This document shows positions 1 through 64,000 of a DNA stretch of 64,000 nt, one piece after another. Made by a program: the position numbers and the translations under genes. The notes under the pieces are model-generated. The model was not told the DNA's origin, did no database searches, and saw only the letters and a program-made list of their open reading frames with translations. Source of the stretch: Nisaea sp. (lineage in GTDB: Bacteria > Pseudomonadota > Alphaproteobacteria > Thalassobaculales > Thalassobaculaceae); contig NZ_JAEPQA010000002.1 in the NCBI RefSeq assembly GCF_017640745.1, positions 1 to 64,000 on the forward strand. The letters are read 5' to 3'. Every line of letters begins with the position of its first letter. Position 1 is the first letter of the stretch.

Positions 1-43
1 CGACTACTAGACCGGAAGGATCGGCCAGAAATCCGATTTTAGG

Positions 44-72
44 GAAGGCGGCGCCGAATGGTGGCCGCCTTC
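44..72. terminator. Hairpin after the sensor kinase gene
   Basis: Nine-base inverted repeat (44-52 with 64-72, eleven-base loop) directly past the stop codon of the minus-strand kinase gene. Neither side carries a convincing T run, so it is a hairpin of terminator-like position rather than a proven intrinsic terminator. It may serve the kinase gene and a plus-strand gene ending left of the window. Confidence 0.3.
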
Positions 73-73
73 T

Positions 74-2248
74 TCAATCTGCAGGAGTTTCCGCCTGGAT
101 ATGGGGCGGGGCCGAGACCGATCGGGACGCGGGGAAGATGATCGTCATCGTGGTCCCTTTCCCGGGCGCGCTGGTGCACTGTAGCTCCGCGTTGTGCAGT
201 TCCGTCAGGCGCTTGACGAGTGCGAGCCCGAGTCCGGCACCTTCCGCCTTGCGCACCATGCTCGAGTTCCCCTGCATGAAGGGCTCGAAAGCGTGGGCCT
301 GCGTTGTCCGGTCCATGCCGATACCGTCATCCGTGACCGAGAGAAGAATGCGCCGGTCCTTTCCGACCTTACAGGTCAGGACAACGTGACCGCCGGCGGG
401 CGTGAATTTCACTGCATTGGTCAGCAGATTGATCAGGATCTGCCGGATCCTGCGCGCGTCCGCCTTGAGCGCATGGCCGCGCATATCCATTTCCGCCCGC
501 ACCTCGACGCCGGCCTCCGCGGCCTGTTCGCGGATCATGCGCAGGCAATCTTCGCCGAGTTCTTCGACGTCGAGGGCTTCCTCGCGCACGGTCTCCTTGC
601 GCGACTCGATGACCGACAGATCGAGCACATCGCCGATCAGGCTGAGCAGGTGGGTACCGCTCGACTGGATATGCCGGGCATAGTCGACATAGTTCCGGTT
701 CTCGATCCTGCCGAGAACCTCACTCGCAATCATTTCGGAGAAGCCGATGATGGCGTTCAGAGGTGTGCGCAATTCGTGGCTCACGCCTGCGAGGAAGCTG
801 GTTTTTGCGGAGTTTGCAAATTCCGCCTCTTCCTTGGCGTGAAGCAGCGCGATTTCCACTTTCTTGCGGTCGGTGATGTCCGAGAGAATTGTGCAGTGCG
901 CATAGGTGTCGCCTGCCTCGGTCCTGAGCGGGAACGACGCCCCGAGAAAGACCCGTTCGCCCGAAGGCGTGGTCAGGGTTACTTCCCGGGCGGCACCTTC
1001 GCCTCTCTCGCTGGCGGCAGTCTCGAAGGCCCTCATTTCGAGGATGACGTCTTCCGTGAACAGGTCATTGTCGGCTTTTCCGATCACCTGGTCCCGGCTG
1101 AAGTCGAATGTCGTCAGGAACTGGCTGTTCGCAATCGTGTACCGGCCGTTCAGATCCTTTGCGAAAATAAGCGCGGGCGCACGGTCGATGACCGCTTCCG
1201 CCCGGTTCTCGCTCGTCCTCAAAACGTCGAAAACCTGCTCGATCGAGCTGCCGAGATTGTTGAAATCCTCGATCGGCCCGGGCTCGAAGGCGGGGATTTC
1301 GCTGTGCTCGCCGGCTGTCGTCGCGGCCATGGTGGCGTAGTTTGCAAGTTTCGAAAGGGATCGCTTGGTGATCGTTCTGACAAAGACGCTGAGAGCGAGC
1401 GAGAGCGCCAGGATCAATCCGGCAATCACGGGAAGCAGGCCGAAATAGGTCGCCCGCAACTGGTCGGCCGGGTTGGATCTCGTGGCGACTTTCAGGACGA
1501 GTGGCGGCCCGGCGGCGGCCGAGAACGGAATGGTTAGAGAGGTCTCGCTTCCAGGTTGACCATTCTGCTTCGCGCCAGGATCGATGCTCTCGTCACGGGC
1601 CGCGTGCGCAAGTTCTGTCTCTTCGACCGTCAAGGCAGCCGAGGCAAGCTCGGTCCGTTCCAGAAGTCCCTGCAGAATGCGCGAATTGTCGTTCAGCATT
1701 ATCCCGGCGATAAGCCTTGCCACGGCATTTCCCGTGTCCGGATCGATGATGCGGGTGCCTTTCACGAAAGCATAGACGGTGACGCCATGTACGGGATCCG
1801 AGCGCAGCAAGCGGACGACCCCGGGCGCGGGATGGTTTGCCGCATGAGTGACGATTGGCCCCGTCCGGCTGGGGTTCGGGCTGACATCGAGGGGAGCCTC
1901 GCTGTCTCGTGGAACCAGAAAGAGAATATCGAGATTCAATCCCTCGGGAGAGTGGAACGCCTGCCGCAAGATCGCGTCCATGCGTGCGTTATCCTCGGCC
2001 CGGATCGCTTGCAGCAGGGCGGGATCGCGCGCCAGTCCTCTGACGTAGCTCTGGAGTTGCAGAAGCTGCTTCTGAAAATGGAGTTCTACGATCAGCCGCA
2101 AATGCTGTTTCTGGCGGTTAAGTTCCTGTTCCAGAACTTTCTGTGCGAACCAGTATCCGGACCAGACGGCGATGGCCGAAACCAGGAGAAGCGCGACGAA
2201 CGTGGCGGCCGCGATGATTGTCGAATATCTGAAATCGCGCGTTGCCAA
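74..2248 (-). CDS. PAS-domain membrane sensor histidine kinase
   Basis: Predicted inner-membrane sensor kinase of 724 residues. A membrane segment at about 12-34 and a second at about 268-292 enclose a periplasmic sensor region of some 230 residues. A PAS domain follows (about 350-465), then the HisKA dimerisation domain with the phosphoacceptor His at about 491 in SHELRTPLN, and a HATPase_c domain with the N box (NLLTNAVKF), DDGIGM and GAGLGLAL. All catalytic motifs of a hybrid-free orthodox kinase are present. The start is a TTG at 2246-2248; no ATG lies nearby that would keep the first membrane helix. No response regulator is adjacent, so the partner is unknown. The ligand sensed cannot be told from the sequence. 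Confidence 0.9.
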   Translation of the reverse strand: MATRDFRYSTIIAAATFVALLLVSAIAVWSGYWFAQKVLEQELNRQKQHLRLIVELHFQKQLLQLQSYVRGLARDPALLQAIRAEDNARMDAILRQAFHSPEGLNLDILFLVPRDSEAPLDVSPNPSRTGPIVTHAANHPAPGVVRLLRSDPVHGVTVYAFVKGTRIIDPDTGNAVARLIAGIMLNDNSRILQGLLERTELASAALTVEETELAHAARDESIDPGAKQNGQPGSETSLTIPFSAAAGPPLVLKVATRSNPADQLRATYFGLLPVIAGLILALSLALSVFVRTITKRSLSKLANYATMAATTAGEHSEIPAFEPGPIEDFNNLGSSIEQVFDVLRTSENRAEAVIDRAPALIFAKDLNGRYTIANSQFLTTFDFSRDQVIGKADNDLFTEDVILEMRAFETAASERGEGAAREVTLTTPSGERVFLGASFPLRTEAGDTYAHCTILSDITDRKKVEIALLHAKEEAEFANSAKTSFLAGVSHELRTPLNAIIGFSEMIASEVLGRIENRNYVDYARHIQSSGTHLLSLIGDVLDLSVIESRKETVREEALDVEELGEDCLRMIREQAAEAGVEVRAEMDMRGHALKADARRIRQILINLLTNAVKFTPAGGHVVLTCKVGKDRRILLSVTDDGIGMDRTTQAHAFEPFMQGNSSMVRKAEGAGLGLALVKRLTELHNAELQCTSAPGKGTTMTIIFPASRSVSAPPHIQAETPAD

Positions 2249-2611
2249 ATCAGACCTGGCTCATGGTTCGGCGTGACGCGGCCTGGAACTTTGGAGAGAC
2301 GAGAGAATCAGGACGAATTGCCGCGGCGTGCCGGACGGTCTCGAAAACGGAACATCTCGCTTCGATCAGCTCGCGAGTTGCTCCATATGCGTATGACTTG
2401 GCGATCCTATTGCGCGACTCCGCCTCGGGCGCAGTTACGGACGCCTTACCTGTCGGCTCTTTCAATTGCCACGTCACGCATTTCTCCCAACTGTTCCCCG
2501 GTCCCAGTTGGCTTGCATCTTTAGGTTAATCGATGGCGCCCTTAAGCAGCAATAGCGCGAGTCTCGCCATGTCCTTCTATAAGGGGTTCGGTTCTTGCGC
2601 TCCGCCGACGT
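2249..2611. other. Intergenic stretch without a supported gene
   Basis: About 360 bases between the ScfR gene and the sensor kinase, both on the minus strand. A 75-codon minus-strand frame (2250-2477) ends just before the kinase start, but it shows no recognisable domain and its composition is not clearly coding. The stretch probably holds the kinase promoter; I see no clear hexamers, repeats or RNA structure. Confidence 0.4.
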
Positions 2612-4048
2612 TCATTCCTCGAAGGAAAACGCCGACGCCTTCTTCATATGCTGATCGGCGCGGATCGTCCGGTTGAGCGGCGGATGGGCGCGCTGGCTGC
2701 AGTCGAGCCGCTCGCAGAGCCGGCAGGAGACACCGACCGGCGTGGCGCCGCTTGCCTTCGGAAGGTCGAGTCCGTCGGCATAGACCAGATGCTTCGCATC
2801 CCTGATCTCGCAGCCGAGGCCCACGGCGAACTGGGGCTGCAGCTGCTGGTGCCAGCCGCCGGCATTGTCGAGGGTGCGGGCGATGGTGAAGAAGGTGGTG
2901 TCGTCGGGCATCCGGGCGACCTGGGTGTGGACCTGACCCGGGGTCCGGAAGGCCTCGTGCACCACCCAGCGCGGGCAGGTCCCGCCGTAGCGGGCGAACT
3001 GGAAGCCACCGCCGTTCAGGCGTTTGGAAACGTTTCCGGCCGCATCGACGCGGATGAAGAAGAAGGGAATCCCACGTGCGCCCGGGCGCTGCAGGGTGGT
3101 CAGCCGGTGGCTGACCTGCTCGAAACTCGCACCGAAGCGGCGGCGGAGCAGTTCGAGGTCGTGCCTGAGTTCCTGCGCCGAGCTCCGGAACGCCTCGTAG
3201 GGCATCAGCACGGCACCGGCGAAATAGTTGCTCAGCGCGACGAAAAGCATGTTCCGGGTCTCGATATCTGCCGGTTCCAGCCGGCCGACAACGCTCTCGA
3301 TCAGCTCATGATGGACCAGCGCGGCGATCTGCGCGGCAACCTGGAAACAGCGCCCTGAGGGCAGCAGGGCCTCGGACAGCAGGATGCGGCGCCCATGCGG
3401 ATCGTAGCGGCGCAGCGTGTCGGTCATGACATGCACCGGCATCACCTTCACCGCGATGCCCTTCTCGCGCTCGAGATAGGCGGTCAGCCCCCGGAAGAGA
3501 TCGTTGCGCTCGAGCTTCGCATCCTTCCAGAGCGCCTCGGCCGCTTCCTCCAGTTCCGGAAAATGATTGGCCTCGCGCTGGTGCAGGTCCCGCACCGCCT
3601 CGACCGGGGAGAGCGGCTGGTCCGGGTCCGGCAGAGGATCGCGTCCGTCGCCGGCCGAGCCGTGCCGCGCATTTTCCCAGACCTGGCGGTAGGCATGATA
3701 GAGCCGCAGCATGGCCTGCGCGGCATTGGGCGAGCGGACGGCGAATTCCTGCAGCTCGACCGGGCGCACCGGCTGGTCCCGGAAAAGGGGATCGCTGAAG
3801 ACTTCCGCCAGTTCGGCGACGATCTTGGCGTCGTCATCCTCGGCGAACTGCTTCAGGTCGAGATCGAATGCCTGGCCGAGCTTGAACAGCAGCGGCACCG
3901 TGACCGGCCGCTGGTTGTGTTCGATCAGGTTGAGGTAGCTCGGCGAGATGCCGATCTCGCCCGCCATTTCCGTCTGGCTCATGCCGAGGTCGGTCCGGAA
4001 ACGCCGGATCTTCGGCCCCAGCATCGCTTTGCGGTCAAGCGCTTCCAT
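2612..4048 (-). CDS. ScfR/RamB-type short-chain acyl-CoA responsive regulator
   Basis: XRE-family transcription factor of 478 residues. An N-terminal helix-turn-helix (about 6-60, with MSQTEMAGEIGISPSYLN) is followed by an IrrE/ImmA-like region containing an HHEL stretch, and a C-terminal DUF2083 domain with a cysteine cluster (SCRLCERLDC). This is the architecture of RamB, MccR and ScfR regulators, which sense acyl-CoA status and control glyoxylate, methylcitrate or acetate genes. It lies head to head with isocitrate lyase, the usual target of this family, across a 260-base AT-rich gap. I chose the ATG at 4048 because GGGAGGA sits seven bases upstream; longer frames start at 4066 and 4072. 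Regulation of aceA is inferred from family and position. Confidence 0.88.
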   Translation of the reverse strand: MEALDRKAMLGPKIRRFRTDLGMSQTEMAGEIGISPSYLNLIEHNQRPVTVPLLFKLGQAFDLDLKQFAEDDDAKIVAELAEVFSDPLFRDQPVRPVELQEFAVRSPNAAQAMLRLYHAYRQVWENARHGSAGDGRDPLPDPDQPLSPVEAVRDLHQREANHFPELEEAAEALWKDAKLERNDLFRGLTAYLEREKGIAVKVMPVHVMTDTLRRYDPHGRRILLSEALLPSGRCFQVAAQIAALVHHELIESVVGRLEPADIETRNMLFVALSNYFAGAVLMPYEAFRSSAQELRHDLELLRRRFGASFEQVSHRLTTLQRPGARGIPFFFIRVDAAGNVSKRLNGGGFQFARYGGTCPRWVVHEAFRTPGQVHTQVARMPDDTTFFTIARTLDNAGGWHQQLQPQFAVGLGCEIRDAKHLVYADGLDLPKASGATPVGVSCRLCERLDCSQRAHPPLNRTIRADQHMKKASAFSFEE

Positions 4049-4104
4049 CGCTCTGTCCTCCCGCATCCGCAAAGGATGTCCTGTCAGCTTATGGCGCTTT
4101 CGCT

Positions 4105-4114
4105 ATTGCACAAT
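4105..4114. promoter_or_regulatory. Candidate ScfR operator half-palindrome
   Basis: ATTGCACAAT, an inverted repeat ATTG/CAAT, lies in the AT-rich divergent region between the ScfR-type regulator and isocitrate lyase. It loosely resembles the TTTGCAAA-like sites reported for RamB/MccR regulators. The match is partial, so this is only a pointer. Confidence 0.25.
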
Positions 4115-4157
4115 GATTTTCACGATTTTCAAATCCATGCCATTTAATTTTACAAGT

Positions 4158-4185
4158 TTGACAGATTTACTTTTTTACTTTCAAT
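4158..4185 (+). promoter_or_regulatory. Candidate isocitrate lyase promoter
   Basis: A perfect TTGACA (4158-4163) is followed after 16 bases by TTCAAT (4180-4185), within an AT-rich stretch unusual for this genome. It is correctly oriented for the isocitrate lyase gene starting at 4312. The -10 match is modest. Confidence 0.4.
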
Positions 4186-4311
4186 GGCTTATGGACCGTT
4201 CGGATTTTCTCCCTCAGGCTCGTTTCAGTTTTGCGGCGCACACAGACAACGACAGGTGCCGCAGCGGAGACCGACAGCCACGCGACGCGGTCGCGAAACG
4301 AGGAGAGAGAC

Positions 4312-5616
4312 ATGTCTGGTGAGTTCGAGAAACTGACGTCCACCGCTTCCGGACGCTTCGACAACGTGAAGCGGGATTACACCACGGCGGATGTCGAGCG
4401 GCTGCGCGGCACGGTCCGGATCGAGCACAGCCTCGCCCGCCGTGGTGCGGAGCGGCTCTGGAAGTCGATCCATGAGGAGGATTTCGTGCATTCCCTCGGC
4501 GCCGTGACCGGTGGCCAGGCGGTGCAGATGGCCAAGGCCGGCCTCAAGGCGATCTATCTCTCCGGCTGGCAGGTCGCGGCCGACGCGAACGTCGCCGGCG
4601 CGATGTATCCGGACCAGAGCCTTTATCCGGCCAACAGCGGCCCGGAACTGGCCCGCAAGATCAACAATTCCCTGCTGCGGACCGACCAGATCCATCACCT
4701 GGAAGGCGACGACAGCACCGACTGGATGCTGCCGATCGTGGCCGATTGCGAGGCCGGTTTCGGAGGCGCGCTGAACGCCTACGAGCTGACCCGGGCCTAT
4801 ATCGATGCGGGCGCCGCCGCGGTCCATTTCGAGGACCAGCTGGCTTCCGAGAAGAAGTGCGGTCACATGGGTGGCAAGGTGCTGGTCCCGACCCAGCAGC
4901 ACATCAACACCCTGAACGCCGCGCGCCTCGCCGCCGATGTCGAGGGCGTGCCGACCCTGGTGATCTGCCGCACCGACGCGGAGAGCGCCAAGCTGGTCAC
5001 CAGCGACGTCGACGAGCGCGACCGTCCGTTCCTCACCGGCGAGCGCACCGCCGAGGGCTTCTTCCGCCTGAAGGACGGCACCAGCTTCGAGCGCTGTGTC
5101 GCCCGCTCGCTCGCCTACGCGCCCTATTCCGACCTCCTCTGGATGGAGACCTCGACGCCGGATCTCGAGCAGTGCAAGCGCTTTGCCGAAGCGATCCGCA
5201 AAGAGTTCCCGGACCAGATGCTGGCCTATAACTGCTCGCCCTCCTTCAACTGGTCGGCGAACCTCGACAAGGACGATATCGCCCGCTTCCAGCGCGAGAT
5301 CGGCGCCATGGGCTACAAGTACCAGTTCGTCACCCTGGCCGGCTTCCATTCGCTGAACTACGGCATGTTCGAGCTCGCCTCGGGTTACCGCGATCGCGGC
5401 ATGGCGGCCTATTCCGAACTGCAGAACGCCGAGTTCGCCGCCGAGGCGCGCGGCTACAGCGCGACCAAGCACCAGCGCGAGGTCGGCACCGGCTACTTCG
5501 ACGCGGTCGCGACCGCGATCAAGGGCGATGCCTCCTCGACCACGGCGCTGACAGGCTCGACCGAGGAAGCCCAGTTCTACGGCGAAGAGGAAGCGGCCCG
5601 CACGGCTGCGGAATAA
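4312..5616 (+). CDS. aceA: Isocitrate lyase
   Basis: Cleaves isocitrate to glyoxylate and succinate, the first step of the glyoxylate bypass needed for growth on acetate or fatty acids. The 434-residue protein has the length of the short bacterial class. The active-site loop KKCGHMGGK lies at about 181-189 with catalytic Cys183; metal-binding DCEAGFGG and the FEDQ motif precede it and the YNCSPSFNW signature follows. The ATG at 4312 has GAGGAGAGAGAC just upstream; a frame extends 27 codons further but is unlike the family. It is transcribed away from the ScfR-type regulator, the likely controller. A large hairpin follows the stop. No malate synthase is in the window. Confidence 0.97.
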
Positions 5617-5638
5617 GCAGGGCCAAGGGAGGAAACGG

Positions 5639-5698
5639 GTCCGGGAGAGCCGGACCGGCGGGCGCCACCACACCATTCACGCCCGTCGGCTCCCGGAC
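5639..5698 (+). other. Large intercistronic stem-loop after aceA
   Basis: Two nested stems: outer nine pairs 5639-5647 with 5690-5698, inner ten pairs 5655-5664 with 5680-5689 (one G-T), left bulge of seven bases and a 15-base loop. It begins 23 bases after the aceA stop and ends 26 bases before the next start. There is no T tract, so it more likely stabilises the aceA transcript or partly blocks read-through than acts as a full terminator. Confidence 0.6.
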
Positions 5699-5724
5699 AA
5701 TCGGTGAAGACAAGGAGACAGGAC

Positions 5725-5922
5725 ATGAGCAAGCGTTTTTGGGTCATCGGCGGGGAATACACCGACACCCGCTTCAGCCAGCTGATCGACGGCACCGAGC
5801 AACTGTTCGGCCCGTTCGGGAACCAGAGCGAGGCGCGGGCGGTCTGGGACAAGATCGCCAGCGAGACGCGCAGCATCTGCACGGCCCGCTACACCATCGT
5901 GCAGGAGGGCGCCGCCGGTTGA
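5725..5922 (+). CDS. DUF4170 family small protein
   Basis: Small protein of 65 residues beginning MSKRFWVIGGEY, matching the DUF4170 family of short proteins found across Alphaproteobacteria. Its function is not known. The ATG at 5725 is preceded by AAGGAGACAGGAC, a strong ribosome binding site, and is preferred to an in-frame ATG seven codons earlier. It lies 108 bases downstream of aceA, separated by a large hairpin, and is followed by an intrinsic terminator, so it may be the last gene of the aceA transcript or be expressed independently. No membrane segment or signal peptide is visible. Confidence 0.8.
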   Translation: MSKRFWVIGGEYTDTRFSQLIDGTEQLFGPFGNQSEARAVWDKIASETRSICTARYTIVQEGAAG

Positions 5923-6019
5923 GCCGGAGCGCCGTGGCCCGGGAGACCGGGCGGGACTGACTTCAATCCCTGGCGGTTCGGGCCGTCTCTTGATCTCCGG
6001 CCCGACGTAAGCCTGACTC

Positions 6020-6047
6020 GCCCGGCCTTTCGGCCGGGCTCTTTTTT
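6020..6047 (+). terminator. Intrinsic terminator after the DUF4170 gene
   Basis: Perfect eight-pair GC stem (6020-6027 with 6032-6039, loop TTTC) followed by CTTTTTT. Classical rho-independent terminator closing the aceA-DUF4170 unit, about 90 bases before the tRNA gene. Confidence 0.9.
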
Positions 6048-6134
6048 GTGCGAAGCCGCCCTGGGGCACGCAGCCCGGTTGACGGCACCGCCGCGGGTGC
6101 GCATAACAGCGGACCGGTGCTTTCCGCCGGATCA

Positions 6135-6210
6135 GGGCCTGTAGTTCAGCGGTTAGAACGCACCGCTCATAACGGTGTTGTCGGGGGTTCGAATCCCTCC
6201 GGGCCCACCA
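6135..6210 (+). tRNA. tRNA with CAT anticodon, probably tRNA-Ile2 (lysidine type)
   Basis: A 76-base cloverleaf with encoded CCA: seven-pair acceptor stem GGGCCTG/CGGGCCC (one T-G), D stem GTTC/GAAC, anticodon stem CACCG/CGGTG with loop CTCATAA, T stem GGGGG/CCCTC and loop TTCGAAT. The anticodon is CAT. It is not an initiator tRNA (acceptor 1-72 is a G-C pair and there is no three-GC anticodon stem). The acceptor and body resemble alphaproteobacterial tRNA-Ile(CAT), whose C34 is changed to lysidine to read AUA; elongator tRNA-Met is the alternative. It faces the sucA-like gene, which ends 22 bases downstream on the other strand. Confidence 0.93.
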
Positions 6211-6231
6211 TTCCTTTTCCGATCAGTCGTT

Positions 6232-8922
6232 TCAAAGAGACAGCGCGCGCCTCAGGATCGCATCCTGTTCGCGCTCGTGGCGCTCGATCGATCCGCCGGC
6301 CGCGACCGGCAGGGGCGGGCGGGCGATGACCGGCGCTGTCCGTGAAAGCTCGATTCCGCCGGCCGCGAGCGCGTCGCGGACGAAATGCCAGGCGCCCTGG
6401 TTTTCCGCTTCCTCCTGGAGCCAGACGAACTCGGCCTTTCCGAACGGGGCGAGGGCGCGCCGCACGGCCTCGAGCGGGAACGGGCAGATCTGCTCGACAC
6501 GGATCGGAAGAACGGTTTCTTCCAGTCCGGCCTCTATTCGACGCCGGTCGAAATCGTAGAAGATCTTGCCGGAACAGAGCACGACGCGCCGGACGCGCTC
6601 AGGCCGGGGGCAGGGCGCGGCGATGACCGGTTCGAAGCCGGTCTTCTCGCCCATCTCTTCGAGCGTCGAGACCGCGTCGCGCGAGCGCAGCAGCGATTTC
6701 GGGGCGATGAGGAAGAGCGGCTTGCGCCAGGGCGCCCTGATCTGCCGCCGCAGCACATGGAAGAGATTGGCCGGCGTGCTCGGGTTGGCGAGGATCAGGT
6801 TGCCGCCGGCATAGAGCTGGGCGATCCGCTCGATCTTGGCCGAGGAATGATCCGGCCCCTGGCCTTCCAGCCCGTGAGGAAGAAGGATCGCCAGGCCCGA
6901 GCGGAGCCGCCATTTCGCCTCGGCGGAGACGATGTACTGGTCGACCGCGATCTGCGCGCCGTTCATGAAGTCGCCGAACTGCGCCTCCCAGAGCGTGAGC
7001 TGCATCGGATCGAGCAGGCTGTGCCCGTATTCGAAGCCGAGCACGCCATATTCCGTCAGCGGACTGTTGATCAGCTCCAGCATTCCGGGCTTGTCCACGG
7101 CTGCGGCGAGGGGAATGCAGGTCTCGCCGGTCGCCATGTCATGCACCCGGGAATGACGCTGGGTGAAGGTGCCGCGCACCGCGTCCTGGCCGGAGAGGCG
7201 GACCCGCGAGCCCTCCCCCAGCAGACTGGCGAAGGCGAGCGCCTCGGCGGTGGCGAAATTGATGTCCGTGCCCGACCGGATGGTCTCCGCGCGCGCCTCA
7301 TAGAACCTCCGGACCTTCGGATGGGCGTCGATACCATCGGGGATCCGGCTTGCGGCCAGTCCGATCTCGCGAAGCCGTTCCACCGGGACCCCGGTTGTCA
7401 CGGGCTGCAGTAGGGTTTCTTCGGTGGCCGCCGTCTGCGCGGTCCACGCACCGTTCTGGATGCTTTCCTCGTTCGGCATCACGTCCGCCGCCCGATCGAA
7501 GCCGTCCTGCAGGCGGATGCGGTAGGCCTCGGCGGCGGCGTCGGCGGCGGCCAGAAGATGCGGTGCCCTGTCCCGGAACCTCTCTGCGGCGATCTGCCGG
7601 AGAGTCGGGTGGCTGTCGATCCGCTGCCACATGCCGGGCTGGGTGAAGCGCGGTTCGTCAAGTTCGTTATGGCCGTTGCGGCGGTAGCAGACGAGGTCGA
7701 TCACGATGTCCCTGCCGAACCGGGCCCGCCAGTCCATCGCGAGCCCGGCGACCCGCGCCACGGCCTCCGTATCGTCGCCGTTGACGTGCAGGACCGGCGC
7801 GCCGCCGAGTTTCGCGACGTCGGTGCAGTAATGCGCGCTCCGGCCTTCCGAGGGCATCGTGGTGAAGCCGATCTGGTTGTTGACGACCAGATGGATCGAG
7901 CCGCCAGCGCTGTAGCCGTCGAGGCCGCCGAGCTGGAGCAGTTCGGCACTCAGACCCTGCCCGGCGAAGGCGGCGTCGGTATGGGCGAGGATCGGGAGGG
8001 TCGCGCCCGTTCCGCCGTCGTCCCGGCGCGTCTTCGCGCGGGCATAGCCGAGGGCAACCGGCGCGACGACCAACAGGTGGGAGGGATGAGGAAGGATGGT
8101 CAGCGCCAGGTTTTGCCCGCCGCTTTCAGAGCGGCCCACATAACCGAGATGATAGGGAACGTCCCCGGTGAAGGCGGCGCCGTCCGAAAGGTCGCGGCCC
8201 ATCAGTTCGGCGGCCAGGGTAGCGGGGTTCTTGCCGAAACCGACCGCGAGCGTCGCGAGGCGCCCCCGGTGCATGCCGCCCATCACGACCTCCTTCACGC
8301 CGTGGCCGGGGGCGGTGCGCAGCAGTTCCCGCAGCAGCACGATGGAGGCCTCCGCCCCCTCGCTGCCGAAGCGCTTCTTCGCCGTGAACTTCCTGTGCAT
8401 GAAGGTCTCGAACGCGTCGACGAGCGCGATGGAGTCGAGGGTTGCCGCCAGCGCCGCTTCGGTGAGCGGCGTCGAGACCGCCTTCTCGAAGGCCTCGTGG
8501 AGCCAGGCCCTTTCCGCCTCGTCCTGCAAGTGGCTGGCCTCGAGCGCGGCGGGCCCGCAATAGACCGACCGCAGCAGGGTGTCGGCCTCGGCGAGGGGAC
8601 GCTGACGCGTCTCGCCGGCGAGGCTCAGCCCGGCGCTCTGCCGGCCTGCCGCTGCGATCCGGTCCCTCAGCCGCGAAAGGACCGGGTCGCGGTGCTCGTT
8701 CGGCGCAAGCGGGTCCAGGTCCGCCTCCAAATGGCCGAAGCGCCGGTAGGCATCCTGAAGATCGTGTGCCAGGGCCGAAGCGCCGGATGCGGCATTGGAG
8801 CCGCCGCCGTCGAGGCTGTCGAAATGGATCGCCAGGTCGGCGGGGACCGAGTGGCGGTCGCGCCGGTAGCGGGCATAGAGATCGAGGAAATAGGCGTTGT
8901 CTTCCCCGGAAAGGGTGCTCAT
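6232..8922 (-). CDS. 2-oxoglutarate dehydrogenase E1-like thiamine diphosphate enzyme
   Basis: Thiamine-diphosphate enzyme of the 2-oxoglutarate dehydrogenase E1 family, 896 residues, somewhat shorter than typical SucA (about 930-990). Family motifs are intact: HRGRL, GDVPYHLG, VVNNQIGFTT, CYRRNGHNE, FTQRHSRVHD, FEYGHS and WEAQFGDF with LLPHGLEGQGPDHSSA. The conserved HGDAAFAGQG is changed to HTDAAFAGQG. The N-terminus carries the short E1o segment (DNAYFLDLYARYRRD) that normally docks onto E2. No E2 (sucB) or E3 (lpd) gene is beside it, unlike the usual sucAB operon. It could therefore be a second, diverged copy or a 2-oxoglutarate decarboxylase-like form. Conversion of 2-oxoglutarate is known for the family; its place here is inferred. 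Confidence 0.85.
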   Translation of the reverse strand: MSTLSGEDNAYFLDLYARYRRDRHSVPADLAIHFDSLDGGGSNAASGASALAHDLQDAYRRFGHLEADLDPLAPNEHRDPVLSRLRDRIAAAGRQSAGLSLAGETRQRPLAEADTLLRSVYCGPAALEASHLQDEAERAWLHEAFEKAVSTPLTEAALAATLDSIALVDAFETFMHRKFTAKKRFGSEGAEASIVLLRELLRTAPGHGVKEVVMGGMHRGRLATLAVGFGKNPATLAAELMGRDLSDGAAFTGDVPYHLGYVGRSESGGQNLALTILPHPSHLLVVAPVALGYARAKTRRDDGGTGATLPILAHTDAAFAGQGLSAELLQLGGLDGYSAGGSIHLVVNNQIGFTTMPSEGRSAHYCTDVAKLGGAPVLHVNGDDTEAVARVAGLAMDWRARFGRDIVIDLVCYRRNGHNELDEPRFTQPGMWQRIDSHPTLRQIAAERFRDRAPHLLAAADAAAEAYRIRLQDGFDRAADVMPNEESIQNGAWTAQTAATEETLLQPVTTGVPVERLREIGLAASRIPDGIDAHPKVRRFYEARAETIRSGTDINFATAEALAFASLLGEGSRVRLSGQDAVRGTFTQRHSRVHDMATGETCIPLAAAVDKPGMLELINSPLTEYGVLGFEYGHSLLDPMQLTLWEAQFGDFMNGAQIAVDQYIVSAEAKWRLRSGLAILLPHGLEGQGPDHSSAKIERIAQLYAGGNLILANPSTPANLFHVLRRQIRAPWRKPLFLIAPKSLLRSRDAVSTLEEMGEKTGFEPVIAAPCPRPERVRRVVLCSGKIFYDFDRRRIEAGLEETVLPIRVEQICPFPLEAVRRALAPFGKAEFVWLQEEAENQGAWHFVRDALAAGGIELSRTAPVIARPPLPVAAGGSIERHEREQDAILRRALSL

Positions 8923-9133
8923 TCAATGCCTCTTATGTAGGCGTTGCAGGGCGGGAGAGCGACGGGAGAGAAGATCCCGGCCATCGACGCCTCCGACTTT
9001 AGAAATCCAAGGCCGCTCCTGGCAAGAACCGGGTGAGGGTCAGCTCTTTCCAGCCGACCGGCAATCCCCGGCGGTGCGTCCTGTTGCCACGCCGGGAGAG
9101 AGATCTATCCCGCGACCTGCTAGCCTTGGAACA

Positions 9134-10396
9134 ATGGCCGGGGAATTATCGGCCGGTAGGGAAAGCGGAGTGCAACGGGTGCAACTTGCAGAGCATGATG
9201 AAGGATCCGGTGGGTCCTCCGTGAAACCGGCCGAGGTCGTCACGGACGCGCACGCTTTGCCGGTAGAGGAAACGCTCGCCCGTCTGGACGTCGCTTCGCA
9301 GGAAGGGCTGAGCGCAGACGAGGCCGGACGCCGCAGAAGACTGTACGGCCCGAACAGGCTGGAAGAGCGCCATTCCAGGAGTGCGCTCGGCATCCTGCGC
9401 GACCAGTTTGCCAGCCTGATTGTCGCGCTCCTCAGCGTGGCGACGGCTGTTTCCTTTGCCTTCGGGCATTGGGTGGAAGGGCTGGCGATCGTCGTCGTCA
9501 TCCTGCTGAACACCGCGCTCGGATTCTTCACCGAACTGAGGGCCGTGCGCTCGATGGAAGCGCTGCGCCGCCTCGGAGTCGTGCTGACCAAGGTGCGCCG
9601 CGACGGGTCGGTGGCGGAGATCCCGGCCGGCGATCTGGTCCCGGGCGACATCGTGCTGCTGGAAGGCGGCGACATCGTCAGCGCGGATCTCCGGCTAATC
9701 GAAGCCTCGAAGCTGCGCTGCGACGAGTCGGTGCTGACCGGGGAGTCGCTGCCGGTCGAGAAGGGGGTGGGTCCGGTCGCCGGTGACGCCCCGCTGCCGG
9801 AACGCTCGAACATGGCGTTCCAGGGAACGGCGGTCACCAAGGGGACGGCGGAAGGTGTCGTCGTCGCCACCGGAATGGCGAGCGAACTCGGGCGCATCGC
9901 CGCGCTCGTCGATGAGGCGGAAGATACCGCAACGCCGCTCGAAAGACGCATCGACGGTCTCAGCCGGCAGCTCGTCTGGGCAACGGTGGTCCTGACCGCG
10001 ATCATCGGTCTCGCCGGGATCCTCACCGGCAAGCCCACTTTCCTGATGATAGAGACCGCCATCGCGCTTGCCGTCTCGGCAGTGCCGGAGGGACTGCCGA
10101 TGGTGGCGACCCTCGCGCTCGCTCGGGGCATGTGGCGCATGGCGCGGCGCAATGCGCTGATCGAGCGTCTTGCAGCGGTGGAGACTCTGGGTGCGACGAC
10201 TGTCATCCTGACCGACAAGACCGGCACCCTGACCGAGAACCGGATGACGGTCACGGTCGTGGCGCTGCCGGATGGCGATCTCGCTGTCGGCGAGCGCCTG
10301 CCCGATGCCTCGGGCAATGCGCTGCTGCGCCGGCTGCTGGAGGTCTGCGTACTGTGCAACAACGCCTCCATAGGACCTTCTGGCGACAGCGGGTAG
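9134..10396 (+). CDS. P-type cation ATPase, N-terminal part, ends at in-frame TAG
   Basis: First 420 residues of a P2-type cation-transporting ATPase. Visible are the N-terminal cation ATPase domain, membrane helices M1-M4 with PEGLP in M4, the actuator-domain TGES (about 202-205) and the phosphorylation site DKTGTLT (Asp at about 361). The frame stops at TAG 10394-10396, early in the nucleotide-binding domain, and continues without any frameshift in the following gene. Together the two parts make a normal-length pump of about 920 residues. The start is uncertain: ATG 9134 or GTG 9221, the latter giving an N-terminus more like relatives. On its own this piece lacks half the ATP-binding domain and M5-M10 and should be inactive. 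Confidence 0.8.
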   Translation: MAGELSAGRESGVQRVQLAEHDEGSGGSSVKPAEVVTDAHALPVEETLARLDVASQEGLSADEAGRRRRLYGPNRLEERHSRSALGILRDQFASLIVALLSVATAVSFAFGHWVEGLAIVVVILLNTALGFFTELRAVRSMEALRRLGVVLTKVRRDGSVAEIPAGDLVPGDIVLLEGGDIVSADLRLIEASKLRCDESVLTGESLPVEKGVGPVAGDAPLPERSNMAFQGTAVTKGTAEGVVVATGMASELGRIAALVDEAEDTATPLERRIDGLSRQLVWATVVLTAIIGLAGILTGKPTFLMIETAIALAVSAVPEGLPMVATLALARGMWRMARRNALIERLAAVETLGATTVILTDKTGTLTENRMTVTVVALPDGDLAVGERLPDASGNALLRRLLEVCVLCNNASIGPSGDSG

Positions 10397-10420
10397 GAGG
10401 CGAAGGCGATCGGCGATCCG

Positions 10421-11908
10421 ATGGAGGCGGCCCTGCTCTCGCTCGCCGCGAAAGCCGGACTTGAGCGCGACGAGTTGCTCGCTGCTATGCCGGAGATGAG
10501 CGAGGAGGCTTTCGATCCGGAACTGAAGATGATGGCGACGATCCACGAGGCGGCCGGAGGCCATTTCGTCGCAGTGAAAGGGGCGCCGGAAGCGGTTCTG
10601 GAACACATCGTGAGCGTCGCGTCTCCGGACGGTGCCGCCGGTCTGTCCGAAGTGGAGCGGGCTGCGTGGCGGGAGCGAAGTGCGGAGCTTGCCGGGAGGG
10701 GCCTCCGGGTGCTCGCGCTCGCGGCCAAAAGGGCTCGTGCGGCCGGTGAGCCGGTTTACGGAGAACTGACGCTACTTGGTCTTGTCGGCCTCCAGGATCC
10801 GCCACGCCGGGATGTCGCCGGTGCCATCGCCGCCTGTCGGCAGGCGGGCATCCGGGTCATCATGGCGACCGGCGACCACGCGGTGACGGCGCAGCAGGTC
10901 GCCGAGGCGGTCGGCCTCGGCGTTCAGGACAGGGAACTGGTCGTCGACGGCCGGGATCTCCCGCCGCTCGACGCCATGTCCGCTTCTGAGCGGGAGCGTT
11001 TCCTCTCGGCCGGAATCTTCGCCCGCGTCAGCCCGAAGCAGAAACTGGACCTGATCGCGCTGCATCAGGGCGCGGGCGACGTCGTTGCGATGACCGGCGA
11101 CGGGGTGAATGATGCGCCGGCCCTCACCAAGGCCGATATCGGCGTTGCCATGGGGCAGCGCGGCTCTCAGGTGGCGCGGGAAGCGGCGGACATGGTGCTG
11201 CGCGACGACGCCTTCGCCTCCATCGTCGCCGCGATCGGCCAGGGCCGGGTCATCTTCGCCAATATCCGCAAGTTCATCGTCTATCTGCTGTCCTGTAATC
11301 TGAGCGAGATCATGGTCGTCGGGCTCGCATCGCTCTCCGGCATGCCGCTGCCGATCCTGCCGCTGCAGATCCTCTATCTGAACCTTGTGACCGACGTGTT
11401 CCCCGCTTTCGCGCTCGGCGCCGGGGAGGGCGAGGCCGACGTCATGGAGCGGCCGCCGCGGAACCCGAAGGAGCCGCTGCTCGCAAGGCGGCACTGGATC
11501 ACCATCGTGAGCTTCGGGGCGGCGATCACGGCGTCAACGCTGGCCGCCTTCTACCTCGCGATGACGTTGCTCGAAATGGACCCGGAGCAGGCGGTCACCA
11601 TCGCTTTTCTCACGCTGGCGCTGTCCCAGCTCTGGAATGTCTTCAACATGCGGGAGCGGGGGACCGGCTTCCTGCGGAACGAGATCACCCGGAACCTCTA
11701 TGTCTGGGCGGCCATCGCCTGGTGCCTCGCCCTGACGGTTGGCGCGGTCTACATGCCGGGCCTCGCCGATATCCTGAGCCTCTCGCCGCCGGACATGGAG
11801 GGCTGGATGCTGGCCGTCGGTCTCAGCCTCGTGCCGTGGCTGCTCGGCCAGCTGGCGAAGCTCGGGCCGCGCAAAAAGAGAGCGACCGGAAATGTTGCCG
11901 AAGGCTAG
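10421..11908 (+). CDS. P-type cation ATPase, C-terminal part (same frame after TAG)
   Basis: Remaining 495 residues of the ATPase interrupted at 10394. It starts at the first ATG in the frame, inside the GDPMEAALL motif of the nucleotide-binding domain, and contains the rest of that domain, the hinge motif TGDGVNDAP (about 225-233) and membrane helices M5-M10 with NLVTDVFPA in M6. The substrate is a cation, but the motifs do not fix which one; relatives include Ca2+ and Na+/K+-type pumps. An AGGAGG overlaps the stop codon 20 bases before this ATG, which is too far for good initiation at ATG but well spaced for a rare ATC start at 10409. The pair is most simply a nonsense-disrupted pseudogene. 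Confidence 0.8.
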   Translation: MEAALLSLAAKAGLERDELLAAMPEMSEEAFDPELKMMATIHEAAGGHFVAVKGAPEAVLEHIVSVASPDGAAGLSEVERAAWRERSAELAGRGLRVLALAAKRARAAGEPVYGELTLLGLVGLQDPPRRDVAGAIAACRQAGIRVIMATGDHAVTAQQVAEAVGLGVQDRELVVDGRDLPPLDAMSASERERFLSAGIFARVSPKQKLDLIALHQGAGDVVAMTGDGVNDAPALTKADIGVAMGQRGSQVAREAADMVLRDDAFASIVAAIGQGRVIFANIRKFIVYLLSCNLSEIMVVGLASLSGMPLPILPLQILYLNLVTDVFPAFALGAGEGEADVMERPPRNPKEPLLARRHWITIVSFGAAITASTLAAFYLAMTLLEMDPEQAVTIAFLTLALSQLWNVFNMRERGTGFLRNEITRNLYVWAAIAWCLALTVGAVYMPGLADILSLSPPDMEGWMLAVGLSLVPWLLGQLAKLGPRKKRATGNVAEG

Positions 11909-11947
11909 TTTGCCGGAACCCCGGCTCGATCAATGGAGTGACATCGG

Positions 11948-13537
11948 ATGATCCTGACTTTCTGCGGCGCCGCCGGAACCGTGACCGGGTCCTGCTACTG
12001 GATCAGGACGGACCGGTGTCAGTTCCTCGTCGATTGCGGCATGTTCCAGGGCTCGAAGACGCTGAAAGAGCTGAACTACGGAAGCTTCCCGTTCGACCCG
12101 GAGAAGATCGACTTCGTACTGCTGACGCATGCCCATATCGACCATTCGGGCCTGATCCCGAAGCTGGTGAAACAGGGCTTTTCCGGCCCGATCTTCGCGA
12201 CAAGAGGCAGCATCGATCTCCTCACCTACATGCTGGCCGACAGCGGCTCCATTCAGGAGATGGAGGTGGAGCGGCTGAACCGCCGCAACGCCCAGCGCGG
12301 CCGCCCGCCTGTGACCCCGATCTACGGCAAGGAGGATGCACAGACGGCGATGGAGCACTTCTCCGCCGTCGAGTACGACAGCTGGCGCGAGGTCGGCGAC
12401 GGCGTCCGCGCCCGGTTCTGGAATGCGGGGCATATTCTCGGCTCAGCCTCGATCGAGGTCGAGGTCTCGACCGGCGAGCGTGGCGGAAGACTCTCCCGGC
12501 TGCTTTTCTCCGGCGATATCGGCCCCGACCGCAAGCTGCTCCATCCCGATCCGGAGGCGCCGGAGAACTGGGACTGGATCTGCTGCGAGGCGACCTATGG
12601 CGGACGGCAGCGCGAGGACGTCGGTCCCGAACGCCGCCGGAAGGTGCTTGCCGAGGAGGTGAACACGGCACTCGCGCGGGGCGGCAACCTGCTGATCCCG
12701 GTATTTGCCGTCGAGCGGACGCAGGAGCTGCTGCTCGATCTCGGCACGCTCTTCGACCGGGGGACGATCCCGGAGGCGCCGGTCTTCCTCGACTCGCCTC
12801 TCGCGATCCGGGCGACGGAGGTGTTCGAGAAGAACGCGGCCATGCTCGAGGACATGCCGGCCAACGGGGACGGTTTCCGGCGGCCGAACATCCGTTTCAC
12901 GGAGACGGTGGACGAGAGCAAGCGCATCGCCCGGGTGCATGGCGGGGCGATCATCCTCGCCGGCAGCGGCATGTGCGAGGCGGGCCGCATCCGCCATCAC
13001 CTGAAGCAGAATCTCTGGCGTTCCGACGCGACGGTCCTGCTGGTCGGCTACCAGGCGCCGGGAACGCTCGGCGCCATCCTCGCGGACGGCGCCGAGGCGG
13101 TAACGATCTTCGGTGAGGAGCTTCGCGTGAAGGCGGCGATCCGGCAGATCGACGTCTATTCCGGCCATGCCGACGGCGAAGAGCTGGTGGACTGGCTCAC
13201 CGACCGGCTGCCGGTGAAGTCCGGGATCTTTCTCACCCATGGCGAGGAAGAGGCGCTCGCGGCCATGCGCGACGCGCTGGAGGCGAAGGGCGTGGAGCCC
13301 GAACGCATCCTGATCCCGAAGCTGGACGATGTGGTCGATCTCTCCGGCGGCCGTGCGGTCTTCCGGCAGAAGCAGGCGGTCCGGCGGCTCACTCCGGAAG
13401 CGGTGCGCGGTCCGGACTGGCACAACGAGCTGGCGGAGTTCTCCCTCCGTCTCAGGGCCGAGCTGGAGGCCGCGGCGGACGAGAAGTCGCGCAAGAAAAT
13501 CATGCGCCGGGTGATGCGGGCTCTCGAGGGGGATTGA
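11948..13537 (+). CDS. MBL-fold beta-CASP ribonuclease/metallohydrolase
   Basis: Metallo-beta-lactamase-fold RNA-processing hydrolase of the beta-CASP group, 529 residues, cytoplasmic. The zinc motif HAHIDH lies at 61-66, further ligands at NAGHILGSA and FSGDIG, and the beta-CASP region holds GSGMCEAGRI and the C-terminal YSGHADGEE. This is the layout of YSH1/CPSF73-like bacterial proteins such as TTHA0252. It follows the split P-type ATPase by 39 bases on the same strand and may be co-transcribed with it. The RNA substrate is unknown. MBL/beta-CASP proteins beside P-type ATPases are a recurring pairing in my recollection of proteobacterial stress clusters, but that is not shown by this sequence. 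Confidence 0.9.
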   Translation: MILTFCGAAGTVTGSCYWIRTDRCQFLVDCGMFQGSKTLKELNYGSFPFDPEKIDFVLLTHAHIDHSGLIPKLVKQGFSGPIFATRGSIDLLTYMLADSGSIQEMEVERLNRRNAQRGRPPVTPIYGKEDAQTAMEHFSAVEYDSWREVGDGVRARFWNAGHILGSASIEVEVSTGERGGRLSRLLFSGDIGPDRKLLHPDPEAPENWDWICCEATYGGRQREDVGPERRRKVLAEEVNTALARGGNLLIPVFAVERTQELLLDLGTLFDRGTIPEAPVFLDSPLAIRATEVFEKNAAMLEDMPANGDGFRRPNIRFTETVDESKRIARVHGGAIILAGSGMCEAGRIRHHLKQNLWRSDATVLLVGYQAPGTLGAILADGAEAVTIFGEELRVKAAIRQIDVYSGHADGEELVDWLTDRLPVKSGIFLTHGEEEALAAMRDALEAKGVEPERILIPKLDDVVDLSGGRAVFRQKQAVRRLTPEAVRGPDWHNELAEFSLRLRAELEAAADEKSRKKIMRRVMRALEGD

Positions 13538-13546
13538 GCCGCCGCC

Positions 13547-14392
13547 TCAACAGCGCTCCAGCAACAGTTCCGCCGTGATCAGCACCGCGTTCTCGCTCCG
13601 TTTCAGCGCGCCTTCGCGGATATCTCTGCCCTCGATGCCGACGATGGCGATCTCGGGGCCGCTCCCGCTCCCGCCCTCGGCACGTGCTTCGGCATCCAGT
13701 ACCAGGAACTCGGTCGGCAGGCTGCCGAGCACGGAGCCGTCCTCGAACGTCGCGCCGATCAGGCTGCCGAGGCCGTGCACCTGCGCGCCCTCCCAGCCGA
13801 GCCGGGCGCAGGTCGTGTCGAGTGCGCCCGCGAAATCCTGGTTCGGGGCGAGGCGGACGAGGGCGTAGTCGGCATCGTCTCCGCCCCGTTCCTCTCCCGA
13901 GGGCCGGAACAGCGTGAAGTTGGTTTCCGGGTCCGGACGGCGCTCGAAGCGGGCGCCGGTCAGACCGATGCCGCGCGCGACTGCTGGCGCGGCGAGCATG
14001 GTCCGCGGCGCCAGGATGTGGCCCATCGCGATCTCGCCGCCGGCAGGCGCCCAGAGCCCGTGGCCGTGCAGGAAGGAGGCGCCGTTGTCGCGCCCGACCA
14101 TCATGCCGAGCCGCTCGATCCGGCCAGGGCCGCCGAAGGAGCGAATATCCGAATACCAGGCGACATGGTCCTCGTCGGGAGAGAGCGCCGGGATCACGTA
14201 GTCGAGGCTGGAGACGATCGCCTCCTCGATCTCGAGCCAGGCGCCGTCCAGCCCCTCCGCCGCCATCGCCTCGGCCACCGCGTCCTCGAAGGGAAGGCCC
14301 GCATTCAGTGTCAGCGCGACAGGGCGGCCCTCCGCGGGCAGGATCTCCTCCCGTTCCTCCGCGACCGGGCCCGGATGGGTGACGGCGCGCAT
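13547..14392 (-). CDS. Double PPC/DUF296 domain protein
   Basis: Protein of 281 residues that appears to contain two PPC (plants and prokaryotes conserved, DUF296) domains. The first (about 10-150) shows a GLPFEDAVAEAM helix, then SFLHGHGLWAPAGGEIAMGH, matching the PPC HxH-and-GGH core. The second half (about 165-275) has a similar pattern without the histidines. Single PPC proteins form trimers and occur in plant AT-hook proteins and in bacteria, where the function is poorly known. The ATG overlaps the stop of the upstream acyl-CoA synthetase (TGATG), so the two are translationally coupled. A frame runs 74 codons further upstream but only inside the synthetase gene. The role, perhaps a partner or product-binding protein for the synthetase, is inferred. 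Confidence 0.7.
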   Translation of the reverse strand: MRAVTHPGPVAEEREEILPAEGRPVALTLNAGLPFEDAVAEAMAAEGLDGAWLEIEEAIVSSLDYVIPALSPDEDHVAWYSDIRSFGGPGRIERLGMMVGRDNGASFLHGHGLWAPAGGEIAMGHILAPRTMLAAPAVARGIGLTGARFERRPDPETNFTLFRPSGEERGGDDADYALVRLAPNQDFAGALDTTCARLGWEGAQVHGLGSLIGATFEDGSVLGSLPTEFLVLDAEARAEGGSGSGPEIAIVGIEGRDIREGALKRSENAVLITAELLLERC

Positions 14393-15987
14393 CAGGCGGC
14401 GCTCTCGCCGGCGGCGAGCCGCTCTTCCAGCTCGGCGCGGATCACCCGTTTCGAGAGCTTGCCGTAGCCGGTCTTCGGCAGGCTGTCCCAGAAGAAATAC
14501 TGCCGCGGCAGCTTGTAGGAGGCGATCTTCTCGCGGAGATAGGCGTCGAGTGCGGCGGCATCGAGGGAATGGCCTTCCTCCAGCACGCAGACCGCGACGC
14601 CGATCTCGCCCCATTTCGGGTCCGGCATGCCGAAGACCGCGGTCTCGGTCACCGCCGGATGCAGCAGGATCTTCTCCTCGATCTCGCGCGGATAGATGTT
14701 GGAGCCGCCGGAGATGTACATGTCCGAGGCCCGGCCGGTGATGTAGACATAGCCCTCCGCGTCCATGTGGCCGATATCGCCGGTGCGGAACCAGCCGTCG
14801 CGGAAGCTCTTGGCGTTGGCCTCGGGGTTTTCCCAGTAGCCGGCGAAGACCGCGCCGCCGGTGACGCAGATCTCCCCGGTCTCGCCGGGGCCGAGCGCGG
14901 CGCCGTCATCGCCCTGGATCTCGACCTGCATGCCGGTGCGGGGATAGCCGCAGGTGCCGACCCGCATGTCGTCGCCGGCGGAATGGTCGCGCGGCGGCAG
15001 GTAGGTGATCGCGCCCGTGACCTCGCCGAGGCCGAAATACTGCACCAGCACCGGCCCCAGCACCTGCAGCGCCTTGATCTGGTCGGAGCGGTACATCGGC
15101 GCCCCCGCATAGATCACGTAGCGCAGGCTCGAATGGTCTGCCGTCATCGCCTCGGGCGCCTCGACCAGCATCTTGAGGATGGTCGGCACGGTGAACATGT
15201 TGCTGACCCGCCAGCGCTCGATGAGCGACCAGATCTCGGCGGTGTCGAAGCGCGTCGCGGCAGGCAGGATCGTCGGCGCCCCGCGCGCCGCCATCATCAA
15301 CTGATGCATCCCCGCCCCGTGGGAGAGCGGCGCCACCACGATGGAGGCGTCTTTCTCGGTGACGCCGGGAACGAGGTCTGAGAGATGGTTGTTGATGACG
15401 AAGCCGAGCTGGCCGTGTGTCAGCACCGAGGCCTTCGGTCGTCCGGAGGTGCCGGAGGTGAAGAAGAGCCAGGCCGGATCGTCCCGGTCGACCGCGGCGA
15501 GCGGCGGCACCTCGTCGGCGTAGCAGTCCATCAACCCGTCGATGTCGGGTCCGAACTCCGCCTCGCCGATGGCGAAACGCGCGGTCAGCTCCGGTCCCCC
15601 GACAGCGGCATGATCCGGGAAGGCCGCGTTGCAGATCATCGCCTTCGCGCCGGAGAGCTCCGCCATCCAGGCGAGATCGTCCGGCATGCCGCGGAAGTTG
15701 GCCGGCACCCAGACGGCGCCGAGCCGGAAGCAGGCGAACATGCTCTCGAAGAGCTGGTTGCAGTTCTGCGACTGCACCAGCACCCGGTCACCCTTGCCGA
15801 TCCCGCCCTCGTTCGCGAGCACGGCGGCCATTGCCTTCACCCGCCGGTCGAAGTCGCGCCAGCTCCAGATGCGCTCGCCCCAGACGAAGGCGGGAGCATC
15901 GGGCAGCCGCCGCGCCTGCTGCTCGACCAGATGCGCGAGGTTCATGGTGCGCGTGCTGAAGGGGGGAGATGGCGATATCGTGCTCAT
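14392..15987 (-). CDS. AMP-dependent acyl-CoA synthetase
   Basis: Adenylate-forming enzyme of 531 residues that activates a carboxylic acid with ATP and joins it to CoA. The P-loop FFTSGTSGRPKASVLTH (about 191-207), the A8-type RTGDIGHMDAEGYVYITGR and the C-terminal catalytic lysine in LPKTGYGKLSKR are present, so both half-reactions should work. The acyl substrate cannot be told; long-chain and aryl acid ligases share this scaffold. Either the ATG at 15987 or the one at 15945 (MNLAHLV) could be the start. It is the first gene of a two-gene unit with the double PPC protein. Upstream is the low-GC island. Confidence 0.88.
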   Translation of the reverse strand: MSTISPSPPFSTRTMNLAHLVEQQARRLPDAPAFVWGERIWSWRDFDRRVKAMAAVLANEGGIGKGDRVLVQSQNCNQLFESMFACFRLGAVWVPANFRGMPDDLAWMAELSGAKAMICNAAFPDHAAVGGPELTARFAIGEAEFGPDIDGLMDCYADEVPPLAAVDRDDPAWLFFTSGTSGRPKASVLTHGQLGFVINNHLSDLVPGVTEKDASIVVAPLSHGAGMHQLMMAARGAPTILPAATRFDTAEIWSLIERWRVSNMFTVPTILKMLVEAPEAMTADHSSLRYVIYAGAPMYRSDQIKALQVLGPVLVQYFGLGEVTGAITYLPPRDHSAGDDMRVGTCGYPRTGMQVEIQGDDGAALGPGETGEICVTGGAVFAGYWENPEANAKSFRDGWFRTGDIGHMDAEGYVYITGRASDMYISGGSNIYPREIEEKILLHPAVTETAVFGMPDPKWGEIGVAVCVLEEGHSLDAAALDAYLREKIASYKLPRQYFFWDSLPKTGYGKLSKRVIRAELEERLAAGESAA

Positions 15988-16332
15988 GGTGTCATTTCGC
16001 TCATTCGATATCTTGGTTGATGCCGCTGATTTCCGAGGAACAGATAAAGATTTCTGGAAGAAACTATAGTCGTGAGCATATGCGGGGCCGTGATCTTTTT
16101 TCTTTAGTGTGATGCATGACCGGCTGACGGCGTCGAGAAAATCACGGGTTGGACGTTGGAGAAAATGGCGCCATCGCGATCGAAAAATGGGGAATGCTGA
16201 TTATTTCCCCACTTGGAAATCGTAACTTTATCGCTTTAAGTCGCAATAGTGGCTTGCGTCTGCGAACTGATTGCATATCGTGCGTGTTATGGTTGCGAGC
16301 TTTGTGGAGCTTGCACGAACTCAGAGTGAAAT
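15988..16332. other. AT-rich left edge of the island, no supported gene
   Basis: About 345 bases between the acyl-CoA synthetase start and the methyltransferase start. Base composition falls here from GC-rich to near-balanced. It holds a hairpin at 16188-16211 and presumably the cassette promoter. A TTG-initiated 66-codon frame (16149-16349) overlaps the methyltransferase start but has no recognisable domain. I found no direct repeat, tRNA fragment or integrase remnant marking an insertion edge. Confidence 0.45.
16188..16211. promoter_or_regulatory. Inverted repeat upstream of the methyltransferase cassette
   Basis: TGGGGAA (16188-16194) pairs with TTCCCCA (16205-16211) around a ten-base centre, 121 bases upstream of the methyltransferase start. 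It could be an operator for cassette control or a leader hairpin. No controller gene is recognisable nearby other than the ParB-like protein itself. Confidence 0.35.
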
Positions 16333-17535
16333 ATGAGCGTAAATATTAGTTATATGGGCACCAAGCGCGAATTCGCCCCGGCTGTAGCTGACGTGATTAG
16401 CAATGCACAAGAAGGAACTGTCCTCGACGTTTTTGCTGGGATGTGTTCAGTGGGAGAAGCGTTACAGCCATTTCGTCAGGTATGGGCGAATGATGTTCAG
16501 AAATTTGCGTTCGAAGTAGCTACGGCTGTGTTTACTGATTGCGATTTTCCTCTTTGTAGAAATGTTGTTTCAGATATTCTTTTTGATGACTATCAAGATC
16601 ACAAAAATTCTCTCGAGATGGAATATGTTTTATCGATAGATTTAGAAAATAATTTGTTGGAGTGCGGTTCGTTCGAAAAATTCGAGTTGTTATATCAAAA
16701 ATTTAAAAGCAAGCTTTCTGAGGAAAAAGAAACATTTTCTAAGGAAGAGTTTTTTCTTTTTACATCGCGGTATGCGGACACTTATTTCGGATTGCAGCAA
16801 GTTATTCAGATAGACTCAATATTATCGGCAATTAGGAGGGCCTACCTACGTAACGATATTAGAAGTGACCATAGAAGATGGCTCACCATCGCTCTAGGGC
16901 GCGCAATGTTGCGCACAGCCAACTCGACTGGACATTTTGCTCAATATCTAAAACCAAAAGTTGGTTCTTTTAAAACATTCCTGCGTCAGCGTAGGCGTGA
17001 TTTGTGGTTCGAGTGGTTAAGCTCATTAGAAGAGATGGCGCCGGTTGGGACTGTGGAGTGGCGCGCAGAAAATAGAACATTCAATATGGACTGTTCTGAT
17101 CTCATGGACGACTTGTTGTGTTCGGATATCCGTCCATCTGTAATTTATGCGGATCCACCTTATACGGATGACCAATACTCAAGATACTATCATATATTAG
17201 AGACCCTAGTAATGTATGATTATCCAGATATTGTTGGCGCTGGCTTATATCGAACAGATAGATTTCGAACACCATATTCTCTTCGGTCTAGAGTTGCCGA
17301 GAGTTTCGAGAGGCTCGTAAAAAAAATTTCAATGACTGGCGCCGATATTGTTCTCAGCTATCCTACTAATGGCTTGATGTATGAGGTTGGATGCGATCCA
17401 CTCAAAATTATGAAGAAACATTTTCGCGTAGTCGAGAGATGTTATGCAATTTCTCATGATCACTCTACGTTTGGGGCTTCGAAAGGATCCGCTAAGGCGG
17501 CTGTAACAGAACAGATTTTCTTGGGTCGAGCATGA
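16333..17535 (+). CDS. D12-class adenine DNA methyltransferase
   Basis: DNA N6-adenine methyltransferase of 400 residues. YMGTKR (7-12) corresponds to the N-terminal AdoMet-contact motif of the D12 class, DVFAGMCSVG (32-41) to motif I, and the catalytic DPPY lies at 274-277 followed by TDDQYSRYYH; a later strand reads ADIVLSYPTNG. The specificity is unknown; many D12 enzymes methylate GATC, but relatives in restriction systems vary. Codon use is AT-rich, with 18 G or C in the 60 bases 16621-16680 against 46 of 60 at 14221-14280. Its stop overlaps the next start as ATGA, implying translational coupling in a three-gene unit. It is probably the self-marking component of a restriction or defence module; a solitary regulatory methylase is the alternative. 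Confidence 0.85.
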   Translation: MSVNISYMGTKREFAPAVADVISNAQEGTVLDVFAGMCSVGEALQPFRQVWANDVQKFAFEVATAVFTDCDFPLCRNVVSDILFDDYQDHKNSLEMEYVLSIDLENNLLECGSFEKFELLYQKFKSKLSEEKETFSKEEFFLFTSRYADTYFGLQQVIQIDSILSAIRRAYLRNDIRSDHRRWLTIALGRAMLRTANSTGHFAQYLKPKVGSFKTFLRQRRRDLWFEWLSSLEEMAPVGTVEWRAENRTFNMDCSDLMDDLLCSDIRPSVIYADPPYTDDQYSRYYHILETLVMYDYPDIVGAGLYRTDRFRTPYSLRSRVAESFERLVKKISMTGADIVLSYPTNGLMYEVGCDPLKIMKKHFRVVERCYAISHDHSTFGASKGSAKAAVTEQIFLGRA

Positions 17536-18515
17536 CAATCGAAAAACAGCCGCATGGTAAATTGAAAGATTTGTCGCCAGATCTGATCCGGCGAAATCCT
17601 GAGAACCCGCGATTATTCTTCCGGCCAGAGGAGATGGACACGCTGATGGCGTCAATACGGCGCTACGGCATTCAGGTTCCCATTACCGTCTACGAGGAAG
17701 GTGACGAATACGTTCTTATTGATGGAGAGAGACGATGGCGGTGTTCACTGAAGTTAAATATGAAGCGTGTTCCGGCTTTGGTGCAGCCGAAGCCTACTGA
17801 ACTGAACAATCTACTTCTTATGTTCAATATCCATGCTCTTAGGGAGCAGTGGGATTACCTGACGATTGCAAATAAGCTTCCATCTGTAATTAGCCTATTT
17901 TCTGATGAAAACGAAGGCCGTATCCCAAATGAACAAGAGCTCAGTGAAATAACGGGACTGACAAGGGGGCAGATTAGACGTTGTCGATTGTTGTTTGATC
18001 TTCCCGAGTCTTATCGAAAGCAACTTGAAGAAGAATTATCTCTCCCGAAGCATTTACAAAGAATTTCTGAAGATTTTTTCATTGAGATGGAGCGCGCGTT
18101 AAAAACTGTGCAGAAACGTGTTCCGAGCGCAGTCGAGAATCTCAATGTAGCAAGGGATGCATTGATACAGAAATTTCGGGATGGCGTTATAAACAACATT
18201 GCAGATTTTAGAAAGCTTTCGAAAATTGCTACATCTATTGATAATGTTGGAGTTAAGGAAAGTAAGGCGAAAAGTGCTATCGATGATATTTTTAACATGA
18301 ATTTGAAGGTTAGTATTCATGATGTTTGGGTCGAGCAATTTGAGATGCGCTATGATGAGCGCAAGATTAATCTCAGTGTGGATTCAATATATGAATATCT
18401 CGATGCGGCACTTGAAAGCGATGAAGTCCGGGGAATTGGTGATGATCTAATTTTACGACTGAATAAGCTCAAGAATATTATTGATAAAATTCTTGAGGAA
18501 AATAATGCCGTTTGA
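17532..18515 (+). CDS. ParB/Srx-fold partition-like protein
   Basis: Protein of 327 residues with a ParB N-terminal domain: RNPENPR (21-27), the strand-helix unit ending IQVPITVYEE, and GERRWR (65-70), the signature that contacts CTP or ATP in ParB and Srx-fold proteins. A helix-turn-helix like that of ParB/KorB follows (about 133-155, NEQELSEITGLTRGQIRR). The C-terminal half (about 160-327) is helical and unlike the ParB dimer domain. No ParA is adjacent and this is not a replicon-maintenance setting. It overlaps the methyltransferase by four bases and the next gene by eleven. A role as nucleotide-dependent DNA-binding clamp, sensor or regulator of the module is inferred; ParB-methylase pairs are also common in phages. 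Confidence 0.82.
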   Translation: MTIEKQPHGKLKDLSPDLIRRNPENPRLFFRPEEMDTLMASIRRYGIQVPITVYEEGDEYVLIDGERRWRCSLKLNMKRVPALVQPKPTELNNLLLMFNIHALREQWDYLTIANKLPSVISLFSDENEGRIPNEQELSEITGLTRGQIRRCRLLFDLPESYRKQLEEELSLPKHLQRISEDFFIEMERALKTVQKRVPSAVENLNVARDALIQKFRDGVINNIADFRKLSKIATSIDNVGVKESKAKSAIDDIFNMNLKVSIHDVWVEQFEMRYDERKINLSVDSIYEYLDAALESDEVRGIGDDLILRLNKLKNIIDKILEENNAV

Positions 18516-19359
18516 AACATTAAGTGATAGACTCAAAATGGTCGCTATGTGCTCGCTTAATCATTGTAAAGCGAGGTATGGTGGTAATGGTGTAAAAGTT
18601 GAGCAAGGTCTTTCTGAGGCAATTATGTGGAGGCCGTCTTATTATTTAAAGGCGGGAAAATATAAAATTATTGCAGTTGAAGTTGAGGATAATCTTTATC
18701 CGGAGAGCTTAAAAGGAGCAGCATACGAAATTAGTCACTACGAGATGCCGGTTTCTGTATATCAAGCGTGCTCTTTAGAGTCCTACCAAGGTGATCCTAA
18801 ACATAAGAAGGTTAATTTATTAAGGTCTCATGGGTTTGGTATCATAACCGTTGACGACGACGGTAATGTAGTGATTCAACATAATTGCGTGCCTCTGGCG
18901 CAGCATATTTCTCCTGATGTCCTTGAACGTGAAATACGTAGTTTGAGTAAGCAGCTCAAAGTGGCATTTCGCTCGGCACATGATGTATATCATACTAATG
19001 AAGGGCAGGGCTTACAGGATGCCGGACAAATTATAGAAGCTATGATTTCGGAGCTTGCAAAGCAGGCTCACAAAAAAAATGTGGTTTCAAACGGGACTTT
19101 GTCAAAGCCCCTAGGATCCCAAATTGACGATCTTTATGCAGCCAATGCATTCAATAATCATCGCGCAGCTTTGGGTGGGGCTCGTGATTTTATAAAAGAA
19201 TTTAGAAATACAGCCAGTCATCCTCCCAAAAGTGCAAAACAAGCTGCCGAAAAAATCCGTAAATGCCGAAAAGGGTTTTTGGACGCTATTGTGATCGCCT
19301 CTAAGTTAAAAGCTGTTTCCTCTGCTCTCGGATACCAAATGAGGATTCATACAACTTGA
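18505..19359 (+). CDS. Uncharacterised protein with C-terminal HEPN-like motif
   Basis: Protein of 284 residues not matching a family I can name. The C-terminal helical part (about 205-275) contains RNTASH, Arg234 to His239, the R-N-x3-H form of the HEPN ribonuclease motif, set in KEFRNTASHPP followed by a long amphipathic helix as in HEPN domains. The N-terminal half (about 38-125) alternates strands and helices, with KIIAVEVEDN then a helix and PVSVYQACS, reminiscent of restriction-endonuclease-like cores, but a clear D-(D/E)xK triad is missing. I chose ATG 18505 because GAGGA lies six bases before it; it overlaps the ParB-like gene by eleven bases. AT-rich like its partners. It is the best candidate for a toxic effector of the cassette (inference). 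Confidence 0.7.
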   Translation: MPFETLSDRLKMVAMCSLNHCKARYGGNGVKVEQGLSEAIMWRPSYYLKAGKYKIIAVEVEDNLYPESLKGAAYEISHYEMPVSVYQACSLESYQGDPKHKKVNLLRSHGFGIITVDDDGNVVIQHNCVPLAQHISPDVLEREIRSLSKQLKVAFRSAHDVYHTNEGQGLQDAGQIIEAMISELAKQAHKKNVVSNGTLSKPLGSQIDDLYAANAFNNHRAALGGARDFIKEFRNTASHPPKSAKQAAEKIRKCRKGFLDAIVIASKLKAVSSALGYQMRIHTT

Positions 19360-19436
19360 GCTGTCGTAGGCATTAAAACTTTGCCTGTTCATTTTAAAGA
19401 TCATCCATGAGGCGTTTCTTTTCTTCTAAATTTTCC

Positions 19437-20990
19437 TTACCACCGCCCCTCGAACGCCGCGAAGCGCTTCTCCAGCTCCACCTGTGCCCGCGCCTTGTCG
19501 CTGCGGGCAACGAACGCCTTGCAGTCCGGCGTCTCGAAGCCGTGCGCGCAGGCGCCGATCGGCTGGAAGACGCGGAAGTCGTACCAGAGCGAGGCGCCGG
19601 TGAGGAAGCTCTGCTCCAGGCTCTGCCGCGAGAGCATCTTCAGTTCCTCGTAGCCGAGGCCGTAGCGTTCGCTCGCAAGCTGGTACTGGCTCGAGAGATC
19701 GATCCGCTCGACGCCCTCGTCGTCGGTCGAGAGCATCACCGGGACGCCGGCGCGGAGATAGGTCGGGAAGGGATGGTCCCGGCCCGCGACGCCGAGGATC
19801 TGCTCGTTGCTGGAGAGGTTGATCTCGACCGCGATGCCGTCCTTCGCCATGCGCCGGATCAAATCCTCGCTGCCCTGTTCGAAACCGATGGCGACGCCGT
19901 GGCCGATGCGGTCGACATGCGCGATCTCCACCGCTTCGCGGATATGGAAGGTCATGTCCCCGAGCTCGGTGACGCCGAGCCAGAGCTCGCCCGCATGGAG
20001 CGAGAGGCCGACGCGGTCGTACTTCCGCTTGAAGTAGCCGAAGATCTTCATGTGCAGGGAATAGTCCCGGAGCGCGACGTGATAGTCCTCCGGCGCGACG
20101 AAATTGACCCCGACGCTGAGCTTTTCCCGGTCGGCGATCATGTAGTGCAGCATGATCTGGGCGAAGGCGTTTTCCGGCGGCTGGGTGCGGATGCTCTGGC
20201 CGAGCTGGCGGAGGGTGACGGCGCAGCCGGGCTCCGGCGCGCTGCCGTCGCAGCCCATCTCGGCGCGGGCGCCCGCCATGGCATCGTTCAGCACCGTCGC
20301 GCCGGCATCGACCAGCTTCCCGAAGCCGTTGTCGAGCAGCGCCTTTTCGAAGGCGGCGAGTTCGGCATCGCTGCCGCCCCTTAGCTTCTGTTTCACGCCG
20401 AGTGCTGCCGGATCGACCCAGCCGAGCGTCATCATCGGTTCGACATAGACGATATTCTGCAGCGCCGCGTTGCGGGCGAGCCAGGCGAGGCTTTCCGCCT
20501 TGCGGTCGCCGGAGATCGCGCCGAAGCGAGCGAAGGTGGCGAAGAACTGGTCATGGCCGGAGCGCTCGCCCGAGAGCGGGTTCGGCTGGAAATTGCGCAT
20601 CGAGAGATTGTCGGTGATGGCGGCCCGGCAGGCATCGCTCCTGGCGGCGTCGCTCATCCGTACCTGCACGGCCTCGCGGCAATCCGGCTTCGCCACCGGC
20701 GGTACATGGGCGGCGCAGGCGACGATGGAGCGCGCGGCCGGATCGAAGCAGAGATCGAGATCCGGATCGGCGGCCCAGTCGATATAGGCCTCGGCATAGA
20801 CCGCGCCGGAGAGATGGGTGTGCAGGTCCGCGCCCTTCGGCATCGCCTGCAGGAAGGCGCGGGTGAGGGTGCGGTCGGAGCGTATCGCCTCGAAATGCGC
20901 GGCGGTGCGGGAGGCCGGATCGCCGTCCGGCAGGCCGGCGCAGGCGCCGAGCCCCAGAGTGAGCACCAGAATCCAGATGGAGATGCGCAT
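19437..20990 (-). CDS. Adenosine deaminase-like lipoprotein
   Basis: Predicted exported metal-dependent deaminase of the adenosine/AMP deaminase superfamily, 517 residues. A signal peptide ends in the lipobox LGAC (Cys17), so it should be a lipoprotein facing the periplasm. Zinc and catalytic motifs of adenosine deaminases are present: HTH at 57-59 (ADLHTHLSGA), LHAGE, RIGHGV and STDDEGV. Extra cysteines (near DLCFDP, VACAAH, PDCREA, SDACRA) suit disulphides in an oxidising compartment. It is much longer than the cytosolic enzyme (about 340 residues), nearer to secreted ADGF-type enzymes. GGGAGCGG lies just before the ATG at 20990; the frame continues upstream but without family features. Likely role: periplasmic nucleoside salvage. 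Confidence 0.82.
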   Translation of the reverse strand: MRISIWILVLTLGLGACAGLPDGDPASRTAAHFEAIRSDRTLTRAFLQAMPKGADLHTHLSGAVYAEAYIDWAADPDLDLCFDPAARSIVACAAHVPPVAKPDCREAVQVRMSDAARSDACRAAITDNLSMRNFQPNPLSGERSGHDQFFATFARFGAISGDRKAESLAWLARNAALQNIVYVEPMMTLGWVDPAALGVKQKLRGGSDAELAAFEKALLDNGFGKLVDAGATVLNDAMAGARAEMGCDGSAPEPGCAVTLRQLGQSIRTQPPENAFAQIMLHYMIADREKLSVGVNFVAPEDYHVALRDYSLHMKIFGYFKRKYDRVGLSLHAGELWLGVTELGDMTFHIREAVEIAHVDRIGHGVAIGFEQGSEDLIRRMAKDGIAVEINLSSNEQILGVAGRDHPFPTYLRAGVPVMLSTDDEGVERIDLSSQYQLASERYGLGYEELKMLSRQSLEQSFLTGASLWYDFRVFQPIGACAHGFETPDCKAFVARSDKARAQVELEKRFAAFEGRW

Positions 20991-21079
20991 GTTCCGCTCC
21001 CGCGCTCGTTCGTTACGGCGCCAAGCATATCTGCTTGTGCCGCTCGGCGCATCCGGGATCGTGCGGGCCGTCGCTTGCG

Positions 21080-21904
21080 CTAGAGCGTGGTGGCGAGCAT
21101 CCGTGCGGCGGTCGCCAGCAGGAAGAGGGCGAAGCAGATCTTCAGGAGGCGCGGGCTGAGCCGGTGGGCGATGGCGGCGCCGAGAGGCGCGCAGATCGCG
21201 GAAACCGGCATCAGGATCGCCGCGCCGAGGACATTGACGAAACCGAAGCTCAGCTGCGGCAGGGCCTCGATCTGCCAGCCTGCAACGACATAGCCGATGA
21301 AGCCCGGGATCGACACCACGATGCCGAGCGCCGCCGAGGTGCCGACAGCCCGGTGCACCTTCGTGCCGAGCGCCGTGAAGAGGGGCACGAAGAAGGTGCC
21401 GCCGCCGATCCCCATCAGGGCGGAGACGGTGCCGATCAGCCCTGCGAGACCTCCCGCGCCGAGCCGTCCCGGCATCCGGTTCTTCTCGACGGGCCGCGAT
21501 CCGGAGAAGAACATGTAGGCCGCCACCACGAGCGCGCCGGTAACAAAGATATAGATCAGAACCTCGCTCTTCGAGCGTCCGGCGATGAGCACGCCGAGGA
21601 TGCAGCCGAGGAAGGCGGCGGGCGCCCAGAGTTTCAGCACCCCGAAATCGATCGCGCCCTTCCTGTAATGTCCGTAGGAGGAGAAGACCGAGGTCGGGAT
21701 CATCGCCGCGAAGGAGGTGCCGACCGTCAGATGCATGATGATCTCGGGCGAGACGTCGAGGAAGGAAAAGACCGAGAAGAGCACCGGCACGACGATGATG
21801 CCGCCGCCGACCCCGAGCAGCCCGGAGAGCAGGCCGCCCGCCGCCCCGGCGAGAATCATCCCGGCGAGGAGCGGCCAGTTCGTCAGCAGAAGGTCGATAT
21901 TCAT
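21080..21904 (-). CDS. TauE/SafE family sulfite exporter-like permease
   Basis: Inner-membrane protein of 274 residues with about eight hydrophobic helices arranged in two repeats, each beginning with the GxxSGLLGVGGG or SALMGIGGGTFFVP motif. This marks the TauE/SafE (DUF81) family, which exports sulfite, sulfoacetate or related anions, though most members are uncharacterised. The start at 21904 places the first helix at residues 8-30; the frame goes on upstream without hydrophobic character. It lies upstream of the deaminase gene on the same strand (89-base gap) and divergent from the YitT gene. The substrate cannot be told here. Confidence 0.88.
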   Translation of the reverse strand: MNIDLLLTNWPLLAGMILAGAAGGLLSGLLGVGGGIIVVPVLFSVFSFLDVSPEIIMHLTVGTSFAAMIPTSVFSSYGHYRKGAIDFGVLKLWAPAAFLGCILGVLIAGRSKSEVLIYIFVTGALVVAAYMFFSGSRPVEKNRMPGRLGAGGLAGLIGTVSALMGIGGGTFFVPLFTALGTKVHRAVGTSAALGIVVSIPGFIGYVVAGWQIEALPQLSFGFVNVLGAAILMPVSAICAPLGAAIAHRLSPRLLKICFALFLLATAARMLATTL

Positions 21905-22148
21905 TGCGTTTTCCGGTTCTTTCGCGCGTGCGGGTTCGGTCAGGGAGCGCGGAAGATAAGTCGCGCGACGGCAATTTCCAGCGCGATCTTGTCGCAGCCA
22001 ATCTTGTGCGGCGGATGGCGACGCGCGGGTAGAAGTCCGGTCCTGCCCCGGAACCGCTATCCGCTGGCCATCCGGCGGTGGTTCGGCTAACCAGTCGCGC
22101 GGTTCCCGACGAACCCCTCGCCACACCGCCGACCCCTTCCGGAACCCG

Positions 22149-22733
22149 ATGAAATCACCGATCTCCTTCTACGATGCGCAGGGCATCCTGTTCGGCGCCT
22201 TCATGATGTCGCTGAGCGTCATTTTCCTGGAGCAGGCCGGCCTCGTGACGGGGCAGACGGCGGGGCTCTCGATCCTGCTCTCGTATCTGCTGCCCTTCGG
22301 CTTCGGTACGGTCTTCTTCGTCGTCAGCCTGCCGTTTCTCGCGCTCTCCCTGATGCGGCGCGGCATCGCCTTCACCCTGCGCACCCTCTTCGTGGTCGCC
22401 TGCATTTCCCTCGGAACGCCGGTGCTCTCGGAGTTCATCGTGATCGAGCGCGTGCATCCGCTTTTCGGTGCCGCGCTTGCGGGTGCCTGTGCCGGCGTCG
22501 GCCTGATCGCGCTGTTCCGCCACAATGCGTCGGCGGGCGGGCTCGGCGTGCTGGCGCTGGTGGTGGAGGAGAAGACCGGCTTCAAGGCCGGATGGTTCCA
22601 GATGTGTTTCGACGCGGCGATTTTCCTTGGCGCCTGTTTCGTGCTGGAGCCGGAGCAGATCCTCTATTCCTTCGTCGGCGCGGCGATCCTCAACGCCCTA
22701 ATCGCCTGGAACTTCAGGATCGGGCAAAGATGA
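22149..22733 (+). CDS. YitT family membrane protein
   Basis: Membrane protein of 194 residues with five to six predicted helices and the YitT/DUF161 features: GxxxGxxxxxL near the start (FDAQGILFG-like), the AGLVTGQTAG turn, and the internal HNASAGGLGVLAL motif. YitT proteins are widespread inner-membrane proteins of unknown transport role. It is divergent from the TauE gene and upstream of the M20 peptidase, 71 bases away, with which it may share a transcript. Confidence 0.85.
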   Translation: MKSPISFYDAQGILFGAFMMSLSVIFLEQAGLVTGQTAGLSILLSYLLPFGFGTVFFVVSLPFLALSLMRRGIAFTLRTLFVVACISLGTPVLSEFIVIERVHPLFGAALAGACAGVGLIALFRHNASAGGLGVLALVVEEKTGFKAGWFQMCFDAAIFLGACFVLEPEQILYSFVGAAILNALIAWNFRIGQR

Positions 22734-22804
22734 TGCGCGCCGTCCCGTCTTTCGGCTAGGCTGTCCGTTCCAATCCGTCTGTCCATCTGTCCGAGACCAC
22801 GCCC

Positions 22805-24016
22805 ATGACCAACGACACCGGCCTCATCCGGTCCCATCCCCGTTTCGAGAAAGCCGAAGCCGCGCTCCGCGCCGGGCATGACCGTTTCGTCGAGGAACTC
22901 ATCACCCTGACCGAGATCCCGGCCCCGCCTTTCAAGGAGGAGAAGCGGGCCGCGGCCTATGAGGAGATGTTCCGCGCGCTCGGCCTGGAAGACGTGCAGC
23001 GCGACGGGATCGGCAACGTGACCGGACTGCGGCGCGGGCGCGGCAACGGGCCGATCGTGGTCGCCGCCTCCCATCTCGACACGGTCTTCCCCGAAGGCAC
23101 CGACGTGAAGGTTCGGCGCGAGGGCACCAAGCTCTTCGCCCCCGGCGTCGGCGACGACACGCGCGGCCTTGCCACCCTGCTCGCCTTCGTCCGCGCGCTG
23201 GACGCGGCGGGGATCGAGACCGAGCAGGACATCCTCTTCGTCGGCGACGTCGGCGAGGAGGGCAAGGGCGACCTCCGCGGCATCCGCTATCTCTTCACCG
23301 AGAACCCCTATCGCGAGCGCATCGCCTCCTTCTTCACCTTCGACGGCATCGAGACCCAGGACCTGGTGACCGCAGGCGTCGGCTCCTACCGCTACAAGGT
23401 CGCCTTCAAGGGGCCGGGCGGGCACAGTCTCGGCGCCTTCGGCACGGTGAACCCGGCCTATGCGCTCGGCACGTTCCTCGTCGGCATGTCGAAAATCGAG
23501 GTGCCGGGCGATCCGCGCAGCTCCTATTGCGCCAGCACCTTCTCCGGCGGCACCTCCGTCAACGCCATCCCGGAAGAGGTCTGGACCGAGATCGACTTGC
23601 GCTCCGAGTCCGCGGAAGTGCTGGACCGGGTCGATGCCGAGGTGAAGGCGCTGATCGAGGAGGCTGTGAAGGGCGAGAACGCGCGCGGCGATACGAGCAA
23701 CGGTGTGATCACGGTGGAGCTGACCCAGATCGGCAACCGCCCGGCGGGCAAGACGCCGCACAATACAACCATCGTCGAGGCGAGTATCGCGGCGATCAAG
23801 GCCTACGGTTTCGAGCCCGAATTCTCCGCCTCCTCGACCGACGCCAACATCCCGATGTCGCTCGGCGTGCCCGCGGTGAAGTTCTCCCACGGCGGTGCCG
23901 GCGGCCGCGCGCATTCGCTCGAGGAATGGATCGATGTCGAGCCGGAGCTCAGCCTCCGCGGCCAGAGTGCGGGACTGCTGGCGCTGGTCGCGACGGCGGG
24001 GTTCGTGGAGGGGTGA
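22805..24016 (+). CDS. M20 family metallopeptidase
   Basis: Zinc-dependent exo- or dipeptidase-like enzyme of 403 residues. M20 signature motifs are present: SHLDTVFPEG (first zinc ligand His with catalytic Asp), GVGDDTRGLA (bridging Asp), and GDVGEEGKGD (catalytic Glu pair), then the lid domain from about 200 to 310 and a final zinc His in KFSHGGAGGRAH. This resembles peptidase T/acetylornithine deacetylase relatives; the peptide substrate is not evident. No signal peptide, so cytosolic. It converges with the response regulator gene nine bases downstream. Confidence 0.88.
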   Translation: MTNDTGLIRSHPRFEKAEAALRAGHDRFVEELITLTEIPAPPFKEEKRAAAYEEMFRALGLEDVQRDGIGNVTGLRRGRGNGPIVVAASHLDTVFPEGTDVKVRREGTKLFAPGVGDDTRGLATLLAFVRALDAAGIETEQDILFVGDVGEEGKGDLRGIRYLFTENPYRERIASFFTFDGIETQDLVTAGVGSYRYKVAFKGPGGHSLGAFGTVNPAYALGTFLVGMSKIEVPGDPRSSYCASTFSGGTSVNAIPEEVWTEIDLRSESAEVLDRVDAEVKALIEEAVKGENARGDTSNGVITVELTQIGNRPAGKTPHNTTIVEASIAAIKAYGFEPEFSASSTDANIPMSLGVPAVKFSHGGAGGRAHSLEEWIDVEPELSLRGQSAGLLALVATAGFVEG

Positions 24017-24025
24017 GCCACGGCC

Positions 24026-24733
24026 TCACCGCCGCAGTCGGTAGCCCATCCCCCGGACGGTGATGATCAGGCTCGGCGTCCTTGCGTCGTCGCCAAGCTT
24101 CTCGCGGAGATTGCGGATATAGATATCGACGGCGCGCGTGCCCGGCGCGTCGTCCCCGTCCGCGATCGCGTCGAGCAGGCTGTCGCGAGAGACCGTGCGG
24201 CCATTGGCATTGGCCAGCGCGGAGAGGATCAGGTACTCGTTCTTGGTGAGCGGAACCTGTTCGCCCGCGCTGTCGGCGAGATAGCGCCCGCCCGGACGCA
24301 GCACGAAATTTCCGAAGGCGATCTCCGGCCTGGTGCTCCGTGCCGTGCCGTCATTCCCCGGCCGTGCCGTGCGCCGGAGCATGTTGCGGACACGGAGCTG
24401 CAGTTCCTTGACGTCAAACGGCTTGGTGATGAAATCATCGACCCCGACCTCGAGCGCGCCGTGGCGCATCTCCATGCCGTTGGATGCCGTCACGACGATG
24501 ATCGGGACGTCGGTCCGCGCCCTGAGCTGGCGGGCGACGGCGATGCCGTGCTCGTCCGGCAAGTCGAGGTCGAGCAGGATCAGGTCCAGGGGACCGCGCG
24601 TCAGGAGCCTGAACAGGTCACCGGCTGTTGTTGCCCGGGACAGCCTGAAGCTGCCAATCTGGCCGATCGCCAGGGCGATGAGGTCGGCCGTAGACGGGTC
24701 GTCTTCCGCGATTGCGATATGAGGGATGTACAT
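24026..24733 (-). CDS. OmpR/PhoB-type response regulator (orphan)
   Basis: Two-component response regulator of 235 residues. The receiver domain (about 4-118) has the acidic pair E10-D11-D12, phosphoacceptor Asp55 in LLDLDLPDE, a switch Thr in VTAS and the conserved Lys in FITKPF. The C-terminal winged helix (about 135-233) ends TVRGMGYRL, typical of the OmpR/PhoB group, so it should bind tandem DNA sites as a dimer. No kinase is adjacent; the nearest in the window is 22 kb away. It is divergently transcribed from the VCBS-like surface protein across an AT-rich 125-base gap and is a plausible regulator of that gene (inference). Confidence 0.93.
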   Translation of the reverse strand: MYIPHIAIAEDDPSTADLIALAIGQIGSFRLSRATTAGDLFRLLTRGPLDLILLDLDLPDEHGIAVARQLRARTDVPIIVVTASNGMEMRHGALEVGVDDFITKPFDVKELQLRVRNMLRRTARPGNDGTARSTRPEIAFGNFVLRPGGRYLADSAGEQVPLTKNEYLILSALANANGRTVSRDSLLDAIADGDDAPGTRAVDIYIRNLREKLGDDARTPSLIITVRGMGYRLRR

Positions 24734-24858
24734 TCACGGTTACTTCCAAACACTATTCAAACAAAATATATATAAAATTCTAACAAATAGTTATCAGAAT
24801 GCTCCTCGCGGCCGTGAGAGTGGGAAACCGGACCGTCGTCGCTTTGCTGGAGCAAGAA
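24734..24858. promoter_or_regulatory. AT-rich divergent promoter region
   Basis: The gap between the orphan response regulator and the VCBS-like gene contains an almost pure A/T stretch around 24760-24800 (with ATATATATAAAATTC), conspicuous in this GC-rich genome. It probably holds both divergent promoters; I cannot assign individual hexamers securely. Confidence 0.4.
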
Positions 24859-26439
24859 ATGCGCAGTCTGACTTTCACCCTCGATACCCAGACCGGTTCC
24901 GACGGCATGGCGCCCGCGATGGTCACGATCACCGAGACCGCCGTCGGCAGCCTCAACTTCACGATCAGCAACGAGAACGACGCCGACGGGATGATCGGCG
25001 ACATCCGTGCGCTGTTCTTCGATGTCGCCGATAACGGCCTTCTCGGCACGCTTGCGGTGAACGGCGGCGACGTCACCGAATTCAACCAGAGCGGCAGCGT
25101 CAGCAATCTCGGCGGCGGTGCGACCTCTTCGGGCGTTCCGCACGGCGCCTATGAGGTCGGCATCGAGATCGGCACCTCCGGGGCTGCGACCGACGATATC
25201 CAGACGACGAGCTTCACCCTCTCCTCTTACTGGCGGGGCCTGACCCTGGACGATATCTCGCTCGAGAATTTCACCGTCCGGCAGACCTCCGTCGGCGAGG
25301 AAGGGGGCGCACGCGGCGACTCCGACAAGCTTTATGGTGATGCGCCCTATGCGGTGAACGCGATCAACGACGCCGTCGCTCTCGCGGAAGATGAGGTCTC
25401 CACCAGCAATCTGTTCGCCAACGATATTGACCTCGACGCGGGTGACGCAGACGGCAACGGCATCGCGGACGGTCTGACCGTCACCTCGGTGAACGGCGAG
25501 GCAGGCAGTGTCGGCCAGCAGATCGTGCTCGGCGACGGGATCACGGCGACAGTCCAGGCGGACGGGACCCTCGCCGTCGATGCCTCCGGTGCCGACTATC
25601 TCTCCGCCGGCGAGAGCGTCGAGTACAAGCTCGGCTACGGCGTAAATGACGGCAACGGCGGCTCCGATATCGCCGAGGTGACCGTCACCGTGACCGGCGA
25701 GAACGACGATCCGACCGCGCGCGACGATTTCGGCAGCACGGACGAGGCGACGGCGCTGCAGGGCAACGTGCTCCTGAACGACAGCGACATCGACCGGCTG
25801 GACACTTTCTTCGTCTCGGCCGTGGAAGGCGACGACGCGGGCGTCGGCAGCACCATCACGCTTGACTCGGGCGCGAAGGTCACGCTCTCGGCGGACGGCA
25901 CCTACATCTACGATCCGAACCACACCTTCGACGGGTTGAAGAGCGGCCAGAGCGCGACGGATTCCTTCACCTACACGATTTCCGACGGTAACGGCGGCTA
26001 TGCCGACGCGACGGTGCATATCTCGATCGACGGCATCGGCAGTGCGATCCCCGAAGGTGACCATTTCGGCGTCTTCACGAACAAGAAGGGCATCGCTCAG
26101 GATATCTCTAACGTGGTGTTCTACCTGCGCGAGGAAGACGGCGACCTGCTCAAGGTCAAGGTTGATGGCTGGAGCGGCGTGAGCGATCTCGACTCGGTCA
26201 ATTACGGCGAGTTCCTGAGCGAGCGCTTCGGCAGCGCCGACCTGCTGGCGGTCTCGATCAAGGCCGGCAACAACCACAATGCCGATCTCGGCCCGGGCGA
26301 GGGCCAGCTCTTCCTGCTCGACGGCAACAACGACATCGACTACGTGCAGGGCGGCGCGCTGCCGCTCGACTTCACGCCCGAGGATCTCGCCGCGAAGGCC
26401 GACGTCACCATCGCCTTCTCCGACGCCTGGCTCGGCTGA
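24859..26439 (+). CDS. VCBS/cadherin-like repeat surface protein
   Basis: Acidic protein of 526 residues rich in Asp, Gly, Thr and Ser. Two tandem Ig/cadherin-like repeats of the VCBS type occupy about 175-410, each beginning with NDA or DDF after an N-A-I-N-D or D-P-T-A-R-D stretch and ending with YxxxDGNGG and a VTVTVTG- or VHISIDG-type strand. The N-terminal and C-terminal portions are unfamiliar. There is no signal peptide, which suits type I secretion, but no RTX nonapeptides and no ABC secretion genes are nearby. The ATG at 24859 follows GGAG at a good distance; an earlier in-frame ATG at 24799 is less likely. Adhesion or matrix role is inferred. Confidence 0.72.
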   Translation: MRSLTFTLDTQTGSDGMAPAMVTITETAVGSLNFTISNENDADGMIGDIRALFFDVADNGLLGTLAVNGGDVTEFNQSGSVSNLGGGATSSGVPHGAYEVGIEIGTSGAATDDIQTTSFTLSSYWRGLTLDDISLENFTVRQTSVGEEGGARGDSDKLYGDAPYAVNAINDAVALAEDEVSTSNLFANDIDLDAGDADGNGIADGLTVTSVNGEAGSVGQQIVLGDGITATVQADGTLAVDASGADYLSAGESVEYKLGYGVNDGNGGSDIAEVTVTVTGENDDPTARDDFGSTDEATALQGNVLLNDSDIDRLDTFFVSAVEGDDAGVGSTITLDSGAKVTLSADGTYIYDPNHTFDGLKSGQSATDSFTYTISDGNGGYADATVHISIDGIGSAIPEGDHFGVFTNKKGIAQDISNVVFYLREEDGDLLKVKVDGWSGVSDLDSVNYGEFLSERFGSADLLAVSIKAGNNHNADLGPGEGQLFLLDGNNDIDYVQGGALPLDFTPEDLAAKADVTIAFSDAWLG

Positions 26440-26448
26440 TCCCGACTT

Positions 26449-26477
26449 CTCCGGCCCGGATATCCACCGGGCCGGAG
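26449..26477. terminator. Bidirectional hairpin between convergent genes
   Basis: Perfect eleven-pair GC stem (26449-26459 with 26467-26477) with a seven-base loop, ten bases after the VCBS gene and 18 before the end of the convergent GNAT gene. There is no T tract, but position and strength suit termination of both. Confidence 0.55.
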
Positions 26478-26494
26478 CTGGTTCCCGGCGGCGC

Positions 26495-27079
26495 CTAGCG
26501 CGCCGCCAGCTTCGCTTCCAGCATCTCCTTCACGCCGGCCCATTCCTTGTCGAGAATGGAGAAATAGACCGAGTCGCGAAGCGTGCCGTCGGTGTGGATC
26601 ATGTGCTGGCGGAGCGTGCCCTCGTAGATCGCGCCGATGCGCTTCAGGGCGTTCTGGGACTGCTCGTTGCGGTGATGGGTCTTGAACTCGACCCGGATGC
26701 AGCCGAGCGTCTCGAAGGCATGGCGAAGCATCATGTATTTCGCTTCGGTATTGATCGGCGTGCGCTGGAAGCGCGGGTTGATCCAGGTGCTGCCGATCTC
26801 CACCCGCTTGTTCTTGGTGTCGATCGTCATGTAGCGCGTCGAGCCGGCGACCTCGCCGCTCGCCACGTCCACCGTCGCGAAGGGGCAGTCCATGCCCTTT
26901 TCCTGGTTCTCCAGCGCGAGGTGGATATAGGCCTCGACCGCCTTCGGGTCGGTGCCCGGCCAGGTCCATTTCCAGATCGCCGGATCTTCGGCGGCCTTCT
27001 GGAGAGCGGGAATATGAGACTCGCTCAGGGGCTCCAGGCGGACATGCTTGCCGGTGAGGGTGACGGGTTCGACCTTCAT
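26495..27079 (-). CDS. GNAT family acetyltransferase (RimJ/RimL type)
   Basis: N-acetyltransferase of 194 residues in the RimJ/RimL-like GNAT group, using acetyl-CoA to acetylate an amine, often a protein N-terminus or small molecule. Family features: VTLTGKHVRLEPLSESHIPAL at the start, GSTRYMTID, the strand VEIGSTWINPRFQRTPIN leading to the CoA loop, and the late NEQSQNALKRIGAIYEG segment. The ATG at 27079 matches relatives; a frame 33 codons longer lacks support. It lies downstream of the MocR regulator on the same strand. Confidence 0.85.
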   Translation of the reverse strand: MKVEPVTLTGKHVRLEPLSESHIPALQKAAEDPAIWKWTWPGTDPKAVEAYIHLALENQEKGMDCPFATVDVASGEVAGSTRYMTIDTKNKRVEIGSTWINPRFQRTPINTEAKYMMLRHAFETLGCIRVEFKTHHRNEQSQNALKRIGAIYEGTLRQHMIHTDGTLRDSVYFSILDKEWAGVKEMLEAKLAAR

Positions 27080-27140
27080 TCTCGTGATTTCCTTGGTATG
27101 CGGTTCGGGATACGCGGGTTGGGGAAGAGGCAGGAAAGGC

Positions 27141-28541
27141 TCAGACGATGGAGGCGGCCTGATGCGGCGCGCCGGCAAGGGTGTCGGCGACGAGGGTGAG
27201 GCCGTGGCGCACTGTCTTCAGGTCCTTCGGATTGCCGAGGGAGAGACGGAGCCTGTTGCGGCCGGCGCCGGGGGCGGTGGCGAAGACCTGGCCGGAGGAG
27301 ACGGAAACGCCCTGCTCGCCCAGCACCGCGACCGCGTCCCGGTCGGTCCAGGGTGCGGGGACCATGAGCCAGAGATGCATGCTGGTCGGGTGCTGGGCAA
27401 ACTCGAAGCCCTGGAGGATCTCGGCCGCCGCCTGCTGGCGCTTGCGCATTTCCTCCGCCTTTTCCCGGGCGAGCCTCAGCGCAATGCCGCGATCGACCCA
27501 GAGGGCGAAGATCTCCGCCATCGCCGGCGCCGCCATCCAGGTGGAGGCGCGCATCGCCCGCTCGAGGCGGGGGACCATGGCGCGCGGCGCGCTGACGCCG
27601 CCGATGCGGAGGCCGGGCGCGAGCTGCTTCGCCGCGGAGGTGATGAAGATCGACTGGTCTGGGAGGAGATTTGAGAGCGGTTCCGGCGCGTCCTCGACGA
27701 GGAAGCGGTAGATGTCGTCCTCGACCAGGATCAGGTTGTAGCGCGCGGCGATCTCCGCGACCTGTTCGCGGCGTTTCGCGCTCATGATCGTGTTGGTCGG
27801 GTTCTGCAGCGTCGGCATGAAATAGAGCGCGCGCGGCGCGAAGCTGCGGCAGGCCTCCTCCAGCGCATCGGGGCTGAGCCCTTCGCCGTCGAGTTCGACC
27901 GGCTGCACCTTGAGGCCGAGCATCTCGGCGAGGGGGACAATGCCGGGATAAGTCAGCTTCTCGACCAGGATTGTATCTCCCGCCTGCACCAGCGCGGAGA
28001 AGGCGGCGAGCATGCCGTTCTGGCCGCCCGTGGTGACAATCGCCCGGTCGGCATCGGTCTTCACCCCGAGGCTGACCATCCAGTCCGCCGCCGCCCTCCG
28101 GTGGCGCGGCGCGCCGCCGTGTGGCGCATAGGCGAGCAGGTTCATCAGGTCGCGCCCGTCCGCGATCTCGTGCATGGCGGCGGCAAAGGCCTCGCGTTCC
28201 GAGGCGCCGAGCGGGGGGTAGTTGAGGCCGAAATCGATCCCGCCGCGGTTTGCGCCGATGGGGATCTCGCCCATGTCGCGGCCGATCCGGCGGCGCACGA
28301 AGGTACCGCGCCCGACCTCGCCGTCGATCAGGCCGCGCCGCGTGGCTTCCGCATAGGCGCGCGAGACCGTGCCGACGGTGACGCCGAGCTGGTAGGCGAG
28401 TTCGCGGTGGGTCGGCAGTTGCGTGCCCGGCGCGAGCCGGCCGGTCGCGATGTCCTCCGCCATGGCGCGGGCGATGGCGAGATACTTCGGTCCGGCGCTC
28501 CCCGAGAGGTCGGGAAGCCATTCAAGCGCGGGGCGATGCAT
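27141..28541 (-). CDS. MocR-type GntR/aminotransferase transcriptional regulator
   Basis: PLP-dependent regulator of 466 residues: an N-terminal GntR winged helix (about 15-85, with LPTHRELAYQLGVTVGTVSRAYAEA) fused to a fold-type I aminotransferase-like domain (about 100-460). The Schiff-base Lys is in ITSAAKQLAPGLRIGG, and NPTN and the DDIYRFL motif contact PLP. MocR proteins such as PdxR and GabR bind amino acid or PLP-derived ligands and usually control a divergent gene. Here the divergent neighbour is the threonine dehydratase, 195 bases away, with two matching 12-base direct repeats between. Regulation of that operon is inferred. The frame extends far upstream but only as an antisense shadow. 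Confidence 0.9.
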   Translation of the reverse strand: MHRPALEWLPDLSGSAGPKYLAIARAMAEDIATGRLAPGTQLPTHRELAYQLGVTVGTVSRAYAEATRRGLIDGEVGRGTFVRRRIGRDMGEIPIGANRGGIDFGLNYPPLGASEREAFAAAMHEIADGRDLMNLLAYAPHGGAPRHRRAAADWMVSLGVKTDADRAIVTTGGQNGMLAAFSALVQAGDTILVEKLTYPGIVPLAEMLGLKVQPVELDGEGLSPDALEEACRSFAPRALYFMPTLQNPTNTIMSAKRREQVAEIAARYNLILVEDDIYRFLVEDAPEPLSNLLPDQSIFITSAAKQLAPGLRIGGVSAPRAMVPRLERAMRASTWMAAPAMAEIFALWVDRGIALRLAREKAEEMRKRQQAAAEILQGFEFAQHPTSMHLWLMVPAPWTDRDAVAVLGEQGVSVSSGQVFATAPGAGRNRLRLSLGNPKDLKTVRHGLTLVADTLAGAPHQAASIV

Positions 28542-28575
28542 CTTTGTCTCTGTGACAATGTTCCGGTTGAATAAG

Positions 28576-28631
28576 AATTGAATCGATATTACGCGGTTAA
28601 TGAAGGGGTTCAATCGTTCAATTGTATCGAT
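28576..28631. promoter_or_regulatory. Direct-repeat candidate MocR operator
   Basis: AATTGAATCGAT (28576-28587) and AATTGTATCGAT (28620-28631) match at eleven of twelve bases and lie 44 bases apart, about four helical turns. MocR-type regulators characteristically bind spaced direct repeats in the divergent region they share with their target. TTGAAT and TTCAAT elements recur around them. Confidence 0.5.
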
Positions 28632-28736
28632 TTGTATCCCTCTGGATGATGACAATGTGATCGTGTCATGGATGGATCGGGCTCGGGCGCTTTGCCATGA
28701 TGCCGAACCCAAACGCGACATCGAAAGGAAAGACCC

Positions 28737-29726
28737 GTGGCAATCTCCTTTACGCGCCAGCAGCTCGAAGAGGCCGCAGACCTGGTTCACAGCGTCGTGC
28801 CGCCGACGCCGCAGCATCACTGGCCGCTGCTCTCCGCCCGCGCCGGTGCCGAGATCCGGGTCAAGCACGAGAATCACACGCCACTCGGCGCTTTCAAGGT
28901 GCGCGGCGGGCTGGTCTATATCGACGGCCTGAAGCGCCGAATGCCCGATTGCCCGGGTGTGATCACGGCGACCCGCGGCAATCACGGCCAGAGCGTCGCC
29001 TTCGCCGCCTCCCGCGCGGGGCTGCGTCCGGTGGTCGTGGTGCCGCACGGCAACTCGGTGGAGAAGAATGCCGCGATGCGCGCGCTCGGGGCCGAGTTGA
29101 TCGAACACGGGTCGGACTTCCAGGACGCCTTCGAGCACGCCGTCGCGCTTTCGGAGAGCGAAGGCCTGCACCTGCTGCCGAGCTACCACGAGGACCTGAT
29201 CCGCGGGGTCGCGAGCTACGGGCTCGAATTGCTCACCGCCTGTCCGGACCTGGAGCGGGTCTATGTTCCGATCGGGCTGGGCTCCGGCATCTCCGGCGTG
29301 ATCTCGGCGCGCGATGCGCTCGGCCTGAAGACCGAGGTCATCGGCGTCGTGTCCGAGAACGCGCCCGCCTATGCGCTTTCCTTCGACCAGAAGAAGCCGG
29401 TCTCGACCAACAGCGCCAACACCTTCGCCGACGGCGTCGCCTGCCGGGTCCCGGTGCCGGCGGCTGTAGAGCTGATCTGCAAGGGTGCGGAGCGCATCGT
29501 CACGGTCTCCGAGGCGGAGATCCGCGCGGCCATGCGGCACTATTACACCGACACCCACAATATTGCCGAGGGTGCGGGCGCCGTGCCGCTGGCGGGTTGC
29601 CTGAAAGAGGCGGCCGCGAACAAAGGGAAAAAGATCGGTGTCATCTTGACGGGTGGCAATGTCGACCGGGAGGTCTATCAAGAGGTCCTGATGGAAGCCG
29701 ACAAGCTCAAGGAGGCCGCACAGTGA
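28737..29726 (+). CDS. Threonine/serine dehydratase (PLP, fold type II)
   Basis: PLP enzyme of 329 residues that deaminates threonine or serine to the 2-oxo acid. The Schiff-base Lys is in the HTPLGAFKVRGG motif (about 56), the phosphate-binding loop reads GLGSGISG, and the substrate loop TRGNHGQSVA is typical. Without a C-terminal ACT domain it is a catabolic/TdcB-like or hydroxy-amino-acid dehydratase, not biosynthetic IlvA. It starts at GTG 28737 behind AAAGGAAAG. Its stop overlaps the GTG of the alanyl-tRNA editing gene. It is probably controlled by the divergent MocR protein. Some relatives act on threo-3-hydroxyaspartate, so exact substrate is open. Confidence 0.88.
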   Translation: MAISFTRQQLEEAADLVHSVVPPTPQHHWPLLSARAGAEIRVKHENHTPLGAFKVRGGLVYIDGLKRRMPDCPGVITATRGNHGQSVAFAASRAGLRPVVVVPHGNSVEKNAAMRALGAELIEHGSDFQDAFEHAVALSESEGLHLLPSYHEDLIRGVASYGLELLTACPDLERVYVPIGLGSGISGVISARDALGLKTEVIGVVSENAPAYALSFDQKKPVSTNSANTFADGVACRVPVPAAVELICKGAERIVTVSEAEIRAAMRHYYTDTHNIAEGAGAVPLAGCLKEAAANKGKKIGVILTGGNVDREVYQEVLMEADKLKEAAQ

Positions 29727-30424
29727 CCGAAGAACTCTTCCGCGAAGATTCCTACCTCAAATCCTGTAAAGCCAAGGTGCTGTCCGCCGGGCCCGAGGGC
29801 GTGGTGCTCGACCGCACCGTCTTCTACCCGACCGGCGGCGGCCAGCCCGGCGACAGCGGCACGATGAAGAGTGCCGCGGGCGACGTCGCGATCGCCGACA
29901 CGGTGAAGGGCGAGGGTGGGATCCTGCATGTCCTGGAAGAGGGCGCGGCGCTGCCCGCTGCCGGGGACGAGGTCGAGGTCACCCTCGATTGGGACCGCCG
30001 TTACCTGCACATGCGCACCCACACGGCCCTGCATCTGCTCTGCTCCGTCGTCGACGGCGGCGTGACCGGCGGCCAGATCGGCGCGGGCAAGGGACGGCTC
30101 GATTTCGACATCCCGGGCGAACGGCCGGAGAAGGAGGCGCTGACCGAAGCGCTGAACGCGGTGATCGCGGGCGATCACCCGGTCTCGCTCTCCTGGATCA
30201 CCGATGCCGAACTCGAGGCCAATCCGGATCTCGTGCGCACCATGTCGGTGAAGCCGCCGATGGGCAGCGGCAAGGTTCGGATGGTGAAGATCGGCGATGT
30301 CGACTACCAGCCCTGCGGCGGAACGCATGTGCGCTCCACGGCCGAGATCGGGCGGATCCAGGTCGGCAAGATCGAGAACAAGGGCAAGCAGAACCGGCGG
30401 ATCAATATCTCGCTGGTGGATTAG
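29723..30424 (+). CDS. Alanyl-tRNA editing protein (AlaX type)
   Basis: Trans-editing hydrolase of 233 residues that removes serine (or glycine) wrongly attached to tRNA-Ala. It carries the AlaRS editing-domain motifs: FYPTGGGQPGD, HMRTHTALHLL (zinc ligand HxxxH) and the late CGGTHVR with further zinc ligands. There is no aminoacylation domain, so it is a free-standing AlaX. It begins at GTG 29723, which overlaps the dehydratase stop (GTGA), with AGGAGG just upstream in the dehydratase gene. Translational coupling to a serine/threonine dehydratase is functionally sensible, since both limit harm from serine (inference). Confidence 0.9.
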   Translation: MTEELFREDSYLKSCKAKVLSAGPEGVVLDRTVFYPTGGGQPGDSGTMKSAAGDVAIADTVKGEGGILHVLEEGAALPAAGDEVEVTLDWDRRYLHMRTHTALHLLCSVVDGGVTGGQIGAGKGRLDFDIPGERPEKEALTEALNAVIAGDHPVSLSWITDAELEANPDLVRTMSVKPPMGSGKVRMVKIGDVDYQPCGGTHVRSTAEIGRIQVGKIENKGKQNRRINISLVD

Positions 30425-30451
30425 CAATCGTCACCAAGAGGAAGAAGGACA

Positions 30452-31258
30452 ATGCGGGTTCCGATTTATCAGATCGACGCTTTCACGGACAAGGTTTTCG
30501 CCGGCAATCCGGCGGCCATCTGTCCGCTCTATACTTGGCTGAGCGACCTCACCATGCAGTCGATCGCGGCAGAGAACAATCTGGCGGAAACCGCGTTCTT
30601 CGTTCCCGACGAGACCGGGGATGCCGATTTCCATCTCCGATGGTTCACGCCGGTTCACGAGGTCGATCTCTGCGGTCACGCGACGCTCGCCAGCGCCGCG
30701 TTGATCTTCGGCGACCTGATGCCGGACCGGGACGAGATCAGCTTCCGGACCCGCAGCGGGATCCTGAAGGTGCGGCGCGACGGCGAGTATTACGTCATGA
30801 ACTTCCCGAGCTATCCGCCGGCCCCGCGCGAGGTACCGAAGGGGCTCTACGAAGCGCTCGGCGCCGAGCCCGTCGCCCTTCTCCACGCACCGCAGGAAAA
30901 GGAACGGGACCGGCTCATGGCGGTCTATGAGAACGAGGACCAGGTGCGGGCGCTCAGTCCCGACATGGGCCTGCTGAAGAAGCTGCCGACGGTCTCCGTC
31001 ATGGCGACGGCGCCGGGCTGGAACGTCGATTTCGTGTCCCGCTATTTCGCCCCTAATGCCGGCATCGACGAGGATCCGGTGACCGGTTCGAACCATTGCC
31101 TGCTGATCCCCTACTGGGCGGAGCGGCTCGGCAAGAAGCAGCTGCTCGGCCGCCAGATCTCGGCCCGGGGTGGCGAGCTCAAATGCAGCCTCAAGGGCGA
31201 CCGCGTCGAGATGGCCGGCAAGGCCGCTCGGTATCTCTCGGGGCATATCGAGATTTAG
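30452..31258 (+). CDS. PhzF family isomerase/epimerase-like protein
   Basis: Protein of 268 residues in the PhzF superfamily, relatives of diaminopimelate epimerase that isomerise small molecules by proton transfer. The catalytic Glu is in NNLAETAFFV (about 47), DLCGHATLAS is the conserved second motif, and DEDPVTGSNHC the third. Apart from phenazine-pathway PhzF, most members are of unknown function; no phenazine genes are present here. It follows the editing-protein gene by 27 bases with AGGAAGAAGGAC before the ATG, so it likely belongs to the same amino-acid-related operon. Confidence 0.87.
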   Translation: MRVPIYQIDAFTDKVFAGNPAAICPLYTWLSDLTMQSIAAENNLAETAFFVPDETGDADFHLRWFTPVHEVDLCGHATLASAALIFGDLMPDRDEISFRTRSGILKVRRDGEYYVMNFPSYPPAPREVPKGLYEALGAEPVALLHAPQEKERDRLMAVYENEDQVRALSPDMGLLKKLPTVSVMATAPGWNVDFVSRYFAPNAGIDEDPVTGSNHCLLIPYWAERLGKKQLLGRQISARGGELKCSLKGDRVEMAGKAARYLSGHIEI

Positions 31259-31265
31259 TTTACTT

Positions 31266-31347
31266 CGTCATCCCGGCCCCCGAGCCGGGACCTTCCGAAG
31301 AGCGCGCTCCGTGTTCGACAAGGTCCCGGATCAGGTCCGGGATGACG
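31266..31347. repeat. Alphaproteobacterial-type intergenic inverted repeat
   Basis: Arms of about 28-29 bases: left 31266-31294 starting CGTCATCCCGG and right 31320-31347 ending CCGGGATGACG, with smaller palindromes inside each arm and a 25-base centre. The sequence is of the CGTCATCCCGG...CCGGGATGACG kind found as repeated intergenic elements in many alphaproteobacterial genomes. It sits directly after the PhzF stop, where it may also end transcription. I noticed no second copy in the window. Confidence 0.75.
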
Positions 31348-31410
31348 ATTACGGATATACACGCCCGAAAATCGGCGTACCGGCTCCGGGCGATCTGTTA
31401 GGCGTTGGTC

Positions 31411-32526
31411 ATGCTGTACGACACATACGACCATGACACTCTCTACGCCGCCCTCGAACGCCGCGACCCGGCCTTCGAGGGGCGGGCCTATGTCGCCGTA
31501 ACCTCGACCGGGATCTTCTGCCGGCTCTCCTGCCCGGCGCGGAACCCGAAATCGGAGAACTGCCGCTTCTTCGCCACGGTCGGCGAATGCATCGAGGCCG
31601 GTTTCCGGCCGTGCAAGCGGTGCCGTCCGCTGGCGAAGGCGGCCGAGGGCGATCCGGCGGTGACGAAACTGATGGCGGCTTTCGAGGCGGAGCCTGAGCG
31701 GCGCTGGACCGAAGGCGACATTATCGCCCTAGGGCTCGATCCCTCGACCGTGCGGCGCGGCTTCAAGCGCCAGTTTGGCATGACCTTCCTCGAAATGGCG
31801 CGGCTCAGCCGGCTGCGCGACGGGTTCGTCACGCTCTCCGGCGGCGGCAGGGTGATCGACGCGCAGCTCGATGCCGGTTTCGACTCGCCGAGCGGCTTCC
31901 GCGCCGCTTTCGCCCGCCTGCTCGGCCAGTCGCCGCAAAGCTTCACCGGCGGCGAGCTGTTGAAGGCGGACTGGATCGACAGCCCGATCGGCGCGCTGGT
32001 CGCGGTCGGCGACCGGACCCACCTGCATCTGCTCGAATTCGTCGACCGCAAGGCCCTGCCGCGCGAGCTGAAGAAGCTGCGCGCAGCGGCACCGGGCGGG
32101 ATCGGCATCGGACGGCTGCCGCCGACCGAACAGATCGCGGCGGAACTCGAAGCCTATTTCGCTGGCAAGAGCGCGCGGTTCGAGACGCCGCTCGCCTATC
32201 ACGGTTCGGTCTTCACCCGCGAGGTCTGGCTGGAGCTGCGTCGTATCCCGGCAGGCGAGACAAGGAGCTACGGCGATCTCGCAAAGGCTATCGGCCGTCC
32301 GAGTGCCACCCGCGCCGTTGCCCGCGCCAACGGGGCGAACCAGATCGCCATCGCAATCCCCTGCCACAGGGTGATCGGCGCGGACGGGTCTCTCACCGGC
32401 TATGGCGGCGGGCTCTGGCGCAAGCGCAAGCTGATCGATCTGGAAGAAAGTTATGCAAGACAAGTTGGGGGAGAAACGCATGTCGCGAGCGGACAAGGCC
32501 AGGGCCTTCGCGGATCTGCACCGTAA
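31411..32526 (+). CDS. ada: Ada-type methylphosphotriester/O6-methylguanine repair protein and activator
   Basis: Adaptive-response DNA repair protein of 371 residues with the complete Ada layout. The N-terminal zinc domain has Cys37, Cys41, Cys68 and Cys71 (FCRLSCPAR, CKRC), taking methyl groups from phosphotriesters. An AraC-like helix-turn-helix region spans about 90-180. The C-terminal methyltransferase (about 190-350) has the acceptor motif IPCHRVIG. After self-methylation such proteins activate their own repair regulon. The ATG at 31411 is preferred over an upstream TTG at 31405. Its 3' end overlaps the next gene, so they are probably co-transcribed. Length is close to E. coli Ada (354). 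Confidence 0.93.
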   Translation: MLYDTYDHDTLYAALERRDPAFEGRAYVAVTSTGIFCRLSCPARNPKSENCRFFATVGECIEAGFRPCKRCRPLAKAAEGDPAVTKLMAAFEAEPERRWTEGDIIALGLDPSTVRRGFKRQFGMTFLEMARLSRLRDGFVTLSGGGRVIDAQLDAGFDSPSGFRAAFARLLGQSPQSFTGGELLKADWIDSPIGALVAVGDRTHLHLLEFVDRKALPRELKKLRAAAPGGIGIGRLPPTEQIAAELEAYFAGKSARFETPLAYHGSVFTREVWLELRRIPAGETRSYGDLAKAIGRPSATRAVARANGANQIAIAIPCHRVIGADGSLTGYGGGLWRKRKLIDLEESYARQVGGETHVASGQGQGLRGSAP

Positions 32527-33247
32527 GGGCGATCCGGTCGTTCTTTTCAATATCTGGGACGCGGGCAGCGCCAAAGCGGTCGCCGATGCAGGCGCGAAGG
32601 CGCTGGCAACCGGAAGCTGGTCGGTCGCCGGCGCGCAGGGCTATGGCGACGGGGAGGCGCTGCCGCTCGATCTCCTGGAGACGATCGTGAAGCGGATCGC
32701 GGCAACCGTCGATCTGCCGGTCAGCGTCGATTTCGAGGGTGCCTACGCGACCGGTCCCACCGGTGTGGGCAAGAACATCGCGCGGATGATCGCCGCCGGT
32801 GCCGTCGGGGTGAATTTCGAGGACCAGAAAGTCGGCGGATCGGGGCTCTACCCGGTCGCCGAGCAGGCGGCGCGGATCCGTGCTGCGCGGGATGCCGCCG
32901 AGGATGCCGGCTTGCCGTTCTTCATCAATGCCCGCACGGACCTTTTCCTGAAGGACCGGGAGCCCGCCAACCATCCGGCTCTGATCGGCGAAGCGCTCGC
33001 CCGCGCCCGGGCCTATAACGAAGCCGGTGCCAGCGGGATCTTCATGCCGGGGCTGAAGACGCCGGAGCTGATCGAGCGCGTCGCCGGGGAAATCTCCCTG
33101 CCGCTCAACATCCTGATCATGCCGGGCGTGCCCGAGCCGAACGAACTCGCCGCGCTCGGCGTCGCCCGCATCAGCTACGGCCCCGGCCCGTGGCGCGAGA
33201 TGATGGCCTGGGTGACGGAACAGGCGGGGAAAGTTTACGGCGTCTGA
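32480..33247 (+). CDS. Isocitrate lyase/PEP mutase superfamily enzyme
   Basis: TIM-barrel enzyme of 255 residues related to phosphoenolpyruvate mutase and 2-methylisocitrate lyase. Visible are FNIWDAGSAK, SVDFEGAY, the metal-binding GVNFEDQKVGG and FINARTDLFL, and a C-terminal ISYGPGPWREM segment. It lacks the KKCGH loop of true isocitrate lyases, so it is a carboxyphosphonoenolpyruvate mutase/oxaloacetate-lyase-like member with unknown substrate. ATG 32480 is preceded by GGGGGAG; an alternative ATG lies at 32453. Both overlap the end of ada by 47-74 bases, implying coupled expression. A link to DNA alkylation repair is not evident. Confidence 0.85.
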   Translation: MSRADKARAFADLHRKGDPVVLFNIWDAGSAKAVADAGAKALATGSWSVAGAQGYGDGEALPLDLLETIVKRIAATVDLPVSVDFEGAYATGPTGVGKNIARMIAAGAVGVNFEDQKVGGSGLYPVAEQAARIRAARDAAEDAGLPFFINARTDLFLKDREPANHPALIGEALARARAYNEAGASGIFMPGLKTPELIERVAGEISLPLNILIMPGVPEPNELAALGVARISYGPGPWREMMAWVTEQAGKVYGV

Positions 33248-33272
33248 CGCTTCGCCGCTCTGCTCGCTCGCG

Positions 33273-34442
33273 TCAGATCTTCGCCTTCCGGTGCATGAGC
33301 AGGCGCACGATCGCCATGCGTATCAATTCCGCGACGGAGCCCGCCAGCAGAGCCCAGAAAGGGTCCGCCCAGACGGTGACGCCGGCGGTCACGGCAATCA
33401 CAGGCCAGCAGGACGGCTTGCTGTCGAACAGGCGTTTGGAGAACGCGAGCTCCCCCGAGGCCATCAGCAGGAGCGCGCCGAGCCCGGCGGCGGGAATGGC
33501 GGCAAGTGCCGCCACGCCCAGTCCGTCCGGTAGCAGCGCGAAGAGGAGGAGTGCAGCGCCAAGCACCAGCGGTGCAGTGCCGCTGCGGGCACCGAAACGA
33601 TAATGCGCCGCGAGTCCGCCTGCGCCGTGACACATGGGCAGTGCACCAAACGGTGTCAGGGCGAGGTTGGCAAGACCGCTCGTCACCGACAGTCGGGCCG
33701 GGGTGACATGGGATGCACGCTCACCGAAATAATCGCCCGCGACAAGCGCGGTCAGCAGAATGGCATTGGTGAAGGTCAGGGCCAGTTGCGGCAACACATA
33801 CAGCGATATTGCGCGCTCCAGTTCCGCGAATGTCGGCAATGGCGGGATCGGGAAGGCGACCGCTTCAACCGTTCCGAACGGCATCCCGGGAACGTCCAGC
33901 AACTGCGCCAGTGCGATCGCGGCGGCAAGCCCTATCAGGGCGGAGGGAAAGCGCGGGGCGAAGAGAAATCCGACGAGCAGGCCAAGCGTTGCCAGCGCGA
34001 TTGGCGGTGAGGTGGCCATCATGTCCAGGCTCACCAGTGCGAGCGTCAGGCCGAGGCCGGCTTGCAGTCCGGCCAGCACCGACTGGGGAACCACCCGGGC
34101 GATCCGCGTGATCCATCCTGTCGTCCCCAGAACCAGGAGAACGGCGCCAATCATGACACCGCTCACGGCAAGGCCAGCGGGCATGATGCCGGATGTGAGC
34201 AGCACCGCCGCGACGGCCTTCATCGGCTGAACGGGGATCGGCAGGCGGTAATAGAGTGCCGTCGAGATGTAGAATACGGCGAAGCCGATCATGACCGGGG
34301 CCGGCGCCAGACCGACAAGGGCGATCGCGCCGAGCATTAAAGGCAGGAGCGTGCCGAGGTCTCCCAGCGCGCCGCCGAGTTCGCGCAGGTTGAAGAGGAA
34401 CTTTTCACCCCTTGTTCCGGCCGTGGCCTCCACTCGGGTCAC
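33273..34442 (-). CDS. Putative molybdate/sulfate transporter (MOT1 family)
   Basis: Inner-membrane protein of 389 residues with ten or more hydrophobic helices. GALGDLGTLLPL (about 24-35) and the second-half GALPMCHGAGGLAAHYRFGAR are the two defining motifs of the MOT1/SulP-related molybdate transporters; QPMKAVAAV matches the family as well. It starts at GTG 34442. No molybdenum cofactor genes surround it. Bacterial members are mostly uncharacterised, so substrate choice between molybdate and sulfate stays open. It lies tail to tail with the PEP-mutase-like gene. Confidence 0.85.
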   Translation of the reverse strand: MTRVEATAGTRGEKFLFNLRELGGALGDLGTLLPLMLGAIALVGLAPAPVMIGFAVFYISTALYYRLPIPVQPMKAVAAVLLTSGIMPAGLAVSGVMIGAVLLVLGTTGWITRIARVVPQSVLAGLQAGLGLTLALVSLDMMATSPPIALATLGLLVGFLFAPRFPSALIGLAAAIALAQLLDVPGMPFGTVEAVAFPIPPLPTFAELERAISLYVLPQLALTFTNAILLTALVAGDYFGERASHVTPARLSVTSGLANLALTPFGALPMCHGAGGLAAHYRFGARSGTAPLVLGAALLLFALLPDGLGVAALAAIPAAGLGALLLMASGELAFSKRLFDSKPSCWPVIAVTAGVTVWADPFWALLAGSVAELIRMAIVRLLMHRKAKI

Positions 34443-34529
34443 CCTTTATAGCGCTTGTTCCAGCGTCTCAGGATACGCGTGACCAGGTTGTATTTTCAAA
34501 GGCGGATTTCATCCTCTGGCCGTGAGGCC

Positions 34530-35702
34530 TCAACCGAGATATCTCCGGATCGCATGCATGAAGATGCCGGAGCCGGCGGCGATCATCTCGTCCGGGAAGA
34601 CATAGTCCGGATTGTGCAGGTGGGGGCAGTTCTCGCCGGCGCCAAGGAAGACCATCGCGCCTTTCGCGCCCTGTCCGAAGCGGCCGAAATCCTCCGAACC
34701 GCGGAACGGCAAATCGCCCGCGTCGTGGCTGACGCCGCGCGCGTTCAGTGCCTCTTCCAGTAGACGCACCGCATCCGGATGGTTCACCGAGGCATCGAAG
34801 ACGTCGTCATAGGAGATCTCGAACGTCAGCCCGGCCTCATTGGCGGCTTTCTCCACCAGTCCCTCGGCGGCGGCGACCAGCGCCGCCATCTCTCCGTCGG
34901 ACTTGGTACGCAGCGTCGCCATCAGCCGGCCCGCGCCGGGGGCGACGCCGTAGGCGGGCTCGCCCATCGAGACATGGGTCACCGTTACCATGGAGAAATG
35001 CTCATCCTTGACGTCGCCGGCGCCGAGCGCGGTCAGGGCCGGCATCAGGGCGGAGAGCGCGGTCATCGGCGAGGTGCCGGTCTCTGGCTGGGAGGCATGG
35101 GCGGTCTTGCCCGTCAGGCGCACCTCCATGCCGCGCGAGGCGCAGCAGACGATGCCGGGAGCGATCGTCGCATGGCCGGTCGGGATGCCGGGCATGTTGT
35201 GCAGGGAGATCGCCATGTCCGGGCGGATATCGCCGTAGCGCGGATCGGCGATCACCGCGGCCGAGCCGGCGCCGGTCTCCTCCGCCGGCTGGAACATCAG
35301 CACGACGCGGCCCTTCGCCGGGCGCTGCCGCTCCAGCCCGTAAGCGAGCGCGGCGACCGTCGTGGTGTGCCCGTCATGGCCGCAGAGATGGGCCTTGCCA
35401 GGGGTTTCGGAGCTGTAGTCGAGGCCGGACAGTTCCTGGATCGGCAGGGCGTCGAGCTCGGAGCGCACCAGCAATGTCGGGCCCGGTTCGGCACCCTCGA
35501 AGATCGCGGCGACGCCGTGTCCGCCGAGTCCGGTCAACACCTTGTCGGGGCCGCGTCTGCCGACGAACTCGACCACACGCGCGGCGGTCTTCTCCTCCTC
35601 GCCGGACAGCTCCGGATGGCGATGCAGCTCGCGGCGGAAGGCGATAAGCGCTTCTTCCTCGTCGGGCGTCAGGAAATGATCGTAGTTCCGGTTCTCGGGC
35701 AT
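34530..35702 (-). CDS. M20D amidohydrolase (hippurate hydrolase/HipO type)
   Basis: Metal-dependent aminoacylase of 390 residues, cytosolic. Family motifs run in order: RRELHRHPELSGEE, SELDALPIQE, HLCGHDGHTT, FQPAEETGAG and the lid-domain HASQPETGTSP. These give the Cys/His/Glu metal site of subfamily M20D, which removes N-acyl, benzoyl or indole-acetyl groups from amino acids. The particular amide cleaved is unknown. It lies four bases after the cupin gene on the same strand, so the two form an operon. Confidence 0.9.
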   Translation of the reverse strand: MPENRNYDHFLTPDEEEALIAFRRELHRHPELSGEEEKTAARVVEFVGRRGPDKVLTGLGGHGVAAIFEGAEPGPTLLVRSELDALPIQELSGLDYSSETPGKAHLCGHDGHTTTVAALAYGLERQRPAKGRVVLMFQPAEETGAGSAAVIADPRYGDIRPDMAISLHNMPGIPTGHATIAPGIVCCASRGMEVRLTGKTAHASQPETGTSPMTALSALMPALTALGAGDVKDEHFSMVTVTHVSMGEPAYGVAPGAGRLMATLRTKSDGEMAALVAAAEGLVEKAANEAGLTFEISYDDVFDASVNHPDAVRLLEEALNARGVSHDAGDLPFRGSEDFGRFGQGAKGAMVFLGAGENCPHLHNPDYVFPDEMIAAGSGIFMHAIRRYLG

Positions 35703-35706
35703 GGTC

Positions 35707-35997
35707 TTACTTGTATTCGATCTCGATGAAGGACATCGGCGTCTCGCCGCCGTTGATTACATTGTGCTCGACCCCGGCATCGCGGCGGTAGGCGGCACCG
35801 GCCGGTGTCTTGACCGTGCGCGTACCAGCCGGCTCCTCCAGCAGCAGGGTGAGGTCGGTCATCGGCACGACGACATAATCCATCCCGTGGACATGATGCC
35901 CGGTCTCGGCGCCAGGGGCAAAATCCCAGCGGGTGATGCGGACCTTCTCGTCGTCGAGAAGCTGGGTCGGAACGGCGGCGGGGCGCTTGGCGGTCAT
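35707..35997 (-). CDS. Small cupin protein
   Basis: Single-domain cupin of 96 residues. The metal-binding cupin motif 1 is PGAETGHHVHGMDYVVV and motif 2 lies near DAGVEHNVINGGETPMSFIEIEY. Such small cupins are often dioxygenases, isomerases or ligand-binding accessory proteins; the function cannot be named. ATG 35997 fits the family; a longer frame up to 36123 has no homologous look. It is the first gene of a two-gene operon with the M20D amidohydrolase and may act on the same compound or its product. Confidence 0.82.
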   Translation of the reverse strand: MTAKRPAAVPTQLLDDEKVRITRWDFAPGAETGHHVHGMDYVVVPMTDLTLLLEEPAGTRTVKTPAGAAYRRDAGVEHNVINGGETPMSFIEIEYK

Positions 35998-36214
35998 GGC
36001 GGGTATCCGGTTCAGGTGCGCAATGGACTGAAGGCCGATGGGGTGTCGACCCGGCTTCGTCCTTGTAAGGAGAGAGACCAAGCATGCCGTCCCGGCCGTC
36101 GCTCCGCAATCGCTCACTTCCACGCGCGCACGGATTGCAGCCGTGCCGCAGGGGCGCTAGCCTCCTCGAAACGTGGCCGCGGAGCCGGCAAAATAAATCG
36201 AGAGGAAACAGGGA

Positions 36215-37840
36215 ATGAGCGGAAATCCGTTCGAGGAAAATCTGGACCGGAACGCGGCGAACTACGTGCCCATGTCGCCGATCTCCTTCCTGGCCCGGAC
36301 CGCCGCCGTGTTTCCGACGCGTCCCTCGGTGATCGACGGCGCGCGCCGCTTCACCTGGGCGGAGACTCGGGAACGCTGCCACCGTTTCGCGTCCGCCCTC
36401 TCGAAACGCGGGATCGGTAAGGGAAATACAGTCGCCGTCATGGCGCCGAACATCACCGCCGCCTTCGAGGCCAGCCTCGCGGTGCCGATGACCGGCGGCG
36501 TGCTGAACGCCATGAATATCCGCCTCGACGCCCCGACCATCGGTTTCATTCTCGAGCATGGCGAGGCGGATGTCCTCGTGACCGATACCGAATTCGCGCC
36601 GGTCATCCGCGAGGCGCTGAAGGAGGTGAAGCGCAAGATCCTGGTGATCGACATCGCCGACCCGGCCGCTCCTGACGGAGAGCGGCTCGGCGAGATGGAA
36701 TACGAGGATTTCCTGGCGACCGGCGATCCGGAGTTTATCGCGATTCCGCCGAAGGACGAGTGGGACGCGATCGCGCTCAACTACACGTCCGGAACCACGG
36801 GCAATCCGAAGGGCGTCGTCTATCACCATCGCGGTGCCTACCTGAACGCGCTCGGCAATGCGTTGGTCTGGGGCATGGCGCATCACCCGGTCTATCTCTG
36901 GACCCTGCCGATGTTCCACTGCAACGGCTGGTGCTTCCCCTGGACCATCACCATGCTCGCCGGGACCCATGTCTGTCTCCGCCGCGTGGTGGCGAAGGAC
37001 ATCAATGACGCCATCGCCGATCACGGCGTCACGCATCTCTGCGGCGCGCCGATCGTCATGTCGATGCTGCTGAACGCGCCGGACGACCAGAAGCGGAGCT
37101 GGGACCATCAGGTGCAGATGATGACGGCGGCCTCGGCGCCGCCCGCCTCGGTGATCGAGGGCATGGAAGCGATGGGCATCAAGGTGACCCATGTCTACGG
37201 CCTGACCGAGGTCTACGGGCCCGCCGTGGTCTGCGAATGGCACGAGGAATGGAACGGCCTGCCGATCGACGAGCAGGCGCGCCTCAAGTCACGCCAGGGC
37301 GTGCGCTATCCGGTCCAGGAAGGCCTGATGGTGGCCGATGCGGAGACCCTGGAACCGGTCCCGATGGACGGCGAGACCATGGGTGAGGTCTTCATGCGCG
37401 GCAATATCGTGATGAAGGGCTATCTGAAGAACCCGAAGGCGACCGAGGAGTCCTTCCGCGGCGGCTGGTTCCATACAGGCGATCTCGGGGTCTGCCACGA
37501 GGACGGTTACATCGAGCTGAAGGACCGTTCGAAGGACATTATCATCTCGGGCGGCGAGAATATTTCCACCATCGAGGTCGAGGGCGTGCTCTACCGCCAC
37601 CCGGCGGTGATGGATGCGGCGGTGGTGGCGCGGCCGGACGAGAAATGGGGCGAAACGCCCTGCGCCTTCGTGACCCTGAAGAACGGCGCAAAGGTCACCG
37701 AGGCCGAACTGATCGCCTTTTGCCGCGAGCGCATGGCGCATTACAAGGCGCCGAAGACGGTGGTGTTCGGCGAACTACCGAAGACCTCGACCGGCAAGAT
37801 CCAGAAATTCGTGCTGCGGGACCAGGCGAAGGCGCTCTAG
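36215..37840 (+). CDS. Acyl-CoA synthetase (FadD/DmdB-like)
   Basis: AMP-forming acyl-CoA ligase of 541 residues, the size usual for medium-chain and methylmercaptopropionate (DmdB-like) ligases. The ATP loop is NYTSGTTGNPKGVVYHHRG (about 189-207), then YGLTEVYGP, FHTGDLGVCHEDGYIELKDR, and the catalytic Lys in LPKTSTGKIQK. GAGGAAACAGGG before ATG 36215 is a good ribosome site. It stands alone between divergent and convergent neighbours. The acid used cannot be told; fatty acids are likeliest, which would feed the glyoxylate bypass at 4.3 kb. Confidence 0.88.
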   Translation: MSGNPFEENLDRNAANYVPMSPISFLARTAAVFPTRPSVIDGARRFTWAETRERCHRFASALSKRGIGKGNTVAVMAPNITAAFEASLAVPMTGGVLNAMNIRLDAPTIGFILEHGEADVLVTDTEFAPVIREALKEVKRKILVIDIADPAAPDGERLGEMEYEDFLATGDPEFIAIPPKDEWDAIALNYTSGTTGNPKGVVYHHRGAYLNALGNALVWGMAHHPVYLWTLPMFHCNGWCFPWTITMLAGTHVCLRRVVAKDINDAIADHGVTHLCGAPIVMSMLLNAPDDQKRSWDHQVQMMTAASAPPASVIEGMEAMGIKVTHVYGLTEVYGPAVVCEWHEEWNGLPIDEQARLKSRQGVRYPVQEGLMVADAETLEPVPMDGETMGEVFMRGNIVMKGYLKNPKATEESFRGGWFHTGDLGVCHEDGYIELKDRSKDIIISGGENISTIEVEGVLYRHPAVMDAAVVARPDEKWGETPCAFVTLKNGAKVTEAELIAFCRERMAHYKAPKTVVFGELPKTSTGKIQKFVLRDQAKAL

Positions 37841-37856
37841 CGGGCGCTGCCGGACC

Positions 37857-38339
37857 TCAGAGAACCGACTCGATGAAGACGCCCTTCAGGCTGTCCTTGA
37901 AGCGGTTGGACACATGCTTCTCGACATCGGCCTTGAAGAGCAGAATGTCGGAAGCGGAAGGGCGCCCCTTCTCGAACAGCCGAAGACAGAGCGGATAGAC
38001 GATACCGTTGAGCTGGGTCTTCGCGTTTTCCAACTCGGCTTTTTTCGTCACGTCCACCGCTTGGAGCGCTACCCTAACCCGATGCTCGGTCAACTGACCG
38101 CCGACATAGAGCGAGACGGTGAAGGGGCCGAGCGGAAGCACGTCGGGGCCGATGACATGCCGGTAGCTGATGTCGCGGTTGAATTCCTTGTCCTTCTTGC
38201 GCTGGGCCTTCTCCTGCTGCTGGCGTTCGGCCTCGGCCTTGGCGTTCGCCTTGTCGCCGGCACTCTGGGCGAAGGCGATTGAAGCATGTCCACCCGCAAC
38301 GAGCAGGCTCAGAACCAGGATCGTCAGGAGACGCGGCAT
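37857..38339 (-). CDS. Exported FliL-like protein
   Basis: Secreted protein of 160 residues. A cleavable signal peptide (1-24, ending ASIAFA) is followed by a charged Ala/Lys/Gln-rich linker, then a C-terminal domain (about 65-158) with PFTVSLYVGG, VALQAVDVTKKAELENAK and a final amphipathic helix KADVEKHVSNRFKDSLKG. This resembles the periplasmic domain of FliL, but without the usual membrane anchor and away from flagellar genes. The likeness is weak, so it could be an unrelated exported protein. It begins eleven bases after the sppA stop on the same strand and is probably in that operon. Confidence 0.6.
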   Translation of the reverse strand: MPRLLTILVLSLLVAGGHASIAFAQSAGDKANAKAEAERQQQEKAQRKKDKEFNRDISYRHVIGPDVLPLGPFTVSLYVGGQLTEHRVRVALQAVDVTKKAELENAKTQLNGIVYPLCLRLFEKGRPSASDILLFKADVEKHVSNRFKDSLKGVFIESVL

Positions 38340-38350
38340 TGATTTTCTCC

Positions 38351-40126
38351 TCAGCGGACCGTGAGCGGCGGCGCGGTGGCGTTGATGCGGTCGCCGCCGG
38401 TACCGCCCAGCATGGTCACCAGAACGTCACTGTAGCGCAAAATCGTTAAGAGAGCTTCAAGGCGCATGGCGGCTTCGCTCAGCTCGCCCGCCTCAAGCGC
38501 GCCGAGAAAATCCTTGAGGCTGTCCCGATCGGTCGGATAGGCGACGAGTTCGGTCGGTTTCCCCGGCGCGATCCCGGCGGCGTCACGGGAGAGCCCCTCC
38601 GCCTCGGCATAGCCGCCGAGCACATCGACGAGGCCGATGCGTTTCGCGTCCTCGCCGCTCCAGACCCGGCCGCGCGCGGCGGCGTCAATCTCCGCCGGCC
38701 CGAGACGCCGGGCGGCCGCGACCTTGCCGGTGAAGTCGGCATAGATGGCGTCGAGCACCTCGTCGAGCCGTCTGCCTTCGTTATAGCTGAACGGCCGTGC
38801 AGGGCTGAACATGCCCGCATTCCGGCCGGCGCTGACGCTGTCCGCCCGGATGCCGTGCTCTGCGAGGAAGCCGGAAAAATCGACCTTGCCGGAAACCACG
38901 CCGATCGAGCCGGTGATGGTCGTCGGATGGGCAACGACGTGATCCGCATCGAGGGCGACGAAATATCCGCCGGACGCGGCGACGTCGCTCATGGATACCA
39001 CCACCGGAAGGCCGTCTGCCCGGGCTTTCGAGAGGGCGTGCAGGATGGTGTCGGAGGCGGTGTAGCTCCCGCCCGGGCTGTTGACCCTGAGAATGATCGC
39101 CTTGACCCTCTTGTCCTCGCGCGCCTGCTCGATCGCGTCCGCGATGTTCTCGGCGGCGGCCTGGCGGCTGCGGGAGAACGGCTCCGCCCGGCCGCGCACG
39201 ATCGGTCCCTCGACGGCGATGACGGCGATGCGGGCGGTGTCCTCGCCGTTGATGAAATCCAGATCGTCGCGCAGGTAGCGTGCCGCGCCGACGAGTTCGG
39301 CTCCCTGCACTTTCGCCCGCGCGGCATCCGCCGCTTCATCGCGGTAGCGCGTCTCGTCGATCAGGCCGTTGCTCTTTGCCTCGGCGGCGGTGAGCGGCGC
39401 GGTGTCGATCAGGGCGTTGACGGAGGAGGGGGAGAGCCGGCGTGCGGTCGCGATGTCCGCCGCGATCCCGGCATAGAGCGAGTCCACCAGACGCCGGTAA
39501 TTCTCCCGCACCGGTGCGGGCATCGCGTCGTCCGTCAGCGGTGTCATCGCGCCTTTGTATTCGTGCCGGGCACGGAAATCGGCGTTGATCTTCAGACTCT
39601 CGAGCGCCTCGCCCAGATAGGGCGTGGTCAGCTCGATGCCGCGAATGTCGAGCAGGCCGGAGGGCTGCAGGCTGATCGTCTCGGCGCCGGTGGCGAGATG
39701 GTAGAGCGCTATGCCGCCATTGCCTTCGAGGCTGTCGGCATAGGCATGGACGAAGCGGCCGCTCGCCCGGAAGCGCGACAGCGCCGCGCGCAATTCCTGC
39801 GCTTCCGCCGGACCGACGCTGGCCGCCGAAAGATCAAGGAAAAGGCCCTGCACCCGTTCGTCCTCGCCGGCCGTCCGGAGCAGGTTGATGACGTCGAGCA
39901 GAGACGGCGAAGGCCCGCCGATATAGGCGGCGAAAGGAAAGGGCTCGCTGGTTTCGTCGAGGCCCGGCTTCAGGGAGAGCGACAGCACGAAACGGTCGGG
40001 AAGCGGCTCCTCCTCCCATTGCTCGGAGAGGAAGCGCAGGCCGACGATCCCGCCGACCACCAGCGCGATGAACAGAATCCCGAACGTGATCAGGAGTCCT
40101 TTCAGGAATCTCATCATGGCGGCCAT
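38351..40126 (-). CDS. sppA: Signal peptide peptidase SppA, 67K type
   Basis: Membrane-bound serine protease of 591 residues that degrades signal peptides after cleavage. One N-terminal membrane helix (about 9-31) is followed by a tandem S49 duplication: the N-terminal half carries the catalytic-base Lys (about YKGAMTPLTDD) and the C-terminal half the nucleophile Ser in DVAASGGYFVALDAD (SGG). Length matches the double-domain E. coli enzyme (618). The start could be ATG 40126 or 40117. It is followed by the FliL-like gene eleven bases downstream. Confidence 0.93.
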   Translation of the reverse strand: MAAMMRFLKGLLITFGILFIALVVGGIVGLRFLSEQWEEEPLPDRFVLSLSLKPGLDETSEPFPFAAYIGGPSPSLLDVINLLRTAGEDERVQGLFLDLSAASVGPAEAQELRAALSRFRASGRFVHAYADSLEGNGGIALYHLATGAETISLQPSGLLDIRGIELTTPYLGEALESLKINADFRARHEYKGAMTPLTDDAMPAPVRENYRRLVDSLYAGIAADIATARRLSPSSVNALIDTAPLTAAEAKSNGLIDETRYRDEAADAARAKVQGAELVGAARYLRDDLDFINGEDTARIAVIAVEGPIVRGRAEPFSRSRQAAAENIADAIEQAREDKRVKAIILRVNSPGGSYTASDTILHALSKARADGLPVVVSMSDVAASGGYFVALDADHVVAHPTTITGSIGVVSGKVDFSGFLAEHGIRADSVSAGRNAGMFSPARPFSYNEGRRLDEVLDAIYADFTGKVAAARRLGPAEIDAAARGRVWSGEDAKRIGLVDVLGGYAEAEGLSRDAAGIAPGKPTELVAYPTDRDSLKDFLGALEAGELSEAAMRLEALLTILRYSDVLVTMLGGTGGDRINATAPPLTVR

Positions 40127-40244
40127 ATTCCTCTCGTGCTCTCCATAGCCATATGGGGAGCGGCCTAAAACATTTCGATGGCAGTTCTGTGGCGTGACCG
40201 TTCAGCGCCCGCGGCTGATGTCCGGTTGGCTCATGCCCCGCGGC

Positions 40245-41330
40245 TTATTTCCCGCATTGGGCCGCGTGGCGCATCAGATGGTCGGCGAGCACGCAGGCCA
40301 TCATCGCTTCGCCGACCGGGACCGCACGGATGCCGACGCAGGGGTCGTGCCGTCCCTTGGTCACGACCTCGACCTCGTTGCCGTCCCTGTCGATCGAGCG
40401 GCGCGGGGTGAGGATCGAGCTGGTCGGCTTCACCGCGAAACGCACGACGACCGGCTGTCCGGAGGAAATCCCGCCGAGCACGCCGCCCGCATGGTTCGAG
40501 AGGAAAACCGGCTTGTCGCCGTCCATCCGCATCTCGTCGGCGGCTTCGTGGCCGGGGATTTCCGCCGCGGCGAAGCCGTCGCCGATTTCCACGCCCTTGA
40601 CCGCGTTGATCGTCATCATCGCCGCCGCGAGGTCGCTGTCGAGCTTGCCGTAGACCGGTTCGCCGAGCCCCGCCGGCACGCCTTCGGCGACGATCTCCAC
40701 GACCGCGCCGGCGGAAGAGCCTGACTTCCGCACGCCGTCGAGGAATTCCGTCCAGGTTTCGGCCGCCTGCTTGTCCGGGCTCCAGAACGGGTTGCGTTCG
40801 ACCTCGTCCCAGTCCCAGTTGTCCCGGTTCACCTTGTGCGGACCCACCTGCACCAGAGCGCCGCGGATGTGGAAGGCGTTGCCGAGGCGGGCAGCGAGGA
40901 TCTTGCGCGCGATGGCGCCGGCGGCGACCCGCATCGCGGTTTCGCGCGCCGAGGAGCGCCCGCCGCCGCGATAGTCGCGGATGCCGTATTTCGCTTCGTA
41001 GGTATAGTCAGCATGGCCCGGCCGGAACCGGCTCATGATGTCGCCGTAATCCTTCGAGCGCTGGTCGGTATTCTCGATCACCAGCCCGATTGGCGTACCG
41101 GTGGTCTGGCCCTCGAAGACGCCGGAGAGGATCTTCACCTGATCCGGTTCCTGGCGCTGCGTGGTGAAGCGGGACTGCCCGGGCTTGCGGCGGTCGAGAA
41201 AGAACTGGATGTCGCTCTCGCTCACCGGCAGGCGCGGCGGCACGCCATCGACAACGCAGCCGATGGCGGGGCCGTGACTCTCGCCCCACGTGGTGAAGCG
41301 GAAGGCTTCACCGAAGGAATTTCCAGCCAT
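40245..41330 (-). CDS. aroC: Chorismate synthase
   Basis: Forms chorismate from 5-enolpyruvylshikimate 3-phosphate, the last step of the shikimate pathway, using reduced FMN. The 361-residue protein has all three signatures: [17 protein letters not shown] near the start, [22 protein letters not shown] in the middle, and the late [10 protein letters not shown] with [12 protein letters not shown]. Length is typical for bacterial enzymes. It begins 20 bases after the fabI stop on the same strand; this fabI-aroC adjacency is common in Alphaproteobacteria. Confidence 0.97.
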
Positions 41331-41350
41331 TTGCTAAGCGCTTTCCCGGC

Positions 41351-42163
41351 TCAGACCGTGGAAATGTCGGGCGCGTCCACCGCCTTCATGCCGACGATGT
41401 TGTAACCGCAATCGACATGGTGGACTTCGCCGGAGACGCCGCTCGAAAGGTCGCTCAGCAGGTACATGCCGGCGCCGCCGACATCTTCCAGCGTCACGTT
41501 CCGGCGCAGCGGCGAGTTGTACTGGTTCCATTTCAGGATGTAGCGGAAGTCGCCGATGCCGGAGGCGGCGAGCGTCTTCATCGGACCCGCGGAGAGACCG
41601 TTGACGCGGATATTGTCGCCTCCGAGATCGGCCGCCAGATAGCGGATGCTGGCTTCGAGCGCGGCCTTCGCGACACCCATGACGTTGTAATGCGGCATGA
41701 CCCGCTCGGCGCCGTAATAGCTGAGCGTCAGCAGCGCGCCACCGTCGGTCATCAGCGGGGCGGCTTCGCGCGCGATCCGGGTGAAGGAATAGCAGGAAAT
41801 ATCCAGCGTCTTGAGGAAGTTGCTGCGCGTCGTGTTGACGTACTTGCCTTTCAGCTCTTCCTTGTCCGAATAGGCGATGGCATGGACGAGGAAGTCCAGC
41901 TTGCCCCATTTCTCGCGGATCGCATCGAAGGTGCGGGTGACATCGGCATCGTCCGTCACATCGCACGGCAGGACCATGTCCGAGCCCACTTCGGCGGCCA
42001 GCGGGGCGACCCGTTTCTGCAATGCCTCGCCCTGGAAGGTGAAGGCGAGTTCCGCGCCCTGCGCCGCCACCGCCTTCGCGATACCCCAAGCGATGGAGCG
42101 GTCGTTCGCGACCCCCATGACAAGCCCCTTTTTGCCACTCATGATCGGGCTTGGTTGACTCAT
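41351..42163 (-). CDS. fabI: Enoyl-[acyl-carrier-protein] reductase, NADH
   Basis: Reduces trans-2-enoyl-ACP in the last step of each fatty-acid elongation cycle. The 270-residue short-chain-dehydrogenase-type protein shows the FabI nucleotide motif GVANDRSIAWGIAKA and the catalytic Tyr-x6-Lys pair in HYNVMGVAKAALE, followed by NGLSAGPMKTLAASGI. It is the usual target of triclosan-type inhibitors. It heads the fabI-aroC unit and is divergent from the YihY gene. Confidence 0.96.
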   Translation of the reverse strand: MSQPSPIMSGKKGLVMGVANDRSIAWGIAKAVAAQGAELAFTFQGEALQKRVAPLAAEVGSDMVLPCDVTDDADVTRTFDAIREKWGKLDFLVHAIAYSDKEELKGKYVNTTRSNFLKTLDISCYSFTRIAREAAPLMTDGGALLTLSYYGAERVMPHYNVMGVAKAALEASIRYLAADLGGDNIRVNGLSAGPMKTLAASGIGDFRYILKWNQYNSPLRRNVTLEDVGGAGMYLLSDLSSGVSGEVHHVDCGYNIVGMKAVDAPDISTV

Positions 42164-42333
42164 TCGATGCCTCTCGACGCAGGTTGCCGGAAAAGTAAAA
42201 GCGTGATTCGCGCGATCCTACACCAAAGGCCGCGTTCGGCAAACCGGCACGGGGCCTGTTGGAAAGCAATGAAACGGGGGCTCTGCGCGCTGGTATCGCA
42301 TTTGCGAATCGCTTTCGTGCTAGGGTTGCCGGG

Positions 42334-43668
42334 ATGAGCAACCAGACGAACCGCCTAGAACGCTGGAAGGGGCTTGCCGCCGCCGCCGTGCTACGGGAAG
42401 TGGCGGAGTATGTCGGTTTTGCGTTGCTCCGGTTTTATCGTGGCGGCGGTATGCAGTCCGCCGCCGCGCTGACCTACACGACGCTGCTTGCGCTGGTACC
42501 GTTGCTGGCGATCGGTTTTGCCATTTTCAGCGCCTTCCCGTCCTTCGAGGCCGCACGGGTTGCGATCGAGGAACTGATCTTCGAGAATCTCGTCCCGGAA
42601 CTTGCCGGGCCGGTGCGGACGCATATCGACAATTTCATGCACAACGCGTCCAACCTCGGCGCGGCGGGAACCATCGGTCTTTCGATCTCCGCGATCCTGC
42701 TGCTGGCAACCATCGAATCGACCTTCAACAAGATCTGGCGGGTCGAGCGCCAGCGACACATCCTGATCCGCTTCATGACGTTCTGGGCGGTGCTGACTCT
42801 CGGCCCGATCCTGGCGGGTCTCACCATCACAAGCACAAGCGACGTTTTCTCGCTCCTGAGAGAGACCTGGACCGATGCGGGGCTCGATGCCGAAACGCTC
42901 GATCTCGGCGGCGGGCTGCGTGAGCGCGCGATCGCGGTCGTGATGCAGAGCCTCGGCTTCACGCTGCTGTTCATGGTGGTCCCCAACCGTTCCGTCAGCT
43001 GGCGGGCCGCGCTGATCGGCGGCGTTCTCTCGGGGGCCGCTTTCGAAGCTCTGAAGCAGGGGTTCGGCTGGTATCTCACCGCCTTTCCGACCTACCAGAA
43101 CATCTACGGCGCGATGGCGGCGATCCCGATCTTCCTGATCTGGGTCTATGCCTCTTGGACGGTGATCCTGCTCGGCGCGGTCTTTGCCGCCTCCTTCCCG
43201 GACTGGTGGCGGTCGCGGCACCTCGAAACGCAGCAGGAGCTCGGATCGGACCGAGTGCTCTCCGTCGCGCTCTCCATTCTCGCGGTGCTCTGGAGGGAGT
43301 CTAAGAGTAGCGGTCCCGTGCGGGAAATCGAGCTGGAAGACGTGGCGCATGCCGAGGCCATTTCTCAGGTGCTGGGACGCCTGCAGAGTGCGGGTTTTGT
43401 CGCCCGGACGGAGGATGGCCGTCTTGCCCTTGCGCGGGATCTCGGCAGCGCCACGGTCTACGACCTCTACCTCGGGCTCGGATGCGCCTCCGTTTCGGTC
43501 CACACTTCGGGGGACGACATCGCGCCAGCTATCGCCGCGTTGCTCGACGAGCTATCCGCCGCCGAGCGCGGCGCGCTCGGGCAACCGGTCTCGCAGCTAC
43601 TCGAGAAACTTGAAACGGGAGAAGGCGGGGCGACGCCGCTGATCCGTCTGCCCGCAGTCGCCGAGTAG
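42334..43668 (+). CDS. YihY/BrkB family membrane protein
   Basis: Inner-membrane protein of 444 residues with six hydrophobic helices in the first 290 residues and family motifs SAAALTYTTLLALVPLLA, GPxxAGLTI and PIFLIWVYASWTVILLGA. This defines the YihY (formerly RNase BN, misassigned) family of unknown function. The C-terminal 140 residues are cytosolic and look like a winged-helix domain (IELEDVAHAEAISQVLGRLQ), seen in some relatives. ATG 42334 is preferred over an earlier frame start at 42259. It is divergent from fabI. Confidence 0.87.
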   Translation: MSNQTNRLERWKGLAAAAVLREVAEYVGFALLRFYRGGGMQSAAALTYTTLLALVPLLAIGFAIFSAFPSFEAARVAIEELIFENLVPELAGPVRTHIDNFMHNASNLGAAGTIGLSISAILLLATIESTFNKIWRVERQRHILIRFMTFWAVLTLGPILAGLTITSTSDVFSLLRETWTDAGLDAETLDLGGGLRERAIAVVMQSLGFTLLFMVVPNRSVSWRAALIGGVLSGAAFEALKQGFGWYLTAFPTYQNIYGAMAAIPIFLIWVYASWTVILLGAVFAASFPDWWRSRHLETQQELGSDRVLSVALSILAVLWRESKSSGPVREIELEDVAHAEAISQVLGRLQSAGFVARTEDGRLALARDLGSATVYDLYLGLGCASVSVHTSGDDIAPAIAALLDELSAAERGALGQPVSQLLEKLETGEGGATPLIRLPAVAE

Positions 43669-43682
43669 AAAGCCGCCCAGGC

Positions 43683-44624
43683 TCAGTTGAACCGCATCTT
43701 GTGGCGCGGGTTGTAGCCTTTTTCCTCGGCCCATTTCTGCATCAGCTTGATGAGCTCCGGGTCCTCGCTGTCGGGCAGCACGATCTTCAGGGTGACGAGC
43801 TGATCGCCCGCCGCCTTGCCGCCGACCGCGGGAATCCCCTTGCCCTTGAGGCGCAGGGTCGAGCCGGTGTTGGATTTCGGCGGGATCTTCAGCGCGACGT
43901 TGCCATGCACGGTCGGCACCGTGATCGAGCCGCCGAGCACCGCCTCGTAGAGCGTCACCGGGATCTCGACCTTGACGTTCTGTCCGTCGCGCTCGAAGAA
44001 GCTGTGCGGCTCGACCGTGATCTCGACGAAGGCGTCGCCGGCCGGGCCGTTGTTGCTGCCCTTGCGGCCCTGGCCCTTGAGGCGCAGCGTCTTGCCGGTC
44101 TCGGTCGCCGGCGGAATCTTCAGGTCCAGGGTCTTGCCGTCCGAGAGCGTGACGCGCTTGGTCGCGCCCGCCGCGGCCTCGACGAAACCGACCTTCAGCT
44201 TGTAGTTGACATCCGGCCCGACCGTGTAGGCGCCGCCGCCGCGCCCGGAACCGCCGCCCTGATCCTGACGGCGCAGGATGTCGTCGAACACGTCCGCGTC
44301 GTCATCGTCGAAGATGTCGGAAAAGCCGAAGCCGCTACCCTGGCGCTTGCGGGCCGAAGTCCAGGCCTTCCAGAAACCGCTCGCGGTCTTGCCGGAAGCG
44401 CCGCCGCCCGGTTGCTGCATGCCGCCGCGATCGTATTGCGCCCGTTTCTTGGCGTCGGACAGCAGGTCGTAGGCGGCGGTCACCTCCTTGAATTCCTGCT
44501 CGACCTTCTTGTCGCCGGGATTGAGATCCGGGTGCAGCTTCTTCGCAAGCGTGCGGTACGCCTTCTTGATCTCGTCCTGCGAGGCGTCGGACTTCACACC
44601 CAGTATCTTGTATGGATCGCTCAT
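43683..44624 (-). CDS. DnaJ-like co-chaperone (CbpA type, no zinc finger)
   Basis: Hsp40 co-chaperone of 313 residues. A J domain (1-66) with the HPD motif in KLHPDLNPGD stimulates a DnaK partner. A Gly/Ser/Gln-rich linker (about 70-140) follows, then a C-terminal substrate-binding region with two beta-barrel repeats (about 130-305) but no cysteine-rich zinc domain, as in CbpA. LRLKGQGRKG and LRLKGKGIPAVGG are the repeated barrel motifs. It is transcribed toward the YihY gene and lies downstream of the 17-kDa lipoprotein gene on the same strand. Confidence 0.92.
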   Translation of the reverse strand: MSDPYKILGVKSDASQDEIKKAYRTLAKKLHPDLNPGDKKVEQEFKEVTAAYDLLSDAKKRAQYDRGGMQQPGGGASGKTASGFWKAWTSARKRQGSGFGFSDIFDDDDADVFDDILRRQDQGGGSGRGGGAYTVGPDVNYKLKVGFVEAAAGATKRVTLSDGKTLDLKIPPATETGKTLRLKGQGRKGSNNGPAGDAFVEITVEPHSFFERDGQNVKVEIPVTLYEAVLGGSITVPTVHGNVALKIPPKSNTGSTLRLKGKGIPAVGGKAAGDQLVTLKIVLPDSEDPELIKLMQKWAEEKGYNPRHKMRFN

Positions 44625-44710
44625 GGCACGGGATTATATGGAAAAAACAATCGGACCGGCGGCAAAAAATCACCGACCGGTCCGATCTTCGCAGAGCCTG
44701 GGCGCGATGC

Positions 44711-45184
44711 CTAGTTCTGGATTTTCCAGGTGCCGTCCGGCTGCCGGCAGGCCGTGCCGTAGGCTTCCTGGGTCTGGCCGCCGACCTGAACGGTCTGCGT
44801 GTATTCGCGGCAATACTGGCCGCTGGAAGCCTGGTAGGTTTTGGTCGGAGTGACCGTCCCGGAATTGCCGCTGTCGGGATTGTTCCAGGTGGTGGTGACG
44901 CCGACCGGGGTGCTTTCGAGGGTGCGCTGGGTGGTCTGCGCCATGGCCGCCTTGTCGGCGTTGTCGAGCGACTTGCCGATTTCGCTGCCGATGATCGCGC
45001 CAAGCAGGGTGCCGACCGCGACCGCCGCGACGGTGCCCTTGCCGCTGCCGACGGTCGAGCCCGCGAGCGCACCGCCGACCGCGCCGAGAATGCCGCCGCC
45101 CATCTGCTTCTGACCCATCTGGTTGCCTTCGCAGGCACCGAGAGCGAGCGCTGCGACAACGACGAATGCGGCTGTTTTCTTCAT
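44711..45184 (-). CDS. Glycine-zipper 17-kDa surface antigen-like lipoprotein
   Basis: Outer-membrane-type lipoprotein of 157 residues. The signal peptide ends in the lipobox ALGAC (Cys18). A glycine-zipper segment follows (about 30-68, [22 protein letters not shown] then [16 protein letters not shown]), then a C-terminal domain with two cysteines ([18 protein letters not shown]). This is the layout of the rickettsial 17-kDa antigen/RcsF-SlyB-like family. It likely supports envelope integrity, but this is known only from relatives. Confidence 0.88.
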
Positions 45185-45450
45185 GATACGATTACCTCAA
45201 GATTGCATCGGCCCGGAGATATAACGTTTGGCTCCGGGAATTCCGTCGCACCATTTCCGTGCGAATGTTGCGGCTCCGCTCTGGCCGCGCACCCAACTCC
45301 TTGTCCGTGCGACGATACAACGCTGGACAGGGCGCGCAGGTGCTCGCTAGTGATACGGCATATAGCCTTAAATGTGGCGATCTTTGAGGCACAATAAAGG
45401 CCGCCCGGCCCGTCGAGTGTGTTTCGCCACTTCCGCAAAGAGGAACGGCC

Positions 45451-46047
45451 ATGTTCGAGCCCGATACCGACAATCCTTTTCAGCTCTTCGACCGGTGGTA
45501 CCGGGAAGCGTCCGAGACCGAGGTCAACGACCCGAACGCGATGACCGTCGCGACGGCGGATGCGGACGGCCGCCCTTCCGCGCGGATTCTTCTGCTGAAG
45601 GACTTCGACGAGCACGGTTTCGTCTTCTATTCCAATTTCGAGAGCCAGAAAGGCCGGGAGCTGACGGTGAACCCGTTCGCAGCGCTCTGTTTCCATTGGA
45701 AGTCGGTGCGGCGGCAGGTGCGTGTGACCGGACCCGTCGTCCGGGTCAGCGACGAAGAGGCCGACGCATACTTCAATTCGCGGCCACGCGGCAGCCGTGT
45801 CGGGGCCTGGGCGTCGCAGCAGTCCCGTCCGCTCGCCGATCGCCCGGCGCTCATGGCGGCGGTCGAGAAGGCCGACAAGGCCCATCCGGGCGAAAATGTG
45901 CCGCGTCCGCCCTATTGGTCGGGTTGGCGGCTGACCCCGCTGGCGATCGAGTTCTGGCAGGACGGGGAGTTCCGGCTGCACGACCGGTTCCGGTTCAGCC
46001 GGGCGATGGAGGATGCCCCCTGGGGCGTCGAACGTCTTTTCCCCTGA
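45451..46047 (+). CDS. pdxH: Pyridoxamine 5'-phosphate oxidase
   Basis: FMN enzyme that oxidises pyridoxine or pyridoxamine 5'-phosphate to PLP, the cofactor of several enzymes in this window. The 198-residue protein has the FMN-binding RILLLKDFDEHGFVFYSN and NFESQKGREL, and the C-terminal signature PYWSGWRLTPLAIEFWQ...RLHDR. Length is in the normal range. AAGAGGAACGGCC precedes ATG 45451. It stands between a divergent lipoprotein gene and the Usp gene; no other vitamin B6 genes are nearby. Confidence 0.95.
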   Translation: MFEPDTDNPFQLFDRWYREASETEVNDPNAMTVATADADGRPSARILLLKDFDEHGFVFYSNFESQKGRELTVNPFAALCFHWKSVRRQVRVTGPVVRVSDEEADAYFNSRPRGSRVGAWASQQSRPLADRPALMAAVEKADKAHPGENVPRPPYWSGWRLTPLAIEFWQDGEFRLHDRFRFSRAMEDAPWGVERLFP

Positions 46048-46081
46048 GCCTTCCGGGGAAATTTCAGGCGCCGCGGATTTC

Positions 46082-46095
46082 TTGATCTAGGTCAA
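46082..46095. promoter_or_regulatory. FNR/FixK-type box upstream of the usp gene
   Basis: TTGATCTAGGTCAA matches the FNR/FixK/Anr consensus TTGAT-N4-(A/G)TCAA at every fixed position. It is centred 72 bases before the universal stress protein start, so a transcription start about 30 bases before the ATG would place it at the -41.5 activating position. Oxygen-responsive control of Usp is known for this family elsewhere; here it is inferred. Confidence 0.65.
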
Positions 46096-46160
46096 TGAGG
46101 GCGTTGCCATGCGGGGCATAGGGTTAATTTATCAAAGGCATTTATCCCTGAGGTGCTCTC

Positions 46161-47030
46161 ATGTCCCTGAAGACGGTTCTAGCCCCGGTGCTCGGCAATG
46201 AAGCCGACGCGGCCATCCTGAATGCGGCGCTCGCCGTGGCCACGCCGCACGGTGCCCACATTTTTGTCGCCCATATCCATCGCGACCCGCGTGACGTCCT
46301 GGTGCCGCAGGTCGGCATGGGTATGAGCGCCTCGATGATCGAGTCCCTGGTTCAGCAGGCTGAGAATTTCGCCAACGAGGCCCGCGCCACGTCGCTTGCC
46401 GCTTTCGACAAATGGCGGGAGGCGAACAAGCTGGTCCAGATCGAGAAGCCGGCCGGCGCGGACGGCGTAACCGTTTCGTTCGAAACGCTGGTCGGCGAAC
46501 CTTCGCTGCAGGTGGCCGAGCGGTCGCGCATGGTGGATGTGGTCTGTGTGATTTCCCCGACCGACGAAGAGAGCAGCGACGCCATGGCGGTTGCCGAGGC
46601 GGCCCTGTTGCAGAGCGGCAAGGCGACGATGGTGGTGCCGCACGATGTCGAGGTTCCGGTCGTCAAGACGATCGCGGTCGGCTGGAACGCGTCGAAGGAG
46701 GCCGCTGCCGCGGTTGCCCATGCGATGCCCCTGCTGGAGACGGCCGACAAGGTCCTCGTCATGTCCGGCGTCGACAGCGACCTGACGAAGGAGAAACTCG
46801 ACGTTTTCGTCGATTCCCTGCGCTGGCACGGCGTCAAGGCGGAAGCGAAGACCTTCGATGCCTCCAGCGGCAGCATTTCGGGCCGGTTGCAGGCCGAAGC
46901 GCGCGAAGCCGGGGCGCAGCTCCTGGTGCTCGGCGCTTACAGCCACAGCCGCTTCCGCGAGTCGATTTTCGGCGGTGTGACCGACGATATTTTGACGGAG
47001 ACGCGGATTCCGGTTCTGATGGCCCACTAG
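46161..47030 (+). CDS. Universal stress protein (tandem UspA domains)
   Basis: Protein of 289 residues made of two UspA-like domains. The C-terminal domain keeps the ATP-binding pattern G-x2-G-x9-G as LGAYSHSRFRESIFGG; the N-terminal domain (1-150) has lost it. Usp proteins support survival under energy or oxygen limitation and bind ATP or partners. A perfect FNR/FixK-like box lies upstream, suggesting induction at low oxygen. A small conserved gene follows 40 bases downstream and may be co-transcribed. Confidence 0.9.
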   Translation: MSLKTVLAPVLGNEADAAILNAALAVATPHGAHIFVAHIHRDPRDVLVPQVGMGMSASMIESLVQQAENFANEARATSLAAFDKWREANKLVQIEKPAGADGVTVSFETLVGEPSLQVAERSRMVDVVCVISPTDEESSDAMAVAEAALLQSGKATMVVPHDVEVPVVKTIAVGWNASKEAAAAVAHAMPLLETADKVLVMSGVDSDLTKEKLDVFVDSLRWHGVKAEAKTFDASSGSISGRLQAEAREAGAQLLVLGAYSHSRFRESIFGGVTDDILTETRIPVLMAH

Positions 47031-47070
47031 AGACATTCACATCATCTGTTCGATGGAAGGAGCAAGTCCC

Positions 47071-47430
47071 TTGAGCGTGCGTACCATTCGCCTCGAACTT
47101 GCGCGTAATCCGGATTTTCCGGAAGGAAGCATCAATCACGGCTACGAGTTCAAGGCCCCGCTTACCGGTGACGGCAGTCTGGATCTTGACGCGTGGCAGA
47201 AGGTCAAGGGTGACTGCACCGTTCACCGTTTCTGGCAGGGTGAGCCGGACGAGGAGGGGCAGCTGATCCACACCCGGGGACGCAAATGGGTCTTCAGCTA
47301 CGAAGAAGGCGAGGAAGACGACGAGCCGATCTTCAAGTTCGACCGTCATCATTTCGTCGAGGGCGAATATGTTTCCATCACGGAACATGACGGCGTTCAG
47401 CGGACGTTCCGGGTCGCCTCGGTGAAATAA
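47071..47430 (+). CDS. Conserved hypothetical protein, acidic
   Basis: Acidic protein of 119 residues, likely soluble, with SVRTIRLELARNP at the start, then LTGDGSLDLDAWQKVKGDCTVHRFWQGEPDEEG and a C-terminal EYVSITEHDGVQRTFRVASV. I do not recognise a named domain; similar proteins occur next to usp-like genes in Alphaproteobacteria in my memory, but this is not certain. The TTG at 47071 is chosen as start because AAGGAG sits eight bases upstream; the ATG at 47053 overlaps that ribosome site. A strong hairpin follows. It is probably in the Usp transcript. Confidence 0.7.
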   Translation: MSVRTIRLELARNPDFPEGSINHGYEFKAPLTGDGSLDLDAWQKVKGDCTVHRFWQGEPDEEGQLIHTRGRKWVFSYEEGEEDDEPIFKFDRHHFVEGEYVSITEHDGVQRTFRVASVK

Positions 47431-47460
47431 TGACGGCACGATGATTTCGTGACCAAAGCC

Positions 47461-47490
47461 TTGCGGCGGCCCTTTTTCGGGCCGCCGCAA
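47461..47490 (+). terminator. Hairpin terminator after the usp unit
   Basis: Twelve-pair GC-rich stem (47461-47472 with 47479-47490) with a TTTTTC loop, 31 bases past the stop of the acidic hypothetical gene. The downstream sequence TTGCTTAC has only short T runs, so termination may be partial. Confidence 0.6.
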
Positions 47491-47509
47491 TTGCTTACAC
47501 TCCGGCGCC

Positions 47510-48250
47510 ATGAGCACCTCGCAAAAAACCATGCTGCTGACCGGCGCCAGCCGGGGCATCGGCCACGCCACCGTCGGGTTCTTCAGTGAACGCGGCTGGG
47601 AAATCATCACCTGCTCCAGAGACGCGCCGCCGGCCGAGTGCCGCCGCGATCCGAACTGGAGCCACCACATCACGGCCGACCTGACCGACTCCGGCAGCCT
47701 CGATCATTTCATCGACGAGGCGAACGAGCTGCTCGGCGATCGTCCGCTGCACGCACTGGTGAACAACGCGGGCTGGTCGCCGAAGACGCCGTTCAAGGAA
47801 CGGCTCGGCTGCCTGAACGGCGATCTCGACGAATGGCGGCGGGTGTTCGAACTGAATTTCTTCGCGCCCCTGCGCCTCGCGCGCGGCTTTGCCGCCGCTC
47901 TGCACCGGGGAAACGGAGCGATCGTCAACATCACCTCGATCGCGGGGCATTTCATCCATCCATTCGCCGGTTCCGCCTACAGCACCTCGAAGGCGGCGCT
48001 TTCCTCGCTGACGCGGGAAATGGCGAACGAGTTCGCCGAACTCGGCGTCCGGGTGAACGCGGTCGCGCCGGGGGAAATCGAAACCGCGATGCTGTCGCCC
48101 GAATACGAAATGCTGATCCCGCGGATTCCGCTCAACCGTTTGGGAACGCCGCGGGACGTCGCCTCGACGATCCACTATCTCTGCTCGGACGACTCGGCCT
48201 ATGTGACGGGCACGGAAATCTTCGTCACCGGCGGCCAGCACATGTTCTGA
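47510..48250 (+). CDS. SDR family oxidoreductase
   Basis: Classical short-chain dehydrogenase of 246 residues using NAD(P)H. TGASRGIG at 11-18 binds the cofactor, NNAG follows at about 85, the catalytic Ser is in ITSIAG and Tyr-x3-Lys in AYSTSKAALS, and the C-terminal VTGGQHMF suits a FabG-like fold. The substrate is unknown. It lies 20 bases beyond the usp-unit terminator and 44 bases before the VOC gene. Confidence 0.88.
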   Translation: MSTSQKTMLLTGASRGIGHATVGFFSERGWEIITCSRDAPPAECRRDPNWSHHITADLTDSGSLDHFIDEANELLGDRPLHALVNNAGWSPKTPFKERLGCLNGDLDEWRRVFELNFFAPLRLARGFAAALHRGNGAIVNITSIAGHFIHPFAGSAYSTSKAALSSLTREMANEFAELGVRVNAVAPGEIETAMLSPEYEMLIPRIPLNRLGTPRDVASTIHYLCSDDSAYVTGTEIFVTGGQHMF

Positions 48251-48294
48251 GCCGCTCCCCGCGGCCTGCGACTTCATAGGAGAGGGAGAGCTCG

Positions 48295-49128
48295 ATGAAC
48301 GGACGCCCCATAGATCACGTCGTGCATCGCGTCGACGACCTCGACCGCGCCGCCGCGACCTTCGAGAAGCTCGGTTTCACATTGACCCCGACGGCCTATC
48401 ACGAGGACCGGATGGGGACGCGGAACAGGCTCGCGCAGTTTCGCGGCCGGAATTTCATCGAACTGCTGGAAGTCGACCGGCCGGAGACGCTGCAGCCGCA
48501 CGATTTCGCGGCAACGCCGCCCTTTTTCGGCTTCGGGGCGCACAACAAGGCAATGGCCGGGTTCGGCGAGGGCATGACGATGCTGGTCTTCCGGACCGAA
48601 GATGCGCGGGCGGACATCGCGAGTTTCGCCGAGGAGGGTATTGCGACCTATGCGCCGTTCGATTTCGAGCGTCAGGCAAGGCTTCCGGACGGCAAGGAGG
48701 TCACGGTTTCCTTCTCGCTCGGATTCGCCACCAGCCCGGACATGCCGCGTTTAGCCTTCTTCGTCTGCGAGAACCGGGCGCAGGACTATTTCTGGAAGCC
48801 GGACTTCCAGACGCACCGGAACGGGGCGGAGTCGATCTCGGCCGTCTATTTCCGCTCGGAGATGCCGGAGCGCGACGCGGCGTTCCTCGCGCAACTGTTC
48901 GGTGGCCGGGTGTCGCTCCGCGATGGCGGCTTCGCCGTCGCCGCAGGAGAGGAGCAGGAACTCCGGGTCTTCTCGCCGGATGCGATCGCGGCGCTGGATC
49001 CGTCCTTTGTGGGTCCGGACGACGGAAGTACCGTCATGGCCGGACTTGAGCTCGCGGGAAGCACAGCTGCTCCCACGGTGCCTTCCAGCGAAGCGCATGG
49101 CGTCTTTCTCGCCTGGCGGGCCCGATAG
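48295..49128 (+). CDS. VOC/glyoxalase-like domain protein
   Basis: Protein of 277 residues containing a glyoxalase_3-type vicinal-oxygen-chelate fold, with HVVHRVDDLDRAAATFEKLGF at the start and ISAVYFRSEMPERDAAFLAQLFGG beginning a second module at about 180. Such proteins can be dioxygenases, lyases or unlinked binding proteins. The metal ligands are not all obvious, so catalysis is uncertain. Ribosome site GGAGAGGGAGAG precedes ATG 48295. It is probably co-transcribed with the SDR gene. Confidence 0.8.
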   Translation: MNGRPIDHVVHRVDDLDRAAATFEKLGFTLTPTAYHEDRMGTRNRLAQFRGRNFIELLEVDRPETLQPHDFAATPPFFGFGAHNKAMAGFGEGMTMLVFRTEDARADIASFAEEGIATYAPFDFERQARLPDGKEVTVSFSLGFATSPDMPRLAFFVCENRAQDYFWKPDFQTHRNGAESISAVYFRSEMPERDAAFLAQLFGGRVSLRDGGFAVAAGEEQELRVFSPDAIAALDPSFVGPDDGSTVMAGLELAGSTAAPTVPSSEAHGVFLAWRAR

Positions 49129-49156
49129 CCCGGCCGAGTGGTCCTGTTTCAGGTAA

Positions 49157-49696
49157 TCAGAGGGAAGCGGCCAGCCGGTCGCACCAGGCGATCCGGTCCT
49201 CGACCTGCGCGATTTCCATCTCGATCCATGCCCGGAGATGGCCCTGCTGCCATTCCTCGTGCGAGAGAAGGTCGTTCAGGCGCGCCCGTTCGCCCTCATA
49301 GAGACCACGCAGGGCATCGATCTGCTCGATCTGCTCTTGCTTCTCGAGCAAGTGCAGGAAGCGCAGCTTCAGGGCGACGACGAGCTTGTTCAGATCGTTG
49401 ACGCCGGGACGGACCGCGGCTGTCAGGTAATCCTTCAGCGCCTCCCAGCCATCGTCGGTGAGACGCAGCTGGGCATTGTCCTCAAAACCTTCCCCCGCGA
49501 CCGGAGCGATCAGGCCTTCGAACTTCAGAAGCTCGATGGAGCTGCCAAGAAGGTCTAGGGACGGTCCGACGATCCGTGCGGCGAACTGACGGACCTCGCT
49601 TGCGATATCCGCATAAGCGCGCGGGCCGTCCGAGAGCGCGCCGAGCGCCGCCATCCGGATGGCTTCCTTCGGGATGAGGGAATTGTCGCGATACAT
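49157..49696 (-). CDS. Hypothetical winged-helix-like protein
   Basis: Protein of 179 residues. The N-terminal part (about 8-85) has the pattern of a PadR-like winged helix (IPKEAIRMAALGALSDGPRAYADIASEVR, then LKFEGLIAPVAGEGFEDNAQLRLTDDGWEAL), and the C-terminal part (about 95-175) is a long coiled helix pair (LEKQEQIEQIDALRGLYEGERARL). That is the PadR/Vir_act layout, but the likeness is modest. A DNA-binding regulator is the best guess. It lies downstream of the polyamine-type ABC operon on the same strand, 78 bases after the last permease. Confidence 0.55.
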   Translation of the reverse strand: MYRDNSLIPKEAIRMAALGALSDGPRAYADIASEVRQFAARIVGPSLDLLGSSIELLKFEGLIAPVAGEGFEDNAQLRLTDDGWEALKDYLTAAVRPGVNDLNKLVVALKLRFLHLLEKQEQIEQIDALRGLYEGERARLNDLLSHEEWQQGHLRAWIEMEIAQVEDRIAWCDRLAASL

Positions 49697-49773
49697 GTCC
49701 TGCCTCGCAGCGTTTTGCGAATCGTTCTTAAAATGGGGTCATTCGCCGCAGAAGTAAAGGGGGACGCGAAAAA

Positions 49774-50952
49774 TTAACCCGGGCTCATGCCCCGCAACCG
49801 CTCGGAGCGGCGTCGCAGCAGCTCGATCGTCGTCAGCAGCAGGATAGATATGGAGACCAGGATCGTTGCCACGGCGAGGATTGTCGGGCTGATCTGCTCA
49901 CGCAGTCCGGTGAACATCTGCCAGGGCAGAGTCTTCTGTCCGGCGGATCCGACGAACAGCACCACGACAACCTCGTCGAAGGAGGTGATGAAGGCAAACA
50001 GGCCACCGGAAATCACCCCGGGCAGGATCAGCGGCATCTGCACCTTGAAGAAGGTCCGGATCGGACCGGCTCCCATATTCGCCGAGGCGCGTGTCAGGGA
50101 ACGGTCAAATCCGACCAGCGTTGCCGTCACCGTGATGATCACGAACGGAATGCCGAGGGCTGCATGGGCCAGCACCACGCCGAAATAGGTCCCCTGCAGC
50201 CCGATGCGGCTGTAGAAGAAGAACATTCCGGCCGCCGAGATGATCAACGGCACGATCATCGGAGAGATCAGGATCGCCATGATCGAGCGCCGGAAAGGCA
50301 CATGTTCGGAACTGAGGCCGATGGCCGCCAGAGTTCCGAAACTGACCGAAAGCAGCGTTGCCGCCGGCGCGATGCTCAGGGAATTCCAGAGCGAGTGCTG
50401 CCAGTCGGAACTTGTGAAGAAATCTTTGTAGTGCTTGAGCGAGTAGCCGGCGGGGTCGAAGCGCAGCATTTCCGGCGTGAAGGTGAAGAAATCCTCCGCG
50501 TTGAAGCTGAGCGGCATCACCACGACGATCGGCGCGATCAGGAAAAAGAAGATCAGTCCGCAGATGACGCGGAAGCCGTGATGCCAAAGCACCTGCCCCG
50601 GAGTGAGATAGGGCGGGATCTTCTTCCGGTAGCGCGACTCGTAGAGCCAATAGATAAACCAGCCGAAGAACCAGCCGAAGGCAGTGCCGACGACGAGTCC
50701 CGCCACTCCGCCAAGAAGGATACCGGCGAGCGCCATGGCGCCGAGAATGGCCCAGCGGGCGATACGTTCCTGGGGAACGAAGTGTGTCACCGCGTAAGCC
50801 GTGACCGCCATTATCGCGGCTCCCAGGATCAGCCCGATAAGAGAGTTGCCCTGGGCCGTGCCGACGAGGAGGCCGGCGATACCGCCGGCGGCGGCCGTCG
50901 TCGAGACATAGAAAGCCGGTGACGTCCGGGAGACTGAAGTCAGCTGTGCCAT
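49774..50952 (-). CDS. ABC permease, polyamine type, with N-terminal membrane extension
   Basis: Inner-membrane permease of 392 residues in the PotC/PotI group. The core (about 135-385) has six helices and the ATPase-contact EAA motif (ASANMGAGPIRTFFKVQMPLILPG). In front of it is an extension of about 125 residues with four predicted helices, including GGIAGLLVGTAQGN and glycine-rich repeats; ordinary PotC is near 260 residues. ATG 50952 is preceded by GGAGG at the end of the upstream permease gene, three bases away. Fourth gene of the ATPase, binding protein, permease, permease operon. The substrate is a polyamine, or perhaps another cationic amine. Confidence 0.87.
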   Translation of the reverse strand: MAQLTSVSRTSPAFYVSTTAAAGGIAGLLVGTAQGNSLIGLILGAAIMAVTAYAVTHFVPQERIARWAILGAMALAGILLGGVAGLVVGTAFGWFFGWFIYWLYESRYRKKIPPYLTPGQVLWHHGFRVICGLIFFFLIAPIVVVMPLSFNAEDFFTFTPEMLRFDPAGYSLKHYKDFFTSSDWQHSLWNSLSIAPAATLLSVSFGTLAAIGLSSEHVPFRRSIMAILISPMIVPLIISAAGMFFFYSRIGLQGTYFGVVLAHAALGIPFVIITVTATLVGFDRSLTRASANMGAGPIRTFFKVQMPLILPGVISGGLFAFITSFDEVVVVLFVGSAGQKTLPWQMFTGLREQISPTILAVATILVSISILLLTTIELLRRRSERLRGMSPG

Positions 50953-50955
50953 GGA

Positions 50956-52662
50956 TTAGCCTCCCAGCTTCACGTTATCGATGCCGACGATCTTGTCGTA
51001 GGTCCAGTAGAGCGCGAGCACCGCTGCCAGGAGGATCGTTCCGAGCGCCGCGCCCAGCCCCCAGTTCAGCGAACTGGAGATGTGGAAGGCGATCCGGTTC
51101 GAAATGAAGGTACCGGTAGTGCCGCCGACGATCTCAGGCGTGATGTAGTAGCCGATGGCCAGGATGAAGACGAGGATCGAGCCCGCTCCGATACCTGGGA
51201 TCGATTGCGGGAAATAGACCCGCCAGAAGGCCGTCCAATTCGTCGCGCCGAGCGATTTCGCGGCTCTCAGATAGGAGGGCGGGATCGTCTGCATCACCGA
51301 ATAGAGCGGCAGGATCATGAAGGGCAGCAGAATATGCGTCATCGCGACGATGGTGCCGAACTGGTTGTTGATCATGATCAGCCTGCTCGCATCATCCAGC
51401 AAACCCAGCCAGACCAGGGTGTCGTTGATGACGCCCTGCTGCTGCAGCATGACCTTCCAGGCGGAGGTCCGGACCAGAAGCGAGGTCCAGAAAGGCAGCA
51501 GAACGAGGATCATAAGCAGGTTGGAGGTGCGCAGCGGCAGGTTTGCAAGGATCCACGCGACCGGGTAACCGAGGAGAATGCAGGAAAAGGTGATCAGGAG
51601 CGACATGAACAGCGTACGGCCGAACAGCATCATGTAGATCTGCTGGTTCTCGGGACGCTCCGATACGCCGTCGAGGGTCTTCTGCATGTCGATCGCATTC
51701 AGGTAATACCCGGCGGTGTATTTCCCCGAATAGATCTTGATCGCCTGGATGTTCTCCGGTTTCGCCCAGTCTTTGTCCACCTTGATCATCGCGGCGGTGA
51801 AGTCGCGCGGGGGCGCCGTATCGATTGCTGCCGCGGCGGCTCTCAGTTCGTCACTGCCTGGGCCCTGATAGCCAGAGATGGCGCGCTGGACCTCAGGGTC
51901 GCCGAGGTCGACGGCAAGGGCGGTGTAGACGGCTTCCCAGGGACCCCTCTTGCTGATGTCACGGTTCTTGTCGATGGCGATGAAAAGCGCGTTGGCCGTG
52001 TACTCGCGTGCCGTAAGGGGGAGGATCCTCGCGATCTCCGATCCCGGCACAAAGCCGATGTCTTGCTGCATCGGGTCGTCTGTAAGGGCGGTCAGCCGGG
52101 CGCGCTGTTCGGCAAGAAGGTCGGTATCGGGTGCGGCGGACGCAGCTCCCCGCATCAGTTCGTTCCAGAACTCTCCGCTCTTCCAGGCGGGGTTCAGCCC
52201 GATGAGCCATTTCTCGTAGACTTTTCCGATGTCGTCCAGCTTGCGGCCCGAGGTTCTGAACAAGGAGGAAATGCCGACCTGTTCGTAGTTGAGCCGCGTA
52301 CCGAGTTTGGTGTGCTCTTTCGCTTCGGCTGCGAGGAAAAGGTCGAAATAGAGCGCCTGATAGACCGGCTCGGACGGAAGCTCCTGAGCCTTCGGGTCCC
52401 AGTCGGAAACTGCGGCGACGGTGTCCGGAAGTGTATTGGAGACAATCTCGTTCTCAACCGACCGGAACAGCATGTCCGCGATCGGGGCGATGAATGTCAC
52501 AAGGACGAAAATCAGCAAGGGCGCGATCAGCGCCAGCGCGCGGAGCTTCTGCATGCGGAGGGAGCGTGCAAGCCGCTTTTTCAGCGGTGTACCGTCAGAG
52601 GCCAGTATTGGGCCGGTTTCCGGTTCGGCGTGCCCTGACATGGTTGTTGCTCCGTCACTCAT
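50956..52662 (-). CDS. ABC permease, polyamine type, with large periplasmic insert
   Basis: Inner-membrane permease of 568 residues, about twice the usual PotB/PotH length (285-320). The first membrane helix is at about 43-63. A periplasmic insert of about 280 residues (64-345) separates it from the second helix at about 347; the rest, including the EAA loop (AAKSLGATNWTAFWRVYFPQSIPG), is standard. The insert is hydrophilic with no recognisable domain (GISSLFRTSGRKLDDI and ISGYQGPGSDEL are among its segments). It probably sits beside the binding protein. It starts 60 bases after the binding-protein stop, across a GC-rich hairpin. Confidence 0.87.
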   Translation of the reverse strand: MSDGATTMSGHAEPETGPILASDGTPLKKRLARSLRMQKLRALALIAPLLIFVLVTFIAPIADMLFRSVENEIVSNTLPDTVAAVSDWDPKAQELPSEPVYQALYFDLFLAAEAKEHTKLGTRLNYEQVGISSLFRTSGRKLDDIGKVYEKWLIGLNPAWKSGEFWNELMRGAASAAPDTDLLAEQRARLTALTDDPMQQDIGFVPGSEIARILPLTAREYTANALFIAIDKNRDISKRGPWEAVYTALAVDLGDPEVQRAISGYQGPGSDELRAAAAAIDTAPPRDFTAAMIKVDKDWAKPENIQAIKIYSGKYTAGYYLNAIDMQKTLDGVSERPENQQIYMMLFGRTLFMSLLITFSCILLGYPVAWILANLPLRTSNLLMILVLLPFWTSLLVRTSAWKVMLQQQGVINDTLVWLGLLDDASRLIMINNQFGTIVAMTHILLPFMILPLYSVMQTIPPSYLRAAKSLGATNWTAFWRVYFPQSIPGIGAGSILVFILAIGYYITPEIVGGTTGTFISNRIAFHISSSLNWGLGAALGTILLAAVLALYWTYDKIVGIDNVKLGG

Positions 52663-52682
52663 TAGCTGTCTCCGCCAAGGGG

Positions 52683-52708
52683 ACCGGGGCCGCCGTGGCG
52701 GCCCCGGT
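52683..52708 (-). other. GC-rich intercistronic hairpin after the binding-protein gene
   Basis: Twelve-base perfect inverted repeat (52683-52694 with 52697-52708), 14 bases past the binding-protein stop and 20 bases before the permease start. No T run follows on the minus strand. Hairpins here commonly protect the abundant binding-protein message and limit permease expression. Confidence 0.65.
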
Positions 52709-52722
52709 GCATTACGCCTCGA

Positions 52723-53829
52723 TTACTTGGCCAGCCAGGCCTGGAACTTGGCGTCGATGTCGTCCCGATAGTCAGCCCAGAACTCGTAGTTGTAGAGGAA
52801 CGTGTTCTTGGCGTTGTTCGGGTCCGTCGGCATGTGCGGCGCCATTTCGATACCGAGGTCGGCATGTTTGCCAACCAGCGGCGCGGAAGAGGCGCGGGCC
52901 GGGCCATAGGAGATGTACTTCGCCTGGTCCGCGAGCCGCTGCGTGTCGGTCGCGAACTTCACGAAGTCCTTGACGCGGGCAAGGCGATCCGCCGGCAGGC
53001 CGGCCGGGATGATCCAGCCGTCCAGATCGAACACCTGGGCGTCCCAGAGCATGGCGACCGGCTGCTTCTGCTCTTCAATCACGGAGAACAGGCGGCCGTT
53101 GTAGGTGGAACCCATGACGATTTCGCCATCGGCAAGGAGCTGCGGGGTGTCAGCGCCAGCGGACCACCAGATCACCTGATCCTTGATGGTGTCGAGCTTC
53201 TTCAGCGCCTGTTCCTGACCGGCCGGGGTGGCGAGGACGTCATAGACCTTGTCCTTCGCAACGCCGTCGCAGAGCAGCGCCCATTCCATGTTGTTGATCG
53301 GCCGCTTCTCAAGCGCCCGCTTGCCCGGATATTTCTTGAGATCGAACACGGCGCAGACATCGGTCGGCGGCGTGTCGCCTACCATGTCCGTGCGGTAGCC
53401 GAAGGTGGTCGAATAGACGATCTGCGGAATGAAGCAGTCGCTGACCAGCAGGTCGCCGAAGTCTTCCGAGGCCGGCTTGCCGTCCGGGGCCGCGGCCAGA
53501 TCGCTATCCGGATCGATTTCCATGGCCAGGCCTTCGTCGCAAAGGCGAATGGCGTCGGACGCGACGACGTCCACGAGGTCCCAGGTGACGTTGCCAGCTT
53601 CGTTCATGGCCCGCAGCTTGGCGACAGCCTCGGCCGAGCTCTCGTCCCAGACCACCTTCACGCCCGAATTGTTGGCGATGTAAGGCTCGACATAGGCGCG
53701 CTGCTGGGAGGACTGGTAGGCACCGCCCCAGCTAACGAGGGTCATGTCGGTGGCCATATCTGCGGCATGGGCGGCTCCGGCCGCCATGCCGAACGCCGCT
53801 GTGGCGACCATTAATTTGGCGAATTTCAT
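52723..53829 (-). CDS. Periplasmic polyamine-type solute-binding protein
   Basis: Extracellular solute-binding protein of the PotD/PotF group, 368 residues. A signal peptide ends in AGAAHA (about 22), followed by MTLVSWGGAYQSSQ, the typical start of the mature protein. Acidic and aromatic residues that could hold polyamines recur (WDESSAEA, YNGRLF, WDLVDV). Start ATG 53829 follows AGGAGAAGC; the frame extends 38 codons upstream without signal-peptide character. It is the second gene of the operon, after the ATPase. Spermidine/putrescine is the family substrate, but glycine betaine or a related amine is possible given the divergent dimethylglycine-dehydrogenase-like gene. Confidence 0.9.
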   Translation of the reverse strand: MKFAKLMVATAAFGMAAGAAHAADMATDMTLVSWGGAYQSSQQRAYVEPYIANNSGVKVVWDESSAEAVAKLRAMNEAGNVTWDLVDVVASDAIRLCDEGLAMEIDPDSDLAAAPDGKPASEDFGDLLVSDCFIPQIVYSTTFGYRTDMVGDTPPTDVCAVFDLKKYPGKRALEKRPINNMEWALLCDGVAKDKVYDVLATPAGQEQALKKLDTIKDQVIWWSAGADTPQLLADGEIVMGSTYNGRLFSVIEEQKQPVAMLWDAQVFDLDGWIIPAGLPADRLARVKDFVKFATDTQRLADQAKYISYGPARASSAPLVGKHADLGIEMAPHMPTDPNNAKNTFLYNYEFWADYRDDIDAKFQAWLAK

Positions 53830-53932
53830 AGCTTCTCCTGTTCTTCGCCCGTTGTAGTGAACTAGCGGGTCTGAGCCACGGGCTTTGGCCCCACCCACTG
53901 TTATTCCCGAAATGTGCTTGCAGTCCGATCGA

Positions 53933-55027
53933 TCACGCATCAAGCGCCCGGCAGTCCGCCGGAAGCCATCCGATCTCGATCTCTTCGCCGGGTTTCAAGC
54001 GAACCGCATCCGGCGCGTTGCGCGCCTTGACGATAAATTCGTCATTGCCTGCCACGGACAGGCGAAACCTGAAGATGTCACCCATGTAGAAGAATTCTTT
54101 GACCTTCGCCTTCAGCGTATGGGCGTCGGCGTGCAACCGGTCCTTGTTGAATTCCACGCGCTCCGGCCGGATCGAAACCAGTGTCCGGTCGCCGGGCTTG
54201 CTGACATTGACCGGCTTGGCGTCGATCTCGCTGCCGTCATCGAGGGTGACGACGCATGTCTCGCCGTCGATCGACTTGACCACGCCTTCGAGCGTGTTGT
54301 TCTCGCCGATAAACTGGGCGACGAACGCATTCTCGGGGCGTTCGTAAAGATCGGCCGGTTTTGCCAGTTGCTGGATCTTGCCGTCGTTGAAGACCGCGAT
54401 CTGATCCGACATGGTCAGCGCTTCCGTCTGATCATGCGTCACATAGACCGTCGTGATGCCCAGATCGTGCGCAAGATTGGTGATTTCGAACTGCATATGC
54501 TCACGCAGCTGCTTGTCCAGCGCGCCCAGCGGTTCGTCCATCAGCACCAGTTCCGGTTCGAAGACCAGGGCCCTTGCGAGGGCGATGCGCTGCTGCTGAC
54601 CGCCTGAGAGCTGCGCCGGACGTCGGCCGCCGAACTCGGACATCTTCACCATGTCGAGCGCCCGGGCGACCTTCGCTTCCCGGTCGGCCTTGTTCATCTT
54701 CCGGACTTCCAGAGGGAAGCTCAGATTCTCGGCGACCGTCATGTGCGGGAAGAGGGCGTAGTTCTGGAAAACCATTCCAATTCCGCGCTTGTGCGGCGGA
54801 ATGCGGTTGATCGGCTTGCTGTCGAGCAGGATTTCGCCGTGTGTCGCCGTTTCGAATCCTGCGAGCATCATCAGGCAGGTTGTCTTGCCTGAGCCGGACG
54901 GTCCCAGCATGGTCAGGAATTCGCCATTCGCGATGTCGAGATTAAGATTTTTGACGACGAGAATCTCACCGTCATAAGTCTTCTGAACGTTCTTGAATTG
55001 AACGAACGGCTGATTGCCGTCTGCCAT
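53933..55027 (-). CDS. ABC importer ATP-binding protein (PotA-like)
   Basis: ATPase subunit of 364 residues that energises the polyamine-type importer. Walker A GPSGSGKT (about 39-46), the signature LSGGQQQRIALARAL, Walker B VLMDEPLGALD and the switch His in YVTHDQTEALTMSD are intact. A C-terminal TOBE-2 regulatory domain (about 275-360) is typical of PotA/MalK-like subunits. First gene of the minus-strand operon and divergent from the dimethylglycine-dehydrogenase-like gene (281-base gap). Confidence 0.92.
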   Translation of the reverse strand: MADGNQPFVQFKNVQKTYDGEILVVKNLNLDIANGEFLTMLGPSGSGKTTCLMMLAGFETATHGEILLDSKPINRIPPHKRGIGMVFQNYALFPHMTVAENLSFPLEVRKMNKADREAKVARALDMVKMSEFGGRRPAQLSGGQQQRIALARALVFEPELVLMDEPLGALDKQLREHMQFEITNLAHDLGITTVYVTHDQTEALTMSDQIAVFNDGKIQQLAKPADLYERPENAFVAQFIGENNTLEGVVKSIDGETCVVTLDDGSEIDAKPVNVSKPGDRTLVSIRPERVEFNKDRLHADAHTLKAKVKEFFYMGDIFRFRLSVAGNDEFIVKARNAPDAVRLKPGEEIEIGWLPADCRALDA

Positions 55028-55307
55028 GTGATTTATTGCCCCTGTTCTGCCCCTGCGGTGGCGCGTTCCTCTCGCTCACCAGCAATGTGTCGTGTTTTTC
55101 ACGATCTGGCATTTAGCCTAAACACGCTCATTCCATAATGTCAAAGCGCCGGTACTTCATCGCGTCTATTCCGCAGAAAACCAGCATTCCCCAACATTCC
55201 GAATCCGACACAACCGGGTCGCTTTTCGTGAATTATGACGGAAGAAAAGGTGCAAGCTCTCCCCCTGAACGAAATCGACCGGCAAACCGGTACTGGGGAA
55301 TGGGCAA

Positions 55308-57749
55308 ATGAAGACGCAGGCACGGGCAGTGGTGATCGGCGGCGGTGTGGTCGGGGTCAGCGCCCTCTATCACCTTGCCAAAAAGGGATGGACCGACGTC
55401 GTCCTCCTGGAACGGACGGAACTGACGGCGGGGTCGACCTGGCACGCGGCCGGCCTGCTGCCGCTCTTCAACATGAGCTACAGCGTCGGTCAGTTGCACC
55501 AGTATTCGGTCGAGCTCTACAAGACGCTCGAAGAGGAAACCGGGCAGGCGGTCAGTTTCCACAATACCGGCAACCTGCGTCTGGCCACCAACCGGGACCG
55601 GATGGACGAGTACCGGAACTACCAGTGCACGGCCGAGACGATCGGCGTCGAGGCGCACCTGATCGGCGTCGACGAGATCAAGAAGCTCTGGCCGCTCGCC
55701 TCCATGGACGGGCTGGTCGGCGCGCTCTGGCATCCGACCGACGGGCATATCGCACCGGTGGACCTCACGATGGCACTCGCCAAGGGCGCGCGGATGCGCG
55801 GGGCCGAGATCTACCAGCAGACCCAGGTCAACGGGATCGAGCGCGAGAACAGCGAGTGGATCGTCAAGACCGACAAGGGCGACATCCGCTGCGAGCACGT
55901 GATCTGCGCGACCGGCAATTATGCCCGCACCACGGCGAAGATGGTCGGGCTCGAGATTCCGGCGATCCCGGTCGAGCACCAGTACATCGTCACCGACGTC
56001 GATCCGACGCTGAAGGAATATCGCGAGGCCGGGAACAAGGAACTGCCGGTGCTGCGCGAGTCCGATTCCCAGTACTATTTCCGAGAGGAACGTCACGGCT
56101 GGATCCTCGGCCCGTACGAACGCCACGCGCCGGCCTGCTTCGTCGACGGCGTGCCCTCGACCTTCGAGAAGGACCTTTTCCCGGGCGACCTCGAGCGCCT
56201 GATGCCCCATGTCGAGGCCTGCATGGCCCGTGTGCCCTCCTTCGAGAATGCCGGCATCAAGGACATCGTGAACGGTCCGATTTCCTATACGCCGGACGGA
56301 AACCCGATGGTCGGCCCGGCTTTCGGTCTCGAGAATTTCTGGATCTCCGAGGGTCACAGCTTCGGCGTGACCGCGGCCGGCGGCGCCGGATGGCAGCTCG
56401 CCAACTGGATTGTCGACGGCGAACCCTCGGTCGACATGATCGGCGTCGATCCGCGCCGGTTCGGCGTGGTTTCCAAGAACTTCGCCAAGATCAAGAATGA
56501 GGAAGCCTACGAGCATGTCTTCTTCAATCACTATCCGATGGAAGAGCGCGAGGCGGGCCGTCCGGCCAAGACGACGCCGGCCTATCCCCGGCTTGACGCG
56601 GCGGGTGCGGTCTGGGGCGCGCGCTTCGGCTGGGAACGTCCGAACTGGTTCGCGCCGGAAGGCGTCGAGCGGAAAGACGAATATTCCTATCGCCGCTCCA
56701 ACTGGTTCGGGCATGTCGGCAACGAGGTCCGCGCCATGCGGGAGCGTGTCGGCCTCCTGGAACTCTCATCCTTCGCCAAATACGAGGTCGAGGGGCCGGG
56801 CGCCCGTGCGTGGCTTGACCGAATGGTTGCCAACGCCATCCCGAAAGGCATCGGCCGCATCAATCTCTGCCACGCGCTGAACCCGTCAGGCTCGATCCGC
56901 TCGGAGTTCACCATCACCCGCATGGCCGACGGTCTCTACGGCGAACGCTTCTTCGTCATCGGCCCGGGCGCCGGTCACGATTACGATCTCGACTTCCTGC
57001 AGAAGACGCTGCCCCGCGACGGATCGGTTTTCTTGACGGATATCACGACCCAGTACGGCGTCTTCGTGCTGGCCGGGCCCGATGCCCGCAAGGTGCTGCA
57101 GAAGCTGGCCGACGCGGACGTGTCGAACGAGGCGTTCCCCTGGCTCACCATGCAGGAGATCCCTGTCGGCTATTGCCCGAAGGTGCGTGCCTTGCGTGTG
57201 AATTTCGTGGGGTCGCTCGGATGGGAGCTGCATCATCCGATCGAGTATCAGTTGCATCTGTTCGACGCTCTGATGGAGGCCGGCAAGGAATATGATATCG
57301 GCCTCGTCGGCATGCGTGCGATGGATTCGATGCGCCTTGAGAAGACCTACCGCCTCTGGGGTACGGACCTGAATGCCGAGAACTCGATCCTCGAGGCCGG
57401 ACTGAAGCGCTTCGTGCGCCTCAACAAGGGAGAGTTCACCGGCCGCGAGGCCTTGGTGCGGCAGCAGGAAGAGGGTATCCCGAACACCTACTGTACGATC
57501 GAGATCGACGCGGACGACGCCGATCCCTTCGGCAACGAACCGGTTTTCATGGACGGCGAGGTGGTCGGCCGCGGAACCGCCGGCGGCTACGGTCACTATG
57601 TCGGCAAGTCGCTGATGCTCGGCTATATCCGCACCGACAAGGCGGTGATCGGCGCCGAGTGCCAGGTCCGCGTGCTCGACCAGCTCCGCCCGGCCCGCAT
57701 TGTGGCGGAAAGCCCCTACGATCCGGAGAACCTGGCGCTCAAGGCCTGA
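55308..57749 (+). CDS. Dimethylglycine/sarcosine dehydrogenase-like FAD and GcvT-domain protein
   Basis: Flavoenzyme of 813 residues. The N-terminal half is a DAO-type FAD domain (GGGVVGVSALYHL at about 10-22; STWHAAGLLP with the His that carries covalent FAD in relatives). The C-terminal half is a GcvT-type aminomethyltransferase (about 420-810, including YGVFVLAGPDARKVL and a final GcvT_C barrel) that transfers the released one-carbon unit to tetrahydrofolate. This is the dimethylglycine/sarcosine dehydrogenase layout. It is divergent from the polyamine-type ABC operon, which could import an N-methylated amine (inference). A strong terminator follows. Confidence 0.9.
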   Translation: MKTQARAVVIGGGVVGVSALYHLAKKGWTDVVLLERTELTAGSTWHAAGLLPLFNMSYSVGQLHQYSVELYKTLEEETGQAVSFHNTGNLRLATNRDRMDEYRNYQCTAETIGVEAHLIGVDEIKKLWPLASMDGLVGALWHPTDGHIAPVDLTMALAKGARMRGAEIYQQTQVNGIERENSEWIVKTDKGDIRCEHVICATGNYARTTAKMVGLEIPAIPVEHQYIVTDVDPTLKEYREAGNKELPVLRESDSQYYFREERHGWILGPYERHAPACFVDGVPSTFEKDLFPGDLERLMPHVEACMARVPSFENAGIKDIVNGPISYTPDGNPMVGPAFGLENFWISEGHSFGVTAAGGAGWQLANWIVDGEPSVDMIGVDPRRFGVVSKNFAKIKNEEAYEHVFFNHYPMEEREAGRPAKTTPAYPRLDAAGAVWGARFGWERPNWFAPEGVERKDEYSYRRSNWFGHVGNEVRAMRERVGLLELSSFAKYEVEGPGARAWLDRMVANAIPKGIGRINLCHALNPSGSIRSEFTITRMADGLYGERFFVIGPGAGHDYDLDFLQKTLPRDGSVFLTDITTQYGVFVLAGPDARKVLQKLADADVSNEAFPWLTMQEIPVGYCPKVRALRVNFVGSLGWELHHPIEYQLHLFDALMEAGKEYDIGLVGMRAMDSMRLEKTYRLWGTDLNAENSILEAGLKRFVRLNKGEFTGREALVRQQEEGIPNTYCTIEIDADDADPFGNEPVFMDGEVVGRGTAGGYGHYVGKSLMLGYIRTDKAVIGAECQVRVLDQLRPARIVAESPYDPENLALKA

Positions 57750-57763
57750 GGCTTCACAATTCC

Positions 57764-57793
57764 GATACCGGGCCCCGGGCGGGGCCCGGTATC
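57764..57793 (+). terminator. Strong terminator hairpin after the flavoenzyme
   Basis: Perfect thirteen-pair stem (57764-57776 with 57781-57793, loop GGGC) followed by TTATTTGGACTTTT. It separates the dimethylglycine-dehydrogenase-like gene from the next ABC operon. Confidence 0.8.
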
Positions 57794-57934
57794 TTATTTG
57801 GACTTTTCATTCTGCTTTCTCCTGCATAGATTTTTGTCAGTGATCCGGTTGGCGTCGGAAGATGCCGATGTATTTCAACAATTAATAATCGGACACACAG
57901 GGTCGCTTCACATTTAGGACAGGAGACAATCCTC

Positions 57935-59503
57935 ATGAAAATTCGTGCGATCGCCTTGGCCGCGATCATGTCGACGACCTCGTTCGTCGGCATCGCGCAG
58001 GCCGAGAACGTGCTGCGTTGGACCAGCCAGGGCGATGCCCTCACGCTGGATCCGATGAGCCAGAACGAAGGGCCGACCAACAGCATGAACGGCCAGATCT
58101 ACGAGCCGCTGGTCACCCGCGACCGCGAGATGGTGCTCGAGGCCGCCCTCGCCGAATCCTGGGCGCCGGTCGGTGCCACCGGTTGGGAGTTCAAGCTCCG
58201 CAAGGGCGTGAAGTTCCATGACGGTGCCGACTTCACGGCCGAGGACGTGGCTTTCAGCATCACGCGTGCGCAGTCCAAGAGCTCCGACTTCAAGGAGCAG
58301 GTGAAGTCGATCAAAGAGGTCAAGATCATCGACGACCACACGGTCCAGTTCGTGACTGACGGTCCGAACCCGATCCTGCCGAACGAGATCACCAACCTCT
58401 ATATGATGGACAAGGGCTGGGCGGAGAAGAACAAGGTCCTCACGCCGCAGGACTATGCCGCCGGCGAGGAAACCTTCGCGGTCCGCAACGCCAACGGCAC
58501 CGGTCCCTTCATCGTCGAGCAGCGCCTGCCGGACGAGCTGACGGTTCTGGTAAAGAACCCGAACTGGTGGGGCGCGGCCTCTGCGGAGCACAATCTCGAC
58601 AAGGTCGAATACCGGCCGATCAAAAACGCCGCGACGCGCGTTGCGGCCCTGCTTTCCGGCGAAGTCGATTTCGTGCTCGACCCGCCGCTGCAGGACCTGC
58701 AGCGGATCGCGGCCCAGGACGGCCTGAAGACGCAGACCATCAACCAGATCCGCACCATCTTCTTCGGCATGGACCAGGGCGTCGACGAGCTGCGCAGCTC
58801 CGACGTCAAGGGCAAGAACCCGTTCAAGGACGTCAGGGTGCGCCAGGCGCTCTACCAGGCGATCGACATCGAGGCGATCAAGCGCGTCGTCATGGAAGGC
58901 CTGTCCTTCCCGGCCGGCATGATCACATCGCCGGGCGTGCACGGCTTCACCAAGGAGCTTGATGCGCGGCCGCCGTTCGATCCGGAGGCGTCGAAGAAGC
59001 TGCTTGCCGAAGCGGGATATCCGGACGGCTTCTCGGTTCAGCTCGACTGCCCGAACGACCGTTACAACAACGACGAAAAGATCTGCCAGGCGACCGTCGC
59101 GATGCTTGCCAAGATCGGCGTGAAGGTGAAGCTCGACGCCATCCCGAAGAGCCAGCACTTCCCGAAGATCAAGAACCGGGTGAGCGACTTCTACATGCTC
59201 GGCTGGGGCGTGCCGACGCTGGATTCCCACTATGTCTTCGCCTACCTGCTGCACAGCAAGGGCGGCTGGAACGGCACCGGCTACGCGAACGCGAAGGTCG
59301 ACGAGCTGACCGACGCCTTTGCCGTCGAGACCGACCTCGCGAAGCGCGATCAGATGATCGCCGAGGCCTGGAAGATCGTGAAGGACGACGTGGTCTATCT
59401 GCCGCTGCACCATCAGGTCATCGGCTGGGGCATGTCGACCAAGCTCGATCTGCCGATCCTGCCGAACGACTCGCCGCAGTTCCGCTGGGCGAAGATGCAA
59501 TAA
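57935..59503 (+). CDS. Dipeptide/nickel-type ABC binding protein
   Basis: Extracellular solute-binding protein family 5 (SBP_bac_5), 522 residues, the typical size. A signal peptide ends at IAQA (about 22), then ENVLRWTSQGDALTLDPM. Family motifs: YEPLVTRDRE, GVKFHDGADFTAEDVAFS and a final VVYLPLHHQ. Oligopeptides, opines, sugar acids or metallophores are usual ligands; the exact one is unknown. CAGGAGACAATCCTC precedes ATG 57935. First gene of a four-gene operon with two permeases and a fused ATPase; a GC hairpin follows it. Confidence 0.93.
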   Translation: MKIRAIALAAIMSTTSFVGIAQAENVLRWTSQGDALTLDPMSQNEGPTNSMNGQIYEPLVTRDREMVLEAALAESWAPVGATGWEFKLRKGVKFHDGADFTAEDVAFSITRAQSKSSDFKEQVKSIKEVKIIDDHTVQFVTDGPNPILPNEITNLYMMDKGWAEKNKVLTPQDYAAGEETFAVRNANGTGPFIVEQRLPDELTVLVKNPNWWGAASAEHNLDKVEYRPIKNAATRVAALLSGEVDFVLDPPLQDLQRIAAQDGLKTQTINQIRTIFFGMDQGVDELRSSDVKGKNPFKDVRVRQALYQAIDIEAIKRVVMEGLSFPAGMITSPGVHGFTKELDARPPFDPEASKKLLAEAGYPDGFSVQLDCPNDRYNNDEKICQATVAMLAKIGVKVKLDAIPKSQHFPKIKNRVSDFYMLGWGVPTLDSHYVFAYLLHSKGGWNGTGYANAKVDELTDAFAVETDLAKRDQMIAEAWKIVKDDVVYLPLHHQVIGWGMSTKLDLPILPNDSPQFRWAKMQ

Positions 59504-59519
59504 GGGCTTGCTTCGTTTC

Positions 59520-59546
59520 GGGGGCGGCGGTCTGACCGCCGCCCCC
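59520..59546 (+). other. GC-rich intercistronic hairpin after the SBP gene
   Basis: Eleven-pair stem (59520-59530 with 59536-59546) with a five-base loop, 16 bases after the binding-protein stop and 42 bases before the first permease. There is no T tract, so it likely stabilises the upstream message or attenuates the downstream genes, mirroring the other ABC operon. Confidence 0.65.
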
Positions 59547-59588
59547 GGGCCTTAGGCACTTTCCTCACACGAGACGAGCCGACCGCGC

Positions 59589-60563
59589 ATGATCACCTAC
59601 ATCGCGCGCCGCATGCTCCAGGCCCTTGTGGTCATGGCCGCGGTGTCCTTCATTTCCTTCTCGCTGTTCAACTATGTGGGCGATCCCGTCGACAACATGG
59701 TCGGGCAGGAGGCGACGCTCGAGGACCGGGCCTATATCCGCCAGGTCCTCGGTCTCGAGGATCCGTTCTACGTCCAGTACGGCCGCTTCCTTCAGAACGC
59801 GGTGCAGGGCAAGTTCGGGATTTCCTACCGCACCAAGCGCTCGGTGACCGAGATGATCGTCGAGCGGCTGCCGGCGACGCTGGAGCTGGTCTTCGTCTCC
59901 GCCCTGATCGCGCTCGGTCTCGGCATTCCGCTCGGGGTCTATACCGGGATCAACCGATCGAGCTGGATCAGCAAGGCGGTGCTCACGGTCTCGCTTGTCG
60001 GGGTCAGCCTGCCGACCTTCATCATCGGTATCGGGCTGATCTATATCTTCGCGGTTCATCTCGGCGTGCTGCCGTCCTCGGGACGGAGCGGCACGGTCGA
60101 TCTCGGCGGCTGGCGGACGAGTTTCCTGACCGTCGACGGCTGGCGCAGCATCATTCTGCCTGCGCTCACTCTCAGTCTGTTTCAGGTCACCATGATCCTG
60201 CGCCTGGTCCGCGCCGAGATGCTGGAGATCATGCGCACCGACTTCATCAAGTTCGCCCGCGCCCGTGGTTTGCCGGAGCGCAAGGTGAACTACAGCCACG
60301 CTTTGAAGAACACGCTGGTCCCGGTGATCACCATCATCGGCCTCAATATCGGCGGCCTGATCGCCTTCTCGCTGATCACCGAGACGGTGTTCCAGTGGCC
60401 GGGGACCGGGCTGATGTTCATCCAGGCGGTGGATTTCGTCGATGTGCCGATCATGGCGGCCTATCTCTGCTTCGTGGCGCTGATCTTCGTCACCATCAAT
60501 CTCGTGGTCGACATCCTCTATTTCGTCATCGATCCGCGCCTGCGCGCGGAGGGGGGGCACTGA
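59589..60563 (+). CDS. ABC permease, DppB type
   Basis: Inner-membrane permease of 324 residues with six helices and the first-cytoplasmic-segment MITYIARRMLQALVVM typical of DppB/OppB proteins. GQEATLEDRAYIRQVLGLEDPF precedes the second helix and ARARGLPERKVNYSHALKNTLVP is the EAA loop that touches the ATPase. It pairs with the following DppC-type permease, three bases away. Part of the 57.9-63.2 kb importer. Confidence 0.94.
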   Translation: MITYIARRMLQALVVMAAVSFISFSLFNYVGDPVDNMVGQEATLEDRAYIRQVLGLEDPFYVQYGRFLQNAVQGKFGISYRTKRSVTEMIVERLPATLELVFVSALIALGLGIPLGVYTGINRSSWISKAVLTVSLVGVSLPTFIIGIGLIYIFAVHLGVLPSSGRSGTVDLGGWRTSFLTVDGWRSIILPALTLSLFQVTMILRLVRAEMLEIMRTDFIKFARARGLPERKVNYSHALKNTLVPVITIIGLNIGGLIAFSLITETVFQWPGTGLMFIQAVDFVDVPIMAAYLCFVALIFVTINLVVDILYFVIDPRLRAEGGH

Positions 60564-60566
60564 GCC

Positions 60567-61505
60567 ATGGCCGTTCCGCAGGACGACAAGAAACCCTCGC
60601 TCTGGGCGCGTCTGAACGACAACGACGTCGTCTATTCCTTCTTCCACTCGCCCCTTGCCATGGCGGCGGCGTTCGTGACCGCGCTCATGGTGCTGAGTTC
60701 GTTCGGCGCGCCGCTGGTCGCGCCGTTCGATCCGTTCGATCCGGCGCAGATCTCGCTCTGGGACGGCAAGAAGCCGCCGGCCTGGGAAGCCGGCGGGGAT
60801 CCCGCCTATCTGCTCGGGACCGACAACCAGGGCCGGGATATGCTCTCCACCATTCTCTACGGCGGCCGGATCTCGCTGCTGGTCGGGTTCGCCTCGGTCT
60901 TTCTCGGTATGTTTCTCGGTGTCATGCTGGGGGTGATCAGCGGCTATGTCGGCGGCTGGTTCGAGACGATCATCATGCGCCTCGCGGATGTGCAGCTCAC
61001 CATCCCGGGCATCCTGACCGCGATCCTGATCAACGGCATCCTGCGCTCCGTGCTGCCGCCGGAGCTCCGCGACGAGATGGCGATCTATGTCGTGATCCTC
61101 GCCATCGGGCTCAGCGACTGGCCGCAATTCGCCCGCGTCGCCCGTGGCGCGACGCTGGTCGAGGCGAAGAAGGAATATATCCAGGCCGCGCGCGTCATCG
61201 GCCTGCGCCCGTTCCTGATCATGGCCCGCCATATCGTACCGAACGTGATGCGCCCGGTGCTGGTGCTGGCGACGATCGGCCTCGCGCTGGCGATCATCGC
61301 CGAGGCCACGCTCAGCTTCCTCGGCCAGGGCGTGCCGCCGACGACGCCGTCGCTCGGCACCCTGATCCGGGTCGGGAACGAGTATCTCTTCTCCGGCCTC
61401 TGGTGGATCACCTTCTTCCCGGCCGTCGCGCTGGTCGTCCTGGTTCTCGCGGTGAACCTGCTCGGCGACTGGCTGCGCGACACGCTGAACCCGAAACTGC
61501 GGTGA
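60567..61505 (+). CDS. ABC permease, DppC type
   Basis: Inner-membrane permease of 312 residues. The N-terminal OppC_N segment, TDNQGRDMLSTILYGGRISL near residue 90, and the EAA loop AARVIGLRPFLIMARHIVPN are characteristic of DppC/OppC. The gene begins three bases after dppB-like and ends seven bases before the fused ATPase gene, so the three are tightly coupled. Confidence 0.94.
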   Translation: MAVPQDDKKPSLWARLNDNDVVYSFFHSPLAMAAAFVTALMVLSSFGAPLVAPFDPFDPAQISLWDGKKPPAWEAGGDPAYLLGTDNQGRDMLSTILYGGRISLLVGFASVFLGMFLGVMLGVISGYVGGWFETIIMRLADVQLTIPGILTAILINGILRSVLPPELRDEMAIYVVILAIGLSDWPQFARVARGATLVEAKKEYIQAARVIGLRPFLIMARHIVPNVMRPVLVLATIGLALAIIAEATLSFLGQGVPPTTPSLGTLIRVGNEYLFSGLWWITFFPAVALVVLVLAVNLLGDWLRDTLNPKLR

Positions 61506-61512
61506 CCGTCCG

Positions 61513-63246
61513 ATGAGTCTGCTCGATATCAAGAACATGACGGTGGAGTTCCCGACGCGGCGCGGCGTCTTCACCGCGGTGCGCGACGTCAGCCTCTCGG
61601 TCAATCCGGGCGAGATCCTCGGCGTGGTCGGGGAATCCGGCGCCGGAAAATCGACCATCGGCAACGCCGTCATCGGCCTTCTCGAGCCGCCGGGACGCCT
61701 CGCTGGCGGAGAGATCTATCTCAAGGGCAAGCGGATCGACGACCTCGACGAGGACGAGCTCCGCTCCATCCGCGGCAACCGGATCGGCATGATCTTCCAG
61801 GATCCGCTGACCTCGCTCGATCCGCTGCAGACCATCGAGCAGCAGCTCATGGAAACGATCCAGCTGCATCTGAAGCTGGACGACGACGCGGCGCGGGCGA
61901 ACGCGGTGGGGCTGCTCGACCGGGTCGGCATTCCCGATCCGGAGGTCCGGATCAAGCAGTATCCGCACCAGTTCTCCGGCGGCATGCGCCAGCGCGTGGT
62001 GATCGCGCTCGCGCTCTGCGCCAACCCGGAAGTGGTGATCGCGGACGAACCGACCACGGCGCTCGACGTCTCGATCCAGGCGCAGATCCTCGAGCTGATG
62101 CGCGAGCTCTGCCGGGAGCGCTCCGTCGGCATGATCCTGATCACCCATGACATGGGGGTGATCGCGGACGTGACCGACCGGGTCGCGGTGATGTACCGCT
62201 CCCGCCTCGTCGAGGAGGGGCCGACGGAAAAGATCCTCGGTAATCCGGACCATCCCTATACCAAGAGCCTGATCAGCGCCGTGCCGCGCCCGGACGTGCG
62301 GCTCGCGCGCTTCCCGGTGGTGGAATATATCGAGAGCGCGGGCGACCGGCGGGACAGCATCGACATCGCCACCCACTGGCTCGGCGCCGGAAGGGGCGAG
62401 AAAGCCCCTGACGGCACCATGCTCCGGATCGAGGACCTCCAGGTCCGCTTCCTCACCCGCTTCAGCTTCTTCAAGAAGCATCGGCTCTATGTCGACGCGG
62501 TGGACCATGTTTCCTTCGACATCCGCCAGGGCGAGGTCTTCGGCCTGGTCGGTGAGAGCGGCAGCGGCAAGTCGACCATCGCGCGGGCCATTGCCGGGCT
62601 CTACAAGCCGAAGGGCGGGCACATCCATTTCGCCGGCGCGGATCTCACCGCGGTGAAGAGCGAGGCGGAGATGGACCGCTATCGCCGGCAGCTGCAGATG
62701 ATCTTCCAGGATCCCTATTCCTCGCTGAACCCGCGCATGAAGGTGATGGACATCGTCGCCGAGCCGATCCGCTTCCACGGCCTCGCCGCGGGCGGCGCCG
62801 AGACGCGGCGGATCGTGCTGGATCTGCTCGAACATGTCGGGCTCGGGGCCGAGGCCGCGCGGAAATATCCGCACGAGTTTTCCGGCGGCCAGCGCCAGCG
62901 CATCTCCATCGCCCGCGCGCTCGCCACCCGGCCGCGCTTCCTGATCTGCGACGAGCCGACTTCGGCGCTCGATGTCTCGATCCAGGCGCAGATCCTGAAC
63001 CTGCTGAAGGACCTGCAGGCCGAGCTGGGGCTCACCATGCTGTTCATCAGCCACGATCTGCCGGTGATCCGGCAGATGTGCGACCGGGTCGGCGTGATGC
63101 GGCACGGCAAGCTGGTGGAAGTGGCGGAGACCGAGACGCTGTTCCAGTCGCCGCAGCATCCCTATACGCGCCATCTGCTGGACCTGATGCCGAAACTCGA
63201 GGTGCTCTCGCACGAGGCCATCGCCGGACTTGAGGTGGCGGACTGA
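61513..63246 (+). CDS. Fused DppD-DppF ATP-binding protein
   Basis: Double ATPase of 577 residues that powers the importer; the two subunits normally separate are joined. The first domain has GESGAGKST (about 40-48), FSGGMRQRV and ADEPTTALD; the second has GESGSGKST (about 347-355), FSGGQRQRIS and CDEPTSALD. Each is followed by the oligopeptide-transporter C-terminal segment HPYTKSLISAVP or HPYTRHLLDLMP. Such fusions are common in Alphaproteobacteria, so it is not an oddity. It ends the operon. Confidence 0.95.
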   Translation: MSLLDIKNMTVEFPTRRGVFTAVRDVSLSVNPGEILGVVGESGAGKSTIGNAVIGLLEPPGRLAGGEIYLKGKRIDDLDEDELRSIRGNRIGMIFQDPLTSLDPLQTIEQQLMETIQLHLKLDDDAARANAVGLLDRVGIPDPEVRIKQYPHQFSGGMRQRVVIALALCANPEVVIADEPTTALDVSIQAQILELMRELCRERSVGMILITHDMGVIADVTDRVAVMYRSRLVEEGPTEKILGNPDHPYTKSLISAVPRPDVRLARFPVVEYIESAGDRRDSIDIATHWLGAGRGEKAPDGTMLRIEDLQVRFLTRFSFFKKHRLYVDAVDHVSFDIRQGEVFGLVGESGSGKSTIARAIAGLYKPKGGHIHFAGADLTAVKSEAEMDRYRRQLQMIFQDPYSSLNPRMKVMDIVAEPIRFHGLAAGGAETRRIVLDLLEHVGLGAEAARKYPHEFSGGQRQRISIARALATRPRFLICDEPTSALDVSIQAQILNLLKDLQAELGLTMLFISHDLPVIRQMCDRVGVMRHGKLVEVAETETLFQSPQHPYTRHLLDLMPKLEVLSHEAIAGLEVAD

Positions 63247-63362
63247 GCGCGATGGCGTATAGCAATCGGCTTGCCCTTTGGCGCCCGCTCGTCCTTGGCA
63301 TCAATCAAGAGGCATCTGATCGGTTTGCGGGAAATCTACCTCAATATACACGGTAAATTTGT

Positions 63363-63392
63363 TTGACCTCTTTCTCCGTCGGGCTCTAGTAG
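63363..63392 (+). promoter_or_regulatory. Candidate promoter of the small hypothetical gene
   Basis: TTGACC (63363-63368), an 18-base spacer and TAGTAG (63387-63392) lie about 30 bases before the ATG at 63422 in an AT-richer stretch. The -10 match is weak. Confidence 0.35.
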
Positions 63393-63421
63393 AATCAGCT
63401 CAATAACGTTGGGGAAATGAG

Positions 63422-63742
63422 ATGGCTGTTAAATTTCACGAGACCGCCAAAGGCGACGGTGTCGAGGTCGGGTCTCCCGACCGGCCGGGAAACATCATCG
63501 TGCTTCCGGAAGCCGGGGACGCGACGGACTGGCACAAATATGGCGCCGGTGAGACCTATTCCATCAGAGCAATGACGCCGTTCAAGTTCCGGCGCGAGGT
63601 TCGCCGCGAAGACGGCAGCACTGACGTGGAAGAGTATGATCTTCAGCCGGAATCGATCATAACCCGGTCGGGGCCGTTCGAGCACCGGGTGATCAACCTG
63701 TCCGAGCGCGGCGCCGTTTTCTGCAAGAGAAAACATCAGTAA
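63422..63742 (+). CDS. Small hypothetical protein
   Basis: Protein of 106 residues that I do not recognise. It is soluble-looking, mixed in charge, and begins MAVKFHETAKGDGVEVG, with DWHKYGAGETYSIRAMTPFKFRREVRR in the middle and GPFEHRVINLSERGAVF near the end. The beta-rich pattern could be a small barrel, but I cannot name one. GGGGAAATGAG just before ATG 63422 serves as ribosome site. A hairpin terminator follows, so it is a single-gene unit. Confidence 0.6.
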   Translation: MAVKFHETAKGDGVEVGSPDRPGNIIVLPEAGDATDWHKYGAGETYSIRAMTPFKFRREVRREDGSTDVEEYDLQPESIITRSGPFEHRVINLSERGAVFCKRKHQ

Positions 63743-63762
63743 TCCTAACTGATTATGCAGTG

Positions 63763-63788
63763 AGTCGGGCCTTGCTTTAGGTCCGACT
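63763..63788 (+). terminator. Hairpin after the small hypothetical gene
   Basis: Nine-pair stem (63763-63771 with 63780-63788, one G-T pair) with an eight-base loop, 20 bases after the stop. A short pyrimidine run (TCCTGCTCTC) follows instead of a T tract. Confidence 0.45.
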
Positions 63789-63881
63789 TCCTGCTCTCAT
63801 ATCAACTTACGACTCATTTGAGAGCGCGCGCGATCTCTAGGGTTTCCTACGGTCTACTGCCTGGATTCGAGAGTTTTTCGA

Positions 63882-64000
63882 ATGACAGAACCGAACTCCA
63901 GGCCATCGTCCGGCGGTTCCGGACGGCAATTCAGCCTCCTTGCGGATCTCTCGAATGATCTGGTGGCGTCGACGAACCTCTCGGAGGTTCGAGACCTCAT
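63882..64000 (+). CDS. Partial gene running off the right edge, perhaps a GAF-type sensor
   Basis: An open frame from ATG 63882 continues to the window end (about 39 residues seen). After a disordered serine/glycine-rich start, FSLLADLSNDLVASTNLSEV looks like the lead helix of a GAF domain in sensor kinases or guanylate/diguanylate cyclases. Too little is present to decide; the ribosome site is weak. Confidence 0.45.
   Translation, partial: MTEPNSRPSSGGSGRQFSLLADLSNDLVASTNLSEVRDL

Follow-up and report, generated by a model that had tools for sequence, protein, structure and literature searches.

A single in-frame TAG in a P2A-like P-type ATPase gene of Nisaea sp., probably a very recent nonsense mutation

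We focus here on an in-frame stop codon, TAG at 10394-10396, which forms codon 409 of a P2A-like P-type ATPase gene on the + strand (9170-11908) of a stretch of Nisaea sp. DNA of 64,000 nucleotides, referred to below as the window. The most likely explanation, to which we give a probability of about 0.65, is a very recent nonsense mutation in this gene. An error in the sequence ranks second, and a functional split of the pump or read-through of the stop is unlikely. The window comprises bases 1-64000 of contig C22 in a draft genome (G000; 4,501,325 bases in 83 contigs, 97.23% complete), and the main comparison is with a congener, G004. As we read it, one pump gene has recently been lost, or one base has been misread, in one genome, which in itself matters little and does not look like a new way of reading genes. 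The parts of the gene are as follows.

9170-10396, + strand: N-half of the P2A-like ATPase gene, codons 1-408 plus the TAG, with Cation_ATPase_N, E1-E2_ATPase, PEGLP and DKTGTLT
10373-10405, + strand: variable, gap-prone linker of the nucleotide-binding domain, residues 402-412, judged by gaps in homologues and by the G004 model
10394-10396, + strand: in-frame TAG, codon 409; 0 of 69 distinct homologues have a stop here
10395-10400, + strand: AGGAGG, an ordinary codon by-product by its occurrence counts and codon phase
10397-11908, + strand: C-half, codons 410-912 plus its own TAG stop, with GDPMEAALL, KGAPE, TGDGVNDAP and M5-M10
10421-10423, + strand: ATG, the first in-frame start after the stop, inside GDPM and 20 nt after AGGAGG

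The upstream frame is that of an ORF (8897-10396) closed by the TAG, and the same frame runs on beyond it, without an indel, to a second TAG at 11906-11908. Codons 1-408 (9170-10393) and codons 410-912 (10397-11905) are in one frame, and no further stop or frameshift occurs within the 912 codons; alignment with the G004 orthologue suggests that the gene starts near GTG 9170. TGES, PEGLP and DKTGTLT lie 5' of the stop, and GDPMEAALL, KGAPE, DPPR, TGDGVNDAP, CNLSE and NLVTD lie 3' of it. An earlier note on this DNA had described a P-type ATPase divided by an in-frame TAG, with both halves in the same frame and no indel, TGES and DKTGTLT in the N-part and GDPMEAALL and TGDGVNDAP in the C-part; the ORF reading and the motif positions agree with this description in full. 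Furthermore, the two halves match successive stretches of the same P-type ATPase profiles (Pfam, NCBIfam), which, together with the one unbroken orthologue in G004, establishes that the continuation past the stop is real.

Judged by its sequence, the gene product, read through the stop, would be a P2A-like cation pump. It carries DKTGT, TGES, TGDGVNDAP and the N-domain GDPxE, and has the ten-helix layout by profile. Residues 33-898 align with Listeria LMCA1 (lmo0841, PDB 6zhf; E 8e-155), and there are also matches to SPCA1 and SERCA. The read-through protein thus has its full length, motifs and domain order in common with the P2A-type Ca2+-ATPases (Listeria LMCA1, SPCA1/PMR1, SERCA), whereas the window gene differs from all of these in its one in-frame TAG within the nucleotide-binding domain, and from the PMR1, SERCA and PMCA types also in scoring under the NCBIfam equivalog cut-offs: 610.7 bits for TIGR01522 (cut-off 798.3), 552.9 bits for TIGR01116 (cut-off 703.4) and 453.7 bits for TIGR01517 (cut-off 507.05). 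In view of these scores, calcium is no more than its likely cargo. A search for a plasmid copy of the pump gave a single weak match covering 6% of the query.

The earlier note had favoured a recent nonsense lesion, and this preference is supported by an intact syntenic orthologue, the lack of any other lesion, constraint on the gene and the position of the stop in a variable loop. First of all, the G004 orthologue is open over 912 codons, with 84% identity, and the genes for 2-oxoglutarate dehydrogenase and a beta-CASP hydrolase flank the pump there in the same order and within the same 40-kb stretch. The wider alignment took in 70 near-full-length homologues with identities of 48% or more, the duplicates L048, L056 and L109 having been excluded beforehand, and later removal of L161 (within L054) left 69. 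These 69 distinct homologues are all free of stops between residues 20 and 895. The comparison with close relatives that had been proposed as a check thus shows an open frame at this place in both the syntenic orthologue and the wider set. In a sample of 385 genomes of the class, 53 contain a match (E <= 1e-150), and among the 60 matches listed only the window gene has a stop inside its body; the homologue in G003, a genome of the same genus, has a TGA at position 905.

Interrupted P2 pumps do exist elsewhere, at other places in the gene, as a few broken loci indicate. L079, L086, L096 and L103 have broken matches and failed the length filter of the alignment, while L022 and L024, genome hits that are also broken, were not entered. 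The frame of the former four changes at other places than the window stop, with in-frame stops in one L086 piece. The pieces of L079, L086, L096, L103 and L022 that lie in different frames represent real frameshifts, errors or pseudogenes.

Second, the stop sits in a poorly conserved segment of the nucleotide-binding domain. Its column is gapped in 38 of the 69 homologues and the two preceding columns in 51 and 59 of them, and the nearly invariant GDP[MTL]E starts six residues after the stop column. The intact G004 protein as modelled by AlphaFold (15-sequence alignment A1; mean pLDDT 72.0, pTM 0.65; poor at residues about 166-254, 305-334 and 645-678) has residues 402-412 in a coil flanked by two short strands. 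Its pLDDT drops below 50 at 406-409 and is higher to either side. Residues 1-908 of the G004 and window proteins align without net length change, which places codon 409 within the modelled loop.

Third, both halves of the gene show constraint, which rules out an old pseudogene. Relative to G004, dN/dS is 0.188 in the N-half (dS 0.597) and 0.180 in the C-half (dS 0.537). Amino-acid changes unique to G000 and to G004 number, with four outgroups, 20/13, 14/16, 15/15 and 18/11 in the N-half and 16/19, 17/13, 17/23 and 17/12 in the C-half, with no clear sign of acceleration in G000 on either half. Among sites that are invariant in the other five sequences, none of 191 in the C-half has changed in G000 (2 of 193 in G004), and at the 58 C-half columns that do not vary among the 69 homologues G000 is likewise unchanged. 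The neutral expectation is 0.25-0.30 per site over the whole branch, about half of dS, so that about 100-127 changes would be expected at these 191 sites since the split from G004. Neutral evolution of the C-half can thus have lasted no longer than about 3% of the branch. In the N-half, 6 of 154 such sites have changed in G000 (1 of 149 in G004), which speaks slightly against perfect constraint there; these changes, and the interruption of another Nisaea P2 pump by an amber codon, described below, count against a young lesion.

It had been argued earlier that the motifs on both sides look undecayed, and that a pseudogene would therefore have to be young. This argument is strengthened by the absence of other lesions, the constraint on both halves and the 191 unchanged C-half sites. 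Lack of decay would, however, follow equally from a sequencing error or from continued translation of the C-half, and the 3% bound is compatible with all of these alike. The comparison thus suggests a lesion that arose within the last 3% or so of the branch, or a C-half that is still made, or an error at the stop.

If the stop stems from an error of sequencing or assembly, a possibility that the earlier note had listed as well, a sense codon stands at this position in the true genome and the gene is intact. This fits a draft in 83 contigs and a C-half without any decay. It also fits the uncommon codons directly 5' of the stop, which could mark a poorly called stretch: codons 399-408 (10364-10393), with ATA, GGA, CCT and TCT, are 7th from the bottom among 902 windows ranked by codon commonness, a run that may reflect loop drift, a mutation cluster or local error. 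On the other hand, the stop is the sole accepted break among 156 orthologue pairs on the 289-kb contig, so that errors are uncommon on this contig, where a single one may still have occurred. In addition, it lies in the least constrained loop, as is expected of true mutations, whereas errors have no reason to favour a loop. We thus consider an error rather unlikely.

The pairs derive from the G004 contig that bears the orthologue, 156 of whose 264 ORFs have an orthologue on C22; six of them, including the ATPase gene, were flagged. Besides the ATPase, five G004 ORFs were thus flagged on G000, and seven G000 ORFs were flagged on G004, and these twelve were set aside by eye. Nine of the twelve were viewed, and the in-frame stops shown look like reading before the start or in the wrong frame, which argues against an assembly full of errors. 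The two-frame cases 27141 and 160492 were displayed without sequences, and 233788 (G004), 5577 and 9040 (G000), unviewed, were taken as short or antisense ORFs.

Continued production of the C-half could come about in more than one way. In re-initiation, ribosomes would stop at the TAG and restart at a downstream ATG by means of the AGGAGG at 10395-10400, and the two polypeptides would form a split pump. AGGAGG overlaps the stop by two letters, without its T, and an in-frame ATG follows at 10421, 27 nt from the first base of the stop; the constrained C-half and the location of the break in a loop would also suit such a scheme. However, 20 nt separate AGGAGG from this ATG, and no start lies at the usual Shine-Dalgarno distance after the stop. 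The ATG is, moreover, inside the GDPM motif, so that GDP would be missing from the restarted product. AGGAGG in this phase is also ordinary. It occurs 49 times in the window (31 on the + strand and 18 on the - strand), and 86 of the 88 sense copies inside 229 contig ORFs have the same codon phase as the copy at the stop, in which a codon with AG at its end is followed by GAG and then by one with G at its start. Phase statistics and spacing together rule out AGGAGG as an evolved ribosome site. The local RNA fold around the stop is average (z 0.51 and -0.05), and no homologue split at this site was seen in the homologue sets. The Shine-Dalgarno core pointed out in the earlier note is thus present and does overlap the stop, but it is a by-product of ordinary codons and badly spaced from the ATG. 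Coupled re-initiation likewise involves an in-frame UAG with a constrained downstream frame, from which the window gene departs in its poor Shine-Dalgarno spacing. Overall, we regard a restart as very improbable.

In read-through, UAG would be decoded at some rate to yield the full-length pump. Nearly any residue would be tolerated where the stop lies, and the single-contig genome G001 encodes a second Nisaea P2 pump that is interrupted by one in-frame TAG within the nucleotide-binding domain, both of which would favour this explanation. The decoding machinery argues against it. RF1 is present in G000 (518.7 bits, cut-off 423.25), the PylS model gives only 30.5 bits there (cut-off 178.15), and a CUA anticodon is found in none of 44 tRNA genes in G000, an incomplete list that is without tRNA-Ile(gat), and in none of 44 in G001. 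Survey of 289 kb of G000, 327 kb of G004 and 400 kb of G001 shows a coding-like frame continuing in frame after 7 of 169 TAG, 32 of 527 TGA and 8 of 137 TAA stops. TAG-continued genes are thus not in excess (7/169 versus 40/664 for TGA and TAA together; p = 0.46). Two of the seven TAG cases are ATPases, three are pairs of different genes by Pfam (MotA/ExbB-ExbD, ABC transporter-aconitase and M24-M20 peptidase), and two are pairs without a Pfam match. When G001 was compared with the retrieved contigs, homologues turned up for no more than 2 and 1 queries, too few to be informative. By eye, the stop contexts in the window and in G001 share no motif. Taken together, the tRNA sets, RF1, PylS and the lack of a TAG-continued excess rule out genome-wide amber recoding. 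The window gene resembles pyrrolysine or amber-suppressor systems in its in-frame UAG and constrained downstream frame; in contrast to them, its genome has no PylS above the cut-off and no CUA tRNA among those found. We thus give read-through at this stop very little credence.

The G001 pump (G001:C1:3569061-3571688; L015, stop at nt 2935) is a paralogous P2 pump, open apart from its single in-frame TAG. It stands at about 38-40% to the window pump and 68% to L013. An inner TAG occurs in 2 of 10 long P2 pumps in five Nisaea genomes and in none of 57 listed outside the genus (p = 0.020, a post hoc test); without the index gene, the counts are 1 of 9 and 0 of 57 (p = 0.14). The wider question is whether two such pumps in one genus are a coincidence, and we take them as losses that happened to coincide in a pump family that is dispensable. 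It is highly doubtful that Nisaea P2 pumps with a single amber in loops of the nucleotide-binding domain are still made, by low-level UAG read-through or coupled re-initiation. Were this so, the amber codon would hold pump amounts low or conditional, with the window and G001 pumps as two instances.

Under the preferred reading of a very recent nonsense mutation, translation would end after codon 408, within an indel-tolerant loop, with RF1 presumably terminating at the UAG. The truncated product would comprise M1-M4, the actuator domain and the segment with the phosphorylated Asp. It would be without most of the nucleotide-binding domain and M5-M10, and thus could not pump. Any C-half product would come only from leaky read-through or weak re-initiation. 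The same genome keeps another P2-type pump without an inner stop (G000:C8:28606-31194), and the loss may thus be tolerated. As expected of a young nonsense pseudogene, the close relative G004 has an open copy, the gene itself carries no further lesion, and its constraint is not relaxed. Young bacterial nonsense pseudogenes have one stop, are otherwise intact and constrained and have an open orthologue in a relative, so that nothing about the window gene is distinctive. The portions of the literature brought up by a search on interrupted P-type ATPases and stop-codon read-through contain no bacterial P-type ATPase split by a stop.

Two further observations concern the surroundings and affinities of the pump. 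The neighbouring beta-CASP metallo-hydrolase (11948-13537) has its best NCBIfam match in type VII CRISPR Cas14, at 332.9 bits versus a cut-off of 800, and is probably a relative of RNA-processing beta-CASP enzymes. As a conserved partner of the pump it was rejected as uninformative, since no more than 3 of the 76 homologous loci contain one of its homologues at E <= 1e-30. Finally, the Thalassobaculum fulvum pump, at 64%, is nearer to the window pump than are those of Nisaea nitritireducens and N. denitrificans, at 55-56% (loci L007, L008, L009 and L010 in this comparison), which hints at gene exchange or paralogy.
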